A stretch of DNA of 64,000 nucleotides from Burkholderiales bacterium (lineage in GTDB: Bacteria > Pseudomonadota > Gammaproteobacteria > Burkholderiales > Burkholderiaceae_C). The DNA is taken from the NCBI GenBank assembly GCA_017307865.1, contig JAFKGE010000022.1, positions 1 to 64,000 of the forward strand, given 5' to 3'. The notes under the pieces were generated by a model. That model was not told the DNA's origin. It did no database searches and saw nothing but the letters and a program-made list of their open reading frames with translations. Each line of letters starts with the position of its first letter. Position 1 is the stretch's first letter. Made by a program: the position numbers and the translations under genes. Of this stretch, positions 1 through 64,000 are shown one piece after another.

Positions 1-37
1 TTCGGGCGGCAGCGCCGGCGCGCCGGCGCGCCGCGAC

Positions 38-406
38 TTAGTCGTACCCACCCGCGGAAGAGCCCCGGTACTTGATCAGCAGGTAGGCCGGGCCGAACAA
101 GGGGATTTCCTTGTCGTAGGCAAAGCGCACCACCACCTTGTCGTCGACCTTGGTGACCTCCAGGTCCTTGCCGCTGATGGAGTCGATGTAGTCCACCGAG
201 GCGGTGCGGTCGAACGAGGCGCGCACCGCCGGCACCGTGTCGCCGTCGGCGGCGGCCTTCTTGACCGCCTTGACGATGGACATGTATTCGCTCGCCGTGG
301 GCACCACCTTGGCGCCGACGATGGCCACGAAGGCCAGCACCACGCCCAAAAACAGCAGGCCGACGAACGAGATGCCGCGCTGCGACGCCGGTGACGTGTG
401 CTTCAT
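38..406 (-). CDS. DUF4845 family small membrane protein
   Basis: Predicted 122-residue inner-membrane protein of the DUF4845 family. A single hydrophobic segment lies at about residues 11-32, followed by a soluble domain rich in Lys and Val. The start is ATG at 406, preceded by a purine-rich GAGGGAGAG ribosome site, and it lies 14 nt after the lepB stop. In Burkholderiales this family sits between lepB and rnc/era, so rnc would be expected just outside the left edge. The biochemical role is unknown. The position in a lepA-lepB transcript suggests an envelope-related function, which is inference only. Confidence 0.85.
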   Translation of the reverse strand: MKHTSPASQRGISFVGLLFLGVVLAFVAIVGAKVVPTASEYMSIVKAVKKAAADGDTVPAVRASFDRTASVDYIDSISGKDLEVTKVDDKVVVRFAYDKEIPLFGPAYLLIKYRGSSAGGYD

Positions 407-420
407 GTTTGCTCTCTCCC

Positions 421-1389
421 TCATTTGAAAGGCCCGATGCGGCCCAGGTTGCCGAAGTTCATCCAGACAAAGAAGGCCTTGCCGACGATGTTGCCGTTGG
501 GCACGAAGCCCCAGTAGCGCGAATCGAGCGAGTTGTCGCGGTTGTCGCCCATCATGAAGTAATGCCCCTCGGGCACCTTGCAGGTGACGCCCTCGATGCT
601 GTAGCGGCACTGGTCGCGGTACTGAAACTGGTCCGGGTTGCCGATGAAGGCCGCGCGGCGCGTGTCGACGATGATGTTGTGATGCACGTCGCCGAGCTGT
701 TCGTTGAACTGCTTGAAGTACTCCATCGTCGACTCGTCGAAGAAGTCCGACACCGCCGTCTGCGGCACTTCCTTGCCGTTGATGGTCAGGCGCTTGTTCA
801 GGTAGGACACCTCGTCGCCCGGCAGGCCGATCACGCGCTTGATGTAGTCGACGCTGGGCTTGGGCGGATAGCGGAACACCACCACGTCGCCGCGCTGGAT
901 GGGGTTGCCCTGGGTCACCTGGGTGTTGACGACGGGCAGGCGCAGGCCATAGGTGAACTTGTTGACCAGGATCAGGTCGCCGATCAGCAGCGTCGGGATC
1001 ATCGAGCCCGACGGAATCTTGAACGGCTCGACCACGAAGGAGCGCAGCAGAAAGACGATCAGGATGACCGGGAACAGCCCGGCCGTCCAGTCCAGCCACC
1101 AGGGCTGGGCCAGCAGGCGCTCGCGCGCCGTGTCCAGGTTCTCGTCGTCGACCTTGGTGATGCCCTGCGCCGCCAGCTCGGCGCGCCGGCGCGCGCGCTG
1201 CTCGGTCAGTGCCTGCGCGGCGGCGCGACGGCGCGGCAGAAAGATGAAGCGGTCGGCCAGCCAGTACAGGCCGGTGACGACGGTGGCCAGAAACAGCAGC
1301 AGGGCAAAGTTGCCCTCGATCGACCCGGTGTACCAGGCGGCGCCGTAGCCCACGAAGGCGGCCAGGACGATGGCGGTGAGGATGGGCAT
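421..1389 (-). CDS. lepB: Signal peptidase I
   Basis: Type I signal peptidase (322 aa), which cleaves signal peptides from exported proteins at the periplasmic face of the inner membrane. Hydrophobic segments lie near residues 3-20 and 27-45, then a basic cytoplasmic linker, then a third segment near 103-118. The catalytic serine is S129 in PSGSM and the general-base lysine is K184 in DYIKRVIGLPGD. The C-terminal box GDNRDNSLDSRYWG is intact. Length and domain order match the E. coli family member. It follows lepA by 42 nt and precedes the DUF4845 gene, so these three are probably co-transcribed. Confidence 0.97.
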   Translation of the reverse strand: MPILTAIVLAAFVGYGAAWYTGSIEGNFALLLFLATVVTGLYWLADRFIFLPRRRAAAQALTEQRARRRAELAAQGITKVDDENLDTARERLLAQPWWLDWTAGLFPVILIVFLLRSFVVEPFKIPSGSMIPTLLIGDLILVNKFTYGLRLPVVNTQVTQGNPIQRGDVVVFRYPPKPSVDYIKRVIGLPGDEVSYLNKRLTINGKEVPQTAVSDFFDESTMEYFKQFNEQLGDVHHNIIVDTRRAAFIGNPDQFQYRDQCRYSIEGVTCKVPEGHYFMMGDNRDNSLDSRYWGFVPNGNIVGKAFFVWMNFGNLGRIGPFK

Positions 1390-1431
1390 TTCAGTGGTTC
1401 GTCTCGCAGCGAGTGAAAACGCGGGGGGTGA

Positions 1432-3240
1432 TCATTCTTCCACCTGCAGGATGGCCAAAAATGCCTCTTGCGGCACCTCGACCGAGCCGATCTGTTTCAT
1501 TCGCTTCTTCCCTGCCTTTTGTTTTTCGAGCAATTTGCGCTTGCGGGTGATGTCGCCACCGTAGCATTTTGCCAGCACGTTCTTGCGCAACGCCTTGATG
1601 TTCTCGCGCGCGATGATGTTGGCGCCGATGGCCGCCTGGATCGCCACGTCGAACTGCTGGCGGCTGATGATCTCGCGCATCTTGGCCGCCACCGCGCGGC
1701 CGCGGTACTGCGCCTGGCTGCGGTGCACGATGATGGACAGCGCATCCACGCGCTCGCCGTTGAGCAGGATGTCGACCTTCACCACGTCGGAGGCGCGGTA
1801 CTCCTTGAACTCATAGTCCATCGACGCATAGCCGCGCGAGACGCTCTTGAGCTTGTCGAAGAAGTCCAGCACGATCTCGCCCAGCGGCAGCTCATAGGTC
1901 AGCATGACTTGGCGGCCGTGGTATTGCATGTTGAGCTGCACGCCGCGCTTCTGGTTGCACAGCGTCATCACCGGGCCGACGTAGTCCTGCGGCATGAACA
2001 GATGCACGGTGACGATGGGCTCGCGGATTTCCTGGATGCGGCCCTGGTCGGGCATCTTGGACGGGTTCTCGACCAAGATTACTTCGCCGTCGGCCTTTTC
2101 GACCTGGTAGACCACGCTGGGCGCGGTGGTGATCAGGTCCTGGTCGAACTCGCGCTCCAGGCGCTCCTGCACGATCTCCATGTGCAACAGGCCCAGGAAG
2201 CCGCAGCGAAAGCCGAAGCCCAGCGCCTGGCTGACCTCGGGCTCGAAGCGCAGCGACGAGTCGTTGAGCTGCAGTTTCTCGAGGCTGTCGCGCAGCTGGT
2301 CGTACTGGTTGGCCTCGGTCGGGTACAGGCCGGCGAACACCTGCGGCTGCACTTCCTTGAAGCCCGGCAGCGGATGCTCGGCCGGGCCCAGATTGTTGGG
2401 CAGCTTCTTGTCCAGGGTGATGGTGTCGCCCACCTTGGCGGCCTTCAGCTCCTTGATGCCGGCAATGATGTAGCCCACCTCGCCCGCCTTGAGCTGCTCA
2501 CGCTGCTCGGTGGCGGGTGTGAACACGCCCAGCTGGTTGGCTTCGTAGGCGGCGCCGGTGGCCATCATGCGAAAGCGTTCGCCCTTCTTCAGCTCGCCAT
2601 CGACCACGCGCACCAGCATCACCACGCCGACGTAGGCGTCGAACCAGCTGTCGATGATCATGGCGCGCAAGGGCGCCTGCAGCTTGCCGCGCGGCGCCGG
2701 CACCTTGGCGACGATCTGCTCCAGCACCTCGTCGATGCCCATACCGGTCTTGGCCGAGATGGCGATCGCCTCGCTGGCGTCGATGCCGATCACGTCCTCG
2801 ATCTCTGCCTTGGCGGTTTCCGGATCGGCCTGTGGCAGATCCATCTTGTTGAGCACCGGCAGCACCTCCACGCCGAGGTCGAGCGCCGTGTAGCAGTTGG
2901 CCACCGTCTGCGCTTCGACGCCCTGCGAGGCATCGACGACGAGCAGTGCACCTTCGCAGGCCGACAGCGAACGCGAGACTTCATACGAGAAGTCGACGTG
3001 GCCCGGCGTGTCGATCAGGTTGAGGTTGTAGACGCGGCCGTCGCGCGCCGTGTAGTGCAGCGCGGCGGTCTGCGCCTTGATGGTTATCCCCCGTTCCTTC
3101 TCGATGTCCATCGAGTCGAGCACCTGCGCCTGCATCTCGCGCTCGGCCAGGCCGCCGCAGCGCTGAATCAGGCGATCGGCCAGCGTGGATTTGCCGTGGT
3201 CGATGTGCGCGATGATTGAAAAATTTCTGATGTGATCCAT
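1432..3240 (-). CDS. lepA: Elongation factor 4 (LepA)
   Basis: Ribosome-associated GTPase EF4 (602 aa; E. coli LepA is 599), which influences translation initiation and ribosome state. The start is ATG at 3240, giving [19 protein letters not shown] with the G1 loop at residues 11-19. In-frame sequence further upstream runs back to 3327, but it passes through the terminator hairpin and lacks family similarity. The G3 motif DTPGHVD, the G4 motif NKMDLP, and the LepA-specific C-terminal domain ending near [17 protein letters not shown] are present. An intrinsic terminator lies 45-77 nt upstream of the start codon, so lepA may be attenuated or may depend on read-through. Confidence 0.97.
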
Positions 3241-3284
3241 CAAGGAACGAAGGCAAGTGTTTGATCGCGCACGCTCGGCGCATG

Positions 3285-3317
3285 AAAAAAGGGCGCGCCC
3301 TGAATGTGACGCGCCCT
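3285..3317 (-). terminator. Intrinsic terminator upstream of lepA
   Basis: On the minus strand an 8-bp stem, AGGGCGCG with CGCGCCCT (arms at 3310-3317 and 3290-3297), encloses a 12-nt loop and runs directly into TTTTTT at 3290-3285. This is a textbook rho-independent terminator. It lies 45 nt before the lepA start codon and about 415 nt after the degP stop. Confidence 0.75.
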
Positions 3318-3350
3318 CAACCAACAATCTATGGCAACTGCGATAGTTGG
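3285..3350 (-). ncRNA. Candidate ~66-nt small RNA (or lepA attenuator)
   Basis: The minus strand carries a promoter-like pair, then a short sequence beginning CCAACTATCGCAGTTG, then a GC-rich hairpin ending in a T run. The 5' part can fold (CCAAC with GTTGG about 20 nt later, or CAACT with AGTTG as a tight loop). The 3' part is the terminator at 3285-3317. If transcription starts about 7 nt after the -10 box, the product would be about 66 nt. There is no credible ORF. The alternative is a transcription attenuator in the lepA leader. Expression has not been shown. Confidence 0.5.
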
Positions 3351-3356
3351 AGCTTC

Positions 3357-3384
3357 ATTGTAGGCAAAAACCGCTGGGGCCAAG
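3357..3384 (-). promoter_or_regulatory. Putative sigma-70 promoter for the small RNA / lepA leader
   Basis: On the minus strand, -35 CTTGGC (3384-3379), a 16-nt spacer and -10 TACAAT (3362-3357). The predicted start is near 3350. It reads straight into the candidate small RNA and its terminator. Confidence 0.45.
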
Positions 3385-3385
3385 A

Positions 3386-3733
3386 TTGAAAATCCAAAAT
3401 CGGAGGGCGTTGCAGGCTCACAACGGAATATTCATCAACAGCTTATCCACAGATATTTCTGGATGAGCCGTGAACAAGCTGTGATTTGACTGGGCATGGC
3501 TTGTGAAAAAGCCGGGCGTCTTGCGCATCGTGGGCTCAAGCCGTCCTGATATTCCGAAATCCGTAGAAAGTTGGGCGCGATTTTACCGAACTCCATCTGA
3601 GCGCCCCGCGTTTGATCCACACCGTCCGGCATGGGCCAAACCCGGGGTCACCACTCCGAACCGCTCGCCGGCCGTGGCAAAGCCGCCAAAACCCAGCAAA
3701 ACGTAGGGGTTTTCAGCCTTTGTCCGGCTCCCG
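3386..3733. other. Intergenic region between degP and the lepA leader
   Basis: About 350 bp without a credible gene. Short open frames here have no start context and no recognisable protein features. The sequence is visibly less GC-rich than its neighbours. The only structured features I see are a perfect DnaA-box consensus at 3443-3451 and an inverted repeat flanking it (CAGCTT near 3439 with AAGCTG near 3476). Confidence 0.5.
3443..3451 (+). promoter_or_regulatory. Perfect-consensus DnaA box
   Basis: TTATCCACA, the high-affinity DnaA-box consensus, as a single copy between degP and lepA. It is flanked by CAGCTT/AAGCTG arms. One 9-mer does not make an origin, and no AT-rich unwinding element or box cluster is visible. 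It may be a titration or regulatory site, or chance. Confidence 0.35.
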
Positions 3734-5224
3734 TCAGCGCGTCGCCCGCACCAGCACGAACTGCACCAGGTCGCCGCGCTGCACCAGCATGTTGACGGGC
3801 TTGCTGCGGTCGGCCTTGGCCACGGCCGCCTCGAACTCGCGCACGCTGGCGACCTCGACGTTGCTCACGGCCAGGATCACGTCGCCCTCGCGCAGGCCGG
3901 CACGCGCCGCCGCGTCGGCCACCGCCGTCACGCGCACGCCATGCTTGACCTTGAGTTCCTTTCGCTGCGCGTCCGTCAGGTCGGTCACCGTCACGCCGAG
4001 CGCCTGCGCCGTGTTGGCGGCCTTGGCCGGTTCGCTGCTGCGCGCGGCCGGCTTGCCGCTGGCCGCCACGGCATCGGGCTCCAGCTCGGCAATGGTCATC
4101 GTCAGATCGCGGTTCTGGCCGCGGCGAAACACCGTCACCGTACTGCGCGTGCCGGGCTTGGTGTTGCCCACCAGGCGCGGCAGGTCGCTGGCCTTGTCGA
4201 TGGTCTTGCCGTCGAAGCGAACGATGATGTCGCCCGCCTCCACGCCCGCCTTCTCGGCCGGCGAGCCGCCTTCCACGTTGCGCACCAGCGCGCCCTGCGG
4301 CTTGCCCAGGCCGATGGACTCGGCCACCTCGCGCGTCACCTGGTCGATGCGCACGCCGATGCGCCCGCGCGTGACGTGGCCGCTGGCGCGCAACTGGTCG
4401 CTCACGCGCATGGCCTCGTCGATCGGGATGGCGAACGAGATGCCCATGAAGCCGCCCGAGCGCGAATAGATCTGGCTGTTGATGCCCACCACCTCGCCGC
4501 GCATGTTGATCAGCGGTCCGCCCGAGTTGCCGGGGTTGACCGCCACATCGGTCTGGATGAAGGGCAGGTAGTCGCCGGTGTCGCGCTGCTTGGCGCTGAC
4601 GATGCCGGCGGTAACGGTGTTTTCCAGCCCGAAGGGCGAGCCGATGGCCATCACCCATTCGCCCACGCGCAGGCGGCTGACATCGCCCGTCTTCACGAAG
4701 GGCAGGCCGCTGGCGTCGATCTTGACCAGGGCCACGTCGGTGCGCTTGTCGGCACCGACGATGCGGGCCTTGAACTCGCGCTTGTCGGTCAGCGTGACGA
4801 TCACCTCGTCGGCGCCGTCGACCACGTGCGCATTGGTCATGACGTAGCCGTCGGCCGACAGGATGAAGCCCGAGCCCACGCCGCGCGGCACCTCCTCGTC
4901 GGGGGCCTGGGGCGCCGGCCGGTTGGGCTTGCCGGGGCGCGGCAGGTTGGGCATGGGCACGCCGAAGAAACGCCGGAAGAACTCCTGCATCTCCGGGTCC
5001 ATCGCCCCATCGTCGCCGCCCCTGGCGCGCGCGCGCTCCATGGTGCGGATGTTGACCACCGCCGGACTGACCAGGTCGACCAGATCGGTGAAGTCCGGCA
5101 GGGTGCGCACCACGGGCGCCGGCTGGGCTGCCGCGGGCAGCGTGACGGTCCAGGCGCCGGCGCTCAGCAGCAGGGGCACGATGAGGCCCGCAAGCTGGGC
5201 ACGGCGGAAGACGGCAGTTTTCAT
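3734..5224 (-). CDS. degP: Periplasmic serine protease/chaperone of the Do (DegP/MucD) family
   Basis: HtrA-type periplasmic protease (496 aa) that degrades misfolded envelope proteins. It has an N-terminal signal peptide (residues 1 to about 33, ending AAAQ), a trypsin-like domain with triad H133 (TNAHVV), D163 (RTDVALVKI) and S234 (GNSGGP), then two PDZ domains (roughly 280-380 and 405-490). The segment 65-110 is a Gly/Pro-rich Q-linker with a PxMQEFFRRFFG loop typical of DegQ/MucD. It is the last gene of the rpoE-rseA-rseB-degP cluster, 67 nt after rseB, which fits sigma-E control. No sigma-E promoter was found directly in front of it. Confidence 0.95.
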   Translation of the reverse strand: MKTAVFRRAQLAGLIVPLLLSAGAWTVTLPAAAQPAPVVRTLPDFTDLVDLVSPAVVNIRTMERARARGGDDGAMDPEMQEFFRRFFGVPMPNLPRPGKPNRPAPQAPDEEVPRGVGSGFILSADGYVMTNAHVVDGADEVIVTLTDKREFKARIVGADKRTDVALVKIDASGLPFVKTGDVSRLRVGEWVMAIGSPFGLENTVTAGIVSAKQRDTGDYLPFIQTDVAVNPGNSGGPLINMRGEVVGINSQIYSRSGGFMGISFAIPIDEAMRVSDQLRASGHVTRGRIGVRIDQVTREVAESIGLGKPQGALVRNVEGGSPAEKAGVEAGDIIVRFDGKTIDKASDLPRLVGNTKPGTRSTVTVFRRGQNRDLTMTIAELEPDAVAASGKPAARSSEPAKAANTAQALGVTVTDLTDAQRKELKVKHGVRVTAVADAAARAGLREGDVILAVSNVEVASVREFEAAVAKADRSKPVNMLVQRGDLVQFVLVRATR

Positions 5225-5291
5225 GTCGGGGTTCGGTCGATGTCGGTTGGAAGAAGGCGCGCCACCAGGCTGGGGCCGTGGGCGCGATGAA

Positions 5292-6386
5292 TCACTTGTC
5301 GTGGCGCAGATTGTCGAGCAGGGCGGTCAGGGTCTGGCGCGGCACCTCGCCGATCAGGGTGACCCACCAGGGCCCTTCGGCGCCGGGCCAGCGGCGGCTC
5401 ATGGCATGCGTGGCGCCCAGGCTGGACACCCCGGCATGCACGTGGCGCTTGGCGTCGAAGGGCTCGATGAATATCGACACCGTGGCCAGGCCGTCCGAAA
5501 ACACCCATTGCACGACCGAGTTCGACGCCCCCATGGACTGCCGAAAGCAGCCCTGCGGCTCGAAGCCCGGCACCGGCTGCTCCAGGCGCCAGCCCTCGCG
5601 CGCAGCGTCGATGCGCACGCGCTCGATGCGCACCTTGCGCCAGCCCTCGGTGCTGGGCATGGCCAGCTGGGTCTTGACGGCCGGCTCGGGCGGATCGAGC
5701 TGTACCTCGGAAAACGCCGACTGCTCCAGCACCTTGCCGGCGCCGTCCAGCGTCTGCGTCTTGAGCACCAGGCCCGTGCGGCGCTCGCTCCAGATGCGGT
5801 AGCCGAAGCGCCATTGATCGACCGGCTTGAGCACCACCACGTCGGTGGTCATGCCGGCCACGCGATCCTGGCCCGTCTCCTGGGCCGTGTAGTGCTCGGC
5901 CGCGGCCTGATCGGCACCCGGGCGCAGCAGGTTGGGAAAGCGCCCGCCGGGCGCGCGCTGCTCGGAACGCAGCACATGGGCATCAGGCAGCAGCAGGCTG
6001 ACCTCGTCGTTGCGCCGGAAGGTCGAGCGCGGCGGGCCCGACAGCGCGTCGACGCGCTCGAACTGCACGTCGCCCTCGCACAAATGCCAGATGCGCGCAC
6101 TGGCCATAGCGCCGTTGGACGCGCTGACCACGTAGGTGCCGACAAACGACGGCACGCTGGAGCCCTGCTGCAGGCGCACCAGCCACTCGTCGACGCTGCG
6201 CTGCGGCGGCCCCACGGGTCGGCCCGCACCGCCGCCGAACGCCCCCTGCGCGGCAGCACAGCTCAGCACGCCGCCGGCGCACCACAACAGCGCCAGGGCG
6301 CTCATGCGGCGCATCCAGCCGCGGCGCCACGGCGCGTCGGCCCAGCCTGCCGGGCGCCAGGCGCCCTCCCCGGCCAGCCGGCTCAA
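5292..6386 (-). CDS. rseB: Sigma-E regulator RseB/MucB
   Basis: Periplasmic MucB/RseB protein that binds the anti-sigma factor RseA and shields it from proteolysis. Recognisable MucB_RseB features are VDEWLVRLQQGS, FVGTYVVS, and FRRNDEVSLLLPDAHVLRSEQ, followed by a C-terminal domain with WVFSDGLATVSIFIEPF. The start is uncertain. A TTG at 6386 overlaps the rseA stop codon and has AAGGG 8 nt upstream, which suggests translational coupling. An internal ATG at 6314 would give a conventional signal peptide (MRRMSALALLWCAGGVLSC) but lacks a ribosome site. Both agree on the mature protein. Confidence 0.9.
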   Translation of the reverse strand: MSRLAGEGAWRPAGWADAPWRRGWMRRMSALALLWCAGGVLSCAAAQGAFGGGAGRPVGPPQRSVDEWLVRLQQGSSVPSFVGTYVVSASNGAMASARIWHLCEGDVQFERVDALSGPPRSTFRRNDEVSLLLPDAHVLRSEQRAPGGRFPNLLRPGADQAAAEHYTAQETGQDRVAGMTTDVVVLKPVDQWRFGYRIWSERRTGLVLKTQTLDGAGKVLEQSAFSEVQLDPPEPAVKTQLAMPSTEGWRKVRIERVRIDAAREGWRLEQPVPGFEPQGCFRQSMGASNSVVQWVFSDGLATVSIFIEPFDAKRHVHAGVSSLGATHAMSRRWPGAEGPWWVTLIGEVPRQTLTALLDNLRHDK

Positions 6387-7003
6387 CGCGTCGACCCTTC
6401 AAACGTGGCGGCGCGCAAGAAGCCCGCCGTGTTGCCGAACGCCGACACCCCGGCCGCCTGGCGGTGCGCGGCCAGCAACTGGTCGAGCTCGGGGTCGCGC
6501 AGCATCACGGGCGTGGCCGGGGCTGGCGCAGCCGCCGGGCTTTGTTGCTGTGCCAACTGCACCACGGCCGTGGCGGGCGCCGCCGGGCCAGTGCTCGAGG
6601 CCAGTTGCGCCCCGCCCGCCGGAGCCGCCGGGCCGATGCCGCCCAGCACGCCCCAGCCGATGGCCGCAACGGCCGCCAGCGAGGCGAAGCCGGCCGCCAT
6701 CTTCCAGCGAAACACGCCATCGTTGGCCGCCTCGTGCCGGGTTTCGGCCACGACCGCCGGCGCATCGACCAACCCCTGCGGCACCGGTTGCGGCGGCAGC
6801 TGCTGGCGCAGGCGCGCGACGAAGGCCGCGTCGCCCCGGCCATCACCCAGGTCGGGCGCGCGCAGCACGTCGCCGATCAGGTGGTACAGGTGCCAGCTCT
6901 CGCGGGCCTCGGCGGCATCGGCCGCCGCCAGCACGGCCGCGGCCTGAGCGGGCGTCAGCTCGCCATCCATCAGGGCAGAAATCTGTTCACGATCGCAGTT
7001 CAT
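6383..7003 (-). CDS. rseA: Anti-sigma-E factor RseA/MucA
   Basis: Single-pass inner-membrane anti-sigma factor (206 aa). The cytoplasmic N-terminus (MNCDREQISALMDGEL, then ESWHLYHLIGDVLR near 35-48) is the sigma-binding RseA_N domain. A transmembrane segment follows at about 102-122 (KMAAGFASLAAVAAIGWGVL), then a periplasmic tail rich in Ala, Pro and Gln. It starts 18 nt after the rpoE stop and overlaps rseB by 4 nt, as expected for a co-regulated partner-switch operon. The linker after the membrane segment is very Ala-rich and low in complexity. Confidence 0.93.
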   Translation of the reverse strand: MNCDREQISALMDGELTPAQAAAVLAAADAAEARESWHLYHLIGDVLRAPDLGDGRGDAAFVARLRQQLPPQPVPQGLVDAPAVVAETRHEAANDGVFRWKMAAGFASLAAVAAIGWGVLGGIGPAAPAGGAQLASSTGPAAPATAVVQLAQQQSPAAAPAPATPVMLRDPELDQLLAAHRQAAGVSAFGNTAGFLRAATFEGSTR

Positions 7004-7021
7004 GACAACACACCTCCAGCG

Positions 7022-7648
7022 TCACCAGCGTTTGCCGGACTGGTGACTGAGCAAGGGCTTGACCTTGGCCGAGATCGCCTCGCGCGCCCGGAAAATCCGG
7101 CTGCGTACGGTTCCGATGGGGCAGTTCATGGTCTCGGCAATTTCTTCGTAACTGAGGCCTTCGATCTCGCGCAAGGTGATGGCCTGGCGCAAATCCTCGG
7201 GCAGGGCTTCCATGGCGGCGTTGACGGCGGCGGCGATTTCACGGGCCGCCAGCTCGGATTCCGGCGTGGATTCGGAAATTAGTTCGTTCTCGCGGCGCGA
7301 AGTTTCATCGTCGTCGTCGACCGAGCGCAAGGCGGCCTCGGTGACGATGGGATCGCGCTTGAGCTCCAGCAGCGCCTTCTTGGCCGTATTGACCGCGATC
7401 CGGTACAGCCAGGTGTAGAACTGCGCGTCGCCCCGAAACTGCGGCAGCGCCCGCCAGGCGCGGATGAAGGTCTCCTGCGCGATGTCGTCCACCAGGTCGA
7501 CGTCGCGCACCAGGCGCCCGATCAGGCGCTGGATGCGGCGCTGGTACTTGATGACCAGCAGCTCGTAGGCCCGGGCGTCGCCCGCGGCGGCGCGCTGCAC
7601 GATCAGCGCTTCGTTTTCGGGGGGTGGGGTGGGAGATGACACCGACAC
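7022..7648 (-). CDS. rpoE: RNA polymerase sigma factor RpoE (sigma-24, AlgU)
   Basis: Group IV extracytoplasmic-function sigma factor (208 aa) directing the envelope-stress regulon. Region 2 is seen in YELLVIKYQRRIQRLIGRLV...DDIAQETFIRAWRALPQFRG with FYTWLYRIAVNTAKK. Region 4 is EDLRQAITLREIEGLSYEEIAETMNCPIGTVRSRIFRARE. The chosen start is GTG at 7648; a second GTG lies two codons in. An acidic insert between regions 2 and 4 (SVDDDDETSRRE) is common in betaproteobacterial RpoE. The gene heads the rseA-rseB-degP cluster and directly follows the hypothetical membrane gene downstream of fabF. Confidence 0.97.
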   Translation of the reverse strand: MSVSSPTPPPENEALIVQRAAAGDARAYELLVIKYQRRIQRLIGRLVRDVDLVDDIAQETFIRAWRALPQFRGDAQFYTWLYRIAVNTAKKALLELKRDPIVTEAALRSVDDDDETSRRENELISESTPESELAAREIAAAVNAAMEALPEDLRQAITLREIEGLSYEEIAETMNCPIGTVRSRIFRAREAISAKVKPLLSHQSGKRW

Positions 7649-7678
7649 GGCTGACTCGGAACCCGGCGCAAGCAGCGC

Positions 7679-8161
7679 TCAGGCCCGCGCGCCCTCCCCC
7701 AGGTCGGCCGCCGGTGCCGGCGCGCCGGCATGCACGGCGCAGCGCAGCAGGTGCCAGCCGGCCGCATCGCGCCCGGCCTGCGCCCACAACCAGCGGCTGC
7801 GCCCCGCCTCGACGCCGCTCGCGCGCAGCAGCAGGGCCCATTGCAGGTCCAGGCGCGGCTCCAGCCGCTGGAGGGCGGCGTCGTCGCCCTCGTTCGGGGC
7901 ACCGGCGCCCAGCCGCCACTGCGCGCCGTCCCAGCTCAGGCGCCGCGGACGCTGCGCCCACCACCAGTGAGCCAGGGCGGCACCGGCCAGCAGCGGCACG
8001 CCCAGCAGCGCGGCCGCCGGCCAGCCCGAGGCGGCCAGGTCCGGCTGCAGCATCAGTGCCACCGCGACGGCCACCCAGCCCACGGCCCACAGCCCCAGCA
8101 GCAGGGCTGCCAGCTGCGGTGTGCGACCGGTGGGATGGGTGACGGCGGGGGCAGCGTGCAT
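7679..8161 (-). CDS. Hypothetical membrane protein between fabF and rpoE
   Basis: Not recognised by function (160 aa). Two hydrophobic helices (about residues 16-38 and 46-66) are followed by WWWAQRPRRLSWDGAQWRL and a soluble tail containing two Trp-rich strands. It starts at ATG 8161, 45 nt after the fabF stop, and ends 30 nt before rpoE, so it is probably co-transcribed with both. A short two-helix protein at this point between fabF and rpoE is common in Comamonadaceae as far as I recall. A membrane role in the lipid or envelope-stress context is only inference. Confidence 0.7.
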   Translation of the reverse strand: MHAAPAVTHPTGRTPQLAALLLGLWAVGWVAVAVALMLQPDLAASGWPAAALLGVPLLAGAALAHWWWAQRPRRLSWDGAQWRLGAGAPNEGDDAALQRLEPRLDLQWALLLRASGVEAGRSRWLWAQAGRDAAGWHLLRCAVHAGAPAPAADLGEGARA

Positions 8162-8206
8162 GAGGTTCGCCGCGCAGGCAGCGCCAGGCCAGCGCCGCCT
8201 ACGCCG

Positions 8207-9451
8207 TCAGATGCGCTTGAACACCAGGCTTCCGTTGGTGCCGCCGAAGCCGAAGTTATTTTTCAGCGCCACGTCGATCTTCATGTCCCGCGCCGTGTTG
8301 GCGCAGTAGTCCAGGTCGCATTCGGGGTCCTGGTTGAAGATGTTGATGGTGGGCGGGCTCTTCTGGTGGTGGATGGCCAGCACGGTGAACACGCTCTCGA
8401 TGCCGCCGGCGCCGCCCAGCAGGTGGCCGGTCATCGACTTGGTGGAGTTGACCACCACGCCGCGCGCCGCGTCGCCCAGCGCCGCCTTGATGGCGTTGGT
8501 TTCGTTCACGTCGCCCAGCGGGGTGCTGGTGCCGTGGGCGTTGAGGTAGTGCACCTGGTCGGCGTTGATGCCGGCATCGCGCAGGGCGTTGACCATGGAG
8601 CGGCGCGGGCCATCCACGTCGGGCGCGGTCATGTGAAAGGCGTCGCCGCTCATGCCGAAACCCAGCAGCTCGGCGTAGATGCGCGCGCCGCGGGCCTTGG
8701 CGTGCTCGTATTCCTCCAGCACCACCACGCCGGCGCCCTCGCCCAGCACGAAGCCGTCGCGGTCCTTGTCCCAGGGGCGCGAAGCGGTCCTGGGGTCGTC
8801 GTTGCGCGTGGACAGCGCGCGCGCCGCCGCGAAGCCGCCCACGCCCAGCGGCGAGACGGTGGATTCGGCACCGCCGGCCACCATGGCGTCGGCGTCGCCG
8901 TGCTGGATCATGCGCGCCGACACGCCGATGGCGTGCAGGCCCGTGGTGCAGGCGGTCACGGTGGCGATGTTGGGGCCCTTGAAGCCGAAGCGGATCGACG
9001 CGTGGCCCGAGATCATGTTGATGATCGAGGCCGGCACGAAGAAGGGCGAGATGCGGCGCGGCCCGCGCGCGGCATATTCGCCCGCCGTGGCTTCGATCAG
9101 CGGCAGGCCGCCGATGCCCGAGCCGATGTTGCAGCCGATGCGCTGCGCCAGCTCGGGGTCGAGCGCCTCACCCGTGGGCAGGCCCGAATCGGCCACGGCC
9201 TGCGCCGCGGCGGCCAGGCCCAGGTGGATGAAGCGGTCCATGTGCCGGGCTTCCTTCTCGGGGATGTAGTCCCCGACCTTGAAGCCCTTGACCTCGCCCG
9301 CGAAACGGCAGGAAAACGCCGCCGCGTCGAACTGCGTGATCGCGTCGATGCCCGAACGCCCGGCCAGCAGACTGTCCCAGGATTCGGCCACCGTGTTGCC
9401 CACGGGGCTGACGCAACCCAATCCGGTGACGACGACTCGGCGCCGGCTCAT
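8207..9451 (-). CDS. fabF: Beta-ketoacyl-ACP synthase II
   Basis: KAS II (414 aa), which condenses acyl-ACP with malonyl-ACP during fatty-acid elongation. The thiolase-fold Cys-His-His triad is visible: C168 in VTACTTG, H306 in NAHGTSTP and H343 in [11 protein letters not shown]. The C-terminus [16 protein letters not shown] is the usual KAS II ending. The start [12 protein letters not shown] is standard for the family. It lies 6 nt after the acpP stop and belongs to the plsX-fabH-fabD-fabG-acpP-fabF cluster. Confidence 0.98.
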
Positions 9452-9457
9452 GGGCGA

Positions 9458-9757
<300 letters not shown>

Positions 9758-9797
9758 TTATACCGGATGAAGAAAAGGGGGCGGCCTGCCTGGACGT

Positions 9798-10550
9798 TCA
9801 GGCCATGTACATGCCGCCGTTGACGTGCAGCTCCTGCCCCGTCACGTAACCGGCCTCGGGCGCGGCCAGGTAGGCCACGGCGTGCGCGATGTCGGCCGGC
9901 TGGCCCAGGTGGCCCAGCGGGATGGTGGCCGTCAGCGCCGCCTTCTGCTCGTCGGACAGCGCCGCCGTCATGTCGGTGGCGATGAAGCCCGGCGCCACGC
10001 AGTTGACGGTGATGCCGCGGCTGCCCAGCTCGCGCGCCAGCGCGCGCGTCATGCCGGCCACGCCGGCCTTGGCCGCCGCGTAATTGGCCTGGCCGGGGTT
10101 GCCCGAGGCGCCGACCACGCTGGTGATGTTGACGATGCGGCCGTAGCGCTGCTTCATCATCGGGCGCATGACGGCGCGGCTCATGCGGAACACCGCCTTC
10201 AGGTTGGTGTCGATCACCGCGTCCCAGTCCTCGTCCTTCAGGCGCATGGCCAGCATGTCGCGCGTGATGCCGGCGTTGTTGACCAGCACGTGCAGCGCGC
10301 CGTGCTCCTTGACGATGCCGTCGATCAGCGCCTCGGCCGCCGCCAGGTCCCGGACGTCGAGCGCCGCGCCGCGGCAGCCGGCAAAGTCGGCCAGCGCCGT
10401 GCCGATGCGCGCCGCGCCCTCGGGGGTGGTGGCGGTGCCGATCACCTTCAGGCCGCGCCGCGCCAGCTCGTGCGCCACGGCGGCGCCGATGCCGCGCGAG
10501 GCGCCGGTCACCAGGGCCACCTGGCCTGCCATTTGCGTCGTGTCGGACAT
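9798..10550 (-). CDS. fabG: 3-oxoacyl-ACP reductase
   Basis: NADPH-dependent beta-ketoacyl-ACP reductase (250 aa) of the short-chain dehydrogenase family. It shows the Rossmann motif TGASRGIG (residues 15-22), NNAG at about 91-94, and the active site S144, Y157 and K161 (NYAAAKAG). The C-terminus VTGQELHVNGGMYM is typical. It follows fabD by 27 nt in the fatty-acid cluster. Confidence 0.98.
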   Translation of the reverse strand: MSDTTQMAGQVALVTGASRGIGAAVAHELARRGLKVIGTATTPEGAARIGTALADFAGCRGAALDVRDLAAAEALIDGIVKEHGALHVLVNNAGITRDMLAMRLKDEDWDAVIDTNLKAVFRMSRAVMRPMMKQRYGRIVNITSVVGASGNPGQANYAAAKAGVAGMTRALARELGSRGITVNCVAPGFIATDMTAALSDEQKAALTATIPLGHLGQPADIAHAVAYLAAPEAGYVTGQELHVNGGMYMA

Positions 10551-10577
10551 GGATTTGCTCCTGATCTGTTGTGACGT

Positions 10578-11528
10578 TCAGGCCAGCAGGGCCCTGACCT
10601 CGGCGAGGGTGGCGGGGTCGTACAGCGCGGCGGCGTTCAGCTCGGGCGCGATGCGCTTGGCCATGCCGGTCAGCACCTTGCCCGGCCCGCATTCGATGAT
10701 GTGGGTCGCGCCCCGCGCCTGCAAGGCCTGCACGCATTCCACCCAGCGCACCGGGCCCGCGGCCTGGCGCACCAGGGCGTCACGGATGCGCGCGGGCTCG
10801 CTTTCGACCGCCACGTCCACGTTGTTGAGCACGGGAATGCGCGGCGCGGCCAGCTCGATGTCGGCCAGCGCGGTCTTCAGGCGCTCGGCGGCCGGCTTCA
10901 TCAGGCTGGAGTGGAACGGCGCCGACACCGGCAGCGGCAGCGCGCGCTTGGCGCCCAGGCCCTTGAGCACCTCGCAGGCCTTGTCCACCGCGGCCTTGCT
11001 GCCGGCAATCACCGTCTGCACCGGGTCGTTGAAGTTGACGGCCTCGACCACTTCAGTGCCGTTTTGGCCCATGGCGGCCGTCACATCGGCGCAGCCAGCT
11101 ATCACTTTTTGAGCATCGAGCCCCAGGATGGCGGCCATGGCGCCGGCGCCCACCGGCACCGCCTGCTGCATGGCGGCGGCGCGCAGGCGCACCAGGGGCA
11201 CGGCCTGCGCCAGGCTCAGCACCTCGGCCGCCACCAGGGCCGAATACTCGCCCAGCGAATGGCCGGCCACCGCCGCCGGCAGCGCCCCGCCCTCGGCGCG
11301 CCAGGCGCGCCAGCAGGCCACGCCGGCCACCAGCATCACCGGCTGGGTGTTGGTGGTGAGCGCCAGCGCCTCCTTGGGCCCTTGGGCGATCAACGCGCCG
11401 ATGTCCTCGCCCAGCGCGTCGGAGGCTTCGGCCAAGGTCTGGCGCACGGCCGGGTGGTCGCCCCAGGCGTCCAGCATGCCCACGGACTGCGAGCCCTGGC
11501 CGGGGAAGACAAAAGCAAAGAAAGTCAT
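10578..11528 (-). CDS. fabD: Malonyl-CoA:ACP transacylase
   Basis: Transfers malonyl groups from CoA to ACP (316 aa). The start is ATG at 11528 (MTFFAFVFPGQGSQS). The nucleophile S91 is in GHSLGEYSAL and the catalytic H206 in SAPFHSSLM. Residues around 139-160 (KVIAGCADVTAAMGQNGTE) are encoded by DNA resembling the F1 repeat (ATAGCTG, GCGC, GGCCAAAA, TGAAG in the right order). That points to a repeat domesticated within the coding frame, although FabD length is close to normal. The gap to fabH holds another, clearer F1 copy. Confidence 0.96.
   Translation of the reverse strand: MTFFAFVFPGQGSQSVGMLDAWGDHPAVRQTLAEASDALGEDIGALIAQGPKEALALTTNTQPVMLVAGVACWRAWRAEGGALPAAVAGHSLGEYSALVAAEVLSLAQAVPLVRLRAAAMQQAVPVGAGAMAAILGLDAQKVIAGCADVTAAMGQNGTEVVEAVNFNDPVQTVIAGSKAAVDKACEVLKGLGAKRALPLPVSAPFHSSLMKPAAERLKTALADIELAAPRIPVLNNVDVAVESEPARIRDALVRQAAGPVRWVECVQALQARGATHIIECGPGKVLTGMAKRIAPELNAAALYDPATLAEVRALLA
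11051..11110 (-). repeat. F1 repeat-like segment inside fabD (tentative)
   Basis: On the minus strand it reads AAAAAGTGATAGCTGGCTGC, then GGCCAAAACGGCACTGAAG at the end, the same block order as intergenic F1 copies. It lies in frame within fabD. The match is weaker than elsewhere and could be partly chance, because the FabD protein is only slightly longer than usual. Confidence 0.4.
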
Positions 11529-11540
11529 GGCCTCGGATAC

Positions 11541-11601
11541 GAAATAGGAGTCAAATTGGCCTGTAGCCCGCGTCAACCAAGCGCGAGCAGCTACATTTTC
11601 A
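11541..11601 (-). repeat. F1 dispersed repeat between fabH and fabD
   Basis: The minus strand reads AAAATGTAGCTGCTCGCGCT, then GGCTACAGGCCAATTTGACTC, the full block order of F1. The fabH stop codon (TAG) is the TAG of the repeat's TAGCTGC core, so the element sets the last codons of fabH (LLKM-stop). Confidence 0.8.
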
Positions 11602-12571
11602 AGAGTACGGCACCCCAGGTGAAGCCGCCGCCCACGCCTTCCAGCAGCACCGTCTGGCCCGGCTTGACCTGGCCGACGCGTACGCCGTGGTCCAGCGCCA
11701 GCGGGATGGAAGCGGCCGAGGTGTTGCCATGCTCGTGCACCGTCACCACCACCTTCTCGGGCGGCAGATGCAGCTTGCGGGCGGTGCCCAGCATGATGCG
11801 GATGTTGGCCTGGTGCGGAATCAGCCAGTCGATGTCGCCGGCCTGCATGCGGGCCTTGTCCAGCACCGCGCGCGCCGCCTTGTCCAGCACGCCCACGGCC
11901 AGCTTGAACACCGCCTGGCCGTCCATCTTGAGCAGCGGATCGCCCAGCACCTGCCCGCCCGCCACATGGCCCGGCACGCACAGGATGTCGACGTACTTGC
12001 CGTCGGCGTGCAGGTCGGTGGCCAGGATGCCGGGCGTGTCGCTGGCCTCCAGCACCACGGCGCCGGCGCCGTCGCCGAACAACACGCAGGTGCCGCGGTC
12101 ATCGAAGTCGAGCAGGCGCGAGAACACCTCGGAGCCGATCACCAGTGCCCGCGTGGCGGTGCCATTGGCGATCATGGCGTCGGCCACCGTCAGCGCGTAG
12201 ATGAAGCCGCTGCACACCGCCTGCACGTCGAACACCGGGCAGCCGGCGATGCCCAGCTTGTGCTGCACGATGGCGGCGGTGGACGGAAACACCATGTCGG
12301 GCGTGGACGTGGCGACGATGATGAGGTCGATGTCGGACGCCTGGCGGCCCGCCGCCTGCAGCGCCGCCTGCGCGGCCGGCACGGCCAGGTCGCTGGCGCC
12401 CTGGTCGGCCGCCGCGAAGTGACGGGCGCGAATGCCGGTACGTTCGACGATCCATTCATCGGAGGTTTCGACGCCACGCTGGGCCAGCTGGGCCACCAGA
12501 TCGTCGTTGGTCACGCGGCGCGCGGGCAGGTGGCTGCCGGTGCCCGTGATGCGGGAAAAGCGTCGCGTCAT
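11591..12571 (-). CDS. fabH: Beta-ketoacyl-ACP synthase III
   Basis: KAS III (326 aa) starts fatty-acid synthesis by condensing acetyl-CoA with malonyl-ACP. The catalytic triad is C120 (VQAVCSGF), H253 (IPHQANIR) and N283 (HGNTSAAS). The N-terminus [20 protein letters not shown] is canonical. The stop codon and final two codons come from an F1 repeat that also fills the gap to fabD. It lies 21 nt after the plsX stop. Confidence 0.97.
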
Positions 12572-12592
12572 CGGTGGTGCTTGAAATCTTGA

Positions 12593-13624
12593 TCAGACCC
12601 CGGCGCCAGCGGCCCGGGGGTGCAGCAGGGGCAAGGCATGGGCGATGCGGCCCTGCACGCGCTCCAGCAACTGGTTGCGCGCCGCATCATACGCGCGGGC
12701 CATGGCCTGCTCGAAGGCCAGCGCGTCGGCCGAACCGTGGCTCTTGAACACCAGCCCGCGCAGGCCCAGCAGGGCCGCGCCGTTGTAGCGCCGGTGGTCC
12801 ATGCGGCGCTTGAGCGCCGACAGCACGGGGTAGGCCAGCAGGGCCGAGGCCTTGGTCAGCAGGTTGCGCGAGAACTCTTCCTTCATGAAGCCGCCGATCA
12901 TCGTGGCCAGGCCCTCGATGGTCTTGAGCGCCACGTTGCCGACAAAGCCGTCGCACACCACGATGTCGGCCGTGCCCTTGAAGATGTCGTTGCCCTCGAC
13001 GTTGCCGAGGAAATTGAGATCGCCCGTGGCGGCGGCGGCGCGCAGCAGTTCGCCCGCGCGCTTGATCTCGTCGCTGCCCTTGATGGCCTCCGCCCCCACG
13101 TTGAGCAGGCCCACGGTGGGCTGCGGGTCGTTGTTGAGTACCGACACCAGGGCCGAGCCCATGACCGCGAACTGCAGCAGGTGCTCGGCCGTGCAGTCGA
13201 CATTGGCGCCCAGGTCGAGCACGGTGGTGGCGCCGCCCTTGGCGTTGGGAATCTGGGTGGCGATGGCCGGGCGGTCGATGCCGTCCAGCGTCTTGAGCAG
13301 GTAGCGCGCGATGGCCATCAGCGCGCCGGTGTTGCCGGCCGACACCGCCACCTGCGCCGCGCCGTCCTTGACCTGCTGGATCGCCACGCGGGTGGACGAG
13401 TCCTTCTTCTTGCGCAGCGCCACCTCGATGGCATCGTCCATGCCCACCACCTCGCTGGCGGCGACCACGCTGGCGCGCTCGTGACGAAAGGCGCCAAGGG
13501 CTTCGGGCTGGCCCACCAGCAGCACGCGGGCGTCGGCATGGCGATCGAGAAACTGGCGGCAGGCTGGCAGGATGACCCGGGGGCCATGGTCACCACCCAT
13601 GCAATCGACAGCCAGAACGATCAT
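12593..13624 (-). CDS. plsX: Phosphate acyltransferase PlsX
   Basis: Converts acyl-ACP to acyl-phosphate for phospholipid synthesis (343 aa). The start is ATG at 13624, giving [21 protein letters not shown], the canonical PlsX N-terminus; in-frame sequence upstream is not family-like. Motifs [17 protein letters not shown] and [20 protein letters not shown] are intact. It is followed by fabH and preceded by rpmF across 160 nt that hold a strong hairpin. Confidence 0.97.
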
Positions 13625-13693
13625 GCAAGCTCCCGCGAATGCCGGCGCCGGCACCCGCTGATTCGGTCAGGAAAAACGCGCTGCAAACGACAC

Positions 13694-13727
13694 AGGCCCG
13701 AGGCTACGACGGCGTAGCACCGGGCCT
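13694..13727 (-). other. Long imperfect hairpin between rpmF and plsX
   Basis: A 15-bp stem with two mismatches (AGGCCCG..GCTACG against CGTAGC..CGGGCCT) and a 4-nt loop. On the minus strand no T run follows immediately; GTTTTTCC appears about 20 nt on. It could be a weak terminator, an RNA-processing site or a stabilising stem in the rpmF-plsX transcript. Confidence 0.45.
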
Positions 13728-13784
13728 GGAAAGTATAGAGGGGCCGAACCACCGACCCGCGGGGCCGGCGGCCCGATCAGCCGA

Positions 13785-13967
13785 TCAGGCTTCGGCCTTG
13801 GGCTTGATCACCTGGCGGCCACGGTAGTAGCCGTTGGGGCTGATGTGGTGGCGCAGGTGCGTCTCGCCCGTGGTGGGCTCCAGCGCGATGCCGGGCACGG
13901 CCAGCGCGTTGTGCGAACGGTGCATGCCGCGCTTGGACGGCGACTTCTTGTTTTGCTGAACAGCCAT
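13785..13967 (-). CDS. rpmF: 50S ribosomal protein L32
   Basis: Ribosomal protein L32 (60 aa), starting [20 protein letters not shown], with the conserved [13 protein letters not shown] near the end. It heads the plsX-fab cluster. The yceD (DUF177) gene that normally lies just upstream of rpmF is absent here. In its place, 168 nt upstream, is a gene for an unrelated membrane-anchored protein, and the gap carries a good sigma-70 promoter. Confidence 0.98.
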
Positions 13968-14099
13968 GATGGCTCCTTCTTCGTTGGCGGGATCCGCGCA
14001 CGCAAGTCATGTCGACCCGCCGCCCGAAGACCCATGAATGGTTGAATTCGTCGCGCCCCGCTGCAGCCCAGCCAGCCAGCATGGCGCGAAAAGCCTTTG

Positions 14100-14128
14100 A
14101 TTATAGTGCGAAATTCAGAGCAGGCCAA
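14100..14128 (-). promoter_or_regulatory. Sigma-70 promoter for rpmF-plsX-fab
   Basis: On the minus strand, -35 TTGGCC (14128-14123), exactly 17 nt, then a perfect -10 TATAAT (14105-14100). The predicted start is near 14093, about 125 nt before the rpmF start codon. Confidence 0.65.
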
Positions 14129-14134
14129 GGCCCG

Positions 14135-16000
14135 TCACCGCAGCAGCGCCTGCGTGGCGGCATAGAGGCGATCCGAGCCGAAACGCGGGTTGTGCGGGTC
14201 GAACGCGAACGGGTTGGCCGGCGCCTCGCCGGGCGCGACGGGGTGCAGAAAGAAGGACAGCGTGCGCGCGCCGTGGCGGCGGTGGTCCTCGAACACGGCG
14301 CCCAGCTCGGCCGCGCTCAAGGCCCGCAGGGGGTGGAACTCGGTCACGCTGTAGCCCGGCTGGCGCGAGCGGGCCAGCCAGTCGAAGAAGCTGGCGTCGT
14401 CGGTGGCCTCGCCGTACAGGTTGATGCCCAGTTGCACCTGGCCGAAGGGCAGCAGCGACTGGCCGGCGGCAAATCGGCTGGCGTCCCAGCCGGCCTTTTC
14501 GGCCGGGTAGATCTGCTGCGTGCGCCGCGGCACGTCGGCCAGGCAGGTGGCGGCCAGCAGGCGGTCGAAGTGCTCCAGGTAGCGCACCACCTGCCGGGCG
14601 CGAAAGTCGTCCCACAGCGGCACCAACGGGTTGTAGAACAGCGCGCGCTCGTCGGCCGGCGCGTCGATCCAGAACGCCACCCTTGCGCCGGCCGGGCGCA
14701 TCGGCGGCAGGTCCAGGCGCATGGGCAAGGCCACGGGCGGGCGCTGCTCGCGCTCCATGACGTTGATGTGGCGCGTGCCCAGCTGCTGCAGGCCGCCGCC
14801 CGCGCCTTCCAGTGCCACGTCCAGCCGGTGACGGCCCGGCGGCAAATCGGCAAAGCGCAGGTCGTAGCGCCAGCCCAGGCGCGAGGTGCCCAGCTCGGGC
14901 CGCGCCTGCGCCACGTCCTGCCGCTCGAAGCGCGCCGGCACGCGGCCGACCCACTGGCCGTCCAGGTAGATGCGCACCCAGGACGAGCGCCCCACCGGCT
15001 GCGCGCCGTCGTGCACCCAGCCGCTCACGGCCACGCGGCCGGCGGCGGCATCGTCGATGTGCTGCCAGAAGTTGTCCAGCCGCTGGCGGCGGATGTCGCG
15101 CGACGGCGGCTGCACGGCGTCGAAGTCGGCAAACGAGGAACCCAAATAGCGGTTGAGCGCCGCCACGGTGCCGAAGCGCTGGCGCAGCGCGGCGGCAAAA
15201 CCGGCGCGCGAGGTGGGCGAATAGTCGGTGACGACGTAGGGCTGGTCGGTGCCCATGCCGGTCTCGAAGGCGGGATACAGCTGGTGCGTCTCGCCCAGCA
15301 GGTTGATGCCCGCCAGGCGCGCTCGCGTGGCCGCGGGCAAGCGGCACAGCGCGCCGCTGACGGCACGCATGGCCTCGTCGCGCCGCTGGGTGATGCCGTT
15401 GTCCAGCCGCGCCACGCTCCAGGGGTACATGGGCTGGCCCATGTAGCGGTCCACCGGCAGCGGGCCCCGCGGGGTCTGCGCCAGGTTGGCCGGGTCGCTG
15501 GCCAGCACCGGCTCGATCGGCGCGCCCTCCGAGAAGTGCGACGAAAACAGATACAGCACCACCGGCCGGTCGACACCCTGCACCGTGCGCGCCACGCGCT
15601 GCACGGCTTCATCGTCGATGCGCCAGCCGCCCGCCGCCGCCGCGTCGGGGCGAAACAGGTTGAGCAGCGGCACCACCAGGGTGTAGCCGACCAGCAGACG
15701 CCCATCGGGGCTGTGGCGCGGCCCCAGCGCCGACAGGATGGATTCCACCTGCCCGGCCGCCGAGCCCTGGGCGCCGGCGCAGGCGGCCTCGGGCGGCGGC
15801 GCGCCGGGCGCGGGCGCGGGCGCGGGCGCAGTCATGTCCAGGCAGGGGTTCAGCCCGCCGATGGCGGGCGCCAGCAGCAAGGGCCGGCGCTGGCCCTGCC
15901 ACAGCCAGATCGACACGCCGATCAGCAGCGCCAGCACGGCCAGCGCCAGCGCCGCGCACACGGCATCGGGGCCGCGCCCGGCCTGTCGCGCCCCATTCAT
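14135..16000 (-). CDS. Membrane-anchored protein with glycoside-hydrolase-like core, function unknown
   Basis: Not recognised with certainty (621 aa). One N-terminal transmembrane helix (about residues 14-34) is followed by an Ala/Pro linker and a large extracytoplasmic region. Residues about 85-310 look like a clan-A (beta/alpha)8 glycosidase: GINLLGETHQLYP carries a possible acid/base Glu, and FGTVAALNRYLGSSFADFDAVQPP resembles the 'LN..WG..F..' helix of GH42 enzymes. A beta-rich segment (about 320-450, WVRIYLDGQWVGRVPARF) follows, then a second barrel-like half. It occupies the slot upstream of rpmF where yceD is usual. The fold assignment is inference; the substrate is unknown. Confidence 0.55.
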   Translation of the reverse strand: MNGARQAGRGPDAVCAALALAVLALLIGVSIWLWQGQRRPLLLAPAIGGLNPCLDMTAPAPAPAPGAPPPEAACAGAQGSAAGQVESILSALGPRHSPDGRLLVGYTLVVPLLNLFRPDAAAAGGWRIDDEAVQRVARTVQGVDRPVVLYLFSSHFSEGAPIEPVLASDPANLAQTPRGPLPVDRYMGQPMYPWSVARLDNGITQRRDEAMRAVSGALCRLPAATRARLAGINLLGETHQLYPAFETGMGTDQPYVVTDYSPTSRAGFAAALRQRFGTVAALNRYLGSSFADFDAVQPPSRDIRRQRLDNFWQHIDDAAAGRVAVSGWVHDGAQPVGRSSWVRIYLDGQWVGRVPARFERQDVAQARPELGTSRLGWRYDLRFADLPPGRHRLDVALEGAGGGLQQLGTRHINVMEREQRPPVALPMRLDLPPMRPAGARVAFWIDAPADERALFYNPLVPLWDDFRARQVVRYLEHFDRLLAATCLADVPRRTQQIYPAEKAGWDASRFAAGQSLLPFGQVQLGINLYGEATDDASFFDWLARSRQPGYSVTEFHPLRALSAAELGAVFEDHRRHGARTLSFFLHPVAPGEAPANPFAFDPHNPRFGSDRLYAATQALLR

Positions 16001-16060
16001 CGCCTGTCCTGCCTTGATGACATGGGGCGATTGTCGCCGGGCGCCTGGGCAGCTTCGAGA

Positions 16061-16127
16061 AGCTACCGTATCGATAGCTGCCCGCGCTTTGCCATCGGGC
16101 GCTGCAGTCCGATTTGGCTTGCAAATG
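16061..16127 (+). repeat. F1 dispersed repeat downstream of the TonB receptor gene
   Basis: AGCTA-CCGTATCGA-TAGCT inverted repeat, then GCCCGCGCTTTGCCATCGGG, then CAGTCCGATTTGGCTTGCAA. It fills the gap between the receptor stop codon (16128) and the next minus-strand gene and could act as a terminator-like fold. Confidence 0.8.
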
Positions 16128-18233
16128 TCAGAACGTCGCCTGCACGCCCACCCGCACGCTGCGCCCCGGCAGCGGCGCGTTGGGAAACACCGTCTGCGTC
16201 AGGATCGAGGTGGCGCTGTAGGCCAGGCGGTTGCCGAGGTTGTCGACCCGCGCATACCACTGCAGCTGCGCGTGGCCGAGCTTCTGACGCCAAGTGAGCG
16301 ATGCGTTCCACAGCGTGTAGCCGGCGGTGGCGCGGCTGCCTTCGGGCACGCGGTGCTGCGCCATGGCGTGGTCGAACCCCAGGCGTGCGCCCCAGGGCCC
16401 GTTCGCCCAGCGCAGCGTGGCGCCGACACGCGCCGGCGCGATCAGCGGCAGCGGCTGGCCGGTGCCGGTGCTGGTGTTGGTGTTGGTGGCGCGCACCGTA
16501 TCGGCGCGCAGGTCCAGGTCCAGCACCGAGGCATCGGCCGCGCTGCGCCACAGGCCCTGCCGCCCCAGCAGGCGCACCGTGCCGCTGGCCTCCAGCCCGG
16601 CAAAGCGCGCCTTGACGCCGGTGTAGGCGTACTCGGGCAACTCGTCCACCGTGCGGCCGGTGGGCAGCAGGCCGATGTAGTTGCCGTAGCGGCTGGCAAA
16701 GGCCGTGACGGCAAAGCGGTGCGCGCCGTCCTTCCACTGCGCGCCGACGTCGACGCTGGTCGAGCGCTCCAGCCCCAGCGCGGGGTTGCCCAGCTCCCAG
16801 GCGGCGGTCGCCACGTGCGGGCCGTCGGCGAACAGCTCGTAGTCCTTGGGTGCGCGCTGCGTGTAGGCCAGGTTGCCGCTCAGCTGCCAGCCGCCGCCGG
16901 CGTGCACCAACGCGCCCAGCGCGGCGCTGCCAGGGGTGAAGCGGCGGCTGCCGGCGGCAAAGCGCGGCTCGCCCGCCGCGTCCAGCGCGCCTTCGGTGCG
17001 CACGCGCACCTGCTCGACGCGCGCGCCGAAGGTGAGCTTGCCCCAGTCGGTGCCCAGCTCCTCGTGCGCGAACAGCGCCAGCGCGCGCGTGCGGCTGGGC
17101 GGCAGGAAGGCCTCCTCGCCCAGCGCCGAGAAACGCGTGCCCTCCCATTGCAGGCCCCAGACGCCGGTGAGGCGGCCGAACGCGCGGTGCTTCGCCTCGA
17201 TGCGCCCTTCGCTGCCGCGGTTCTTGAACACGGTGCCGACCGCGTCGCCCTCGAACTCGGTGTGCTGGTAGTCGCCGTGGCTGAACTGGCCCTTGACGCT
17301 CTCGATCAGCCCGCCCGGCAAGCGCCACAGGCCTTCCAGCGCGGCGCGCGTGGAGCGCATGCCGATGCTCACGTCGTCCTCGGCCACGGTACCGTAGTCG
17401 CTGCGGTAGCCGGCCAGCGACGCGCCCAGGTAGCCGCGGTCGAAAAAGGCCGTGCCGCCCACGGCGCCGCCCCAGGCACGGTTGGCCGAGTTGCAGATGC
17501 GCCGCGCCGACTCGGGCGAGCCGGGCCGCGCGCAGCCCAGGGTGATGGGCACGGCGGTGTCACCGGCGTCGCGGCTGAACGCGTCCACGTGCAGCGCGTA
17601 GCGGTCGTTGCCGCCTTCGATCAGGGCGGCGCCGCTGCTCTCGCGCGCGCCGCTGGCGTACGACGCGTCGGCGCGGCCGGTGACGCCGCCCTCGGGGCCG
17701 GCCACCGGCTCGCGCGGGATGCGGTTGTCGATCACGTTGACCACCCCACCCTGCGCGCTGCCGCCGTACAGCAGCGCGGCCGGGCCGCGCAGCACCTCCA
17801 CGCGCTCGATGGTCAGCGGGTCGATGGGCGTGTTGTGGTCGTAGCTCAGGGACGAGGCGTCGATGCTGGCGCCGCTGTTCTGCAGGATGCGCACGCGGTC
17901 GCCGTCCAGCCCGCGGATCACCGGCCGTCCCGCGTTGGGGCCGAAGTAGGAGCTGGCCACACCGGGCTGCTCCTGCAGCGTGTCGCCCAGGGTGGCGGCG
18001 CGCTGCAGGAGCAGGTTCTCGCCTGTCAAGGTGCTCGATGGCGCGACGGTCTGCGCCGCGCCCAGCGGGTTGCCGGTGACGGTGACCTCGGACAGCGAGG
18101 GCGTTGCGCTGGCATCGGTGCGCGGGTTCGCATCCTGGGCGCGAGCGTCCAGGGCGGTCAGCGTGGCCGCCAGCGATCCGCACAGGGCGGCGGTGCGCCA
18201 GCGTGGGCGCGGGTGAGGGGTGATGGAATGCAT
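16128..18233 (-). CDS. TonB-dependent outer-membrane receptor, ZnuD-like
   Basis: Outer-membrane TonB-dependent transporter (701 aa). A signal peptide (ends DARAQD) precedes the TonB-box region and the plug domain with GPNAGRPVIRGLDGDRVRIL, then VEVLRGPAALLYGGSAQGGV. A 22-strand barrel with C-terminal VRVGVQATF (terminal Phe) follows. The plug resembles the ZnuD zinc-receptor group, and a small Cys/His-containing gene lies directly upstream, so zinc is the best guess for the ligand. No Zur box was found by eye. The start is ATG at 18233; in-frame sequence further upstream is spurious. Confidence 0.85.
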   Translation of the reverse strand: MHSITPHPRPRWRTAALCGSLAATLTALDARAQDANPRTDASATPSLSEVTVTGNPLGAAQTVAPSSTLTGENLLLQRAATLGDTLQEQPGVASSYFGPNAGRPVIRGLDGDRVRILQNSGASIDASSLSYDHNTPIDPLTIERVEVLRGPAALLYGGSAQGGVVNVIDNRIPREPVAGPEGGVTGRADASYASGARESSGAALIEGGNDRYALHVDAFSRDAGDTAVPITLGCARPGSPESARRICNSANRAWGGAVGGTAFFDRGYLGASLAGYRSDYGTVAEDDVSIGMRSTRAALEGLWRLPGGLIESVKGQFSHGDYQHTEFEGDAVGTVFKNRGSEGRIEAKHRAFGRLTGVWGLQWEGTRFSALGEEAFLPPSRTRALALFAHEELGTDWGKLTFGARVEQVRVRTEGALDAAGEPRFAAGSRRFTPGSAALGALVHAGGGWQLSGNLAYTQRAPKDYELFADGPHVATAAWELGNPALGLERSTSVDVGAQWKDGAHRFAVTAFASRYGNYIGLLPTGRTVDELPEYAYTGVKARFAGLEASGTVRLLGRQGLWRSAADASVLDLDLRADTVRATNTNTSTGTGQPLPLIAPARVGATLRWANGPWGARLGFDHAMAQHRVPEGSRATAGYTLWNASLTWRQKLGHAQLQWYARVDNLGNRLAYSATSILTQTVFPNAPLPGRSVRVGVQATF

Positions 18234-18409
18234 GATTGAAAAACAAGGTTCGGGTGGATGACGGACCCGGCTGCGCGTCTCGCGCGCGGCATCGATCCAC
18301 GTCAGACAGGCTGCGCGCGCCGCGACGGGGCTTGCGCTGCCGGCAACGAACGCACGGACAGCCGCGAGCCGCCGCTGCACGACGCGGGAGCTTCAAAGGC
18401 GAGGAGAGA

Positions 18410-18787
18410 TCAGGCGGCCAGCGGTGGGGCGCGGGCGCTGAAGTGCGGCACCAGCCGCGCCGCCCAGGCGCGCTGCACCCAGCGCGGCGCCGGGCTGGGG
18501 GCGCCGCAGGCCGGCAGGTCGGCCGCGGCCACGGCGGGCGCGTGGTCGCCGCCGGCCGACTGGTCGTACAGCCGGCAGGCGCCCGAATCGTCGTGCTGGC
18601 CGAGCAGCCGCGCAAGCCATGACGTGGCCGCGCTTTCCTGCACGTCGGCCGCCCCGGACACCGCCGCCTGTATGGGCAGCATGCCGCGCACGTGCAGCAC
18701 GCCGTGCGCCAGCGCCAGCCACTGCGCGCCGATCAGGACGGCGGGCAGCAGCCAGGTCCAGAACAGGCGGCGGCGCGGCGGGTGCAT
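18410..18787 (-). CDS. Small Cys/His-containing membrane protein upstream of the TonB receptor
   Basis: 125-residue protein with a hydrophobic N-terminal helix (about residues 8-28, LFWTWLLPAVLIGAQWLALAH) and a tail holding LLGQHDDSGACRLYDQ and GGDHAPAV. Short proteins with a HxxxxxCRLxDQ-type motif beside zinc-type TonB receptors are familiar in betaproteobacteria, so I infer a metal-binding periplasmic accessory. It lies 176 nt upstream of the receptor and 42 nt after msrA, on the same strand. The exact function is unknown. Confidence 0.6.
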   Translation of the reverse strand: MHPPRRRLFWTWLLPAVLIGAQWLALAHGVLHVRGMLPIQAAVSGAADVQESAATSWLARLLGQHDDSGACRLYDQSAGGDHAPAVAAADLPACGAPSPAPRWVQRAWAARLVPHFSARAPPLAA

Positions 18788-18829
18788 GGCTTCAAGTGTA
18801 GGGCGGCCCGCGCCGGCCCTTGGCCGCGT

Positions 18830-19369
18830 TCAAGCCTTGGCCCATTCGCGAAAGGTCTTGCGAAACTTGGCCACCTTGGGCGCGGCCACCGCCATGCAGT
18901 AGCCCTGCTCGGGGTTGTTCTCGAAGAAGTCCTGGTGGTAGTCCTCGGCTGGCCAATAGTGGGCCAGCGGCTGCACCTGGGTGACGATGGGGCGCGCGTA
19001 GAGCTTCTCGCGCGTCATCTCCTCGATCATGTCCTGCGCCAGCGCCTGCTGCGCAGGCGTGAGGAAGTAGATGCCGCTGCGATACTGCGTGCCGCGGTCG
19101 TTGCCCTGCCCGTCCACCTGCGTCGGGTCGTGCACCAAGAAGAAAATTTCCAGCACCTGGCGCAGGCCGATCTGCGCCGGATCGAAGGTCAGCTTGATCA
19201 CCTCGGCGCAGCCGGTGCGGCCGGTGCAGACCTCTTCATACGTGGGGCGCGCGGCCTGGCCGTTGCTGTAGCCCGACTCGACGTCCAGCACCCCGCGCAC
19301 TTCCTTGAACACCGCCTCGGTGCACCAGAAGCAGCCGCCGGCCAGAACGATGGTTTCACTCGTGCTCAT
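18830..19369 (-). CDS. msrA: Peptide methionine sulfoxide reductase MsrA
   Basis: Reduces methionine-S-sulfoxide in proteins (179 aa). The catalytic C13 is in AGGCFWCTE. GYSNG, VCTGRTGCAEVIKLTFDP and the substrate motif near HDPTQVDGQGNDRGTQYRS follow. The start is ATG at 19369, with GGAG 6 nt upstream; a TTG four codons earlier is less likely. It lies upstream of the metal-receptor pair on the same strand. A role in oxidative repair is established for the family. Confidence 0.96.
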   Translation of the reverse strand: MSTSETIVLAGGCFWCTEAVFKEVRGVLDVESGYSNGQAARPTYEEVCTGRTGCAEVIKLTFDPAQIGLRQVLEIFFLVHDPTQVDGQGNDRGTQYRSGIYFLTPAQQALAQDMIEEMTREKLYARPIVTQVQPLAHYWPAEDYHQDFFENNPEQGYCMAVAAPKVAKFRKTFREWAKA

Positions 19370-19573
19370 CTCGAACTCCAATCGGTGGGCGCTTCACCGC
19401 GCTGCTTGCCCATTGCTGCAGGCGTTCACATCACCTCGATGCCGTACACGCCCAAGGCGGGCCGCAAGGCGATCCTTCAGCGGCTTGTCGGCGTCGTACA
19501 CCGCACGCTGCGGGGTGACGCGCACACAGGCGAATCATGCCACCCGCGCGGCGCCTGCGCCGACAATGCGCGC

Positions 19574-20620
19574 ATGACCGATCCCGCCGCCTTTGCCGCC
19601 CTCACCCCCGACGACGTGCTCGACGCGCTGGCCGGCATCGGCCTGATGGGCGATGGGCGCCTGAGCGCGCTCAATTCGTACGAGAACCGCGTCTACCTGG
19701 CGCACCTGGAACCCGGCACGACGCTGGCCGACACGCACCCGGCCGTGGTCCTCAAGTTCTACCGCCCCGGGCGCTGGAGCGTGGCGCAGATCGAGGAGGA
19801 GCACGCCTTCGCGCTGGAGCTGGCCGCCGCCGAGGTGCCGGTGGTGGCGCCGCTGCAGATTGCTGGCCGAACCCTGCACGCCCACGGCGGCTTTGTCTTC
19901 AGCGTCAGCCCGCGGCGCGGCGGGCGCACGCCCGAGCTGGGCGACGCCGAGGCGCTGGAGTGGATCGGCCGCTTCATCGCCCGCCTGCACGGCGTGGGCG
20001 CGCAGGCGCGCTTTGCGCATCGGCCGGCGGTGGACCTGGACGGCTACGGCCGCGAGCCGCGCCAATGGCTGCTGGCGCACGGCGCGCTGCCGCTGGAGGT
20101 GGAGCGCGAATGGGCCGACGTCAGCCAGCAAGCTATCGATGCCATAGCTGGCAGCGCCCTGTCCACCTGCGCTGCAGGCCCATTCGACCCCGAATCTGCG
20201 GCCATCGCCACGCTGCGCCTGCACGCCGACTGCCACCCCGGCAACATCCTGTGGACGCCCACCGACCGCCCGGGCGGCGGCCCGCACTTCGTCGACCTGG
20301 ACGACTGCCGCAGCGGCCCCGCCGTGCAGGACCTGTGGATGCTGCTGCCGGGCGAGCGCGCCGAGCGCCAGCAGGCCCTGGGCGCGCTGCTGGACGGCTA
20401 CGAGCAGCTGCGCGACTTTGACCGGCGCGAGCTGGCGCTGATCGAGCCGCTGCGCACGCTGCGCCTGATCCACTACAGCGCCTGGATCGCGCGGCGCTGG
20501 GACGACCCGGCCTTTCCGGCCGCGTTTCCGCACTTCGGCACCCCCGCCTACTGGCGCGAGCAGATCGACGTGCTGCAGGCGCAGCTCGAAGCCATGCAGG
20601 AGCCGCCGCTGGTGGCCTGA
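19574..20620 (+). CDS. srkA: Stress response kinase A (YihE/SrkA family)
   Basis: Ser/Thr kinase-like protein (348 aa; E. coli SrkA is 328). Matching landmarks are LNSYENRVYLAHL, VVLKFYRPGRWSVAQIEEEHAFAL, LHADCHPGNILW with the catalytic Asp, FVDLDDCRSGPAVQDLWMLLPG, and the C-terminal MQEPPL. The start is ATG at 19574. Residues about 186-208 (QAIDAIAGSALSTCAAGPF) are encoded by an in-frame F1 repeat placed between the WADV helix and the catalytic strand, which explains the extra length over the E. coli protein. In E. coli this kinase protects against stress-induced death. Confidence 0.93.
   Translation: MTDPAAFAALTPDDVLDALAGIGLMGDGRLSALNSYENRVYLAHLEPGTTLADTHPAVVLKFYRPGRWSVAQIEEEHAFALELAAAEVPVVAPLQIAGRTLHAHGGFVFSVSPRRGGRTPELGDAEALEWIGRFIARLHGVGAQARFAHRPAVDLDGYGREPRQWLLAHGALPLEVEREWADVSQQAIDAIAGSALSTCAAGPFDPESAAIATLRLHADCHPGNILWTPTDRPGGGPHFVDLDDCRSGPAVQDLWMLLPGERAERQQALGALLDGYEQLRDFDRRELALIEPLRTLRLIHYSAWIARRWDDPAFPAAFPHFGTPAYWREQIDVLQAQLEAMQEPPLVA
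20130..20196 (+). repeat. F1 dispersed repeat inside srkA coding sequence
   Basis: AGCTATCGATGCCATAGCT stem, then GGCAGCGCCCTGTCCACCTG, then CGCTGCAGGCCCATTCGACC. The block order matches intergenic F1 copies. It is translated in frame and adds about 17-20 residues relative to the E. coli protein. Confidence 0.75.
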
Positions 20621-20806
20621 ACCCCGCTGCCCGCGCGCGAGGCTGGTTCAGCCTTGCCTTATAGTCGGCGCCGCATCGGCTGCGGCGGGCCTGCCGTGCT
20701 GCACGCGCCGCGTCCGATGCGCTTGGTGGCCGCCCGCGGGACCGGGTGGGCGGTCAGCACCCACACGCTGGGCCATGGCTGCCCTGACCAGGAAGAAGAC
20801 CAATCC

Positions 20807-20872
20807 ATGGCCTTGCTCGAACCGCAAGCCGACCTGCTGACCCGCCGCCTGCGCGCCGAGGACGCGCCATGA
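20807..20872 (+). CDS. Possible 21-residue leader ORF upstream of the RND operon
   Basis: ATG at 20807 opens a 21-codon frame (MALLEPQADLLTRRLRAEDA) whose TGA stop overlaps the ATG of the next gene as ATGA. It could couple translation of the membrane-fusion protein, which also has its own GAGGA ribosome site. It has no recognised homologue, and the ribosome site for this ORF (AGGA about 14 nt upstream) is poorly spaced. The remaining 190 nt back to srkA show no gene. Confidence 0.25.
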   Translation: MALLEPQADLLTRRLRAEDAP

Positions 20873-22017
20873 CGCGCCGCGCGCTCACCACGCTGATCGT
20901 GCTGCTGGCGCTGCTGGCGCTGCTGGCCGCGGCCGCGCTGGCCTGGCGCGGCATTCGCCCGCGCCAGGCAGTGCAGCAGGCGCAGAGCGCCCCGGCCCCA
21001 GCGCCGGTGATCGAGCTGCGCGCGCTGGACCTGGCCACCGTGCAGCCGCGCGAGCTGGCGCTCGAGGTGCCGCTGTCGGGCACGCTGCGCGCCGTGCATT
21101 CGGCCATGGTCAAGGCGCGCGTGCCGGGCGAACTGCAGGGCCTGACGCTGCGCGAGGGCGACCGCGTGCAGGCCGGCCAGGTGATCGCCCGCGTCGAGTC
21201 GACCGAGTACGACGACCGCCTGCGCCAGGCGCAGCAGCAGGCCAGCGCCGCGCAGGCGCAGGTGGACATCGCCCAGCGCCAGTACGACAACAACCGCGCG
21301 CTGGTCGACCAGGGCTTCATTTCGCGCACCGCGCTCGACGCCTCGGCCGCCAGCCTCGATGCCGCGCGCGCCAACTTGCGCGCCGCGCAGGCGGGCGCCG
21401 GCGTGGCGCGCAAGTCGGTCGCCGACACGGTGCTGCGCGCGCCCATCGGCGGCCAGATCGCCCAGCGCCTGGCGCAGCCGGGCGAGCGCGTGGCGCCCGA
21501 CACCCGCATCGTCGAGATCGTCGACGCCAGCCAGCTGGAGCTGGAGGCCGCGCTCAGCCCGGCCGACTCGGTGGCCGTGCGCGTGGGCCAGCGCGCCACG
21601 CTGCAGGTGGAAGGCGCCAGCGTGCCCGTCGTGGCCACGGTGGCACGCATCAACCCCAGCACCCAGGCCGGCAGCCGCAGCGTGATGGTCTACCTGACGG
21701 TGCAGCCCGCGCCCGGCCTGCGCCAGGGCCTGTTCGCGCAGGGCCAGCTGGCGGTGGGGCAGGAGCGCGCGCTGGCCGTGCCGCTGGCGGCCGTGCGCAC
21801 CGACAAGCCCCAGCCCTACGTGCAGGTCGTCGAGGGCGAAGGCGAGCAGGCGCGCATCGCGCACCGCACGGTGACGCCGGGCGCGCGCGCCGCGGCCGAG
21901 GGCGAAACCTGGGTCGCCGTCACCGGCCTGGCCGCGGGCGATCGCGTGCTGCGCGCCGCCGCCGGTGCGCTGCGTGCCGGCACCCGCGTGCGGCTGGTTG
22001 CCGGGGCCGCTTCATGA
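20869..22017 (+). CDS. RND efflux periplasmic adaptor (membrane-fusion protein)
   Basis: AcrA/MexE-type membrane-fusion protein (382 aa) bridging an inner-membrane RND pump and an outer-membrane channel. An N-terminal hydrophobic anchor (about residues 8-26) is followed by a lipoyl half (GTLRAVHSAMVKARVPGELQGLTLREGDRVQAGQVIARV), a coiled-coil hairpin (about 112-170, Gln/Ala-rich), the second lipoyl half (VLRAPIGGQIAQRLAQPGERV) and beta-barrel domains. The start is ATG at 20869 with GAGGA 6 nt upstream. The pump gene follows after a 98-nt gap holding an F1 repeat. No TetR or LysR regulator is adjacent, so control is not evident. Confidence 0.93.
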   Translation: MTRRALTTLIVLLALLALLAAAALAWRGIRPRQAVQQAQSAPAPAPVIELRALDLATVQPRELALEVPLSGTLRAVHSAMVKARVPGELQGLTLREGDRVQAGQVIARVESTEYDDRLRQAQQQASAAQAQVDIAQRQYDNNRALVDQGFISRTALDASAASLDAARANLRAAQAGAGVARKSVADTVLRAPIGGQIAQRLAQPGERVAPDTRIVEIVDASQLELEAALSPADSVAVRVGQRATLQVEGASVPVVATVARINPSTQAGSRSVMVYLTVQPAPGLRQGLFAQGQLAVGQERALAVPLAAVRTDKPQPYVQVVEGEGEQARIAHRTVTPGARAAAEGETWVAVTGLAAGDRVLRAAAGALRAGTRVRLVAGAAS

Positions 22018-22027
22018 GGCCATCGAA

Positions 22028-22092
22028 AACTACGATTTTGATAGCCGTTCGCGCTTGCCCCACGGGCGCCAGCGGTCATTTTTGCTTGAAAA
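22028..22092 (+). repeat. F1 dispersed repeat between the RND adaptor and pump genes
   Basis: AACTACGATTTTGATAGCCG, then TTCGCGCTTGCCCCACGGGC, then GCCAGCGGTCATTTTTGCTTGAAAAC as the tail. It lies between the two plus-strand genes; the pump ATG is 24 nt beyond it. Confidence 0.75.
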
Positions 22093-22115
22093 CCCGCTGA
22101 CCTGCCCGCCCCGCC

Positions 22116-25100
22116 ATGTGGTTCACCCAGGTCAGTCTGCGCAATCCGGTATTCGCCACCATGGTGATGCTGGCCTTCGTGGTGCTGGGCCTGTTTTCGC
22201 TGGCGCAGCTCAAGGTCGACCAGTTTCCCAACGTCGACTTTCCGGTGGTGGTGGTCACCACCGAATACCCCGGCGCGGCGCCCGCCATCGTCGAGAGCGA
22301 GGTGACCAAGAAGATCGAGGAGGCGCTGAACTCCATCGCCGGCATCAACGCGCTGTATTCGCGCAGCTACGAAAGCCAGTCGGTGGTGATCGTCGAGTTC
22401 CAGCTGCAGATCGACGGACGCAAGGCCGCCGACGACGTGCGCGAGAAGATCGGCCAGGTGCGCCCGCTGCTGCGCGACGAGGTGAAAGAGCCGCGCGTGC
22501 TGCGCTTCGACCCGGCCAGCCGCGCCATCTGGTCGCTGGCCGTTCTTCCGGTCGACCCGACCAGCACCCCGAGCGCCGCCGGGCCGCCCCAAGGCGCGAG
22601 CGCCCCCTCGGGGGGCAGCGCAGCACGCGCAGCGGGGGAGCGTGGGGGCATTGTTTCCTCCGTTGAACTGACGAACTGGGCCGACCAGGTGCTGAAAAAA
22701 CGCCTGGAAAACGTGCGCGGCGTGGGCGCCGTCAACCTGGTGGGCGGCACCCGGCGCGAGATCCACATCGAGCTGAACCCCGCCGCCATGGAGGCGCAGG
22801 GCGTGACGCCCGATCAGGTGATGAACGCCGTGCGCGGCGACAACCAGGATGTGCCGCTGGGCACCCTGCGCACCGCCACGCAGGAGCTGGTGGTGCAGCT
22901 GGACGGGCGCATCGAGCGCCCGCGCGAGTTCGGCCGCATCATCGTGGCGCGGCGCGGCGGCGCGCCGGTGTTTCTGGAGCAGGTGGCCAGCGTGCGCGAC
23001 GCCGCGCAGGAGCTCGATTCGAGCGCGCTGTACAACGGCCAGCGCACCCTGCTGCTGACGGTGCAAAAGGCGCAGGACGAGAACACCATCGAGGTGGTCG
23101 ACGGCCTGGAGCGCGCCGCCACCGCGCTGCAGACCGAGCTGCCCGCGGGCGTGCGGCTGGTGCCCATCCAGGACGCCTCGCGCCCGATCCGCGTGGCGGT
23201 CAGCAACGTGCGCCAGACCCTCATCGAAGGCGCCCTGCTGACGGTGCTGATCGTCTTCCTGTTTCTCAACTCCTGGCGCTCCACCGTCATCACCGGCCTC
23301 ACGCTGCCGATCTCCATCATCGGCACCTTTTTCTTCATGCAGCTGCTGGGCTTCACCATCAACATGATCACGCTGATGGCGCTGTCGCTGTGCGTGGGCC
23401 TGCTGATCGACGACGCCATCGTGGTGCGCGAGAACATCGTGCGCCACGCGCAGATGGGCAAAAACTCATTCTTGGCCGCCCTGGAGGGCACCAAGGAGAT
23501 CGGACTGGCGGTGCTGGCCACCACGCTGTCGATCGTGGCGGTGTTCCTGCCGATCGGCTTCATGCAGGGCATCGTCGGCAAGTTCTTTCACGAATTCGGC
23601 CTGACCATCGTGGCGGCGGTGCTGATCTCGATGTTCGTCAGCTTCACGCTCGACCCCATGCTGTCCTCGGTCTGGCACGACCCGGCCATGCACGCGCACG
23701 GCCAACCCGGGCCGCCGCGCACGCTGTACGAGAAGACCATCGGCCGCGTCACCACCTGGTTCGACCGCACAACCGACCGGCTGGCCGCCGGCTATCAGCT
23801 CATCCTGGGCTGGGCGCTGGTGCACAAGCTGCTGACGCTGCTGATCGCCGCCGCCACCTTCGCCGCCAGCATCGTGATGGTGCCGCTGCTGGGCACCGAG
23901 TTCGTGCCCAAGGCCGACTTCTCGGAGACCAACGTCGCCTTCTACACGCCGCAGGGCTCTTCGCTGGAGGCCACCGAGGCCAAGGCGCGCGTGGTCGACG
24001 AGATCATCCGCGGCTACCCCGAGGTGCGCTACACCCTGGCCACGCTCAACACCGGCGCGGCGCAGGGCAAGACCAATGCCAGCATCTACATCCGCCTGAC
24101 CGAGCGCGAAAAGCGCCAGCGCAGCGCCGAGGCGCTGTCGGCCGAGCTGCGCCAGCGCCTGCGCCAGGTGCCGGGCATCACCGTCACCCAGGCCGGCCTG
24201 CTGGAGCCGGTGGGCGGGCAAAAGCAGATCGAGTTCTCGCTCACCGGCCCCGACCAGGCCGAGCTGGAGCGCCTGGCCGCGCCGCTGATGCCGCAGCTGG
24301 GCGCCATTCTCGGCCTGGTCGACCTGGACACCAGCAGCAAGCCCGACAAGCCCACGCTGGACATCGTCGTCAAGCGTCAGGCCGCCTCCGAGCTGGGCCT
24401 GTCCACCGCGCAGATCGCCACCCCGCTGCGCACCCTGCTGGCCGGCACCACGGTGGGCAACTGGCGCGCGCCCGACGACGAGACCTACGACGTGGTGGTG
24501 CGCCTGCCGCCCGAGCTGCGCCGCACGCCGGCCGAGATCGAGCGCCTGCCGCTCACCGCCGGCCTGAATGCCGACGGCACGCCACGCATCGTGCGCCTGA
24601 ACCAGCTCGCCAGCCTGCACGAGAGCAGCGGCACCAACCAGATCAACCGTCGCGCCATGCTGCGCGAGATCCAGATCACCGCCAACACCTACGGGCGAGC
24701 CACCGGCGAGGTGTCGGGCGACATTCGCACGCTGCTGCAGCGCATCGCCTTTCCGCCCGGCTACGGCTACAGCTTCGGCGGCGCCACCAAGAACATGCAG
24801 GAATCCTTTGCCTACGCGCTGCAGGCGCTGGCCATGGCGGTGATCTTCATCTACATGATCCTGGCCAGCCAGTTCAAGAGCTTTCTGCAGCCCATGGCGC
24901 TGATGACCTCGCTGCCGCTCACGCTGATCGGCGTGGTGCTGGCGCTCTTGATGTTCGGCTCGGCGATGTCGATGTTTTCCATCATCGGCGTCGTCATGCT
25001 GATGGGCCTGGTGACCAAGAACGCCATCCTGCTGGTGGATTTCGCCATCCGTGCGCGCGCCGGCAGCGTGAGCGAAGGTGGAGTGACGAAGCCGCTGCCG

Positions 25101-25373
25101 CGCGAGCAGGCGCTGCTGGCGGCCGCGCGCGTGCGCCTGCGCCCGATCCTGATGACCACGCTGGCCATGGTGTTCGGCATGGTGCCGCTGGCCTTCGCCG
25201 TGTCCGAGGGCTCGGAGCAGCGCGCGCCCATGGGCCAGGCCGTCATCGGCGGCGTCATCACCTCCTCGCTGCTGACGCTGGTGGTGGTGCCCGTGGTCTA
25301 TTGCTACCTGGACGACCTGGCCGGCTGGCTCAAGCGGCGCCTTGGCCAAAAGCCGCCGGCGCCTGACCGATAA
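22116..25373 (+). CDS. RND multidrug efflux pump, inner-membrane subunit (HAE1/AcrB family)
   Basis: Proton-driven RND exporter (1085 aa; the family is usually 1020-1050). It starts MWFTQVSLRNPVFATMVML with the first helix and repeats the 6+6 helix layout. Helix 4 carries LCVGLLIDDAIVVREN with the two proton-relay aspartates. GLVTKNAILLVDFAIRAR is the helix-10 region with the lysine. Residues about 145-185 (SAAGPPQGASAPSGGSAARA region) are a Gly/Ala/Ser-rich insert encoded by an F2 repeat, sitting in a porter-domain loop between WSLAVLPV and VELTNWADQVL. That accounts for the extra length. TolC is encoded about 1.1 kb downstream. Confidence 0.95.
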   Translation: MWFTQVSLRNPVFATMVMLAFVVLGLFSLAQLKVDQFPNVDFPVVVVTTEYPGAAPAIVESEVTKKIEEALNSIAGINALYSRSYESQSVVIVEFQLQIDGRKAADDVREKIGQVRPLLRDEVKEPRVLRFDPASRAIWSLAVLPVDPTSTPSAAGPPQGASAPSGGSAARAAGERGGIVSSVELTNWADQVLKKRLENVRGVGAVNLVGGTRREIHIELNPAAMEAQGVTPDQVMNAVRGDNQDVPLGTLRTATQELVVQLDGRIERPREFGRIIVARRGGAPVFLEQVASVRDAAQELDSSALYNGQRTLLLTVQKAQDENTIEVVDGLERAATALQTELPAGVRLVPIQDASRPIRVAVSNVRQTLIEGALLTVLIVFLFLNSWRSTVITGLTLPISIIGTFFFMQLLGFTINMITLMALSLCVGLLIDDAIVVRENIVRHAQMGKNSFLAALEGTKEIGLAVLATTLSIVAVFLPIGFMQGIVGKFFHEFGLTIVAAVLISMFVSFTLDPMLSSVWHDPAMHAHGQPGPPRTLYEKTIGRVTTWFDRTTDRLAAGYQLILGWALVHKLLTLLIAAATFAASIVMVPLLGTEFVPKADFSETNVAFYTPQGSSLEATEAKARVVDEIIRGYPEVRYTLATLNTGAAQGKTNASIYIRLTEREKRQRSAEALSAELRQRLRQVPGITVTQAGLLEPVGGQKQIEFSLTGPDQAELERLAAPLMPQLGAILGLVDLDTSSKPDKPTLDIVVKRQAASELGLSTAQIATPLRTLLAGTTVGNWRAPDDETYDVVVRLPPELRRTPAEIERLPLTAGLNADGTPRIVRLNQLASLHESSGTNQINRRAMLREIQITANTYGRATGEVSGDIRTLLQRIAFPPGYGYSFGGATKNMQESFAYALQALAMAVIFIYMILASQFKSFLQPMALMTSLPLTLIGVVLALLMFGSAMSMFSIIGVVMLMGLVTKNAILLVDFAIRARAGSVSEGGVTKPLPREQALLAAARVRLRPILMTTLAMVFGMVPLAFAVSEGSEQRAPMGQAVIGGVITSSLLTLVVVPVVYCYLDDLAGWLKRRLGQKPPAPDR
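22574..22651 (+). repeat. F2 dispersed repeat inside the RND pump gene
   Basis: About 78 nt containing CCCCAAGGCGCGAGCGCCCC, CTCGGGGGGCAGCG, GCACGCGCAGCGGGGGAGCG and TGGGGGCAT in the same order as the copy at 61036-61116. It is translated in frame as a low-complexity loop. Confidence 0.8.
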
Positions 25374-25412
25374 TCCATGGTTGATTTGAATACGCCTACC
25401 GGAGCCTTTGAG

Positions 25413-26087
25413 ATGAACGTCGAGCAAGCGCGCTTCAACATGATCGAGCAGCAAATCCGTCCCTGGGACGTGCTGGACGCCCGCGTGCTGGAACTGCTGG
25501 CCGTGGTGCGGCGCGAAGAATTCGTGCCGCCGGCCCACCGCGCCCTGGCCTTCGCCGACCTGGAGCTGCCGCTCAAGCCCGGCGAGGCCGCGGTGGTCGC
25601 CGGCCAGGTGATGCTGCCGCCGCGCGTGGAGGCGCGCATGCTGCAGGATCTGCAGGTGGCCAAGCACGAGAAGGTGCTGGAGGTCGGCGCCGGCTCGGGC
25701 TTCATGGCGGCGCTGCTGGGCCACCGCGCCCAGCGCGTCTTGAGCCTGGAGATCGACACCGAGCTGGCCGCCACCGCGCGCGCCAACCTGCAGCGCGCCG
25801 GCGTGCTGAACGTGGAAGTGCGCCAGGCTGACGCCGCCCACGCCGACCTGTCGGCCGACGGCCCGTTCGACGTCATCGTGCTGTCGGGTTCGGTGGCCGA
25901 CGTGCCCGAGACGCTGCTGGATTTGCTCAAGCCCGGTGGGCGCCTGATGGGCATCGTCGGCGACGAGCCGGTGATGCGCGCCACACTGGTGCAGCACGCC
26001 GGCAACGGCATGATCGTCACCCAGCCCTGGGACTGCAACGCGCCGCGCCTGCTGCACTTTCCCGAGCCCGAACGCTTTCGTTTTTGA
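25413..26087 (+). CDS. Protein-L-isoaspartate O-methyltransferase family protein
   Basis: SAM-dependent methyltransferase of the Pcm family (224 aa), which in the family repairs isoaspartyl residues. MIEQQIRPWDVLDARVLELLAVVRREEFVP is the typical N-terminus. The SAM motif VLEVGAGSGFMAALLG lies near residues 90-105, followed by LSLEID and FDVIVLSG. The start is ATG at 25413 with GGAG 9 nt upstream; an ATG at 25377 is possible. The motif PPRVEARMLQDL stands where Pcm has 'ISqPyiVA.M', so this is the divergent Pcm-like subgroup that lies beside rhodanese and tolC in Comamonadaceae. Confidence 0.85.
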   Translation: MNVEQARFNMIEQQIRPWDVLDARVLELLAVVRREEFVPPAHRALAFADLELPLKPGEAAVVAGQVMLPPRVEARMLQDLQVAKHEKVLEVGAGSGFMAALLGHRAQRVLSLEIDTELAATARANLQRAGVLNVEVRQADAAHADLSADGPFDVIVLSGSVADVPETLLDLLKPGGRLMGIVGDEPVMRATLVQHAGNGMIVTQPWDCNAPRLLHFPEPERFRF

Positions 26088-26135
26088 AGCAGCTTGCGCA
26101 AGCCAGACCAGCGCTGCAGCCCCATTTGATCATGA
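26087..26135 (+). repeat. Partial F1 repeat between the methyltransferase and rhodanese genes
   Basis: AGCAGCTTGCGCAAGCC, then AGCGCTGCAGCCCCATTTGATC, keeping the core and G+C arm but lacking the 5' stem and most of the tail. It overlaps the methyltransferase stop and runs to the rhodanese start codon. Confidence 0.55.
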
Positions 26136-26473
26136 TCGAGCAAGTGCCCCCCACCGCCCTGCCCGCCTGGCTGGCCACCGCCGCCGGCGCCGGCCAGCCG
26201 CTGCTGCTGGACGTGCGCGAGCCGGCCGAATGGCACACCGCCAGCGTGCACCCCGAGGGCGCCGAGCTGCGCCAGTGGCCCATGCACACCATCCCGGCGC
26301 GCCTGGCCGAGCTGGACCGCGCCCGGCCGATCGCCGTGCTGTGCCACCACGGCGGACGCAGCATGCAGGTGGCGCTGTTCCTGCAGCAGCAGGGGTTCGA
26401 CCACCTGGCCAACGTGGCCGGCGGCATCGACGCCTGGGCGCTGCAGCTCGACCCCAGCCTCCCCCGATACTGA
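26132..26473 (+). CDS. Rhodanese-domain protein
   Basis: Single rhodanese domain (113 aa) of the sulfurtransferase family. It shows LLLDVREPAEWHTASV and the active-site loop CHHGGRS with catalytic C71, then VANVAGGIDAWAL (written NVAGGIDAW in family form). The start is ATG at 26132; no strong ribosome site is visible because the leader is an F1 fragment. Lying between the Pcm-like gene and tolC is a usual arrangement in this family of bacteria. The physiological substrate is unknown. Confidence 0.9.
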   Translation: MIEQVPPTALPAWLATAAGAGQPLLLDVREPAEWHTASVHPEGAELRQWPMHTIPARLAELDRARPIAVLCHHGGRSMQVALFLQQQGFDHLANVAGGIDAWALQLDPSLPRY

Positions 26474-26489
26474 TCTCTCATCGCCCTAC

Positions 26490-27872
26490 ATGCGCCTGCC
26501 CGCCCGCCCCCCACGCCGAATTGCATTGACGTTGGCGGCGCTGCTGGCCCTGGCCGGCGGCGGCGCGCAGGCCCAGTCGCTGCTGCAGCTGTACCAGCAG
26601 GCGCAGGGCTACGACGCCGCCGTGCAGTCGGCCCGCGCGCAGCTGCAGGCCAGCCAGGCACGGGCCGAGCAGGCGCGCGCCGGCCTGCTGCCGCAGCTGG
26701 GCCTGCAGGCCGGCGCGCAGCACAACTGGGCCGACACCAGCGTCGGCAGCGGGGGCAGCAGCAGCTCGTTCAACGTGCTGACGGCCGGCCTGGTGGGCAG
26801 CCAACCCTTGTACCGCCCGGCCAACCGCATCGCCTGGGACCAGGGCCAGCGCGCGTATGAGTCGGCGCGCGTCAACCTGGCCGGCGCCGACCAGGACTTG
26901 ATGGTGCGCCTGGCGCAGGCCTATTTCGACGTGCTGGCCGCGCAGGACGCGCTGGCCTCGGTGCGCGCGCTCAAGGCCTCGGTCAGCCAGCAGCTGGCCG
27001 CCGCGCAGCGCAACTTCGAGGTCGGCAACGCCACCATCACCGACAGCCGCGAGGCGCAGGCGCGCTTCGACCTGGCCAGCGCGCAGGAGATCGCCAGCGA
27101 AAACGACCTGCGCGTCAAGACCCTGGCGCTGGAGCAGTTGGTGGGCCAGGCCGGCATCCACCCGCTGACGCTGGCCCAGCCCATCGTGCTGCCGGCGCCG
27201 CAGCCGGCCGACGTGCACGCCTGGGTCAACCAGGCCGCCGAGCAGCATCCCGGCGTGGTGCAGGCGCGCATGGCGCTGGACATCGCCCGCATGGAGACCG
27301 ACCGGGCGCGCGCCGCCGGCCAGCCCACGGTCGACCTGCAGGCCAGCGTGGGGCAGACGCGCTACCCCAACGGCAACCCCAGCGTGAGCATCGCGCCCAC
27401 CACTCACGCGCGTACCAACAACGCCAGCATCGGCGTGGTGCTGAACTGGCCGCTGTTCGCCGGCTACGCGATCGAAAACCGCGTCAAGGAAACCCTGGCG
27501 CTGCAGGACAGGGCGCGTGCCGACCTGGACAACCTGCAGCGCACGGTGTCGCAGTCGGCGCGCGCGGCCTTCTTCGGCGTGCAGTCGGGCCTGTCGCAGG
27601 TCAAGGCGCTGGAGGCGGCCGAGCACTCCAGCCAGACCGCGCTGCAGGCCAACCTGATCGGCTACCAGGTGGGCGTGCGCATCAACATCGACGTGCTGAA
27701 CGCGCAAAGCCAGCTTTACCAGACCCAGCGCGACCTGGCGCGCGCGCGCTACGACGTGCTGGTTGGCCTGCTGCGCCTGAAGCAGGCGGCGGGCGCGCTG
27801 TCGGCGCAGGACCTGACCGGGGTCGATGCGCTGCTGGCCAAGGCCGCGCCGGCGGCCGAAAAATCTGAATGA
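26490..27872 (+). CDS. tolC: Outer-membrane channel protein TolC
   Basis: TolC-family outer-membrane efflux channel (460 aa). A signal peptide (ends GGGAQAQS) precedes SLLQLYQQAQGYDAAVQSARA. Two tandem OEP repeats follow: residues about 30-235 with YFDVLAAQDAL, and about 240-445 with FFGVQSGLSQVKALEAAEHS and INIDVLNAQSQLYQTQRDLARARYDVLVG. It starts 16 nt after the rhodanese stop. It is the likely outer-membrane partner for the RND pump just upstream and for type I secretion. Its last codons and stop overlap an F1 repeat. Confidence 0.95.
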   Translation: MRLPARPPRRIALTLAALLALAGGGAQAQSLLQLYQQAQGYDAAVQSARAQLQASQARAEQARAGLLPQLGLQAGAQHNWADTSVGSGGSSSSFNVLTAGLVGSQPLYRPANRIAWDQGQRAYESARVNLAGADQDLMVRLAQAYFDVLAAQDALASVRALKASVSQQLAAAQRNFEVGNATITDSREAQARFDLASAQEIASENDLRVKTLALEQLVGQAGIHPLTLAQPIVLPAPQPADVHAWVNQAAEQHPGVVQARMALDIARMETDRARAAGQPTVDLQASVGQTRYPNGNPSVSIAPTTHARTNNASIGVVLNWPLFAGYAIENRVKETLALQDRARADLDNLQRTVSQSARAAFFGVQSGLSQVKALEAAEHSSQTALQANLIGYQVGVRINIDVLNAQSQLYQTQRDLARARYDVLVGLLRLKQAAGALSAQDLTGVDALLAKAAPAAEKSE

Positions 27873-27927
27873 AATCGGGCTCTGGCGCCCGCCGATCAAG
27901 CGCTGACAGCTATTGAATCAATAGCTC
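27859..27927 (-). repeat. F1 dispersed repeat between convergent tolC and the exosortase locus
   Basis: On the minus strand: AGCTATTGATTCAATAGCT perfect stem, then GTCAGCGCTTGATCGGCGGG, then CGCCAGAGCCCGATTTCATT and a T-rich tail. It sits between convergent genes, covers the tolC stop codon, and could serve as a bidirectional terminator. Confidence 0.8.
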
Positions 27928-27928
27928 T

Positions 27929-28564
27929 CTAGTCGACCGCCTTGGTCGGCGTCTGATGCCGCTGCTCGGGCGCGCCCTCCAGCGCCGCTTCCAGCCACAG
28001 CGCCGCCACGAAGCGCTTGTTGAAAGCCAGCCACAGCAGGATGGGCGTGACCGGCGGCAGCATCAAAAAGCCGAACTGATAGCCGTAGGCGATGGCGTTG
28101 GCGGCCAGCGGCGAATACTTCAGGTAGGCCGCGCCGTAGGGGCCCGAGAGCAGCACCACGTCGCGCAGCCACTGAAAGCCGATGCCCCAGGCCTGCACCG
28201 GCAACAAAATCAGGCTGCCGATCAGGCCCTTGAGCCACCAGCGCTCGGTGCGCGAGGCCAGCAGCATGGCCCACAGCAGCACCAGGCCGTAGCCGTAGGT
28301 GGGGTAGCTGGCCTCGGGCGCCAGCTCGCCCAGCACGTCGCCCTGCGGGCCCTTCATGCGCACCTGCACCAGGGTGTGCAGCACCGCGGTCACGCCGTCC
28401 TGGTGCCAGCCTTCGACCCACGAAAAGCAGGCCTTCATCACCGTGCCCGCCAGCCAGATGGCCGGCGCCGCGAACCAGCGCGCCAGCACGTACCACAGCG
28501 GCAGCAGCACGATCAGCCACAGGATGGACAGCAGCAGAAAGCGGCCGATCAGCGTGTTGCGCAT
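27929..28564 (-). CDS. Exosortase H-associated membrane protein
   Basis: Integral membrane protein (211 aa) with about four or five helices (about 7-27, 30-50, 93-107, 112-130, 164-186). It lies 13 nt after the xrtH-like gene and is transcribed with it. A membrane protein of this size next to exosortase H is a known pairing; the molecular role is not established and may be in substrate handling. The end 'PEQRHQTPTKAVD' is soluble. An F1 repeat follows the stop directly. Confidence 0.75.
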   Translation of the reverse strand: MRNTLIGRFLLLSILWLIVLLPLWYVLARWFAAPAIWLAGTVMKACFSWVEGWHQDGVTAVLHTLVQVRMKGPQGDVLGELAPEASYPTYGYGLVLLWAMLLASRTERWWLKGLIGSLILLPVQAWGIGFQWLRDVVLLSGPYGAAYLKYSPLAANAIAYGYQFGFLMLPPVTPILLWLAFNKRFVAALWLEAALEGAPEQRHQTPTKAVD

Positions 28565-28577
28565 GCCCCGGCCTCCG

Positions 28578-29090
28578 TCAGGTGGCCGCGCCCGGCGGCA
28601 GCGCGTGCTTGTCGCGCTTGGCGACCACGCGCATCCACAGCAGCCACACCACCAGCACGTCCAGCATGATCAGCGCCTGCCACATGTACAGGTGCGCGAA
28701 CTCGAACACCTTGAAGTTCCACTGCCCGATGAAGAACAGGCTGACGATGCGCAGCAGGTTGACGCCCTGCACCGCCAGAAAGCCCAGCGCGATGCCCCAG
28801 AACTTCATCGCCCAGCTGGACGGAAAGGCCAGCATGGCCGCCACCAGCACGATGGTGGCCTCCACCCCGTTGCAGCCGGCCTCGATCGACACGCCAAAGC
28901 CCGTCCTGGCGCTTTGCAGCACGCGGTCGTACGAGATGACCGAAGGGTCGATGACGTGCACGATGGCCGCGCTGGCCCGCGCCAGCCAGCCCGTCCACGG
29001 GTGCACCACCGCGGCCTGCACCGGGTTCAGCATCTCGATGCCGAACAGCACCGCCTGCACGGTCAGAAAAATCAGGAAAAAACGTTTCAA
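28578..29090 (-). CDS. xrtH: Exosortase H (IPTL-CTERM-type)
   Basis: Transpeptidase-like membrane enzyme of the exosortase/archaeosortase superfamily (170 aa), which cleaves and anchors C-terminally tagged surface proteins. The three catalytic residues are visible: C73 in IEAGCNGVEA, R114 in NLLRIVSLFF and H133 in EFAHLYMW, each in a membrane-embedded segment. The start is taken as TTG at 29090 (KRFFLIFLTVQAVLFGIE), with GGGTGA about 6 nt upstream. An ATG at 29195 would add 35 residues that do not look like the family. The divergent gene 230 nt away encodes a predicted substrate. Confidence 0.85.
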   Translation of the reverse strand: MKRFFLIFLTVQAVLFGIEMLNPVQAAVVHPWTGWLARASAAIVHVIDPSVISYDRVLQSARTGFGVSIEAGCNGVEATIVLVAAMLAFPSSWAMKFWGIALGFLAVQGVNLLRIVSLFFIGQWNFKVFEFAHLYMWQALIMLDVLVVWLLWMRVVAKRDKHALPPGAAT

Positions 29091-29320
29091 GACGTCACCC
29101 GCGACAAAAGACCCAGAGCATCGCAGCAGCCGTCCCTGCGGCAGCCAGCACCCACCGAGGGGCAGTGTAATGGCTCCGCTTGCAATCCCCTTCAAAGGGT
29201 CAGCAAACCATCATCGTTGCCAAAAAGCAACAACGATCGCGAGCACCACCAACCGACAGGCATTGGACAGTTATATTCCAAACGTTGTATCGGCTGTGTT
29301 ACTTAACTTTGTAAATTGAG

Positions 29321-30204
29321 ATGATGTTTACTCTTTATCCCCCCCCCCCGCAACGATTGCGCTCAGCCGCACCCTTGCCGCCGCCTCGCTGATCCTGGCC
29401 TGCAGCGCCGCCGGCGCGGCCACGGTGACCACCCCGGCCGGCGTGGTGAACGGGCCTTATAGCGATGCGCCTGCTTTCGATGTGTGGCAACGCGTGAATA
29501 TCGCCGCGATCGCCTCGGTCGGCATTACGGGCGATTACCCACGCAGCGGCAACGGCTCCGTGCTCTTGGATTCCGGCGACGTCAACGGCAGGACTACCTG
29601 GCAATACTCCCGCACCGGCGGCTTTGGCCCCTTGAGCAGCTTTACCTCGGCCACCTACGAGTGGTATCGCGATGCGAGCAGCACCGTGGCTGCCCATTTC
29701 CACCCAACGTACCTGATCCAGGTGGACAACGACGGCAACCCTGCAACAACCGGCGACCAGTCGTGGCTGTTCTTCGAACGCGGCGCCATGGGGCCCTATA
29801 CAGCGCCCACCGGGACGTTGGTGACGGAGACGATCAACGACAGCACCAAGATGTGGGTATTCCAGGTCGGTGCCGCCAACACACAGAATCCCGTCACCAC
29901 CATGGCGCAGTTCAAGGCTGGCGCCTACGTCCCTGAAGCCGGTGGTTTTGCCATTCCGGCCACGGCCACGATCTTGCGCATCCGTGTGAGCACCGGCACC
30001 GGTTGGCCCGGCACCTTCCGCGGCGCCGTGGACAACATCGGCATTGTGGCCGCGTCCAGCGTGGGCCCGGACAATTTCGAGCTGGCGCCTCCTCCACCCG
30101 CTACCGTGGCACCCGTGCCCGCCACCGACCTGTGGGCTCTGCTGAGTCTGTCGAGTCTGCTGGCCGGCGTGGCCGCCTGGCGCCAGCGCCGACGTCGCAG
30201 CTGA
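29321..30204 (+). CDS. IPTL-CTERM-like exosortase substrate, frame broken at a poly-C tract
   Basis: Predicted secreted surface protein. The long frame encodes a signal peptide (ALSRTLAAASLILACSAAGA), a beta-rich domain (about 230 residues), and a C-terminal sorting tail: PVPATDLWALL, a hydrophobic helix, then RQRRRRS. The tail is a variant of the IPTL-x-x-WG signal. No start codon exists in that frame between an in-frame TGA at 29317 and a GTG at 29425, which lies after the signal peptide. ATGs at 29321 and 29324 are in another frame and would join the signal peptide if the 11-C tract (29339-29349) were 12 or 9 long. Either the gene is phase-variable and off here, or the tract was mis-called. 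Confidence 0.7.
29339..29349 (+). repeat. Homopolymeric 11-C tract at the 5' end of the exosortase substrate gene
   Basis: Eleven consecutive C residues, 15 to 18 nt after the candidate ATG codons and just before the signal-peptide codons. This is the position expected for translational phase variation by slipped-strand mispairing. It is the only tract of this length I noticed in the window. Confidence 0.9.
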
Positions 30205-30249
30205 TCGGCAGCGGCTTTTGCGCAACGGCGATCTCCGGGTCGCCGTTTT

Positions 30250-30537
30250 TCATGGCCCTTTCCGCGACCCGCTCCACAGCGAGCGCAGCATAGCCGCCGC
30301 CCGCGCGCGCAAGCCGTTCAGATCGAACGGGTCCATCCCCACGAGTGAAGCCTGCAGCGCCTGCGCCAGCCGCAGAAACGCCGCGTCGCCATACGATTCA
30401 CCCAGGCCGATGGCCCCGGTGTCGCTTTCCAGCTCGATGATGGAGCGCAGCGCGTACGGCTCGTGGATGCCCGCCGCATTCAGCAGCGGCGGATCCCGAA
30501 AGGCAATGGGCGTGAGCTTGACCGTCGCGAGCTTCAT
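30250..30537 (-). pseudogene. gudD: Truncated glucarate dehydratase (N-terminal fragment)
   Basis: 95 codons starting MKLATVKLTPIAFRDPPLLN, then IHEPYALRSIIELESDTGAIGLGESYGDAA and LVGMDPFDLNGLRARAAA. This is the N-terminal capping domain of a glucarate-dehydratase-type enolase-superfamily enzyme (normally about 440 aa). Similarity ends near residue 85, and 10 unrelated residues lead to a stop. The catalytic barrel is missing and is not found in other frames before the substrate gene that ends at 30204. It is the last gene of the ABC-transporter cluster, 2 nt after the permease stop. A deletion or insertion junction near 30.25-30.29 kb is inferred. Confidence 0.75.
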
Positions 30538-30539
30538 CG

Positions 30540-31406
30540 TCAACTCTGCATGCCCCAGCGGCGCACGGTCTTCTTCTCGATCAGGCGAAAGAAGAAGTTC
30601 TCCACGATGAGGCCGATGATGATCACCGTCAGCAAGCCGGCAAACACCGCCGGAATGTCGAGCAGGTTGCGGTTCTCGAAGATGTACCAACCCAGGCCGC
30701 CCTTGCCGGAGGCGACGCCGAACACCAACTCCGCCGCGATCAGCGTGCGCCAGGCAAAGGCCCAGGCGATCTTCAGGCCCGTCAGGATGGATGGAAACGC
30801 CGCCGGCACCAGGATCAGCCACACGTAGCGCAAGCCGGTCAACTCGTAGTTGCGGCCCACCATGCGCAGGGTTTGCGACACCGAAAGAAAGCCGCCCTGG
30901 GTGTTGAGCGCCACCACCCAGACCACCGAATGCAGCAGCACGAAAACGATGCTCGTCGTGCCCAGCCCGAACCACAGCAGGGCCAGCGGCAGCAGCGCGA
31001 TGGCCGGCAGCGGATTGAACATGGCCGTCATGACTTCGAGAAAATCGGTGCCGATCTGCGTGCTGATCGCCAGGATGGTGAGCACGCCGGCGATCAGGAT
31101 GCCGGTCACGTAGCCGATGACCAGGATGCGCAGCGAGGTCCAGGCGCGGTCCGGCAAGACCCCGCTGCGGATGCTGCTGACGAAGGAGTTGAAGGTGTCC
31201 GACAGGGTCGGGAACAGCAGGTCGTTGTGCACCACCATGCCGTAGATCTGCCAGGCCAGCGCCAGCACCAGGATGATCGAGAACTTGCGCAGGGCGGTGT
31301 GATTCCAGAGCCGGCGCGCCAGCGAGAACTGGCGCTCGAGCACGGGCTTGCGCGTGCCGTCGTCGGGGCCGGTCTTCTTGAGCGTGATCGTGGCGCGGGC
31401 CATCAT
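30540..31406 (-). CDS. ABC transporter permease (NitT/TauT, SsuC/TauC type)
   Basis: Inner-membrane permease (288 aa) with six hydrophobic segments. The BPD_transp_1 EAA-like loop is seen near NYELTGLRYVWLILVPAAFPSILTGLKIAWAFAWR. The start MMARATITLKKTGPDD overlaps the ATPase stop (ATGATG at 31406-31401). With the ATPase and binding protein upstream it makes a complete importer of the nitrate/sulfonate/taurine class. The truncated glucarate dehydratase next in line suggests an organic acid as substrate, which is only inference. Confidence 0.9.
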   Translation of the reverse strand: MMARATITLKKTGPDDGTRKPVLERQFSLARRLWNHTALRKFSIILVLALAWQIYGMVVHNDLLFPTLSDTFNSFVSSIRSGVLPDRAWTSLRILVIGYVTGILIAGVLTILAISTQIGTDFLEVMTAMFNPLPAIALLPLALLWFGLGTTSIVFVLLHSVVWVVALNTQGGFLSVSQTLRMVGRNYELTGLRYVWLILVPAAFPSILTGLKIAWAFAWRTLIAAELVFGVASGKGGLGWYIFENRNLLDIPAVFAGLLTVIIIGLIVENFFFRLIEKKTVRRWGMQS

Positions 31407-32170
31407 GCGTGCTCCGACAGGGCCTGCGCGAACAGCAGGTCGTGAATCTCGCGCTCCAGCGCCGCGGCGGAGCCGTCCTCGGATGACACCCGGTCCACGT
31501 CGCTCACCTCGGCCTTGACTTCGCCCGGATGCGGCGAGAGCAGCAGGATCCGGTTGCCGACCCGGATCGCCTCGGCGATGGAGTGGGTCACGAACAGGAT
31601 GGTGAACTTGGTGTCGGCCCACAGCTGCAGCAACTCGTCCTGCATCTGCTGGCGCGTCAAGGCGTCGAGCGCGGCGAAAGGCTCGTCCATCAGCAGGATG
31701 TCCGGCTCCATGCACATACCGCGCGCGATCGCCACGCGCTGCTTCATGCCGCCCGACAGCGTGTGCGTGTAGCTGTCGGCGAACGCTTCGAGGTGCACCT
31801 TGCGCACGTACTCCAGGGCCCGGTCGCGGGCCTCGTGCTTGTTCAGTTTGTGCGTCACGACCAGCGGAAACATGACGTTCTCGAGCACGGTCTTCCAAGG
31901 CAGGAGCTGGTCGAACTCCTGAAAGACCATCATCCGGTCGGCCCCCGGCCGCTTGATCTCGACGCCCTTGATGCGAATCTGCCCCTCATCGGGCATCAGA
32001 TAACCGCCCACGGCCTTCAGGATCGTCGACTTGCCGCAGCCCGAAGGCCCCAGCAGCACGAAGCGGTCCGAGCCGTCGACGTCGAAGCTGACCTTCGACG
32101 TCGCCGTGATCACGCTGTCGGAGGTTCGATAGCGCAGCGTGACCGAGTCGACCTCGAGCAAGCGCGGCAT
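31403..32170 (-). CDS. ABC transporter ATP-binding protein (NitT/TauT type)
   Basis: ATPase subunit (255 aa). It has Walker A GPSGCGKST, the Q-loop MVFQEFDQLLPWKTV, the signature LSGGMKQRVAIARGM, Walker B DILLMDEPFAALD and the H-loop FVTHSIAEA. The C-terminal tail HDLLFAQALSEH is of the usual SsuB/TauB length. It lies 16 nt after the binding-protein stop and overlaps the permease by 4 nt. Confidence 0.93.
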   Translation of the reverse strand: MPRLLEVDSVTLRYRTSDSVITATSKVSFDVDGSDRFVLLGPSGCGKSTILKAVGGYLMPDEGQIRIKGVEIKRPGADRMMVFQEFDQLLPWKTVLENVMFPLVVTHKLNKHEARDRALEYVRKVHLEAFADSYTHTLSGGMKQRVAIARGMCMEPDILLMDEPFAALDALTRQQMQDELLQLWADTKFTILFVTHSIAEAIRVGNRILLLSPHPGEVKAEVSDVDRVSSEDGSAAALEREIHDLLFAQALSEHA

Positions 32171-32186
32171 GTCACGCCCCGCCCGA

Positions 32187-33206
32187 TCAGTTGCCGTTCA
32201 GCGCGGCCGAGGCGGGCAGGAAATAGTCCTTCCAGCTCGCCGGCATGGTCTTGAGGATGCCGACCTTGTGCATGTGCTTGGCAAAAACCATCGAACCCAG
32301 CGGCTGCAGCGTGTAGGCGTCCATCATGCCCGGCTGCGCCAGGATGTCCATCACTTCGTCGACGCTGGTCTTGTCCCCGCTCAGTTCGCGGTAGATCGCC
32401 ACCGATTCACGCGTGTGCGCCTTGATGAAGTCGACCGCCTGCTGCGACGCCGTCAAGACCGCCTGGATGATCTTCGGGTTGGCGTCGGCGAACTTGGTGG
32501 TCGTGAACAGCGTGGACTGCGACAGGCCGCCCTTGATGATGTCGGTGGAACGGATCACGACGTGGGCGCCCGGCACGGTCTTGAGCTCACGATACGAGTA
32601 CGGCGGCGCGCCGAAGTGCGAGCTCACCTCGCCCGCCGGGTTGGCCATCATGGCCGTCGCGTCCGGGTGCCCCATCTGCACCGTGTTGGCATCCAGCTTG
32701 GACCACTGATCCGGGCCGAAAACCTGCTCGCACGCCAGCTGCAGCAGCAGGGCCTGGGTCGACACGCGGACCGTCGGCACGGCGATCTTGTCCTTGGGGC
32801 CGTAGTCCTTCAGCGAGTGGATCTTGGGGTCGCGCGTCACGAGTTCCTCGGGCAGCGCGGAATTGGTCGCAATGCCCTTCACCTGGCCCTTGGTGCGGTC
32901 CCACAACAGCAGCATGTTGCCCAGGCCGCTGTTGACGATCTGCACGTTGCCCGACAGCAGCGCGTCGGTGGCGGCCCCGCCGCTGCTGAACGAGCGCCAG
33001 TCGACCTTCAGATCCGCAATCCCTTCCTTTGCCGCGGCCTTCTCGATCAGGCCCTGCTTTTCCATCACCAGCGCCGGCAGGTAAATGATGCTGGGCTGCT
33101 TGGTGATCGTGATTTCCTGGGCGGCCTGCGCAGAGCCGACTCCGTCCAGAGACACCAGCGCGGCACAGATGGCGGTGCTCATTCCAAGCTTGGACAACAG
33201 TCTCAT
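32187..33206 (-). CDS. ABC transporter substrate-binding protein (NMT1/SsuA-like)
   Basis: Periplasmic binding protein (339 aa). The start is ATG at 33206; a signal peptide (MRLLSKLGMSTAICAALVSL, ends SAQAAQE) is followed by EITITKQPSIIYLPALVMEKQGLIEKAAAKEG, the NMT1-type opening. An internal SGNVQIVNSGLGNMLLLWDRTKG and a late AKHMHKVGILKTMPASWKDYF match family landmarks. The ligand is unknown. A near-palindromic operator-like site lies about 95 nt upstream. This is the first gene of its operon. Confidence 0.9.
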   Translation of the reverse strand: MRLLSKLGMSTAICAALVSLDGVGSAQAAQEITITKQPSIIYLPALVMEKQGLIEKAAAKEGIADLKVDWRSFSSGGAATDALLSGNVQIVNSGLGNMLLLWDRTKGQVKGIATNSALPEELVTRDPKIHSLKDYGPKDKIAVPTVRVSTQALLLQLACEQVFGPDQWSKLDANTVQMGHPDATAMMANPAGEVSSHFGAPPYSYRELKTVPGAHVVIRSTDIIKGGLSQSTLFTTTKFADANPKIIQAVLTASQQAVDFIKAHTRESVAIYRELSGDKTSVDEVMDILAQPGMMDAYTLQPLGSMVFAKHMHKVGILKTMPASWKDYFLPASAALNGN

Positions 33207-33531
33207 GGTTTGTCTCCAATGGTGGCGAAATTTGCAGCGCTTGAAGCGGCCCACCGCGGGAAGACACTGCGGTCAAGGAACCTCGCCATGGACATCCTTG
33301 ATATCAGACATCATATAACCAATCATCACGCTGATGTTGAAGAAGCTCGGTGTCTTCAATGGGAGTCGCCACGACCCATCGACTCCGCAACGTCAGGACA
33401 CCATCGTATGACGTCCGACTTATTTGAAGGCCAGCCTGCCCGCGCTTGTCCGCGAGCGTCGAACCGTAGCTGCTGGCGCCGCACCGCTCATACGAGGACA
33501 AGACATGGCCGCCCGATCGCCGTTTCTCGGC
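33207..33531. other. Intergenic region between the ABC operon and waaA
   Basis: About 325 bp with no credible gene, between the divergently placed ABC operon start and the 3' end of waaA. It contains the operator-like 15-mer at 33299-33313, which presumably lies in the ABC operon promoter. Two facing CGTATGA/TCATACG motifs (about 33403 and 33489) are also visible. The rest shows no clear feature. Confidence 0.5.
33299..33313. promoter_or_regulatory. Near-palindromic operator-like site upstream of the ABC operon
   Basis: TGATATCAGACATCA is close to a perfect dyad (TGATrTCnGAyATCA). It lies about 95 nt upstream of the binding-protein start in AT-rich sequence. Such sites are typical of GntR-type regulators of organic-acid genes, but no regulator gene is adjacent. 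Confidence 0.4.
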
Positions 33532-34860
33532 TCAGCGCGCGCCCTGCCACAGCAACTGCAGCGCCGCCGCCGTGCGCGCCGCCGCACCCTGGTGCTGGCG
33601 CGCGAAGGCCCGTCCGGCGTCCGCCATGGCCTGGCGGCGCGGCGCATCGTCCGCCAGCGCCTGGGCGGCCTGCAGGCCTTGCGCCAGATCGGCCACGCGC
33701 AGGGCGGCGCCGGCGGCCAGGGCCTGCTCGGCCGCCTGGCTGAAGTTGAAGGTGTGCGGCCCCATCACCACCGGGCAGCCGCAGGCGGCGGCCTCGATCA
33801 AGTTTTGCCCGCCCAGGGGCTCGAAGCTGCCGCCCAGCAGGGCCACGTCGGCCAGCGCGTAGTAGGCCGCCATCTCGCCCAGGCTGTCGCCCAGCCACAG
33901 GTCGGCGGCTTGCGGCGCGCCAGTGCCCCACTGGCTGCGGCGGCTCACGCTCAGGCCCTGCTGCGCGGCCAGGTCGGCGACGGCGTCGAAGCGCTGGGGG
34001 TGGCGTGGCACGACCAGCCATTGCGGCCAGTTTACTATGCTATTTATAGCTGCCTGCGCTGATTCTGCGGGCGCTGCAGCCCTGATTTGCTTGAAAAACG
34101 CCAGCTCTTCCCCCTCGCGCGAGCTGGCCAGCATCAGCACCGGTCGACTCGGCGCCGCGTCGCGCCAGCGCCGGCCCAGCGCCAGCAAGGGCGCGGCCGG
34201 CTGGGCGTCGAACTTGAGGTTGCCCAGCACCTCCACGGTCGGCACGCCCAGGGTGCGGAAACGCGCGGCGTCCGGCTCGGTCTGCGCATAGACGGCCGTC
34301 AGCGCGCGGTAGGCCGCGGGCAGCAGCCCGGCCGTGCGCTGCGCGCCGCGCAGGGACTTGGCCGACAAGCGCGCGTTGGCCAGCACCAGGGGCATGCCGA
34401 CGTCGGTGCAGGCGCGCACCAGGTTGGGCCAGACCTCGGTTTCCATCAACACGCCGATGTCCGGCCGATAGGCCTGCACGAAGCGGCGCGTGGCCGCGCG
34501 CGTGTCCCAGGGCTGCCACAGCTGCACGTCGCCCGGCGCCAGCAGCCGGGCGCCCTCGGCGCGGCCGGTGGCCGTGCCATGGGTCAGCAGCAGGCGCATG
34601 CCGGGCCATTGGGCGCGCAACTGCGGCAACACGATGGCGGCGGCGCGCGTCTCGCCCAGCGAGACGGCGTGGATCCACACCAGGGGCGCGCCCGCCGTTG
34701 GCTGGGGGCGCGCGGGCGCGGCGCCATAGCGGCCAAAGCGCTCGTCCACCGCCTGCAGATACCCCGGCTCGGCCCCGCCCCGTCGGCGCAGCTTGCGGCG
34801 CAGCAGCGGCTGGGCCGCCCAGGTGGCCAGGTCGTACAGGACGGGGATGAGGGGCGCCAC
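33532..34860 (-). CDS. waaA: 3-deoxy-D-manno-octulosonic acid (Kdo) transferase
   Basis: Transfers Kdo to lipid A in LPS core synthesis (442 aa; the family is about 420-430). It shows GAPLVWIHAVSLGETRAA, the DIGVLMETEVWPNLVRA stretch, LANARLSAKS and, late, LLGGSFEPLGGQNLIEAAACGCPVVMGPHTFNF. Residues about 256-280 (FFKQIRAAAPAESAQAAINS) contain an F1 repeat translated in frame, placed just before LVVPRHPQRFD. This accounts for most of the extra length. The start is ATG at 34860. The upstream gap to the phosphomannomutase stop holds another F1 copy. Confidence 0.95.
   Translation of the reverse strand: MAPLIPVLYDLATWAAQPLLRRKLRRRGGAEPGYLQAVDERFGRYGAAPARPQPTAGAPLVWIHAVSLGETRAAAIVLPQLRAQWPGMRLLLTHGTATGRAEGARLLAPGDVQLWQPWDTRAATRRFVQAYRPDIGVLMETEVWPNLVRACTDVGMPLVLANARLSAKSLRGAQRTAGLLPAAYRALTAVYAQTEPDAARFRTLGVPTVEVLGNLKFDAQPAAPLLALGRRWRDAAPSRPVLMLASSREGEELAFFKQIRAAAPAESAQAAINSIVNWPQWLVVPRHPQRFDAVADLAAQQGLSVSRRSQWGTGAPQAADLWLGDSLGEMAAYYALADVALLGGSFEPLGGQNLIEAAACGCPVVMGPHTFNFSQAAEQALAAGAALRVADLAQGLQAAQALADDAPRRQAMADAGRAFARQHQGAAARTAAALQLLWQGAR
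34031..34100 (+). repeat. F1 dispersed repeat inside waaA coding sequence
   Basis: The plus strand reads CTATGCTATTTATAGCTGCC, then TGCGCTGATTCTGCGGGCGC, then TGCAGCCCTGATTTGCTTGA and AAAACG. All F1 blocks are present, on the strand opposite to waaA. It is translated in frame in waaA. Confidence 0.8.
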
Positions 34861-34865
34861 TCGTC

Positions 34866-34935
34866 AGCTATCGAACAGGGAGCTGGTCGCGCTTGGCTGG
34901 TGCGGGCTGCGGCACGAAATGGCTTGAAATCTCAA
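34866..34935 (+). repeat. F1 dispersed repeat between waaA and the phosphomannomutase gene
   Basis: AGCTATCGAACAGGGAGCTG, then GTCGCGCTTGGCTGGTGCGG, then GCACGAAATGGCTTGAAATC. It spans nearly the whole gap and overlaps the stop codon of the phosphomannomutase gene at 34932. Confidence 0.8.
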
Positions 34936-36320
34936 TGCTGCGCGCCGCCCGGCTGCGCATCCGGTTTGAGCTGCCGCAGCAGGCCCGTCATCTCGGCCTG
35001 GATGCGCGCCAGCGCCTCGGGCGTGTGGCCCTCGAAGCGCAGCACCAGCACCGGCGTGGTGTTGCTGGCGCGGATCAGGCCGAAGCCGTCGGGCCAGTCC
35101 ACACGCAGGCCATCGATGGTGTTGACCTGCGCGGGCGCCTTGAACGCACGGGCGGCCAGCGCCTGCAGCTCGGCCGCCAGGCGGTGCGGCTCGCCCTCGG
35201 CGCAGGCCACGTTCAGCTCGGGCGTCGAAAAACTCGTCGGCAGCGCGTTGAGCACCGCGCTGGCGTCGGGCGAGCGGCTGAGGATCTCCAGCAGGCGGGC
35301 GCCGGCGTAGGTGCCATCGTCGAAGCCGTACCAGCGCTCCTTGAAGAAGATGTGGCCGCTCATCTCGCCGCCCAGGGGCGAATCGAGTTCCTTCATGCGC
35401 GCCTTGATGAGCGAGTGGCCGGTCTTGTACATCAGCGGCACGCCGCCCGCCGCCTCAATGGCCGGGCCCAGGCGCTGCGTGCACTTGACGTCGTAGACGA
35501 TGGTGCCGCCCGGCACGCGCGACAGCACGTCCTGCGCGAACAGCTGCATCTGGCGGTCGGGAAAGATCGTGTTGCCGTCCTTGGTGACGATGCCGAGCCG
35601 GTCGCCGTCGCCGTCGAAGGCCAGGCCCAGCTCGGCATCGGTGTGCTGCAGCGCCCGGATGACGTCGCGCAGGTTGTCGGGCTTGCTGGGGTCGGGGTGG
35701 TGGTTGGGAAAGCGCCCGTCCACCTCGGTGAACAGCTCGACCACCTCGCAGCCGAGGGCGCGAAACACGGCGGGCGCCGACGCGCCGGCCACGCCGTTGC
35801 CGCAGTCGACGACGATCTTCATCGGCCGCGCCAGGTGGATGTCGCCGACGATGCGCTCGCGGTAGGCCGCAAACACGTCCTGCGTGCGCACCGAGCCGCC
35901 GGCGCGGCGCTGCCAGCCTTCGGCCTCCATCGTGCGGCGCAGCGCCTGGATGTCCTGGCCGTAGATGGCGCGGCCGGCCAGCACCATTTTGAAGCCGTTG
36001 TCGTCGCGCGGGTTGTGGCTGCCCGTGACCTGGATGCCGCTGGCACACAGCGTATGCGCGGCAAAGTACAGCATGGGCGTGGTAACCATGCCGATGTCGA
36101 TCACCTCCACGCCCGCCGCCACCAGACCGCGCACCAGGGCGGCCGCCAGCACGGGGCCGGACAGGCGCCCGTCGCGCCCCACGGCCACCTGCTGCTGCCC
36201 CAGCGCCAGCGCCTGGGTGCCAAAGGCCAGGCCCAGGCCTTCGGCCACGCCCTCGTTCAGCGTGGTCGGCGTGGTGCCGCGAATGTCGTAGGCCTTGAAG
36301 ATGCTGGGTGTGAGGTGCAT
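34932..36320 (-). CDS. Phosphomannomutase/phosphoglucomutase
   Basis: AlgC/ManB-type hexose-phosphate mutase (462 aa), supplying mannose-1-P or glucose-1-P for surface polysaccharides and LPS. The start is ATG at 36320 (MHLTPSIFKAYDIRGT). The phosphoserine loop is QVTGSHNPRDDNGFK, the metal loop DGDGDRLGIV, the sugar-binding loop GGEMSGHIFF and the phosphate-binding loop near RASNTTPVLVLRFEG. Four-domain length matches the AlgC family. It sits beside waaA on the same strand, consistent with envelope biosynthesis. Confidence 0.95.
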   Translation of the reverse strand: MHLTPSIFKAYDIRGTTPTTLNEGVAEGLGLAFGTQALALGQQQVAVGRDGRLSGPVLAAALVRGLVAAGVEVIDIGMVTTPMLYFAAHTLCASGIQVTGSHNPRDDNGFKMVLAGRAIYGQDIQALRRTMEAEGWQRRAGGSVRTQDVFAAYRERIVGDIHLARPMKIVVDCGNGVAGASAPAVFRALGCEVVELFTEVDGRFPNHHPDPSKPDNLRDVIRALQHTDAELGLAFDGDGDRLGIVTKDGNTIFPDRQMQLFAQDVLSRVPGGTIVYDVKCTQRLGPAIEAAGGVPLMYKTGHSLIKARMKELDSPLGGEMSGHIFFKERWYGFDDGTYAGARLLEILSRSPDASAVLNALPTSFSTPELNVACAEGEPHRLAAELQALAARAFKAPAQVNTIDGLRVDWPDGFGLIRASNTTPVLVLRFEGHTPEALARIQAEMTGLLRQLKPDAQPGGAQH

Positions 36321-36435
36321 GGCCGAAGATTGTAGGCAGCGCCTGCATTGATCGACGGCGCGCATCAATGCCCGGGCCATTCTTCATCAATGCGGGGCGC
36401 GGACAGGGCCGGCGCCCGGCGATACTTGGCGCACC

Positions 36436-37353
36436 ATGACCGCGCTTGCCGCCCGCCGACTTCCTGCCCTGCCGCTGGCGCAAGCCTGGCCCTTTCTGCT
36501 GCTGTCCATGAGCTGGGGCGCGTCCTTTTTGTTCATGCAGCAGGCGGTAGGCGAATTCGGCCCGCTGCCGACCGCCGCGGTGCGGGTGACGGTGGCGGCG
36601 CTGTTCCTGCTGCCGCTGATGCTGGCGCGCGGCCAGGGGCCGGCGCTGCGGCGCCACTGGCGGCCGGTGCTGTTTTGCGGCCTGCTGAACTCGGGCATCC
36701 CGTTCGCGCTGTTCAGCTTTGCCCTGCTGCACCTGTCCACCGGGCTGACGTCCATTCTCAACGCCACGGTGCCGCTGTTCGGCGCGCTGGTGGCCTGGTC
36801 CTGGTTGGGGCAGCGCCCCGGCCTGTCGCGCAGCGTGGGCCTGGCGCTGGGCTTTGTCGGCGTGGCCATGCTGGCATGGGACAAGGTCGTCCCGCACGGC
36901 GGCGGCTCGTCCATCATGGCAGCCTGGGCCGTGCTCGCCTGCCTGGCGGCCGCGCTGTGCTACGCGCTGGCCGCCAGCTTCACCCACAAGTACCTGAACG
37001 GCCTGAACCCCCTGATGACGGCCACCGGCAGCCAGATCGGCGCCGCCCTGGGCCTGGCCCTGCCCGCGCTGTGGATGTGGCCCGCCAGGCTGCCCAGCCT
37101 GCATGCCTGGGGCGCCGTCGTAGCCCTGGGCGTGCTGTGCACGGGCGTGGCCTACGTGCTGTACTTTCGCCTGATCGAGGACATGGGCCCGGCGCGCGCG
37201 CTCACGGTCACCTTCGCCGTGCCCCTGTTCGCCATCCTCTATGGCGCCACCCTGTTGGGCGAGTCCGTCACGCCCTGGATGCTGGGCTGCGGCGCCGTCG
37301 TGCTGTGCGGCACGGTGCTGGCCACGGGCCTGGTCAAACTATCGATTCGATAG
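36436..37353 (+). CDS. EamA/DMT-family transporter
   Basis: Ten-helix drug/metabolite-type transporter (305 aa), with two EamA halves (about residues 12-145 and 155-300). Helices are visible from the start (LPLAQAWPFLLLSMSWGASF with FLFMQQAVGEFGPL) to the end (LGCGAVVLCGTVLATGLV). The substrate is unknown. The start is ATG at 36436, divergent from the phosphomannomutase gene. The final codons (VKLSIR and TAG) lie in a truncated F1 repeat, so the repeat supplies the stop. Confidence 0.9.
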   Translation: MTALAARRLPALPLAQAWPFLLLSMSWGASFLFMQQAVGEFGPLPTAAVRVTVAALFLLPLMLARGQGPALRRHWRPVLFCGLLNSGIPFALFSFALLHLSTGLTSILNATVPLFGALVAWSWLGQRPGLSRSVGLALGFVGVAMLAWDKVVPHGGGSSIMAAWAVLACLAAALCYALAASFTHKYLNGLNPLMTATGSQIGAALGLALPALWMWPARLPSLHAWGAVVALGVLCTGVAYVLYFRLIEDMGPARALTVTFAVPLFAILYGATLLGESVTPWMLGCGAVVLCGTVLATGLVKLSIR

Positions 37354-37366
37354 CGCCCCATCAAGA
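37337..37366 (+). repeat. Truncated F1 repeat at the end of the EamA gene
   Basis: AACTATCGATTCGATAGCGC, with the CTATCGATTCGATAG inverted stem, then CCCATCAAG. Only the 5' stem and the beginning of the core remain. It gives the TAG stop of the EamA gene and lies between convergent genes 7 bp apart. Confidence 0.55.
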
Positions 37367-37987
37367 CTGGACGCCCGCCGACAGCATTCTTTCGACATAG
37401 CGGGCGATCAGGTCGATCTCAAGGTTGACCGTGCTGCCTGCCGCCAGCGTGTGCAGCGCCGTGTTCTGCACCGTGTGCGGAATCAGGTTGATGCTCAGCT
37501 CGCAGCCCTCGGCCCCGTCGGCCACCGCGTTGACCGTCAGGCTGACGCCATTCACGGTGACCGAGCCCTTGTAGGCCAGGTACTTGGCCAGCGCGCGCGG
37601 CGCCAGGATGCGCAGCTCCCAACTCTCGCCCACCGGCGCGAAGCGGGTCACGCGACCGACGCCGTCCACGTGCCCCGATACGATGTGCCCGCCCAGCCGG
37701 TCGTGCGCGCGCAGCGCTTTCTCGAGATTGACCGGGCCCACCCGGTCCAGCCCGGCGGTGCGTGCCAGCGACTCGGCCGAGATGTCGATGGCGAAGCGCC
37801 CCGCCGGCGCGTCGATGGCGGTGGCCGTCATGCATGCGCCGTTGATGGCGATGCTGTCGCCCAGCGCCACGTCGTCCAGGTAGCCCGCCGGCACCTCGAT
37901 GTCCAGTTGCTTGCCATGCGCGCTGCTGGCGCCCAGCTCGCGCACCTGGGCGATGCGGCCGACGGCGGTGATGATGCCTGTGAACAT
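37361..37987 (-). CDS. ribE: Riboflavin synthase, alpha subunit
   Basis: Converts two 6,7-dimethyl-8-ribityllumazine molecules to riboflavin (208 aa). The start is ATG at 37987, giving the canonical MFTGIITAVGRI. Two tandem lumazine-binding barrels follow: about residues 1-92 with GDSIAINGACMTAT, and about 98-190 with GHIVSGHVDGVGRV and YKGSVTVNGVSLTVN. It is convergent with the EamA gene and divergent from arsR. No FMN riboswitch is visible in the 140-nt upstream region. Confidence 0.96.
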   Translation of the reverse strand: MFTGIITAVGRIAQVRELGASSAHGKQLDIEVPAGYLDDVALGDSIAINGACMTATAIDAPAGRFAIDISAESLARTAGLDRVGPVNLEKALRAHDRLGGHIVSGHVDGVGRVTRFAPVGESWELRILAPRALAKYLAYKGSVTVNGVSLTVNAVADGAEGCELSINLIPHTVQNTALHTLAAGSTVNLEIDLIARYVERMLSAGVQS

Positions 37988-38101
37988 GGGGGATGACTTT
38001 TCCTTGCAGCATGGCATTCTGAATGAGAAGCTGAGAACGCCTGCGATGGTGAGCGTACCCGATCCCCGTGCGTGGCAGTCGAGTACCGAGATGCCTATTA
38101 A

Positions 38102-38125
38102 TTCAATATTTATTGTATTATTGAA
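38102..38125 (+). promoter_or_regulatory. ArsR operator/promoter
   Basis: TTCAATA (38102-38108) and TATTGAA (38119-38125) form a perfect 7-bp inverted repeat with a 10-nt centre in an AT-rich stretch ending 2 nt before the arsR ATG. This fits autorepression by the ArsR dimer over the promoter and ribosome site. Confidence 0.65.
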
Positions 38126-38127
38126 CT

Positions 38128-38457
38128 ATGAATGAAACCGAAACTCTTGCCGCGCTCGCCGCCCTGGCCCACACCCAGCGCCTGCGGGCGTTTCGCGCCC
38201 TGGTCGTCGCCGGTCACGATGGGCTGACGCCCAGCGTACTGGCCGAACAGCTCGACATAGCCCGAAACGCCCTGTCCTTCCACCTCAAGGAGTTGGCGCA
38301 TGCCGGCCTGGTCACCATCGAGCAGCAAGGCCGCAACCTGATCTACCGCGCCGACTTCGGGCAGATGAACGGCCTGCTCGGCTACCTGAGCGAGCACTGC
38401 TGCCAAGGCAGTGCATGCGAAGTCACTGAATCTCCCTCCACCTGCCCCTCCTGCTGA
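38128..38457 (+). CDS. arsR: Arsenite-responsive repressor ArsR (AfArsR type)
   Basis: Winged-helix ArsR/SmtB repressor (109 aa). The recognition region is LAEQLDIARNALSFHLKELAHAGLV with the beta wing IEQQGRNLIYRAD. The sensor cysteines are at the C-terminus (C91, C92, C97 in HCCQGSAC), like the A. ferrooxidans ArsR and unlike the E. coli type, where they lie in the DNA-binding helix. It is the first gene of the arsenic operon, and the operator sits directly upstream. Confidence 0.95.
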   Translation: MNETETLAALAALAHTQRLRAFRALVVAGHDGLTPSVLAEQLDIARNALSFHLKELAHAGLVTIEQQGRNLIYRADFGQMNGLLGYLSEHCCQGSACEVTESPSTCPSC

Positions 38458-38468
38458 AAGGAACTGCC

Positions 38469-38912
38469 ATGAAACGCTTTCACGTCCACCTGCATGTCGA
38501 TGACCTGAACCGCAGCATCGGCTTCTACTCGCAACTGTTCGCCGCGCAGCCAGCGCGCGTCGAGAGCGACTACGCCAAGTGGATGCTCGAAGACCCGCCG
38601 GTCAACTTCGCCATTTCCACGCGCGGCAGCAAGCCGGGCATCGACCATCTGGGCATCCAGACCGACGACGCCGAGGAATTGGCGATGCTGAAGACCCGCG
38701 CCGAGGCAGCCGACATGGCACTGCTGGATGAGGGCACCACCACCTGCTGCTACGCGCGCAGCGAGAAACACTGGATCACCGACCCACAGGGCGTGGCTTG
38801 GGAACATTTCCACACGCTGGGCAACATCCCGGTCTTCAACGAAGCGGTGCCGACGACGGGCACCGTCACGGCCTGCTGCGCCGCCGCGCCGCGCTCCAAA
38901 TCCTGCTGCTGA
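38469..38912 (+). CDS. arsI: ArsI/CadI family metalloenzyme (putative C-As lyase)
   Basis: Vicinal-oxygen-chelate (glyoxalase-fold) protein of the ArsI/CadI family (147 aa). The beta-alpha-beta motif HVDDLNRSIGFYSQLF opens it, H60 in IDHLGIQ and the WEHFHTLG segment supply metal ligands, and the vicinal pair C93-C94 in TTTCCYAR is the feature of ArsI enzymes that cleave methyl from trivalent organoarsenicals. A Cys-rich tail (ACCAAAPRSKSCC) is additional. The starting ATG at 38469 has GGAA/AAGGAA upstream. It lies between arsR and arsC. The substrate is inferred, not shown. Confidence 0.85.
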   Translation: MKRFHVHLHVDDLNRSIGFYSQLFAAQPARVESDYAKWMLEDPPVNFAISTRGSKPGIDHLGIQTDDAEELAMLKTRAEAADMALLDEGTTTCCYARSEKHWITDPQGVAWEHFHTLGNIPVFNEAVPTTGTVTACCAAAPRSKSCC

Positions 38913-38924
38913 TGCAAGGCACTT

Positions 38925-39422
38925 ATGACCACGGGAAAAACCTACAACGCCCTGTTCATCTGCACGGGCAACTCGGCCCGCTCCATTCTGGCCGAAGGCC
39001 TCCTCAACGAACTCGGCAAAGGCCGGTTTCATGCGTATTCGGCGGGCAGCCACCCCAAGGGTGAAGTGCACCCATTGGCGCTCGCCACGCTCGAACGCTT
39101 GCACATGCCGACTACCAGCTACCGCAGCAAGAGCTGGGACGAGTTTGTCGCACCTGGCGCGCCGGAGTTCGATTTCATCTTCACGGTGTGCGACAACGCC
39201 GCTGGCGAGGTCTGCCCCGTCTGGCCGGGGCGCCCGATGTCAGCGCATTGGGGCGTGCCCGACCCTGCGGCCGTCGAAGGTACAGAGGAGCAGCAGCGCA
39301 AGGCGTTCACGGATGCGGCGCTGACACTGCGCCGGCGCATCGAGCTATTCCTGTCGCTGCCACTGCAACGCCTGGACGCCATGTCGCTGCAACGCGAGTT
39401 GCGAAACATCGGCCAAGAGTGA
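38925..39422 (+). CDS. arsC: Arsenate reductase (LMW-phosphatase type)
   Basis: Reduces arsenate to arsenite for export (165 aa). The P-loop is FICTGNSARS with catalytic C13. Further cysteines C89 and C97 (TVCDNAAGEVCPVW) are placed like the thiol relay of thioredoxin-coupled ArsC. The start is ATG at 38925, 12 nt after arsI. The remaining chain is C-terminally extended with a helix (RRRIELFLSLPLQRLDAMSLQREL) common in Gram-negative members. Confidence 0.93.
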   Translation: MTTGKTYNALFICTGNSARSILAEGLLNELGKGRFHAYSAGSHPKGEVHPLALATLERLHMPTTSYRSKSWDEFVAPGAPEFDFIFTVCDNAAGEVCPVWPGRPMSAHWGVPDPAAVEGTEEQQRKAFTDAALTLRRRIELFLSLPLQRLDAMSLQRELRNIGQE

Positions 39423-39464
39423 AGAGCGTCACTTCATCAACAACCAGATTTGAAAGGACATTCC

Positions 39465-39824
39465 ATGCCAAACATCCAGATTTTTGACCCCGCCCTGTGC
39501 TGCAGCACGGGCGTATGCGGCGTTAACGTGAACCAAAGCCTGGTGAGCTTTGCCGCCGACGTGGATTGGGCCCGGCAAAACGGCGCCCAGGTCGAACGCT
39601 TCAACCTGGCCCAGCAACCCTTGGTGTTCGCCGACAACCCCACCGTGAAGGGTTTTCTGCAACGCTCGGGCCAAGAGGCGCTGCCCCTGGTTCTGGTCGA
39701 TGGCGAGGTGGCCTTGGCCGGCCGCTACCCCAGCCGCAGCGAACTGGCCCGCTGGGCGGGCATCGAGGCGCCCACAGCCGCCCCAGCCCAAGGCGCCTGC
39801 TGCTCCGGCGGCCGTTGCTGCTGA
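39465..39824 (+). CDS. arsD: Arsenite metallochaperone ArsD
   Basis: Delivers arsenite to ArsA (119 aa). MPNIQIFDPALCCSTGVCG carries the essential C12, C13 and C18. A second pair region at the C-terminus (CCSGGRCC) is the weaker-binding cysteine set. The start is ATG at 39465 with AAAGGA upstream; it is 42 nt after arsC and 13 nt before arsA. Confidence 0.95.
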   Translation: MPNIQIFDPALCCSTGVCGVNVNQSLVSFAADVDWARQNGAQVERFNLAQQPLVFADNPTVKGFLQRSGQEALPLVLVDGEVALAGRYPSRSELARWAGIEAPTAAPAQGACCSGGRCC

Positions 39825-39837
39825 ACGAGGAGAGCAC

Positions 39838-41604
39838 ATGCACTTCCTGACCCAGCCGCCCCGCTTCCTTTTCTTCACCGGCAAAGGGGGCGTCGGCAAG
39901 ACCTCCATCGCCTGCGCCACGGCCGTGCAACTGGCAACCCAGGGCAAGCGTGTGCTGCTCGTCAGCACCGACCCGGCCTCCAACGTGGGGCAGGTGTTCG
40001 GTGAGACGATCGGCAACCGCATCACGGCGATTTCTGCCATACCGAAGCTGTGGGCGCTGGAGATCGACCCGCAGGCGGCGGCGCAGGCCTACCGCGACCG
40101 CATCGCCGGGCCGGTGCGTGGCGTGCTGCCCGACGACGTGGTGCGCGGCATCGAGGAATCCCTGTCGGGCGCCTGCACCACGGAAATTGCCGCCTTCGAC
40201 GAGTTCACGGCCTTGCTGACCGATGCGGCGCTGACGCAGGACTACGAACACATCATTTTCGACACGGCCCCCACCGGCCACACCATCCGCCTGCTGCAAC
40301 TGCCGGGCGCATGGAGTGGCTTTCTGGAAGCAGGCAAAGGCGATGCGTCGTGCCTGGGGCCGCTGGCAGGCCTGGAAAAACAGCGCAGCCAGTACAAGGC
40401 TGCGGTAGAGGCGTTGGCCGACCCTCTGCGCACCCGGATGGTGTTGGTGGCCCGTGCGCAGCGCCCCACGCTGCGCGAGGCGGCGCGCACCCATGAAGAA
40501 CTGGCCGCCATCGGCCTGTCGCAGCAATACCTGGTCATCAACGGCGTATTCCCTGCCGGCGAGGCCGCAAACGACGCTCTGGCCACAGCCATCTACCGAA
40601 GAGAGCAGGCCACACTGGCGGCCATTCCGCAGGTACTCCAAGCCTTGCCTCGGGATCAAATCGCGCTCAAGCCGTTCAACCTTGTGGGCCTTGATGCGCT
40701 ACATCATCTGTTGATCGATACCGACATCACGCATAGCCCTGCCGCCATCGAGCTGCCCGACCAGATCAATGCGCCAGACTTGTCCGCCCTGGTCGATGAG
40801 ATCGCCGCCGATGGACACGGGCTGGTCATGGTGATGGGCAAGGGCGGTGTGGGCAAAACCACGCTGGCTGCCGCCATCGCCGTAGAGTTGTCCAGCCGCG
40901 GCCTGCCCGTGCACCTGACCACATCCGACCCGGCCGCGCATCTGGCCGATACGCTGGAAGGTTCACTGCCCAATCTGGCGCTCAGTCGCATCGATCCCCA
41001 GGAAGCCACGGCGCGCTATCGCCAGCATGTGATGGACACCAAGGGTGCGCAGCTCGATGCCGAAGGCCGCGCGCTGCTGGAAGAAGACCTGCGCTGGCCC
41101 TGCACCGAGGAAATCGCGGTGTTCCAGGCGTTCTCCCGCGCCATCCGCGAAGGGGGCAGGAAGTTCGTGGTGATGGACACCGCGCCCACGGGCCACACCT
41201 TGCTGCTGCTCGACGCCACCGGCGCCTACCACCGCGACATCGCCCGGCAGATGGGCGAGACGGGCGTTCACTTCACGACGCCGATGATGCAGTTGCAAGA
41301 CCCGAAGCAGACCAAGGTGCTTATCGTCACCCTGGCCGAAACCACGCCCGTGCTGGAAGCGGCGAACCTGCAAGACGACCTGCGCCGCGCGGGGATTGAA
41401 CCCTGGGCCTGGGTCGTCAATAACAGTGTGGCGGCCGCGCACCCGCAGTCCCAGCTACTGCGCCAGCGCGCGCGCAACGAACTGCGCGAAATTGACGCCG
41501 TGGTCACGCTACATGCCCGGCGCCACGCCGTCGTGCCGCTGCTGACCGAGGAGCCGGTGGGGGTGGAGCGTCTGCGGGCTTTGGCGAACTGGAAAGCGTC
41601 ATGA
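39838..41604 (+). CDS. arsA: Arsenite-stimulated ATPase ArsA
   Basis: ATPase (588 aa) that energises arsenite export. Two homologous halves each have a deviant Walker A: FFTGKGGVGKTS near residue 14 and VMGKGGVGKTTLA near 335. Signature motifs DTAPTGHTIRLLQLPGAW and DTAPTGHTLLLLDATG, one per half, are both intact. The start is ATG at 39838 with GAGGAGAG just upstream. It overlaps acr3 by 4 nt, consistent with coupled translation and complex formation with the ArsD chaperone. Confidence 0.96.
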   Translation: MHFLTQPPRFLFFTGKGGVGKTSIACATAVQLATQGKRVLLVSTDPASNVGQVFGETIGNRITAISAIPKLWALEIDPQAAAQAYRDRIAGPVRGVLPDDVVRGIEESLSGACTTEIAAFDEFTALLTDAALTQDYEHIIFDTAPTGHTIRLLQLPGAWSGFLEAGKGDASCLGPLAGLEKQRSQYKAAVEALADPLRTRMVLVARAQRPTLREAARTHEELAAIGLSQQYLVINGVFPAGEAANDALATAIYRREQATLAAIPQVLQALPRDQIALKPFNLVGLDALHHLLIDTDITHSPAAIELPDQINAPDLSALVDEIAADGHGLVMVMGKGGVGKTTLAAAIAVELSSRGLPVHLTTSDPAAHLADTLEGSLPNLALSRIDPQEATARYRQHVMDTKGAQLDAEGRALLEEDLRWPCTEEIAVFQAFSRAIREGGRKFVVMDTAPTGHTLLLLDATGAYHRDIARQMGETGVHFTTPMMQLQDPKQTKVLIVTLAETTPVLEAANLQDDLRRAGIEPWAWVVNNSVAAAHPQSQLLRQRARNELREIDAVVTLHARRHAVVPLLTEEPVGVERLRALANWKAS

Positions 41605-42680
41605 GCCAAGGCAGCCCGCCATCCATGAGCCTGTTCGAGCGTTACCTGAGCCTGTGGGTGCTGCTGTGCATCGTCTGCGGCATCGCGCTGGGTCAGTTCG
41701 CTCCAGGCGTGTTCCAGGCCATCGGCCGCATGGAGATCGCCCAGGTCAACCTGCCCGTGGGCCTGCTGATCTGGATCATGATCATCCCGATGCTGCTCAA
41801 GGTGGACTTCGGTGCCCTCGGCCAGGTCAGGCAGCACTGGCGCGGCATCGGCGTGACGTTGTTCGTCAATTGGGCCGTCAAGCCGTTCTCGATGGCCTTG
41901 CTGGCCTGGATCTTCATTCGCCAGGTCTTCGCGCCCTGGCTGCCGGCCGACCAACTCGACAGCTACGTGGCCGGCCTGATCCTGCTGGCCGCCGCGCCCT
42001 GCACGGCCATGGTGTTCGTCTGGAGCCGGCTGACCGGGGGCGACCCGGCGTTCACGCTGTCGCAGGTGGCGCTGAACGACACCATCATGGTGTTCGCCTT
42101 CGCGCCTCTCGTCGGCCTGCTGCTCGGGCTGTCCGCGATCACGGTGCCGTGGGATACCTTGCTGGTGTCGGTGCTGTTGTACATCGTCATCCCGGTCATC
42201 CTCGCGCAGCTCTGGCGCCGCGCGCTGCTGCGCCGTGGTCAAGCAGCGTTCGACCAGGCGCTGGAGCGCATCGGGCCGCTGTCGATCGCGGCGCTGCTGC
42301 TCACGCTGGTGCTGCTGTTCGCCTTCCAGGGCGAGGCCATCCTACGCCAGCCGCTGGTCATCGCCATGCTGGCCGTGCCGATCCTGATCCAGGTGCTCTT
42401 CAACTCTGGCCTGGCCTACTGGCTCAACCGCAAGGCGGGCGAGCAGCACAGCATTGCCTGCCCCTCGGCGCTGATCGGCGCCAGCAACTTCTTCGAGTTG
42501 GCCGTGGCGGCCGCCATCAGCCTGTTCGGCTTCCAGTCCGGCGCGGCGCTGGCCACCGTGGTCGGCGTGCTGATCGAGGTACCGGTGATGCTGCTGGTGG
42601 TGCGGATCGTCAACCAGAGCAAAGGCTGGTACGAATGCGACCCGGATCTCGCCAGCAGACAAGCGGCACGTCACCCATGA
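41601..42680 (+). CDS. acr3: Arsenite efflux transporter Acr3
   Basis: Arsenite exporter of the Acr3 (BASS) family (359 aa) with ten predicted helices. It shows SLWVLLCIVCGIALGQFAPGVF, the conserved APCTAMVFVWSRLTGGDP with the essential cysteine, and ALIGASNFFELAVAAAISLFGFQSGAALATVVGVLIEVPVML. It pairs with ArsA through a 4-nt overlap. It ends 12 nt before the 3' end of tRNA-Met on the other strand, so the operon abuts a typical island attachment site. Confidence 0.96.
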   Translation: MSQGSPPSMSLFERYLSLWVLLCIVCGIALGQFAPGVFQAIGRMEIAQVNLPVGLLIWIMIIPMLLKVDFGALGQVRQHWRGIGVTLFVNWAVKPFSMALLAWIFIRQVFAPWLPADQLDSYVAGLILLAAAPCTAMVFVWSRLTGGDPAFTLSQVALNDTIMVFAFAPLVGLLLGLSAITVPWDTLLVSVLLYIVIPVILAQLWRRALLRRGQAAFDQALERIGPLSIAALLLTLVLLFAFQGEAILRQPLVIAMLAVPILIQVLFNSGLAYWLNRKAGEQHSIACPSALIGASNFFELAVAAAISLFGFQSGAALATVVGVLIEVPVMLLVVRIVNQSKGWYECDPDLASRQAARHP

Positions 42681-42692
42681 GGCGCATCACCG

Positions 42693-42769
42693 TGGTAGGG
42701 CGTGTTGGACTTGAACCAACGACCAAGGGATTATGAGTCCCCTGCTCTGACCAACTGAGCTAACGCCCC
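42693..42769 (-). tRNA. tRNA-Met (CAT)
   Basis: 77-nt cloverleaf starting GGGGCGTTAGCTCAGTTGG. The anticodon loop ACTCATAA carries CAT. The T arm is TTGGTTCAAGTCCAAC, and the acceptor GGGGCGT pairs with ACGCCCT (G-U at the end), followed by encoded ACCA. The T-arm context and D arm (AGCTCAGTTGGTCAGAGC) fit the elongator methionine tRNA. Confidence 0.93.
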
Positions 42770-42783
42770 GACCGGGGCCGATT

Positions 42784-43800
42784 CTAGGGGCTGCCCGGCT
42801 TGCCCTGGCTGAGCGCGTTGCTCACCAGGCGCGAGGTGATATCCACGATCTGGATCATGCGGTCGTAGTGCATGCGCGTGGGGCCGATGACGCCCAGGGT
42901 ACCGACCACCTGGCCATCGACCTCGTAGGGCGCGCTGACCACCGACAGCTCTTCCACCGGCACGGTCTGGCTTTCGCCGCCGATGAAGATGCGCACGCCC
43001 TCGGCCTGCATGGACACGTCCAGCAACCGCATCAGCTGCGCCTTCTGCTCGAAAAGGTCGAACGCGCGGCGCAGCTGGCTCATGTCGCTCGAAAAATCGC
43101 TCACGGCCAGCAGGTTGCGCTCGCCCGAGATGACCACCTCGCCCTGCCCCTGGCTGGCCGCCTCGGAGCCGACCTGCACCGCCGCCTGCATCAACGTGGC
43201 GATCTCGGCGCGCAGGCGGTCGACCTCCTGCGTCAGGCGCGCGCGCACCTGCTCGAAGGTCATGCCGGAGAAATTGGCGTTGAGGTAGTTGGAGGCCTGC
43301 GTCAGCTCCGATCCCGAATAGTCTGCCTCGGTGAACAGCACGCGGTTTTGCACGTCGCCATCGGGCGCCACCATGATGAGCAGCAGGCGCCGCTCCGACA
43401 GGCGCAGGAACTCGATGTGGTGGAACACCGTGCTGCGCCGCGGCGCCATCACCACGCCGACGAACTGCGACAGGTTGGACAGCAACTGGGCCGCGCTGGC
43501 AATGACCTTTTGCGGCTGCTCGGCGGGCAGCTCGGGTGCCCTCAGCTGGGCGCGCTGCGCGGTCAACATGGTGTCGACAAACAGACGGTAGCCGCGCGCC
43601 GTGGGCACGCGCCCGGCCGAGGTGTGAGGCGAGGCGATCAGGCCCAACTCTTCCAGGTCCGACATCACGTTGCGGATGGTGGCCGGCGACAAATCGAGCC
43701 CCGAGGCCCGCGACAGCGTGCGCGAACCCACGGGTTGGCCGTCGGCGATGTAGCGCTCGATCAGGGTCTTGAGCAGTCGCCGCGACCGGTCATCGAGCAT
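42784..43800 (-). CDS. hrcA: Heat-inducible transcription repressor HrcA
   Basis: Repressor of class I heat-shock genes via CIRCE (338 aa). The winged-helix N-terminus [20 protein letters not shown] with [29 protein letters not shown] is diagnostic. The C-terminal inhibition domain includes [20 protein letters not shown]. The start is ATG at 43800; an upstream in-frame ATG at 43860 would add 20 residues not typical of the family. No CIRCE inverted repeat is visible in front. It is divergent from nadK. Confidence 0.94.
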
Positions 43801-43877
43801 GGAGCCGGGGGATTTCACCAGTTCAATCTGCACGAAAAAGAGGCCGTCATCGCGGCCCATTATGATGTAATTTCCTC

Positions 43878-44774
43878 ATGGCCCTGAAGTTCACGCGCGT
43901 TGCCCTGGTGGGCAAATATCAGGACGCTTCCAGCGCGTCGGCGGCGCAGCCGGCGCGCGAGCTGATGACCGAGATCGGCACCTTTTTGCAGCAGCAGGGC
44001 TGCCAGGTCAGCCTCGAAGATCGCACCGCGGCCAGCACCGGCCTGACACAGTTTCAGGCGCTCGACCTGGCGGGCATCGGTGCCCAGTGCGAGCTGTGCG
44101 TGGTGGTGGGCGGCGACGGCACCATGCTCGGCGTGGGCCGCGAGCTGGCGCGCCACGGCACGCCCTTGATCGGCATCAACCAGGGGCGCCTGGGCTTCAT
44201 CACCGACATCCCGCTGGGCGACTACGCGCGGCTGCTGCCGGCCATGCTGGCGGGCGCCTTCGAGGACGATCCTCGCGCGCTGATGCAAGGCTGGGTCAAG
44301 CGCGAGGGCGCCTGCGTGTTCGAGGCCCTGGCCATGAACGACGTGGTGGTCAACCGCGGCGCGGCCTCGGGCATGGTCGAGCTGAGCGTCGAGGTGGACG
44401 GGCACTTCGTGGCCAACTACCGTGCCGACGGCATCATCATCGCCACGCCCACGGGTTCGACGGCCTACTCGCTGTCGGCCGGCGGGCCGCTGCTGCACCC
44501 GCTGCTGCCGGGCTTGGCGCTGGTGCCCATCTCGCCGCACGCGCTGTCCAACCGGCCCATCGTGCTGGCCGACCCGGGCGAGATCGCCATCGAGATCGTG
44601 GCCGCACGCGACGCCAGCGCCAGCTTCGACATGCAGACCCTCACCTCGCTGCACCGCGGCGACCGCATCATCGTGCGCCGCAGCGAGCACCGTGCGCGCT
44701 TTTTGCACCCCCAGGGCTGGAGCTACTTCGACACCTTGCGCGAAAAACTGCACTGGAACAAGGGCGGCAGCTGA
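43878..44774 (+). CDS. nadK: NAD kinase
   Basis: Phosphorylates NAD to NADP (298 aa). It shows the [11 protein letters not shown] loop, [14 protein letters not shown], and [25 protein letters not shown] with the [27 protein letters not shown] signature. The start is ATG at 43878, divergent from hrcA by 77 nt and 4 nt before recN. The hrcA-nadK-recN order is usual in this group. Confidence 0.97.
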
Positions 44775-44778
44775 AGCC

Positions 44779-46497
44779 ATGGCACTGCGTCACCTCAGCC
44801 TGCGCGACTTCGTCATCGTGCCCGTCCTCGAACTGGAGTTGCAGGCCGGCTTCTCGGTGCTGACGGGCGAGACCGGCGCCGGCAAATCCATCCTGATCGA
44901 CGCGCTGCAGTTGGTGCTGGGCGGCCGCGGCGACGCGCTGTGGGTGCGCGAGGGCCAGGCGCGCTGCGAGATCAGCGCCGAGTTCGACGCCCCGCCCGCC
45001 TGCACGTCCTGGCTGCAGGCCAACGGCATGGACAGCGCCGACGGCGCCCTGCTGCTGCGCCGCAGCATCGACCGCGCCGGCCGCAGCCGCGCCTGGATCA
45101 ACGGCTCGGCCGCCACGGTGGCGCAGCTGCGCGAGCTGAGCGAGCAATTGCTGGACATCCACGGCCAGCACGCCTGGCAAAGCCTCACCCGCCCGGCCGC
45201 GGTGCGCGCCCTGCTGGACGCCTACGCCGGCGTCGATGGCGCGCCGCTGCTGGCGGCCTGGCAGGACTGGCAGCAGGCGCAGGCGGCGCTGGATGCGGCG
45301 CGCCGCGCGCAAGACAGCCTGGCCCAGGAGCGCGAGCGCCTGCTGTGGCAGATCGGCGAGCTGGACAAGCTGGCGCCGCGCGAGGGCGAATGGGACGAGC
45401 TGAGCCAGCAGCACGCGCGCCTGTCCAACGCGCAGAGCCTGATCGACGCCGCGCTGGCTGCCAGCCGCGCGCTGGAAAGCGACGAGGACGAGGGCGGCGC
45501 GCTGTCGGCCCTGGCGCAGGCCCAGGAGGCCCTGCAGGCCTCGGCCGCGATCGAGCCCGAGTTCGGCGCCCTGCTCGAACCCTTGCAAGCCGCCGAGGCC
45601 CAACTGCGCGACGCCGCGCGCAGCCTGCACGCCTATCTGCGGCGCGCCAACCCCGACCCCGAGCAGTTGGCCGCGCTGGACGAGCGCATCGGCCAATGGC
45701 ATGCGCTGGCGCGCCGTCATCGCCGCCCGCCCGCCGAGCTGCCCGGCCTGCTGGCCGGCTGGCGCGCCGAACTGGAGCGCCTGGAATCGGCCGGCGATCT
45801 GCAGCAGTTGCAAGCCCGGCTGGAGCAGGCCCGATCCGCCTACAACAGCTTGGCCGGCCAGATCAGCCGCGCCCGCGCGCAGGCTGCGCCGCGCCTCTCG
45901 GCTGCGGTCACGGCGGCCATGCAGGAGCTGGGCATGGCCGGCGGCGCCTTCGAGGTGCAGCTGGAGCGCCTGCCGACGCCGGCCGCGCACGGGCTGGAAA
46001 GCGCGCAATTCCTCGTCGCCGCGCACGCCGGCGTCACTGCGCGTGCCATCGACCGCGTGGCCTCGGGCGGCGAGCTGTCGCGCCTGTCGCTGGCCATCGC
46101 CGTCACCACCAGCACGCTGGGCCCGGCCGCCACGCTGATCTTCGACGAGGTCGACGCCGGCGTGGGCGGCGCCGTGGCCGCCACCGTGGGCCGCCTGCTG
46201 CAGCGCCTGGGGCGCGATCGCCAGGTGCTGTGCGTCACGCACCTGCCGCAGGTGGCCGCCTGCGCCGACCATCACCTGCGTGTCAGCAAGGCCACGGCCG
46301 GCGACGGCAGCCCGCAAAGCCAGGTCGCCCCCATCGCCGGTGCCGCGCGCACGCAGGAGCTGGCGCGCATGCTGGGTGGTGAGCAGATCACCCCCGCCAC
46401 CCTGGCGCACGCGCAGGAGCTGCTGGAGCAGGCAAGGCCTGCGCCCGCCAGCGCCACCCATGCCCGCCCCGCGGGCCGCCGTGGCGTCCGTGTCTGA
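44779..46497 (+). CDS. recN: DNA repair protein RecN
   Basis: SMC-like double-strand-break repair ATPase (572 aa). Walker A is [15 protein letters not shown] (about residues 34-48). A long Gln/Ala-rich coiled coil occupies about 150-380. The C-terminal half has the signature [15 protein letters not shown] and Walker [14 protein letters not shown]. The start is ATG at 44779 ([14 protein letters not shown]). It ends 10 nt before rapZ. Confidence 0.96.
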
Positions 46498-46507
46498 GCA
46501 TGACCCC

Positions 46508-47371
46508 ATGAGCACCGAACTGGTGGTCATCACCGGCATGTCCGGCTCGGGCAAGTCGGTGGCCCTGCACGCGCTCGAAGACGCGGGCTACTACTGCGTG
46601 GACAACCTGCCACCCGAGTTGCTCAAGCCCTTCGTCTCGATCGAGGACGGCCTGAAGGCCAGCAAGCTGGCCATCGCCATCGACGTGCGCAGCAGCCGCG
46701 CCCTGCCCCAGCTGCCGCTGCTGCTGCACAGCCTGCGCGACAGCGGCATCGACTTGCGCCTGATCTTTCTGGACGCCAGCGACGAGACGCTGGTGCGGCG
46801 CTTTTCCGAAACGCGCCGGCGCCACCCGCTGTCCAAACCGAGCGACGCCGATGCCCAGGCCGGGCTGATGCAGGCCATTGCGCGCGAGCGCGAGCTGCTG
46901 GCCGACCTGCGCGAGCGCTCGCACCTGATCGACACCAGCCAGCTGCGGCCGGCGCAACTGCTGGACTACGTCAAGACGCTCATTGCCGCGCCCTCGGCGC
47001 CGCTCACGCTGGTGTTCGAATCCTTCGGGTTCAAGAACGGCCTCACGCTCGACGCCGACTACGTGTTCGACGTGCGCATGCTGCCCAACCCCCACTACGA
47101 CCCAGCCTTGCGCCCCCTGACCGGGCGCGACGCACCGGTGATCGCCTTTCTGGAGCAGCATGCCGAGGTGGCGCTGATGTTCGATCAGATCGCCCACTTT
47201 CTGCAGACCTGGCTGCCGGCCATGGAGCGCGACCACCGCAGCTACGTCACGGTGGCCATCGGCTGCACGGGCGGGCAGCACCGCTCGGTCTACTTCGTCG
47301 AGCGCCTGGCGGCGCATTTCAGCGACCGCTGGCTGGCCCTCAAGCGCCACCGCGAGCTGGACAAGCGCTGA
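46508..47371 (+). CDS. rapZ: RNase adapter protein RapZ (YvcJ family)
   Basis: Nucleotide- and RNA-binding regulator of GlmS/cell-envelope metabolism in enterobacteria (287 aa). Walker A is [16 protein letters not shown] at about residues 10-25. [30 protein letters not shown] and the C-terminal [19 protein letters not shown] and [12 protein letters not shown] motifs are all present. The start is ATG at 46508. Its last 32 nt overlap the 3' end of mutY on the opposite strand. Confidence 0.95.
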
Positions 47372-48428
47372 CCTCGGGTTGGGACAGAAACCGGCGCACC
47401 GGCGCCGGCAGGCCCAGTCGCGGCCAGTCCGACGCGGCAAACCAGGCACCAGCCTCGCCCAGCGTCGTGGCGCTTTTCACAACCCCGCTCATCACATGGA
47501 TGTGCAATTCCCGGTGCGTCAGGATATGCGTGAACGGCGGGTGTTCGACCACCGACGCTTGCCCTGCCTGGGCCAAGCCATGCAAAGCCCGCGCGCGGGT
47601 ATCGAATGCGGGCAGGCAGTGCAGGCCGGCCCAGATGCCATGCGGCGGGCGGCGCTCCAGCCAGACCCGCCCCTGCTCGTCCACGGCGTGCAGCAGCCAC
47701 AGGGCCACCACCGGGCGCGGCGCGGCCTTGCGGGTCTTGACGGGGTAGCGCTGCGGATTGCCCTGCAGATGTGCCCGGCACCCGCTGGCCAAGGGGCAGC
47801 GCCCGCATTGCGGCTGCCGCGGCAGGCATACCGTGGCGCCCAGGTCCATCAGGCCCTGGGTATACGCTGGCATGCTCGTCCGCAGCCGCGTGGTCGGCAG
47901 CACAGACTCGGCACGCTCCCACAGGGCCCGCACGGCAGCGGCCTGGGCCAGGTCGTCGTCGACGGCCCACACGCGCGCCAGCACGCGCTTGACGTTGCCG
48001 TCCAGGATCGCGCTGCGCTCGCCGAAGCAGAAGGCCGCAATGGCTGCCGCCGTCGAGCGGCCGATGCCGGGCAAGGTCGCCAGCACGGTAGCCTGCGTCG
48101 GAAACTGGCCGCCGAAATCGGCCACCACCCGCTGCGCGCAGCGGTGCAGCTGGCGCGCACGGCTGTAGTAGCCCAGGCCGCTCCACAGGGCCAGCACTTC
48201 ATCTTCGCTGGCTTGCGCCAGGGCGGCCACGTCGGCGAAGCGCTGCAGAAAGCGCGGGTAGTAGGCCAGCACCGTCGTCACCTGCGTCTGCTGCAGCATG
48301 ATTTCCGACAGCCACACGCGGTAGGGGTCGCGCGTGCCCTGCCAGGGCAGGTCGTGGCGGCCGTGCCGGTGCTGCCAGGCAATCACCCGCGCGGCAAAAT
48401 CGCCGCGCTCGTTCGGGGCCGCTCTCAC
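47340..48428 (-). CDS. mutY: A/G-specific adenine glycosylase
   Basis: Removes adenine opposite 8-oxoguanine (362 aa). It shows [25 protein letters not shown] with the catalytic Glu, the HhH motif [17 protein letters not shown] with Asp in GNVKRVLAR, and the iron-sulfur loop C-x6-C-x2-C-x5-C ([17 protein letters not shown]). A NUDIX-like C-terminal half follows ([18 protein letters not shown]). The start is GTG at 48428, whose GTGA overlaps the stop of the dynamin-like gene; no better start exists. It is convergent with and overlaps rapZ. MutM is encoded 2 kb away. Confidence 0.94.
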
Positions 48429-50401
48429 GCGAGGGCGGTTTCGACGGCCTGGCCGCTGCGAGCGGGCGCCGCCGAGCTCTGCAGCTCGCGCACCATGCGC
48501 CCCAGCCGAAGCTCGCGCGCCTGCAAGCTCTGCAGTTGCTGGTCGAGCTCGGCCAGCCGGGAGTCCAGGTTGCTGGCCGCGTCCTGTATGCGCTGGATGG
48601 TTTCGATGCGGCGGCTGAAGGCCCGGCGTCGCTCGCGCAGTTCCACATCCAGTTGCCCGGACGCGGCCTTGTTCCACAACTCGATCTCGCCCACGGCGGT
48701 TTCAAAAATGGCCCGCACGCGGGCGAACAGCGATCGGATCAGCTTGTCGGTGAACTCGGCGCGCACCAGATGCAGCAGGTTGCCGACACCGAGGTACTGC
48801 ACGTGGCTTTGCTCCACCGCCGCAAGCTCGCTCTCGAGCCGGTGCAGATCGGGCGCGGGCGGCACCTGCAACGAGAAGCCATGCTCGGTGTTGAGCGTGC
48901 GAAAGGCGCTGCCCAGCATGGCGTCGATCTCGCCCACCTGCCCGGTCACGCGGCGCACCACGGCGCGCAGCCGATCGAAGCCTTCGGCATACACCTTGCG
49001 AACGCCCAGCTTGAGACCCGGTTCGCGCAAGGCCGCGCTCAGGCCCGCCAGCTCGCTCTTGATGCTGGCGCTGCTCAGCAGGGCAAACACCTCGCGCAGC
49101 AGCTTGACGTGAACCGAGCGCACGGCCAGCACGCCGGCGGCGCTGCGGTCGAAGGTTTGCTTCTCGTCCTCGACGCGCCGACGCATGTGCCGGATGACCG
49201 CGTGGTTCTTGCCGCGCAGGCCCTTGAGCTCCTGCACCTGCTCGACCCATTCGCGCCGCTGCACGCCGATCACGCGCAGGGCGTCGGCCTGCAGGCGCTC
49301 CAGGCCGCGGTGTACCGCCTGCTCCAGCGCCTGCTGGCGCTCGCCCAGCGCCATGCGCGCCAGCAGGGCTTCGAAGGCCGGCAGGCGGCTGTCCTGCAGC
49401 AGCGCGGCTTCGCCGCGCACCTTGGCCAACAAACCCTTTTGCGCCGACAAGGCCACGACCTGGTCCGCATCGACATGCAACGTCTGCGCGGTCGACGCGC
49501 ATTGCCGCGCGATCTCCGCCTCGATCTGCTCGGGCGTGCGCAGCCCGTCCCACAGCGCGTCGATCTTGTTGAGCACCACCATCTGCGCGCCGATGCCGCT
49601 GCGTGCCGGCGCCAGGTGTTCCTGCCAGATGGCCAGGTCGGAGCGGGTCACGCCGGTGTCGGCACCCAGCACGAACACCACGGCCTGGGCCTGCGCGATC
49701 AGGTTCACGGTCAGCTCGGGCTCGGCGCCGATCGCGTTCAGGCCCGGGGTGTCCAGCACCACCAGGCCCTGCTTGAGCAAGGGGTGCGCCATGTTGATCA
49801 GCGCATGCCGCCAGCGCGGCACCTCGACCAGCCCCTGGGCATCGACGGGCGGGTTGTCCTGCGGATGCTCGTCGTGCCAAAAGCCCAGCGCCCGCGCCTG
49901 CTCGACGGACACGAGGTTCACCTCGGCGACCTTCTCCATCGCGCCCGCCAGCTGCGCCGGATCGTTCACGTCCAGATCCACCCGCGTCCACTGCTCGGGC
50001 ACCAGGCGCCATTCCATCAGCGCCTGCGGCTGCAGGCGCGTTTCGATCGGCAGCAGGCGCAGGCACGGCGGCACGCTGGCGTCATGGCCCAGCTCGGTCG
50101 GGCACATGGTGGTGCGCCCCGCGCTGGCCGGCATGATGCGTCGGCCATAGCCGGCAAAGAACACCGCGTTGATGAGCTCGGATTTGCCGCGCGAAAACTC
50201 GGCCACGAAGGCCACCATCAGCTTGTCGGACTGCAGTTGCTCGGTCAGCCGCTGCAAGCCCTCGCTGGCGCCGCCGTCCAGCAGTTGCTGCTCGTGCAGC
50301 CAGTCGCCCAGCACCTTCAGGCGCAGCGCCGTCTCGCGCCGCCACGCCCCGTGCTGGTCAAACTGCTCGTTGAATCCGGCCACCGCCGCGCCCGTTTGCA
50401 T
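48425..50401 (-). CDS. Dynamin-family GTPase
   Basis: Large bacterial dynamin-like GTPase (658 aa). G1 is AEFSRGKSELIN (about 67-78), followed by RTTMCPTELG (G2), VLDTPGLNAIG (G3) and VLNKIDALWD (G4). After the G domain comes a long helical stalk with coiled-coil character to the C-terminus (RLAELDQQLQSLQARELRLG). A membrane or nucleoid function is typical for the family. Its stop overlaps the GTG start of mutY, so the two genes are translationally coupled, a linkage recurring in these bacteria as far as I recall. The start is ATG at 50401. Confidence 0.85.
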   Translation of the reverse strand: MQTGAAVAGFNEQFDQHGAWRRETALRLKVLGDWLHEQQLLDGGASEGLQRLTEQLQSDKLMVAFVAEFSRGKSELINAVFFAGYGRRIMPASAGRTTMCPTELGHDASVPPCLRLLPIETRLQPQALMEWRLVPEQWTRVDLDVNDPAQLAGAMEKVAEVNLVSVEQARALGFWHDEHPQDNPPVDAQGLVEVPRWRHALINMAHPLLKQGLVVLDTPGLNAIGAEPELTVNLIAQAQAVVFVLGADTGVTRSDLAIWQEHLAPARSGIGAQMVVLNKIDALWDGLRTPEQIEAEIARQCASTAQTLHVDADQVVALSAQKGLLAKVRGEAALLQDSRLPAFEALLARMALGERQQALEQAVHRGLERLQADALRVIGVQRREWVEQVQELKGLRGKNHAVIRHMRRRVEDEKQTFDRSAAGVLAVRSVHVKLLREVFALLSSASIKSELAGLSAALREPGLKLGVRKVYAEGFDRLRAVVRRVTGQVGEIDAMLGSAFRTLNTEHGFSLQVPPAPDLHRLESELAAVEQSHVQYLGVGNLLHLVRAEFTDKLIRSLFARVRAIFETAVGEIELWNKAASGQLDVELRERRRAFSRRIETIQRIQDAASNLDSRLAELDQQLQSLQARELRLGRMVRELQSSAAPARSGQAVETALA

Positions 50402-50445
50402 GATCGCGCCATCTTATCGCCTCGCGCGGCGGCGTCGGCACGCCA

Positions 50446-51261
50446 TCACGCGCGTTGGCACACCGGGCAATAAAAGCTGGAGCGCTGCCCCTGGCGCAGC
50501 AGCCGGATCGGTGTTGCGCACACCACACAGGGCTGGCCGGCGCGGCCATAGACCGCCACGTCGAGCTGGAAATGCCCCGTCTCGCCCATGGCGTTGGCAA
50601 AGTCGCGCAGGGTGGTCCCGCCACGCTCCACCGCGCGCCCCAGCACCGCCTGCACCGCGGCATGCAGGCGGTCGGAGCGCGCGCGCGACAGGCGATCGGC
50701 GCGCACCGTGGGACGAATGCCGGCCATGAACAGGGCCTCCGATGCATAGATGTTGCCCACGCCCACCACCACGTCGCCCGCCAGCAGCACCTGCTTGATG
50801 GGCGCGCGGCGCCGCTTGAGCGCGGCGTGAAAAGCGGCGGGATCGAAACCCTCGTCCAGCGGCTCGGCACCCAGGCCGGCCAGCAGCTTGCGCGCCGGCT
50901 CCCGCGCCTCGTCCGCCGCCCACACCACGGCGCCGAAGCGGCGCGGATCGTGCAGGCGCAGCACGCCATGGTCGGTCTGCATGTCCATGTGATCGTGGGT
51001 GCCCGGCGGCGGCAGGTCAGCCGCGAACTGCAGGCGGCCCGACATGCCCAGGTGCAGCAGCAGCAGGCCCTCGTCCAAGTCCATCAGCAGGTACTTGCCG
51101 CGCCGGCGCACGCCGCGGATCAGGTGGCCGGCCAGGGCCTCGGGCGGCACCCCCAGCGGCCAGCGCAGGGGCTTGCCCATGCGCACGCGCTCGATGCGGG
51201 CGCCCTGGATGCGGTCCGCAAAACTGCGGCGCGTCACTTCGACTTCAGGCAACTCGGGCAT
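50446..51261 (-). CDS. mutM: Formamidopyrimidine-DNA glycosylase
   Basis: Removes 8-oxoguanine (271 aa). The start at 51261 gives MPELPEVEV with P2 and E3 as catalytic residues. The beta-lysine is in [12 protein letters not shown], and the C-terminal zinc finger is CVVCATP with FYCPVCQ. H2TH motif [18 protein letters not shown] is present. It is divergent from the TPR lipoprotein gene, with 39 nt between their starts. Confidence 0.97.
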
Positions 51262-51300
51262 CGCGGCAGACCAGGTTCGGGCATGGATTATTATGATTCG

Positions 51301-53136
51301 ATGCCTTACCCCGCACCCGTTCTGGTCTGTTCGACGCTCGCTCTGGCCGCCCTGACCGGGTGCGCGCTCCAAGCGCCCGCCGCGGCGCCGCCGGCCGCCC
51401 AGGTCGCGACGTCGAGCAGCGCCCCGGCGGCGCCGGCCAGCGCACCCCCCGAGGCTGCGGCCACGCCCAAGGCAGTGGCCAGCCCCCCGTTGCAGTCAGG
51501 CCTGTCGGCTCGGCTGATGTACGAGCTGCTGGTGGGCGAGATGTCGTTCGACCTCGGCGATCCGCAGCAAGGCGCGGCCTACCTGCTGGATGCCGCGCGG
51601 CGCGCCAACGACGAGGCGGTGTACCAGCGTGCCACCGAAATGGCCATCCAGTCGCGTGCCGGACCGGCGGCGCTGGAGGCGGTGCGCGCCTGGCGCCAGG
51701 CCTTTCCGCAATCGCTGCAGGCCACGCGCTTCGAGCTGCAGGTGCTGCTGGCGCTGGGCCGCGTGAGCGAAACCGCCACGCCGGTGAAGACCCTGCTGGA
51801 CGCGCTGCCCGCATCCGAGAAGGTCAGCTTCATCGCGGCGCTGCCCGCTCTCTATCAACGCGTGGCCAACAAGGACGAAGCCCTGCAGGCGGTCGAAACC
51901 GCCCTGGCCGACGCCCAGAAGGACCCCGCGCTGGCCCCCGTTGCCTGGACCACCGTGGGCCGCCTGCGCCTGCAACAGGGCGATCGCACGGGCGCCCTGG
52001 TGGCCGCCACGCTGGGCTTGAACGCCGGACCCGAATCGCAGTGGCCGGCGTTGCTGGCGCTGCAGCTGTTTTCCGGCACCGGCGAAAACCAGGCCGAGCC
52101 CCTGATCAAGCGTTACCTGGCGGGTGCCGAGGCCAAGCCCGAGATCCAGCTCGACTACGTGCGCGCCCTGCTCGAGCGCGGCCGCCGTACCGATGCGCAA
52201 ACCGAGCTCACGACCCTGGTCACGCGTTGGCCGCAATACCCCGATGGCTGGCTGCTGCAAGGCCTGCTGGCGGCCGACGACCGGCACGACGCCCCGGCCG
52301 AGCAGTCGCTCAAACACTATCTCGATATGCTGAAAGAGCAGGCCGAGCAACCGGGTGACGTTCGCGCCGCCGGTCGTAACCAGGCCGAGTTGACCTTGGC
52401 CCGCATCGCGGCGCGGCGCGGCGACGACGCAGCGGCCAAAAAGTGGCTCGATCAGATCGACTCGCCCGAGCAACTGCTGGCCGCGCAGGTCGAACGCGCC
52501 AACCTGCTGGCCCGCCAAGGGCGTCTCGACGAAGCCCGGCAGGCCATCCAGGCCGTGCCCGAGCGCGACCCCGACGACGCCCGCCTGAAGCTGCTGGCCG
52601 AAACCCAGTTGCTGCGCGAGAACGGACAGGCGCAGCAGGCGCTGCGACTGCTGAACGCGGCACTCAAGCAAAGCCCCGACGACGACGCCCTGCTGTACGA
52701 CGCCGCCATGGCGGCCGAGCGACTGAACCGCACGGACGAGATGGAGCGCCTGCTGCGCCGCGTCATCAAGCTCAAGCCCGACTCGGCCCAGGCCTACAAC
52801 GCGCTGGGCTATTCGCTGGCCGATCGCGGCGTGCGCCTGCCCGAGGCCAAGTCCCTGATCGAGAAAGCGGTGCAGCTCGCCCCCGACGACGCCTATATCC
52901 AGGACAGCCTGGGCTGGGTCGAATTCCGCCAGGGCCAGCTGGGGCGCGCGCAACGCACGCTGCAGGCCGCCTTCGACAAGCGCCCCGACGCTGAAATTGC
53001 CGCCCACCTGGGCGAGGTGCTGTGGGCGCTGGGCGAGCGCGACTCGGCGCTGTCGACCTGGCGCGAGGGCCTGCGCCTGGACCCGAACAACCAGACCCTC
53101 ACCAAGACCCTCAAGCGCCTGCAGGTCACACCGTGA
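51301..53136 (+). CDS. TPR-repeat lipoprotein
   Basis: Tetratricopeptide-repeat protein (611 aa) with a lipoprotein signal (lipobox LTGC, C21) and an Ala/Pro-rich linker. Repeats begin near residue 75 and continue to about 600; the C-terminal ones are clearest ([50 protein letters not shown]). Similar proteins lie upstream of lolB and ispE in betaproteobacteria, possibly for outer-membrane assembly or lipoprotein handling. The start is taken as ATG at 51301; ATG at 51283 is possible. Stop and lolB start overlap as GTGA. Confidence 0.88.
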
Positions 53137-53654
53137 GCGCCACGCCCACGGCGCCCATGCGGCGCCGCGCCATGCTGGCCGCACTGGGCCTGCCCTGGCT
53201 GGGACTGGTGGCCTGCGCCACGCGTGCGCCCCTGGCGCCACCGGCCGAGGGCGCGACGCAAAGCTGGAGCGGTCGCCTGGGCCTGGTCATCGCCAGCGAT
53301 CCGCCCCAGCAGTTTCACGCCGGCTTCGAGCTCACCGGCGACGCCCAAAGCGGCGAACTGCGGCTCAGCTCCCCGCTGGGCAGCATCCTGGCCGAACTGA
53401 AATGGCGCCCCGACGAGGCGCTGCTGGTGCAAGACGGCCAGACGCATGCCTTCCCCTCGGTCGACGCGCTGTCGGCTGCCGTTACCGGCACGGCGGTGCC
53501 GCTGCAGGCGTTGTTCGCTTGGTTGCGCGGCGTGCCCGAGGAGGTGCCGGGCTGGCAGGCCGATCTGAGCGGCCTGTCGGACGGGCGCCTGCTGGCTCGG
53601 CGGCTGAGCCCGCTGCCGGGCGCCGAGCTGCGCGTCATCCTCGACCCCGCCTGA
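53133..53654 (+). CDS. lolB: Outer-membrane lipoprotein LolB
   Basis: Receives lipoproteins from LolA and inserts them into the outer membrane (173 aa). The start is GTG at 53133, overlapping the previous stop. A short N-terminal region leads to the lipobox LVAC (C28). The beta-sandwich core shows WSGRLGLVIAS, QFHAGFELTGDAQSGELRLSSPLG, and LFAWLRGVPEE with the hydrophobic exposed-loop region. Length fits the family (about 190). It is 12 nt before ispE. Confidence 0.92.
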   Translation: MSATPTAPMRRRAMLAALGLPWLGLVACATRAPLAPPAEGATQSWSGRLGLVIASDPPQQFHAGFELTGDAQSGELRLSSPLGSILAELKWRPDEALLVQDGQTHAFPSVDALSAAVTGTAVPLQALFAWLRGVPEEVPGWQADLSGLSDGRLLARRLSPLPGAELRVILDPA

Positions 53655-53666
53655 AGGCACCGACCC

Positions 53667-54527
53667 GTGCAAGCCCTGTACGACGTGCCGGCGCCGGCCA
53701 AGCTGAACCTGTTCTTGCACCTGACGGGGCGGCGTGCCGACGGCTACCACCTGCTGCAGTCGGCCTTCATGCTGATCGACTGGTGCGACACCCTGCATTT
53801 TGAGTTGCGCCGCGATGGCGGCATCACGCGCGAGGACCTGGCCGAGCCGCTGCCGCCCGACGACCTGATCGTGCGCGCCGCGCGCGCGCTGCAGCAGGCC
53901 ACGAGCAGCCCCCTCGGCGCGCACATCGCCGTGCAAAAGCGCATCCCCGCCCAGGCCGGCATGGGCGGTGGCTCATCGGATGCCGCCAGCACCCTGCTGG
54001 CCCTCAACCGGCTGTGGGGCCTGGGCCTGTCGCGCGGGCAACTGGCGGCCATCGGGCTGCAACTGGGCGCCGACGTGCCCTTTTTCATACACGGCCGCAA
54101 CGCCTGGGTCGAGGGCATCGGCGAGCAAATCCGACCGTTGAACGTGCCGACGGCGCGCTTCGTCGTTGTCAAGCCACAGGCGGGGCTCGACACCGGCGCC
54201 ATTTTTCGCGCGCCCGAGCTGAAACGCGATACGGAAGCTGCTACAATCTTGGGCTTTGCTGCAGACCCATTGGGCTTTGGCCAAAATGATCTGCAACCGG
54301 TTGCCGAGCGGCTTTGTCCGCAGGTGGCCCAGGCGATCGGGCTGCTCGCGCGGCATGGTCTGAAGGGCCGGATGACCGGGTCGGGCAGTGCGGTGTTCGC
54401 ACCGCTGGCGCAGGAGGCGGGCGTCGTGTCTCGCCTCGAAGCGCAGCTGCCGTCCGGCTGGTCGGTGCGTCTGTGCAGCAATTTGGAGGTTCATCCGCTG
54501 GGCGGCTGGGCCTCCAGCGACAATTGA
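53667..54527 (+). CDS. ispE: 4-diphosphocytidyl-2-C-methyl-D-erythritol kinase
   Basis: GHMP kinase of the MEP isoprenoid pathway (286 aa). The N-terminus (GTG start) VPAPAKLNLFLHLTGRRADGYH is canonical. The ATP loop is PAQAGMGGGSSDAASTLLALN, and the C-terminal GRMTGSGSAVFA is intact. Residues around 188-206 (EAATILGFAADPLGFGQND) stand where the family has a shorter loop and are encoded by DNA resembling F1 in part. tRNA-Gln follows 37 nt downstream. Confidence 0.96.
   Translation: MQALYDVPAPAKLNLFLHLTGRRADGYHLLQSAFMLIDWCDTLHFELRRDGGITREDLAEPLPPDDLIVRAARALQQATSSPLGAHIAVQKRIPAQAGMGGGSSDAASTLLALNRLWGLGLSRGQLAAIGLQLGADVPFFIHGRNAWVEGIGEQIRPLNVPTARFVVVKPQAGLDTGAIFRAPELKRDTEAATILGFAADPLGFGQNDLQPVAERLCPQVAQAIGLLARHGLKGRMTGSGSAVFAPLAQEAGVVSRLEAQLPSGWSVRLCSNLEVHPLGGWASSDN
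54225..54290 (+). repeat. F1-like segment inside ispE (tentative)
   Basis: AAGCTGCTACAATCTTGGGC, then TTTGCTGCAGACCCATTGGG, then CTTTGGCCAAAATGATC. It shares GCTGCAG-nn-CCCATT and the tail with better F1 copies, but the first half is poor. Confidence 0.35.
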
Positions 54528-54564
54528 AGGTGCCTGGTCGGCGGTGTTGACCGGGCTCCTGTGT

Positions 54565-54641
54565 AGGGGAGTCGCCAAGTTGGTTAAGGCACCGGATTTT
54601 GATTCCGGCATGCGAGGGTTCGAGTCCTTCCTCCCCTGCCA
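54565..54641 (+). tRNA. tRNA-Gln (TTG)
   Basis: 77-nt cloverleaf from AGGGGAGTCGCCAAGTTGG, anticodon loop ATTTTGAT with TTG, T arm GAGGGTTCGAGTCCTTC, acceptor AGGGGAG pairing with CTCCCCT, then encoded GCCA. A tRNA-Gln just before prs is standard in Burkholderiales. Confidence 0.95.
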
Positions 54642-54720
54642 AAACCCCATCCCGGGCGGGTAGCCCGTGGGCCGCAATTGATCTGCCGATCAACCGATCT
54701 TTCGATCTGCCGCAATCCCC

Positions 54721-55698
54721 ATGCACCCGTCCCACTCTCCCGATTTTCTGGTCTTTACCGGCAACGCCAACCCCGGCCTGGCCGCCGAGATCGCGCGCAG
54801 CCTGGACATCAGCCTGGGCGCCGCCGACGTGGGGCGCTTTTCCGACGGCGAGGTCACGGTCGAGCTGATGCAGAACGTGCGCGCCCGCGACATCTTCGTG
54901 GTGCAGCCCACCTGCGCGCCCACCAACGACAACCTGATGGAGCTGCTGGTGATGGTCGATGCGCTCAAGCGCGCCTCGGTCGAGCGCATCTGCGCCGTCA
55001 TCCCCTACTTCGGCTATGCCCGCCAGGACCGCCGCCCGCGCTCCACGCGCGTGCCGATTTCGGCCAAGGTGGTGGCCAACATGCTGCAGGCCGTGGGCGT
55101 CAACAGCGTGCTCACCATGGACCTGCACGCTGATCAGATCCAGGGCTTCTTCGACATTCCGGTCGACAACATCTACGCCTCGCCGGTGCTGCTGGCCGAC
55201 CTGCGACAAAAGAATTACCACGACCTGCTGGTCGTCAGCCCCGACGTGGGCGGCGTGGTGCGCGCGCGCGCACTGGCCAAGCAGCTGGGCTGCGACCTGG
55301 CCATCATCGACAAGCGCCGGCCCAAGGCCAACGTGAGCGAGGTGATGCACGTCATCGGCGACATCGACGGGCGCAACTGCGTGATCATGGACGACATGAT
55401 CGACACCGCCGGCACGCTGGTGAAGGCGGCCGAGGTGCTCAAGGAGCGCGGCGCCAAGAAGGTGTACGCCTATTGCACGCACCCCATTTTCTCGGGGCCC
55501 GCGGTCGACCGCATCACGCAGGGCCAGGCACTCGACGAGGTGGTGGTCACCAACACCATCCCGCTCAGTCCATCGGCCGCGCAGTGCCCCAAGATTCGCC
55601 AATTGTCCGTGGCGCCGCTGTTTGCGCAAACCATCCAGCGCATCGCGCACGGGCAGTCGGTCATGAGTTTGTTCCGCGAGCAGGAGAACCTGTTCTGA
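54721..55698 (+). CDS. prs: Ribose-phosphate pyrophosphokinase
   Basis: Makes PRPP from ribose-5-phosphate and ATP (325 aa). It shows [14 protein letters not shown], the DGEVTVEL region, [21 protein letters not shown], the divalent-metal loop [13 protein letters not shown] and the PRPP-binding loop [13 protein letters not shown]. The start is ATG at 54721; the next gene, rplY, follows after 94 nt. Gene order tRNA-Gln, prs, rplY, pth is conserved in the order. Confidence 0.98.
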
Positions 55699-55792
55699 GG
55701 AGCATTTCGCGGATGGCGCCAGCCTGTTGGGCAAGCCATCCTTTTCAAACGGGGTCGCACTGGTCGCGGTCGGTCCCATCTAGGAGTTCAAC

Positions 55793-56446
55793 ATGAAATT
55801 CGTCGCTTTCGAGCGCAGCAAGCAGGGTACGGGTGCGAGCCGCCGTCTGCGCAACGCCGGCAAGGCGCCCGGCATCGTCTATGGGGGCGAAGGCCAGCCC
55901 CAGCTGATCGAGCTCGATCACAACGCCCTGTGGCAGGCCCTCAAGAAAGAGGCCTTCCACTCCAGCGTGCTGACCATGGAACTGGCCGGCAAGGAAAGCG
56001 CCGTGCTGCTGCGCGACGTGCAGGTGCATCCCTACCGCCAGCAGATCCTGCACGTGGACTTCCTGCGCGTGTCGGCCACGCACAAGATCCACATGAAGGT
56101 GCCGCTGCACTACCAGGGCGAGGAAGAGTCGCCCGCGGTCAAGCTGGCCAAGTGCCTGATCAACCACGTGCAGACCGAGCTGGAAGTGAGCTGCCTGCCG
56201 GCCGATCTGCCCGAGTCGATCACGATCGACCTGTCCAAGCTGGAGCAGGGCTCCACCCTGACGCTCAAGGACGTCCAGCTGCCCAAGGGCGTCGAGGCCG
56301 TGCTGCGCGGCCACACGGCCGAGGGCTTCGTGCTGGTGTCGGTGGCCAACCCGACCGTCGAAGAAGCCGAGCCGGAAGCCGAAGCCGCACCTGCGGCGGC
56401 GCCGGCCGCTGCGCCCGCCGCCGCTCCGACTGGCGACAAGAAGTGA
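55793..56446 (+). CDS. rplY: 50S ribosomal protein L25 (Ctc form)
   Basis: 5S-rRNA-binding protein L25 in its long form with a C-terminal TL5/Ctc domain (217 aa). The N-terminus [32 protein letters not shown] and [13 protein letters not shown] belong to the RNA-binding half. [29 protein letters not shown] is the Ctc half. An Ala/Pro tail ([14 protein letters not shown]) is low-complexity. Good AGGAG ribosome site just upstream of the ATG. Confidence 0.97.
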
Positions 56447-56536
56447 CGGCCGCGGCCCCTTGACGGCCGCCCGCCCTGCCCGACGGCTCGCCTTGCGCGG
56501 GCCGTCGGTCTTTGTGGCGCTCGATAATCGCCTTCC

Positions 56537-57172
56537 ATGATCAAGCTGTTTGTCGGCCTGGGCAACCCGGGCCCCGAGTACGCCGCCACGCGCCACAACG
56601 CGGGCTTCTGGTGGATCGACGCCATCGCCCGACGCCTGAACGCCAACCTCGTCCTCGAGCGCGCCTACAAGGGCCGCGTGGCGCGCGCCAGCGTGGCCGG
56701 CCAGAGCGTGTGGCTGCTGCAGCCGCAGACCTTCATGAACCTGTCGGGCCAGTCGGTGGCCGCGCTGGCGCGCTTTTTCAAGATCGCACCGGCCGAAATT
56801 CTGGTGGCGCACGACGAGCTGGACCTGCCCGCGGGCGAGGCCAAGCTCAAGTTCGGCGGCGGCCACGCCGGCCACAACGGCCTGCGCGACATCCACGCCC
56901 AGTTGGGCACGGCCGACTACTGGCGCCTGCGCCTGGGAATCGGCCACCCCGGCGCGCGCCACGAGGTGGTGGGCTGGGTGCTCAAAAAACCGCCGCTGGA
57001 CGAGCAGATCGCCATCGAGCAGGCCGTCGACCGCGCCGCCGCCGCCTTCGAGTTGCTGGCCGCCGGCGACATGAACGCCGCCACGCAGCGCATCCACACC
57101 AGCAAGCCGCCGCGCCCCAAGCCCGAGCGCAAACCGTCACCCGCCGCGCCCGAGCCGCCACCCGAGGAATGA
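56537..57172 (+). CDS. pth: Peptidyl-tRNA hydrolase
   Basis: Cleaves stalled peptidyl-tRNA (211 aa). It shows [22 protein letters not shown] with N10 and catalytic H20, [42 protein letters not shown] and [12 protein letters not shown]-terminal Lys/Pro/Glu tail (about 30 residues) is longer than in E. coli. The start is ATG at 56537. The peptide-type ABC operon begins 40 nt downstream. Confidence 0.97.
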
Positions 57173-57212
57173 ACCCGGCGGCCGGGGTTCATGGTGATAA
57201 TGCCGGCCACCC

Positions 57213-58181
57213 ATGGGCTTCTTCCTCGTCAAGCGCCTGCTCACGCTGATCATCACGCTGGTGGCCACCAGCGTGATCGTGTTTGCCGTGCTCGAGATCC
57301 TGCCCGGCAACGCCGCCCAGGTGCTGATGGGGCCCGACGCCGATCCGTCCGCTGTCGCCGCCAAGGCGGTCGAGCTGGGGCTGGACCAGCCCGCGCTGGG
57401 CCGCTACCTGCACTGGATCGCCGGGCTGCTGCGCGGCGACATGGGCCTGTCGTATGCCTACGGCTCCTCGGTGTCCGAGCTGATCGGCGAGCGCCTGCAG
57501 CTGACGGTGCCGCTCGCCGTGCTGGCGATGGCGCTGACGGCGCTGCTGGCGCTGGTGGTCGGCGTGTACGCCGCCTCGCAGCACAACCGCGCCGGCGACA
57601 CCGGCCTGATGGCGCTGGCGCAACTGGGCATCGCGGTGCCCAACTTCTGGTTCGCCATCCTCCTGATCCTGCTGTTTTCGGTCAAGCTGCAGTGGTTTTC
57701 GGCCGGCGGTTTCGACGGCTGGATATTCGACGACGGCGTGTGGGCCGGCCTGTGGGATGGGCTGAAGGCGCTGATCCTGCCCGCCGTGGCGCTGGCCGTG
57801 GTGCAGGCGGCGATCCTGGCGCGCTTCACGCGCTCGGCCGTGCTGGAGGTGCTGCGCGAGGACTTCGTGCGCACCGCGCGCGCCAAGGGCCTGTCGCGCC
57901 GTGCCACGCTGTGGGGCCACGTGCTGCGCAACGCCATGATCCCGGTGATCACCGTGATGGGCCTGCAGTTTGCCGAGCTGCTGGCCGGCACCATCGTGGT
58001 CGAAAGCGTGTTCTACCTGCCCGGCCTGGGGCGCCTGATTTTCCAGAGCATCGCCAACCGCGACCTGATCGTGGTGCGCAACTGCGTGATGCTGCTGGCG
58101 GGCATGGTGGTGGTGGTCAACTTCATCGTCGACGTGCTGTACGCGGCCATCGATCCGCGCGTGAAGGCCAGCGAGATATGA
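57213..58181 (+). CDS. Peptide/nickel-type ABC transporter permease (DppB family)
   Basis: Inner-membrane permease (322 aa) with six helices, starting MGFFLVKRLLTLIITLVATSVIVFAVLEILPGNAAQVL (helix 1 and the DppB-type periplasmic domain). The EAA loop is near REDFVRTARAKGLSRRATLWGHVLRNAMIPVITVMG, and a terminal helix precedes NFIVDVLYAAIDPRVKASEI, both diagnostic of DppB. Substrate unknown. It is the first gene of the cluster, with the second permease after a gap holding an F1 repeat. Confidence 0.94.
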   Translation: MGFFLVKRLLTLIITLVATSVIVFAVLEILPGNAAQVLMGPDADPSAVAAKAVELGLDQPALGRYLHWIAGLLRGDMGLSYAYGSSVSELIGERLQLTVPLAVLAMALTALLALVVGVYAASQHNRAGDTGLMALAQLGIAVPNFWFAILLILLFSVKLQWFSAGGFDGWIFDDGVWAGLWDGLKALILPAVALAVVQAAILARFTRSAVLEVLREDFVRTARAKGLSRRATLWGHVLRNAMIPVITVMGLQFAELLAGTIVVESVFYLPGLGRLIFQSIANRDLIVVRNCVMLLAGMVVVVNFIVDVLYAAIDPRVKASEI

Positions 58182-58199
58182 CGCCCGGTCGCCTGCATG

Positions 58200-58266
58200 A
58201 ATCTATCATTTCAATAGCTGCTCGCGCTTGTCCTGTGCGGGCCGAAGCCACTTTTTTCTCAAATCT
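58200..58266 (+). repeat. F1 dispersed repeat between the two permease genes
   Basis: AATCTATCATTTCAATAGCT, then GCTCGCGCTTGTCCTGTGCG, then GGCCGAAGCCACTTTTTTCT and CAAA. It has full block order and sits between the DppB-type and DppC-type permease genes. Confidence 0.8.
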
Positions 58267-58275
58267 GATCACCGG

Positions 58276-59148
58276 ATGAACGCCGCTGCCCTGCCCGCCC
58301 CCGCACAGCGCGCCGCGCCCGGCTTCTGGGCGCGCGCGCGGCGCCACCCGGGCTTCGTCATCGGCGGGCTGCTCACACTGGCGCTGCTGCTGGCGGCGGC
58401 GCTGTCCTACCTGTGGACGCCGCACTCGGTCTACGAGGTCAACATGGGCGACAAGCTGCTGCCGCCCAGCGCGCGCTTCTGGCTGGGCACCGATGCCTTC
58501 GGGCGCGACGTGGTCTCGCAGTTGCTGGTGGGCGCGCGCGCCTCCATCCTGGTGGGCGTGATCGCCGTCGGCATCGGCCTGGTCGCGGGCACCGCCCTGG
58601 GCCTGCTGGCCTCGGCGCGGCGCGGCTGGGTCGAAGAAGCCATCATGCGCGCCTGCGACTTCGGCTTTGCCTTTCCGGCCATCCTCTCGGCCATCATGCT
58701 GACGGCGGTGTACGGCCCCGGCATCGTCAACGCCATCATCGCCATCGGCCTGTACAACATCCCCACCTTCGCGCGCATCACCCGCGCCGCCGGCAACGCC
58801 GTGTGGAGCCGCGATTACGTGCTGGCCGCGCGCAGCTGCGGCAAGGGCGCGCTCAGCATCACCTTCGAGCACGTGCTGCCCAACATCGCGGCGGTGCTGA
58901 TCGTGCAGGCCACCATCCGCTTCGCCATCGCCATCCTGGCCGAAGCGGCGCTGTCCTACCTGGGCCTGGGCACGCAGCCGCCGCAACCCAGCTGGGGCCG
59001 CATGCTGAGCGAGGCGCAAACGCTGATGTTCGACGCCCCGCTGCTGGCCGTGTGGCCCGGCCTGGCCATCATGCTGTCGGTGCTGGGCCTGAACCTGCTG
59101 GGCGACGGGCTGCGCGACGTGCTCGACCCGCGCCTGCAGCGGCGCTGA
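58276..59148 (+). CDS. Peptide/nickel-type ABC transporter permease (DppC family)
   Basis: Second permease (290 aa). The start is ATG at 58276; an earlier in-frame start would pass through the F1 repeat. It has the DppC-type N-terminal segment with RRHPGFVIGGLLTLALLLAAALSYLW, then WLGTDAFGRDVVSQLLVGARASILVGV and the loop YVLAARSCGKGALSITFEHVLPNIAAVLIVQ. The C-terminal GDGLRDVLDPRLQRR is canonical. A VapBC-like pair follows before the ATPase genes. Confidence 0.94.
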   Translation: MNAAALPAPAQRAAPGFWARARRHPGFVIGGLLTLALLLAAALSYLWTPHSVYEVNMGDKLLPPSARFWLGTDAFGRDVVSQLLVGARASILVGVIAVGIGLVAGTALGLLASARRGWVEEAIMRACDFGFAFPAILSAIMLTAVYGPGIVNAIIAIGLYNIPTFARITRAAGNAVWSRDYVLAARSCGKGALSITFEHVLPNIAAVLIVQATIRFAIAILAEAALSYLGLGTQPPQPSWGRMLSEAQTLMFDAPLLAVWPGLAIMLSVLGLNLLGDGLRDVLDPRLQRR

Positions 59149-59188
59149 CGGCCGTGGCGCACCCCCTTGCACACGGCTTGGGCATGAA

Positions 59189-59207
59189 GTAATATTTGAT
59201 TTATTAC
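59189..59207. promoter_or_regulatory. Perfect inverted repeat upstream of the antitoxin gene
   Basis: GTAATA, 7-nt spacer TTTGATT, TATTAC: a perfect 6-bp dyad in an AT-rich patch 15 nt before the antitoxin ATG. It overlaps -10-like TAATAT. This is the expected place for autorepression by an RHH antitoxin-toxin complex. Confidence 0.55.
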
Positions 59208-59222
59208 ACCATCGAATCCGTC

Positions 59223-59486
59223 ATGACCACCACCGTCAAGCTCCCGCCCAGCCTCGAGCAGTCGCTGCGCCGCCAGTGCGCCGTCGAGGGCCGCAGCATC
59301 AGCGAGCTGATGCGCGACGCCCTGACGGCCTACCTGGCCAACGTGCCGCAGGCGCCGCCCTCGGCCTGGTCGCTGGGGGCCGACCTGTTCGGCCGCCATG
59401 GCGGGCCGGCCGACTTGGCGAGCGCCCGCCACGCCCACGCCGCCGACGTCTGGCAAGACAAGCACGCCCGCCGCCGCCCGCGATGA
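59223..59486 (+). CDS. Ribbon-helix-helix antitoxin (VapB-like)
   Basis: Small CopG-type DNA-binding protein (87 aa). MTTTVKLPPSLEQSLRRQCAVEGRSISELMRDALTAYLA is a typical RHH fold. The C-terminal half (APPSAWSLGADLFGRHGG) is the disordered toxin-binding segment expected of antitoxins. The start is ATG at 59223, and it overlaps the toxin start as ATGA. It lies within the ABC-transporter operon. Confidence 0.85.
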   Translation: MTTTVKLPPSLEQSLRRQCAVEGRSISELMRDALTAYLANVPQAPPSAWSLGADLFGRHGGPADLASARHAHAADVWQDKHARRRPR

Positions 59487-59989
59487 GCGCCTACGCCGCA
59501 CCGCCCCCGGCGCCCGCCGCGGCACCCCACGTGGCCGAGCCGCCGCCGCCCTGGTCCTTCGCGCCGCAGGGCCCGGTGCTGGTCGACAGCGGCCCGCTGC
59601 TGGCGCTGTTCAACGCCGGCGACGACTGGCATGCGCGCGTGCTGGCCTGGCTGCAGCAACACCCCGGCATGGCGTTGGTCAGCACCTGGCCCGTGCTGAC
59701 CGAGGTCTGCGCCCTGCTGGCGCGGCGCGTGCACAACCAGGCCGCGCTCGACTTTCTGCTGTGGGCCGAGCGCGGCGGCCTGCGCGTGGACACGCCCACC
59801 GAAGCCAGCCTGCCGCACATGCGCCGCGTGGCCCAGCGCTTCGCCAGCCTGCCGCTGGACCTGGCCGACGCCTCCATCGCCGAGGCCGCCGAACGCCTGG
59901 GCCTGCGCCACATCCTGAGCGTGGACGCCGACTTCGACGTCTACCGCGACGCGCGCGGCCGCCCGCTCACCAACCTGCTGCGTGCCTGA
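59483..59989 (+). CDS. PIN-domain toxin (VapC-like)
   Basis: PIN-domain endoribonuclease-type protein (168 aa). The acidic catalytic residues are visible: D35 (VLVDSGPLLALF), E74 (TEVCALLA), D129 (LADASIAEAAERLG) and D148/D150 (LSVDADFDVYR). An Ala/Pro-rich N-terminal extension of about 30 residues is unusual for VapC and may reflect a more distal true start. It overlaps the antitoxin by 4 nt and lies 9 nt before the ATPase gene. Confidence 0.85.
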   Translation: MSAYAAPPPAPAAAPHVAEPPPPWSFAPQGPVLVDSGPLLALFNAGDDWHARVLAWLQQHPGMALVSTWPVLTEVCALLARRVHNQAALDFLLWAERGGLRVDTPTEASLPHMRRVAQRFASLPLDLADASIAEAAERLGLRHILSVDADFDVYRDARGRPLTNLLRA

Positions 59990-59998
59990 TTGCCCGCC

Positions 59999-61012
59999 AT
60001 GCCCCTGCTCGAAGTCCAGAACCTGCGCGTCGACCTGCGCACCCACCGCGGCAGCGCGCCGGCCGTGCGCGGCGTCGGCTTTGCGCTGGAGCGCGGCGAC
60101 ACCGTCGGCCTGATCGGCGAGTCGGGCTGCGGCAAGTCGATGACCGCGCTGGCGCTGATGGGCCTGGCGCCCGAGAACGCCACCGTCAGCGGCAGCGTGC
60201 GCCTGCATGACCAGGAGCTGGTGGGCCTGCCCGACCGCGGCTGGCGCGCGCTGCGCGGCAACCGCATCGCCATGATTTTTCAGGAGCCGATGACGGCCCT
60301 GAACCCCGTGCACCGCGTGGGCGCGCAGATCGCCGAACCCTTGCGCCTGCACCAGCGCCTGGGCGCCGCCACCGCGCGCCGGCAGGCCATCGAGCTGATG
60401 GAGCGCGTGGGCATTCCCGAGCCGGCGCGGCGCGTGGACGCCTACCCGCACCAGTTCTCCGGCGGCCAGCGCCAGCGCCTGATGATCGCCATGGCGCTGG
60501 CCTGCAAGCCCGACGTGCTGATTGCCGACGAACCCACCACCGCGCTCGACGTCACGGTGCAAAAGCAGATCTTGGCCCTCATCCGCGAGCTGGTGGCCGA
60601 GCACGGCATGGCCCTGGTGCTGATCTCGCACGACCTGGGCCTGGTGGCGCAGAACGTGCGGCGCATGCTGGTGATGTACGGCGGCAGCGTGGTCGAGGCG
60701 GGCCAGGCCGACGAGGTCTTCAAGCACCCGGCCCACCCCTACACGCGCGGCCTGCTGGCGGCGCGGCCCAACCTGGCACAGCGCCTGCACGCGCACCGCA
60801 GCGACCGCCTGCCCACCATTGCCGGCACCGTGCCCGAGCTGTTCGCCCTGCCGCCCGGTTGCCCCTTTGCCGGCCGCTGCCCCTTCACCGAAGAGCCGGC
60901 CTGCAGCCGCGACGCGCCGCCGCGGGTCGAGCTCTCACCCACCCACCTGTTCCAGTGCCGGCGCGCCGAGGTGGTGCTGGGCGCTTCCAATCCGATAGCT
61001 GATCGCGCATGA
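59999..61012 (+). CDS. Peptide/nickel-type ABC transporter ATPase (DppD family)
   Basis: ATPase (337 aa). It shows Walker [18 protein letters not shown]-loop [16 protein letters not shown], signature [19 protein letters not shown], Walker [18 protein letters not shown]-loop [13 protein letters not shown], and the oligopeptide-family C-terminal cysteine cluster [19 protein letters not shown] for an iron-sulfur-like site. The start is ATG at 59999; the TTG at 59990 is an alternative. The last codons (NPIADRA) run into an F1/F2 repeat block and overlap the next ATG. Confidence 0.94.
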
Positions 61013-61131
61013 CGGACGCCGGCCAGAGCCCTATTTCGCCGCAGGGCCGCTCCCAAGGCGAAATCGGCCCCCTCGGGGGGCAGCGAACCACGCGCAGCGG
61101 GCAAGCGTGGGGGCATCATTTACTTGAAATC
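60990..61131 (+). repeat. F1 repeat interrupted by an F2 copy
   Basis: F1 left part AATCCGATAGCTGATCGCGC and GCCAGAGCCCTATTT precedes an F2 copy (61036-61116). F1 right part TTTACTTGAAATCTG follows. The 4-nt ATTT occurs on both sides of F2, like a target-site duplication. Confidence 0.6.
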
Positions 61132-61908
61132 TGCAACGTCACGCGCGACTACGCGCTGCCGCGCGAATCGCTGCTGGCGCCGCCCGCCGTGCTGCAGGCG
61201 CTCAAGGGCGTGTCGCTGCAGGTCTCGGCCGGGCGCAGCATGGGCATCGTGGGCGAGTCGGGCTCGGGCAAGAGCACGCTGGCGCGGCTGGTGATGGCGC
61301 TGGAGCGTCCCACCAGCGGCCAGGTGCTGTTGGAGGGGCGCGATTTGCACGCGCTGGCGCCGGCCGAGCTGCGCCGCGCCCGGCGCGACTTCCAGATGGT
61401 GTTCCAAGACCCCTACGGCTCGCTCGACCCGCGCCGCCCCATCTGGCGCACCGTGGCTGAGCCGGCGGCCGCGCTCGAGCGCGCCAGCCGCGCCCAGCAG
61501 CGCGAGCGCGCCGCCGCGATGCTGACCGCCGTCGGCCTGCGGCTGGATGCGCTCGACAAGTACCCGCACGAATTTTCCGGCGGCCAGCGCCAGCGCATCG
61601 CCATTGCGCGCGCGCTCATCACCCAGCCCAGGCTGATCGTGGCCGACGAGGCCGTCAGCGCGCTCGACGTCTCGGTGCAGGCGCAGGTGCTCAACCTGAT
61701 GGCCGATTTGCGCGACGCGCACGGCGTCACCTTTTTGTTCATCAGCCATGACCTGGCCGTGGTCAGCCACCTGTGCCAGGACGTGGCCGTGATGCAGGGC
61801 GGGCGCATCGTCGAGCACGGCCCGGTGCGCCAGGTGCTGGGCGCGCCCAGCCACCCCTACACCCGCACTCTGCTGGCCGCCGTGCCCGAGATGGTCGTGC
61901 CCGCCTGA
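61009..61908 (+). CDS. Peptide/nickel-type ABC transporter ATPase (DppF family)
   Basis: ATPase (299 aa). Residues 1-37 ([20 protein letters not shown]) are encoded by repeat DNA and lack family similarity; the conserved domain starts LLEICNVTRDYALPR. Walker A is GESGSGKSTLARLVM, the signature is [19 protein letters not shown] and Walker B LIVADEAVSALDVSVQ. No other start codon is well placed, so the repeat provides the start region. It overlaps the DppD-type gene by 4 nt. The ATPase is otherwise normal. Confidence 0.93.
   Translation: MTDAGQSPISPQGRSQGEIGPLGGQRTTRSGQAWGHHLLEICNVTRDYALPRESLLAPPAVLQALKGVSLQVSAGRSMGIVGESGSGKSTLARLVMALERPTSGQVLLEGRDLHALAPAELRRARRDFQMVFQDPYGSLDPRRPIWRTVAEPAAALERASRAQQRERAAAMLTAVGLRLDALDKYPHEFSGGQRQRIAIARALITQPRLIVADEAVSALDVSVQAQVLNLMADLRDAHGVTFLFISHDLAVVSHLCQDVAVMQGGRIVEHGPVRQVLGAPSHPYTRTLLAAVPEMVVPA
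61036..61116 (+). repeat. F2 dispersed repeat in the DppF-type gene
   Basis: TCGCCGCAGGGCCGCTCCCA, AGGCGAAATCGGCCCCCTCG, GGGGGCAGCGAACCACGCGC and AGCGGGCAAGCGTGGGGGCA in order. It is about 85% identical by eye to the copy in the RND pump gene. It is translated in frame. Confidence 0.8.
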
Positions 61909-61973
61909 CACCCCGGCGGCGCAGCGGGCCGCTGCGCTACCATGCTCGCCACCGCTTTCAACCGAGGAGACCC

Positions 61974-63467
61974 ATGCCCATGAAACGCCGCCACTTCGCC
62001 CTGTCGCTGCCCACCCTGGCCGCCGCGGCCCAGCTGCCTGCGCTGGCGCAGTCGGGCAAGAGCAGCATGGTGCTGGGCATGGCGCTGGAGCCGCCGGGCC
62101 TGGACCCGACCACCGGCGCCGCCGCCGCCATCGCCGAAGTGGTGCAGGACAACGTCTTCGAGACGCTCACCAAGATCAACGCCGACGGCAGCGTCACCCC
62201 GCTGCTGGCCGAGCGCTGGGAGGTCTCGCCCGACCTGCGCACCATCACCTTCTACCTGCGCAAGGGCGTCAAATTCAGCAACGGCGAGCCCTTCAACGCG
62301 CAGACCGTCAAGTTCAGCTTCGAGCGCGCGGCGGGCGAAAAAAGCACCAACAAGGACAAGCGCACCTTCACCGCCATGGACAGCGTGAGCGCGGTGGACG
62401 AGCACACCGTGGTCGTCATCAACAAGGAGCCCGACCCCGACTTCCTGTTCTACCTGGGCCAGGCCACGGCGTCCATCGTCGAGCCCAAGAGCGCCGAGGG
62501 CAACAACGCCAAGCCCACCGGCACCGGCCCCTACCTGCTCGACAGCTGGGCCAAGGGCTCGTCCATCACGCTCAAGGCCTGGCCGGGCTATCGCAACGCC
62601 GGCGCCATCAAGATCAAGCGTGCCACCTTCCGCTTCATCAGCGACCCGGCCGCGCAGGTGGCCGCCGTGCTGTCGGGCGACATCGACGCCTTCCCGCGCG
62701 TCACGCCGCGGGGCCTGGCGCAGTTCAGGCGCGACCCGCGCCTGCAGACGCTGATCTGCGGCTCGCGCGCCAAGACCATCCTGGCGATGAACAACGCCAA
62801 GAAGCCCCTGAACGACGTGCGCGTGCGCCGCGCCATCAGCATGGCCATCGACCGCAAGGCCGTCATCGCCGGCGCCGGCGACGGCCTGGGCGTGCCCATC
62901 GGCAGCCACTACGTGCCCAGCGCGCCCGGCTACATCGACACCACCGGCATCAACCCCTACGACCCCGAGAAGGCCAAGGCACTGCTGAAGGAGGCCGGCA
63001 TCACCACCCCGCTGGAGCTGTCGCTGGTGCTGCCGCCGCCGCCCTACGCGCGCCAGGGCGGCGAGGTCATCGTCTCCGAGCTGGCCAAGATCGGCATCAC
63101 CTGCAAGGTGCAGAACGTCGAATGGGCGCAGTGGCTGGCCAACGTCTACGGCGGCGCGCACAACTACGACCTGACCATCATCAGCCACGTCGAGCCGTTC
63201 GACCTGGGCAACTTCGCCAAGCCGGGCTACTACTGGGGCTACCACAACCCCAAGTTCGACGAGCTGTTTGCGCGCATCAAGAACAGCCCCACCGAAGCCG
63301 AGCGCAACAAGCTGCTGGGCGAGGCGCAAACCCTGCTGGCGCAGGACGCCGTGCTGGCTTGGCTGTACGCCCCGCAGTGGGTGACGGTGGCCAACAAGCG
63401 CGTGCACGGGCTGTGGAAGGACATGCCGATCTTCGTCAACGACCTGTCGGCACTCAGCTGGTCTTGA
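61974..63467 (+). CDS. Periplasmic substrate-binding protein, peptide ABC transporter (SBP_bac_5)
   Basis: Binding protein (497 aa). Signal peptide from MPMKRRHFALSLPTLAAAAQ with a Tat-like RR, ends PALAQS. The family-5 signature is near TPLLAERWEVSPDLRTITFYLRKGVKFSNGEPFNAQTVKFSFER. The start is ATG at 61974 with GAGGAGA upstream. It lies at the 3' end of the operon, downstream of the ATPases, rather than first, as in many DppABCDF clusters. The substrate is not assigned. The neighbouring amidase suggests a peptide- or amide-linked compound. Confidence 0.93.
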   Translation: MPMKRRHFALSLPTLAAAAQLPALAQSGKSSMVLGMALEPPGLDPTTGAAAAIAEVVQDNVFETLTKINADGSVTPLLAERWEVSPDLRTITFYLRKGVKFSNGEPFNAQTVKFSFERAAGEKSTNKDKRTFTAMDSVSAVDEHTVVVINKEPDPDFLFYLGQATASIVEPKSAEGNNAKPTGTGPYLLDSWAKGSSITLKAWPGYRNAGAIKIKRATFRFISDPAAQVAAVLSGDIDAFPRVTPRGLAQFRRDPRLQTLICGSRAKTILAMNNAKKPLNDVRVRRAISMAIDRKAVIAGAGDGLGVPIGSHYVPSAPGYIDTTGINPYDPEKAKALLKEAGITTPLELSLVLPPPPYARQGGEVIVSELAKIGITCKVQNVEWAQWLANVYGGAHNYDLTIISHVEPFDLGNFAKPGYYWGYHNPKFDELFARIKNSPTEAERNKLLGEAQTLLAQDAVLAWLYAPQWVTVANKRVHGLWKDMPIFVNDLSALSWS

Positions 63468-63470
63468 TGT

Positions 63471-63615
63471 GAATCACCCCCAGTCTCCACACGCTTCGCG
63501 TTGTTGCGCCTCCCCCCTTCCGGGGGCATCGCCAGTGACCGGGGAAACCCCGGCCACGGCGATCGCTGGCGCGGCCTGCTCCGCGGCCCTCCGACTCTTT
63601 GGGTTGGGTGCGCGG
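63471..63615 (-). repeat. Diverged, longer F2-like repeat downstream of the binding-protein gene
   Basis: CACCCCCAG, CACACGCTTCGCGTTGTTGC, CCTCCCCCCTTCCGGGGGCA, then CCGGGGAAACCCCGG (perfect hairpin at 63539-63553) and GCGGCCTGCTCCGCGGCC. It resembles the reverse complement of F2 with an extended tail. It could act as a terminator for the operon. Confidence 0.55.
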
Positions 63616-63637
63616 CTGGCGATGCAACAGCGTCTTT

Positions 63638-63705
63638 GAAAGCTCCTTGTTCAGTAGCTGCCGGCGCTTGTCCGACGGGCGCCAGCGGCTCTTTTTCCTT
63701 GAAGA
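63638..63705 (+). repeat. F1 dispersed repeat upstream of the amidase gene
   Basis: GAAAGCTCCTTGTTCAGTAG, CTGCCGGCGCTTGTCCGACG, GGCGCCAGCGGCTCTTTTTC and CTTGAAGAC. Its tail ends 9 nt before the amidase ATG. Confidence 0.75.
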
Positions 63706-63714
63706 CTCGCCACC

Positions 63715-64000
63715 ATGCCCGAACTGCATGAACTGAGCGCCCAAGATCTGCTGGCCGGCTACGCCCGCCGCGCCTTCTCCCCGCTGGAGGTCTGCCAGGC
63801 CCTCATCGCCCACATCGAGCGCTGGGAGCCGCGCCTGCAGGCCACCTACCTGTACCGGCCCGAGCAGGCACTGCAGCAGGCGCGCGCCAGCAGCGCGCGC
63901 TGGCAGCGCGGCGCGCCCTGTGGCCCGCTGGACGGCGTGCCCGGCACGCTGAAGGAAAACATCGCCACCGCGGGCGACCCCATGCCCGCCGGCTCGGCGG
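63715..64000 (+). CDS. Amidase family protein (5' part, cut by window end)
   Basis: First 95 residues of an amidase-signature enzyme, starting MPELHELSAQDLLAGYARRAFSPLEV. K80 in PLDGVPGTLKENIAT is the catalytic lysine of the Ser-Ser-Lys triad; the serine part (GGSSGG region) lies beyond the window. This is a hydrolase or GatA relative; which one cannot be decided from the fragment. It probably belongs with the transporter operon. The F1 repeat forms most of its leader. Confidence 0.8.
   Translation, partial: MPELHELSAQDLLAGYARRAFSPLEVCQALIAHIERWEPRLQATYLYRPEQALQQARASSARWQRGAPCGPLDGVPGTLKENIATAGDPMPAGSA

Follow-up and report, generated by a model that had tools for sequence, protein, structure and literature searches.

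Exosortase substrates form a large class of proteins, most of them of unknown function. Among the closest switching systems described, frameshifts in a homo-G tract of the signal-peptide region turn the Neisseria gene pilC on and off, as outlined in PMC5354566. Homopolymeric tracts at the 5' end of genes have been presented as a general inactivation switch, inlA being an example (as outlined by Orsi et al. 2010, PMC2831843), and the mononucleotide repeats recorded for Akkermansia muciniphila include a C10 repeat in an acyltransferase gene (PMC3048395).

The stretch of DNA analysed here (the window, 64 kb) holds a gene for a predicted exosortase substrate, in which a run of eleven C separates the likely start codons from the signal peptide. 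The best explanation of this arrangement, and one that we hold to be probable, is that slippage of the C tract would act as an on/off switch of an exosortase-sorted surface protein. The locus comprises the following features:

27929..28564, minus strand: exosortase H-associated membrane protein gene (NF041730, 190 bits, cut-off 35)
28578..29195, minus strand: gene for exosortase H (XrtH), oriented divergently to the substrate gene, its precise start being uncertain (TIGR04177, 203.8 bits, cut-off 86)
29321..29326, plus strand: two adjacent ATGs, the likely start or starts (sequence; distance to the end of a VTT motif as in the orthologs)
29339..29349, plus strand: C11 homopolymer, the proposed switch (run statistics)
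29350..29424, plus strand: putative signal-peptide coding segment, with a hydrophobic core and a small-residue cleavage region (by eye; translation, alignment)
29390..29392, plus strand: TGA ending translation from the ATGs at the observed tract length (translation)
29425..30201, plus strand: predicted mature secreted protein, conserved (P0001 translation, dN/dS)
30115..30195, plus strand: predicted IPTL-CTERM sorting signal, made of the motif, a transmembrane helix and a basic tail (TIGR04174)

The first-pass annotation had called the gene an exosortase substrate, and the profile searches bear this out. The C-terminus of the translated product, P0001, matched IPTL-CTERM model TIGR04174 with 27.3 bits against a cut-off of 20.5, and Pfam PF18203 fell just under its own cut-off (20.5 vs 20.8). 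The XrtH cognate to IPTL-CTERM proteins is encoded by the adjacent gene, which is present in a single copy in the genome; one copy each was likewise found in 6 of 6 Ottowia genomes tested (the window genome, probably an Ottowia, and five others). The N-terminal signal peptide, both after the tract and in the orthologs, was seen by eye only. For the mature protein no solved relative was found, the one PDB sequence match having an E value of 0.47. The product of the window gene is thus, as predicted from these matches, an exosortase-H substrate with an IPTL-CTERM signal. The window genome (G000) holds seven IPTL-CTERM genes; in the other six an ATG stands in frame with the signal peptide (by eye), and the window gene alone carries a frame-breaking tract.

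The C11 homopolymer was read directly on the plus strand. Upstream of it, the ATGs at 29321 and 29324 share a frame that yields a 23-residue peptide and stops at the TGA at 29390. The signal-peptide frame (29350 onward) is open from 29320, just after a TGA at 29317-29319, until the stop at 30202, and its first ATG, GTG or TTG is the GTG at 29425, past the signal peptide. The first-pass annotation had therefore been right that the 11-C tract breaks the frame, separating the ATGs from the signal peptide, and that the signal-peptide frame is startless from the TGA at 29317 until after this peptide. Its modulo-3 arithmetic on the tract length, by which the frame is regained at C12 or C9, is also correct. 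A homopolymer of at least nine residues in the 5' coding region, the length that PhasomeIt is described as using for G tracts, is thus present, and its length decides whether start and product share a frame. Genome searches found no second genome of the window species, and the length of the window tract is known from one assembly.

Such a run is exceptional in its surroundings. In the window, C/G runs of lengths 1 to 6 numbered 22669, 7656, 1632, 296, 50 and 9, respectively; there were none of lengths 7 to 10 and one of length 11. Markov simulations (20 at each order) produced no run of at least 11 at orders 2 to 5; at order 1 they averaged 0.05 such runs per 64 kb. Four C/G runs of at least 9 occur in the whole 3.9 Mb genome:

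C11, 29339-29349, plus strand: before the signal peptide of the window gene
Length 15 (C15/G15), L013 3828-3842, contig C14: intergenic, beside a long inverted repeat (by eye)
Length 9: within the opening codons of an ABC transporter gene, in frame
G9, L018 505-513, contig C81: some 140 nt ahead of another IPTL-CTERM gene

The G9 on contig C81 is a possible promoter-spacing tract.

The signals around the window tract were less favourable. Beside the ATGs at 29321 and 29324 the Shine-Dalgarno sequence is weak only (GAG), unlike in the genes of a sister genome described below, which counts against phase variation. A consensus search at the window gene found neither a sigma-70 promoter nor a terminator, and this was also counted against it. 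RNA around the tract folded no better than shuffles (z -0.18), and a local repeat search gave nothing informative on the switch. A 24-nt direct repeat with 71% identity, its copies 120 bases apart, is formed by 29231-29254, before the start codons, and 29351-29374, just past the tract.

The orthologs of the window gene were then compared. Ortholog searching gave matches in 9 of 60 genomes, the window genome included, the closest being G018 with 73%. Alignment searching of genome contigs recovered five loci, among them L098 (the G018 ortholog, 73%), L099 (67%) and L100 (65%); a single-protein query of genome contigs returned 42 stretches with no relative among them. The C tract was absent from all three close orthologs, whose start codons lie 38-39 codons ahead of the end of the shared VTT motif. 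Counted by hand, the distance from start to motif end is 113 nt for the window ATG and 114-117 nt for the orthologs. L099 and L100 begin at an ATG with a ribosome site, and the G018 ortholog would most simply begin at a GTG.

Between the window gene and G018, dN was 0.196 and dS 0.746 over 284 codons (dN/dS of about 0.26), which indicates that the window gene evolves under purifying selection. From about residue 27 of P0001 onward the values were 0.17 and 0.73, and the signal-peptide part was weakly conserved (dN 0.61, dS 0.89 over 26 codons). Purifying selection, together with the tract-less orthologs, suggests that the protein is maintained and that the frame break belongs to the window genome. 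Since this genome has one frame-breaking tract among its seven IPTL-CTERM genes and the close orthologs have none, the tract would be recent or local there, which likewise counts against phase variation.

The same arrangement recurs in a sister genome, G027 (a 2.0 Mb draft), of which all 13 C/G runs of at least 9 were examined. Seven of them lie between a ribosome site with ATG and the signal peptide of an IPTL-like CTERM gene (L103, L104, L108, L110, L111, L113 and L229), as poly-C of lengths 13, 11, 11, 10, 10, 10 and 10; if such genes fill 24 kb, the chance of this coincidence is p ~6e-11. These genes are named IPTL-like because six of the seven scored below the IPTL-CTERM cut-off (15.6-19.5 vs 20.5 bits) in a whole-protein scan covering those six; the genome-level search put its 15 G027 matches over the cut-off, and the L229 tract gene is outside those 15. 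In none of the seven does the ATG with the ribosome site share the frame of the signal peptide. L108 has another upstream ATG in frame, lacking a ribosome site, and L229 has distant GTG and TTG codons in frame, so for these two the out-of-frame call rests on the ATG with the ribosome site.

Taken together, the 15 genes of the search and the added tract gene in L229 make 16 genes in G027. The tract is intact in 7, interrupted in 2 and absent in 3, the 5' ends of the remaining 4 being unseen or broken. The interrupted tracts (L228 and L226, on contigs C94 and C198) read C7 followed by A at the eighth place, have similar leaders and are perhaps locked-off relics. Most G027 leaders align mutually, yet the tracts between these related flanks count 10, 11 or 13 C. 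The leader of the window gene shares no homology with that of G027. At L105 2244-2254 of the same genome, a C11 follows ATGATGTTTAC, 11 letters identical to the window leader, about 110 nt ahead of a glycosyltransferase-like gene; the shared letters may be due either to chance or to a shared origin.

The search was extended to 29 Ottowia genomes, which contained 257 C/G runs of at least 9, a total that includes some at contig ends, likely sequencing artefacts. Runs of 14-29 at the ends of draft contigs in L044, L048, L049, L051 and L052 are likely artefacts of this kind that inflate the tract counts. In G001, the paralogs L188 and L190 have a common leader, the mean column identity across the aligned 5' region being 91%. 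One paralog carries C17 and is in frame, and the other carries C13 followed by an AC repeat and is out of frame. Tract lengths thus differ between paralogs in sister Ottowia species. Further start-proximal tracts with a signal peptide were seen at:

L187 (G001): the gene itself is not a CTERM protein, the IPTL match being the next gene
L202 (G026)
L106 (G027)
L240, ~1529-1539 (G014, a single-contig genome): C11 between ATG and signal peptide, out of frame, no IPTL match

Outside Ottowia, L230 (~1501-1510, G339) has a C10 between the ATG and the signal peptide of a TctC-like receptor, again out of frame and with no IPTL match. Besides the window gene, 13 Ottowia genes have the same layout, with differing lengths and all three frames present. 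Signal-peptide tract counts are lower bounds, since the L240 and L230 signal peptides were added by an all-three-frame reading of nine loci and elsewhere the longest frame only was read.

Motif searches, with rows merged by site, and a comparison of the two strands served as controls. A gapped search for GGAG-ATG-C9 gave 9 sites (13 rows) in 5 of the 29 Ottowia genomes and 0 for the reversed pattern. By eye, seven of the nine enter a signal peptide (five in G027, one in G026, one in G014), and the sites in G008 and G001 are not followed by one. The stricter AGGAG-ATG-C10 occurred in 6 of 399 family genomes, with 0 reversed; the 399 include six Ottowia, none of them positive. Its 6 sites (7 rows) comprised one that enters a signal peptide by eye (L230), four that do not and one at a contig end. 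Among 98 unique interior tracts of chosen loci, partly picked near IPTL genes, 18 had a Shine-Dalgarno sequence with ATG at 8-60 nt before the tract when read on the C strand, against 4 when the same tracts were read on the G strand (p 0.002). Across the genus, the matches listed, compared by eye, showed coincidences of poly-C and IPTL only in G000 and G022; the full lists of G027 and G001 gave more, which places the effect in few species. The poly-C layout thus appears strong in few species and not general in the family. This rarity was weighed against phase variation, as were the sub-cut-off scores of the six G027 genes, the in-frame codons of L108 and L229, the unrelated leader of the window gene and the single length known for its tract.

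Two tracts of different layout were left out of the counts, namely a G9 inside a gene in G022 (L097) and the run at L096 2106-2116 in G136. The latter is a coding-strand G11, in frame, in a Gly linker directly ahead of a CTERM-like sorting signal; slippage there would remove the anchor, not the whole protein. Separately, L201 1190-1200 (G013) and L134 near 1500 (G026) hold acyltransferase-like membrane genes (by eye) with C11 and C10 tracts near their starts. Acyltransferase-like membrane genes are a class that is often phase-variable.

The alternative that survives best is that the tract grew by chance and that the gene is fixed off and heading to decay. It would fit the position of the window gene as the only one of seven in its genome to be broken by a tract, the absence of the tract from all three close orthologs, the weak Shine-Dalgarno sequence and the resemblance of the interrupted G027 tracts to locked-off relics. 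We nevertheless consider it unlikely, because the 284 codons past the tract are stop-free and under purifying selection, and one sister species has kept many such tracts. Moreover, rapid mutation is to be expected of so long a tract, and a fixed length would be unlikely to persist. The first-pass annotation had seen here the design of a phase-variable surface gene, and this gained support from the purifying selection, the ortholog starts and the layout of the 13 other Ottowia genes.

It is quite improbable that the assembly miscounts the tract and the gene is in frame after all. Errors are common in homopolymers, and the assembly is a draft of 91 contigs, but the tract lies in the interior of a contig of 117 kb. 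Even after a miscount there would remain a long C tract, probably an unstable one, and so this alternative explains only the present state.

The distribution of frames bears on a third alternative, in which the full protein would be made steadily in small amounts, through programmed ribosomal frameshifting or through transcriptional slippage at the C run. In principle, ribosomes or RNA polymerase may slip on runs of C. A programmed frameshift requires the same shift throughout and, as a rule, a stimulatory structure. From the 18 C-strand cases with a Shine-Dalgarno sequence and ATG, 12 signal-peptide genes were picked by eye, one of which (on G027 contig C163) has a second frameshift further downstream. 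Relative to the ribosome-site ATG, 3 of the 12 are in frame, and 5 and 4 are at the two offsets. Adding the window gene gives 3/5/5, with no departure from equal thirds (p 0.74), and adding L240 as well gives 3/5/6 (14 genes); the test was done on 3/5/5, and L230 was kept out as non-Ottowia. The 3/5/6 frames fit random slippage and are not what a programmed frameshift predicts, the offsets being mixed instead of fixed in direction. Furthermore, the folding score given above points to no stimulatory RNA structure, and the three close orthologs need no shift. This alternative is thus very improbable, although the case against transcriptional slippage, which is compatible with any offset, is weaker than that against frameshifting. 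A start at a non-canonical codon of the signal-peptide frame, such as ATT 29356, would exploit the opening of this frame from 29320 but is hardly conceivable, as no Shine-Dalgarno sequence precedes that codon and the orthologs begin upstream at ATG or GTG.

Returning to switching by slippage of the C tract, the recurrence of the arrangement in other genes of related bacteria, with differing run lengths, suggests that it is probably a random on/off switch. The window protein would be secreted and then anchored or processed by exosortase H. Replication slippage would alter the length of the C tract, and only lengths keeping the start codon and the signal peptide in frame would give an exported protein; the assembly length, C11, would give the short peptide. 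We infer a benefit from switching.

With the balance tilting slightly in its favour, a broader proposal is that some Ottowia have a phase-variable XrtH-sorted repertoire, each cell displaying a random subset, built on a 5' module that recurs from gene to gene and runs from a ribosome site and start codon through some 5-15 codons and a poly-C of 9-17 to the signal peptide; the window gene would be a member acquired separately, in a species with few tracts. Several Ottowia species appear to share the layout, and one seems to apply it to a whole set of IPTL-like XrtH substrates, in which case the surface proteins within a population would be mixed at random. If C tracts switch exosortase substrates at random, these proteins are probably exposed, and the selection acting on them (from host, phage or biofilm) probably varies. 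Tract states that silence a gene would then explain why many exosortase substrates are never seen, and such genes would easily be mis-annotated as pseudogenes. This would parallel the random switching of pili and opacity proteins in Neisseria.

A literature search, which covered few subscription journals, found no report of phase variation of exosortase substrates or in Ottowia. Homopolymer switching is a known kind of mechanism, as pilC illustrates; within the literature searched, exosortase substrates as a switched repertoire look new. Like the window species, Akkermansia muciniphila has exosortase and long tracts, but in the account of PMC3048395 these are tied to capsule genes and not connected with CTERM proteins. 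The tracts outlined by Orsi et al. 2010 (PMC2831843) are likewise near the start codon, with frameshifts leading to an early stop. The over-represented ones in that outline are poly-A/T, whereas those of Ottowia are C of 9-17 in GC-rich genomes and, in G027, are concentrated in one sorted-protein class. As with pilC in the outline of PMC5354566, the homopolymer of the window gene stands near the 5' end of the coding region for a predicted exported surface protein, and the presence of two paralogs in the genome is a further likeness. PilC is a pilus protein and no exosortase substrate, and the window tract differs in consisting of C on the coding strand, ahead of the hydrophobic core. Finally, the window gene and its neighbour match both models of the IPTL-CTERM/exosortase H system, TIGR04174 and TIGR04177.
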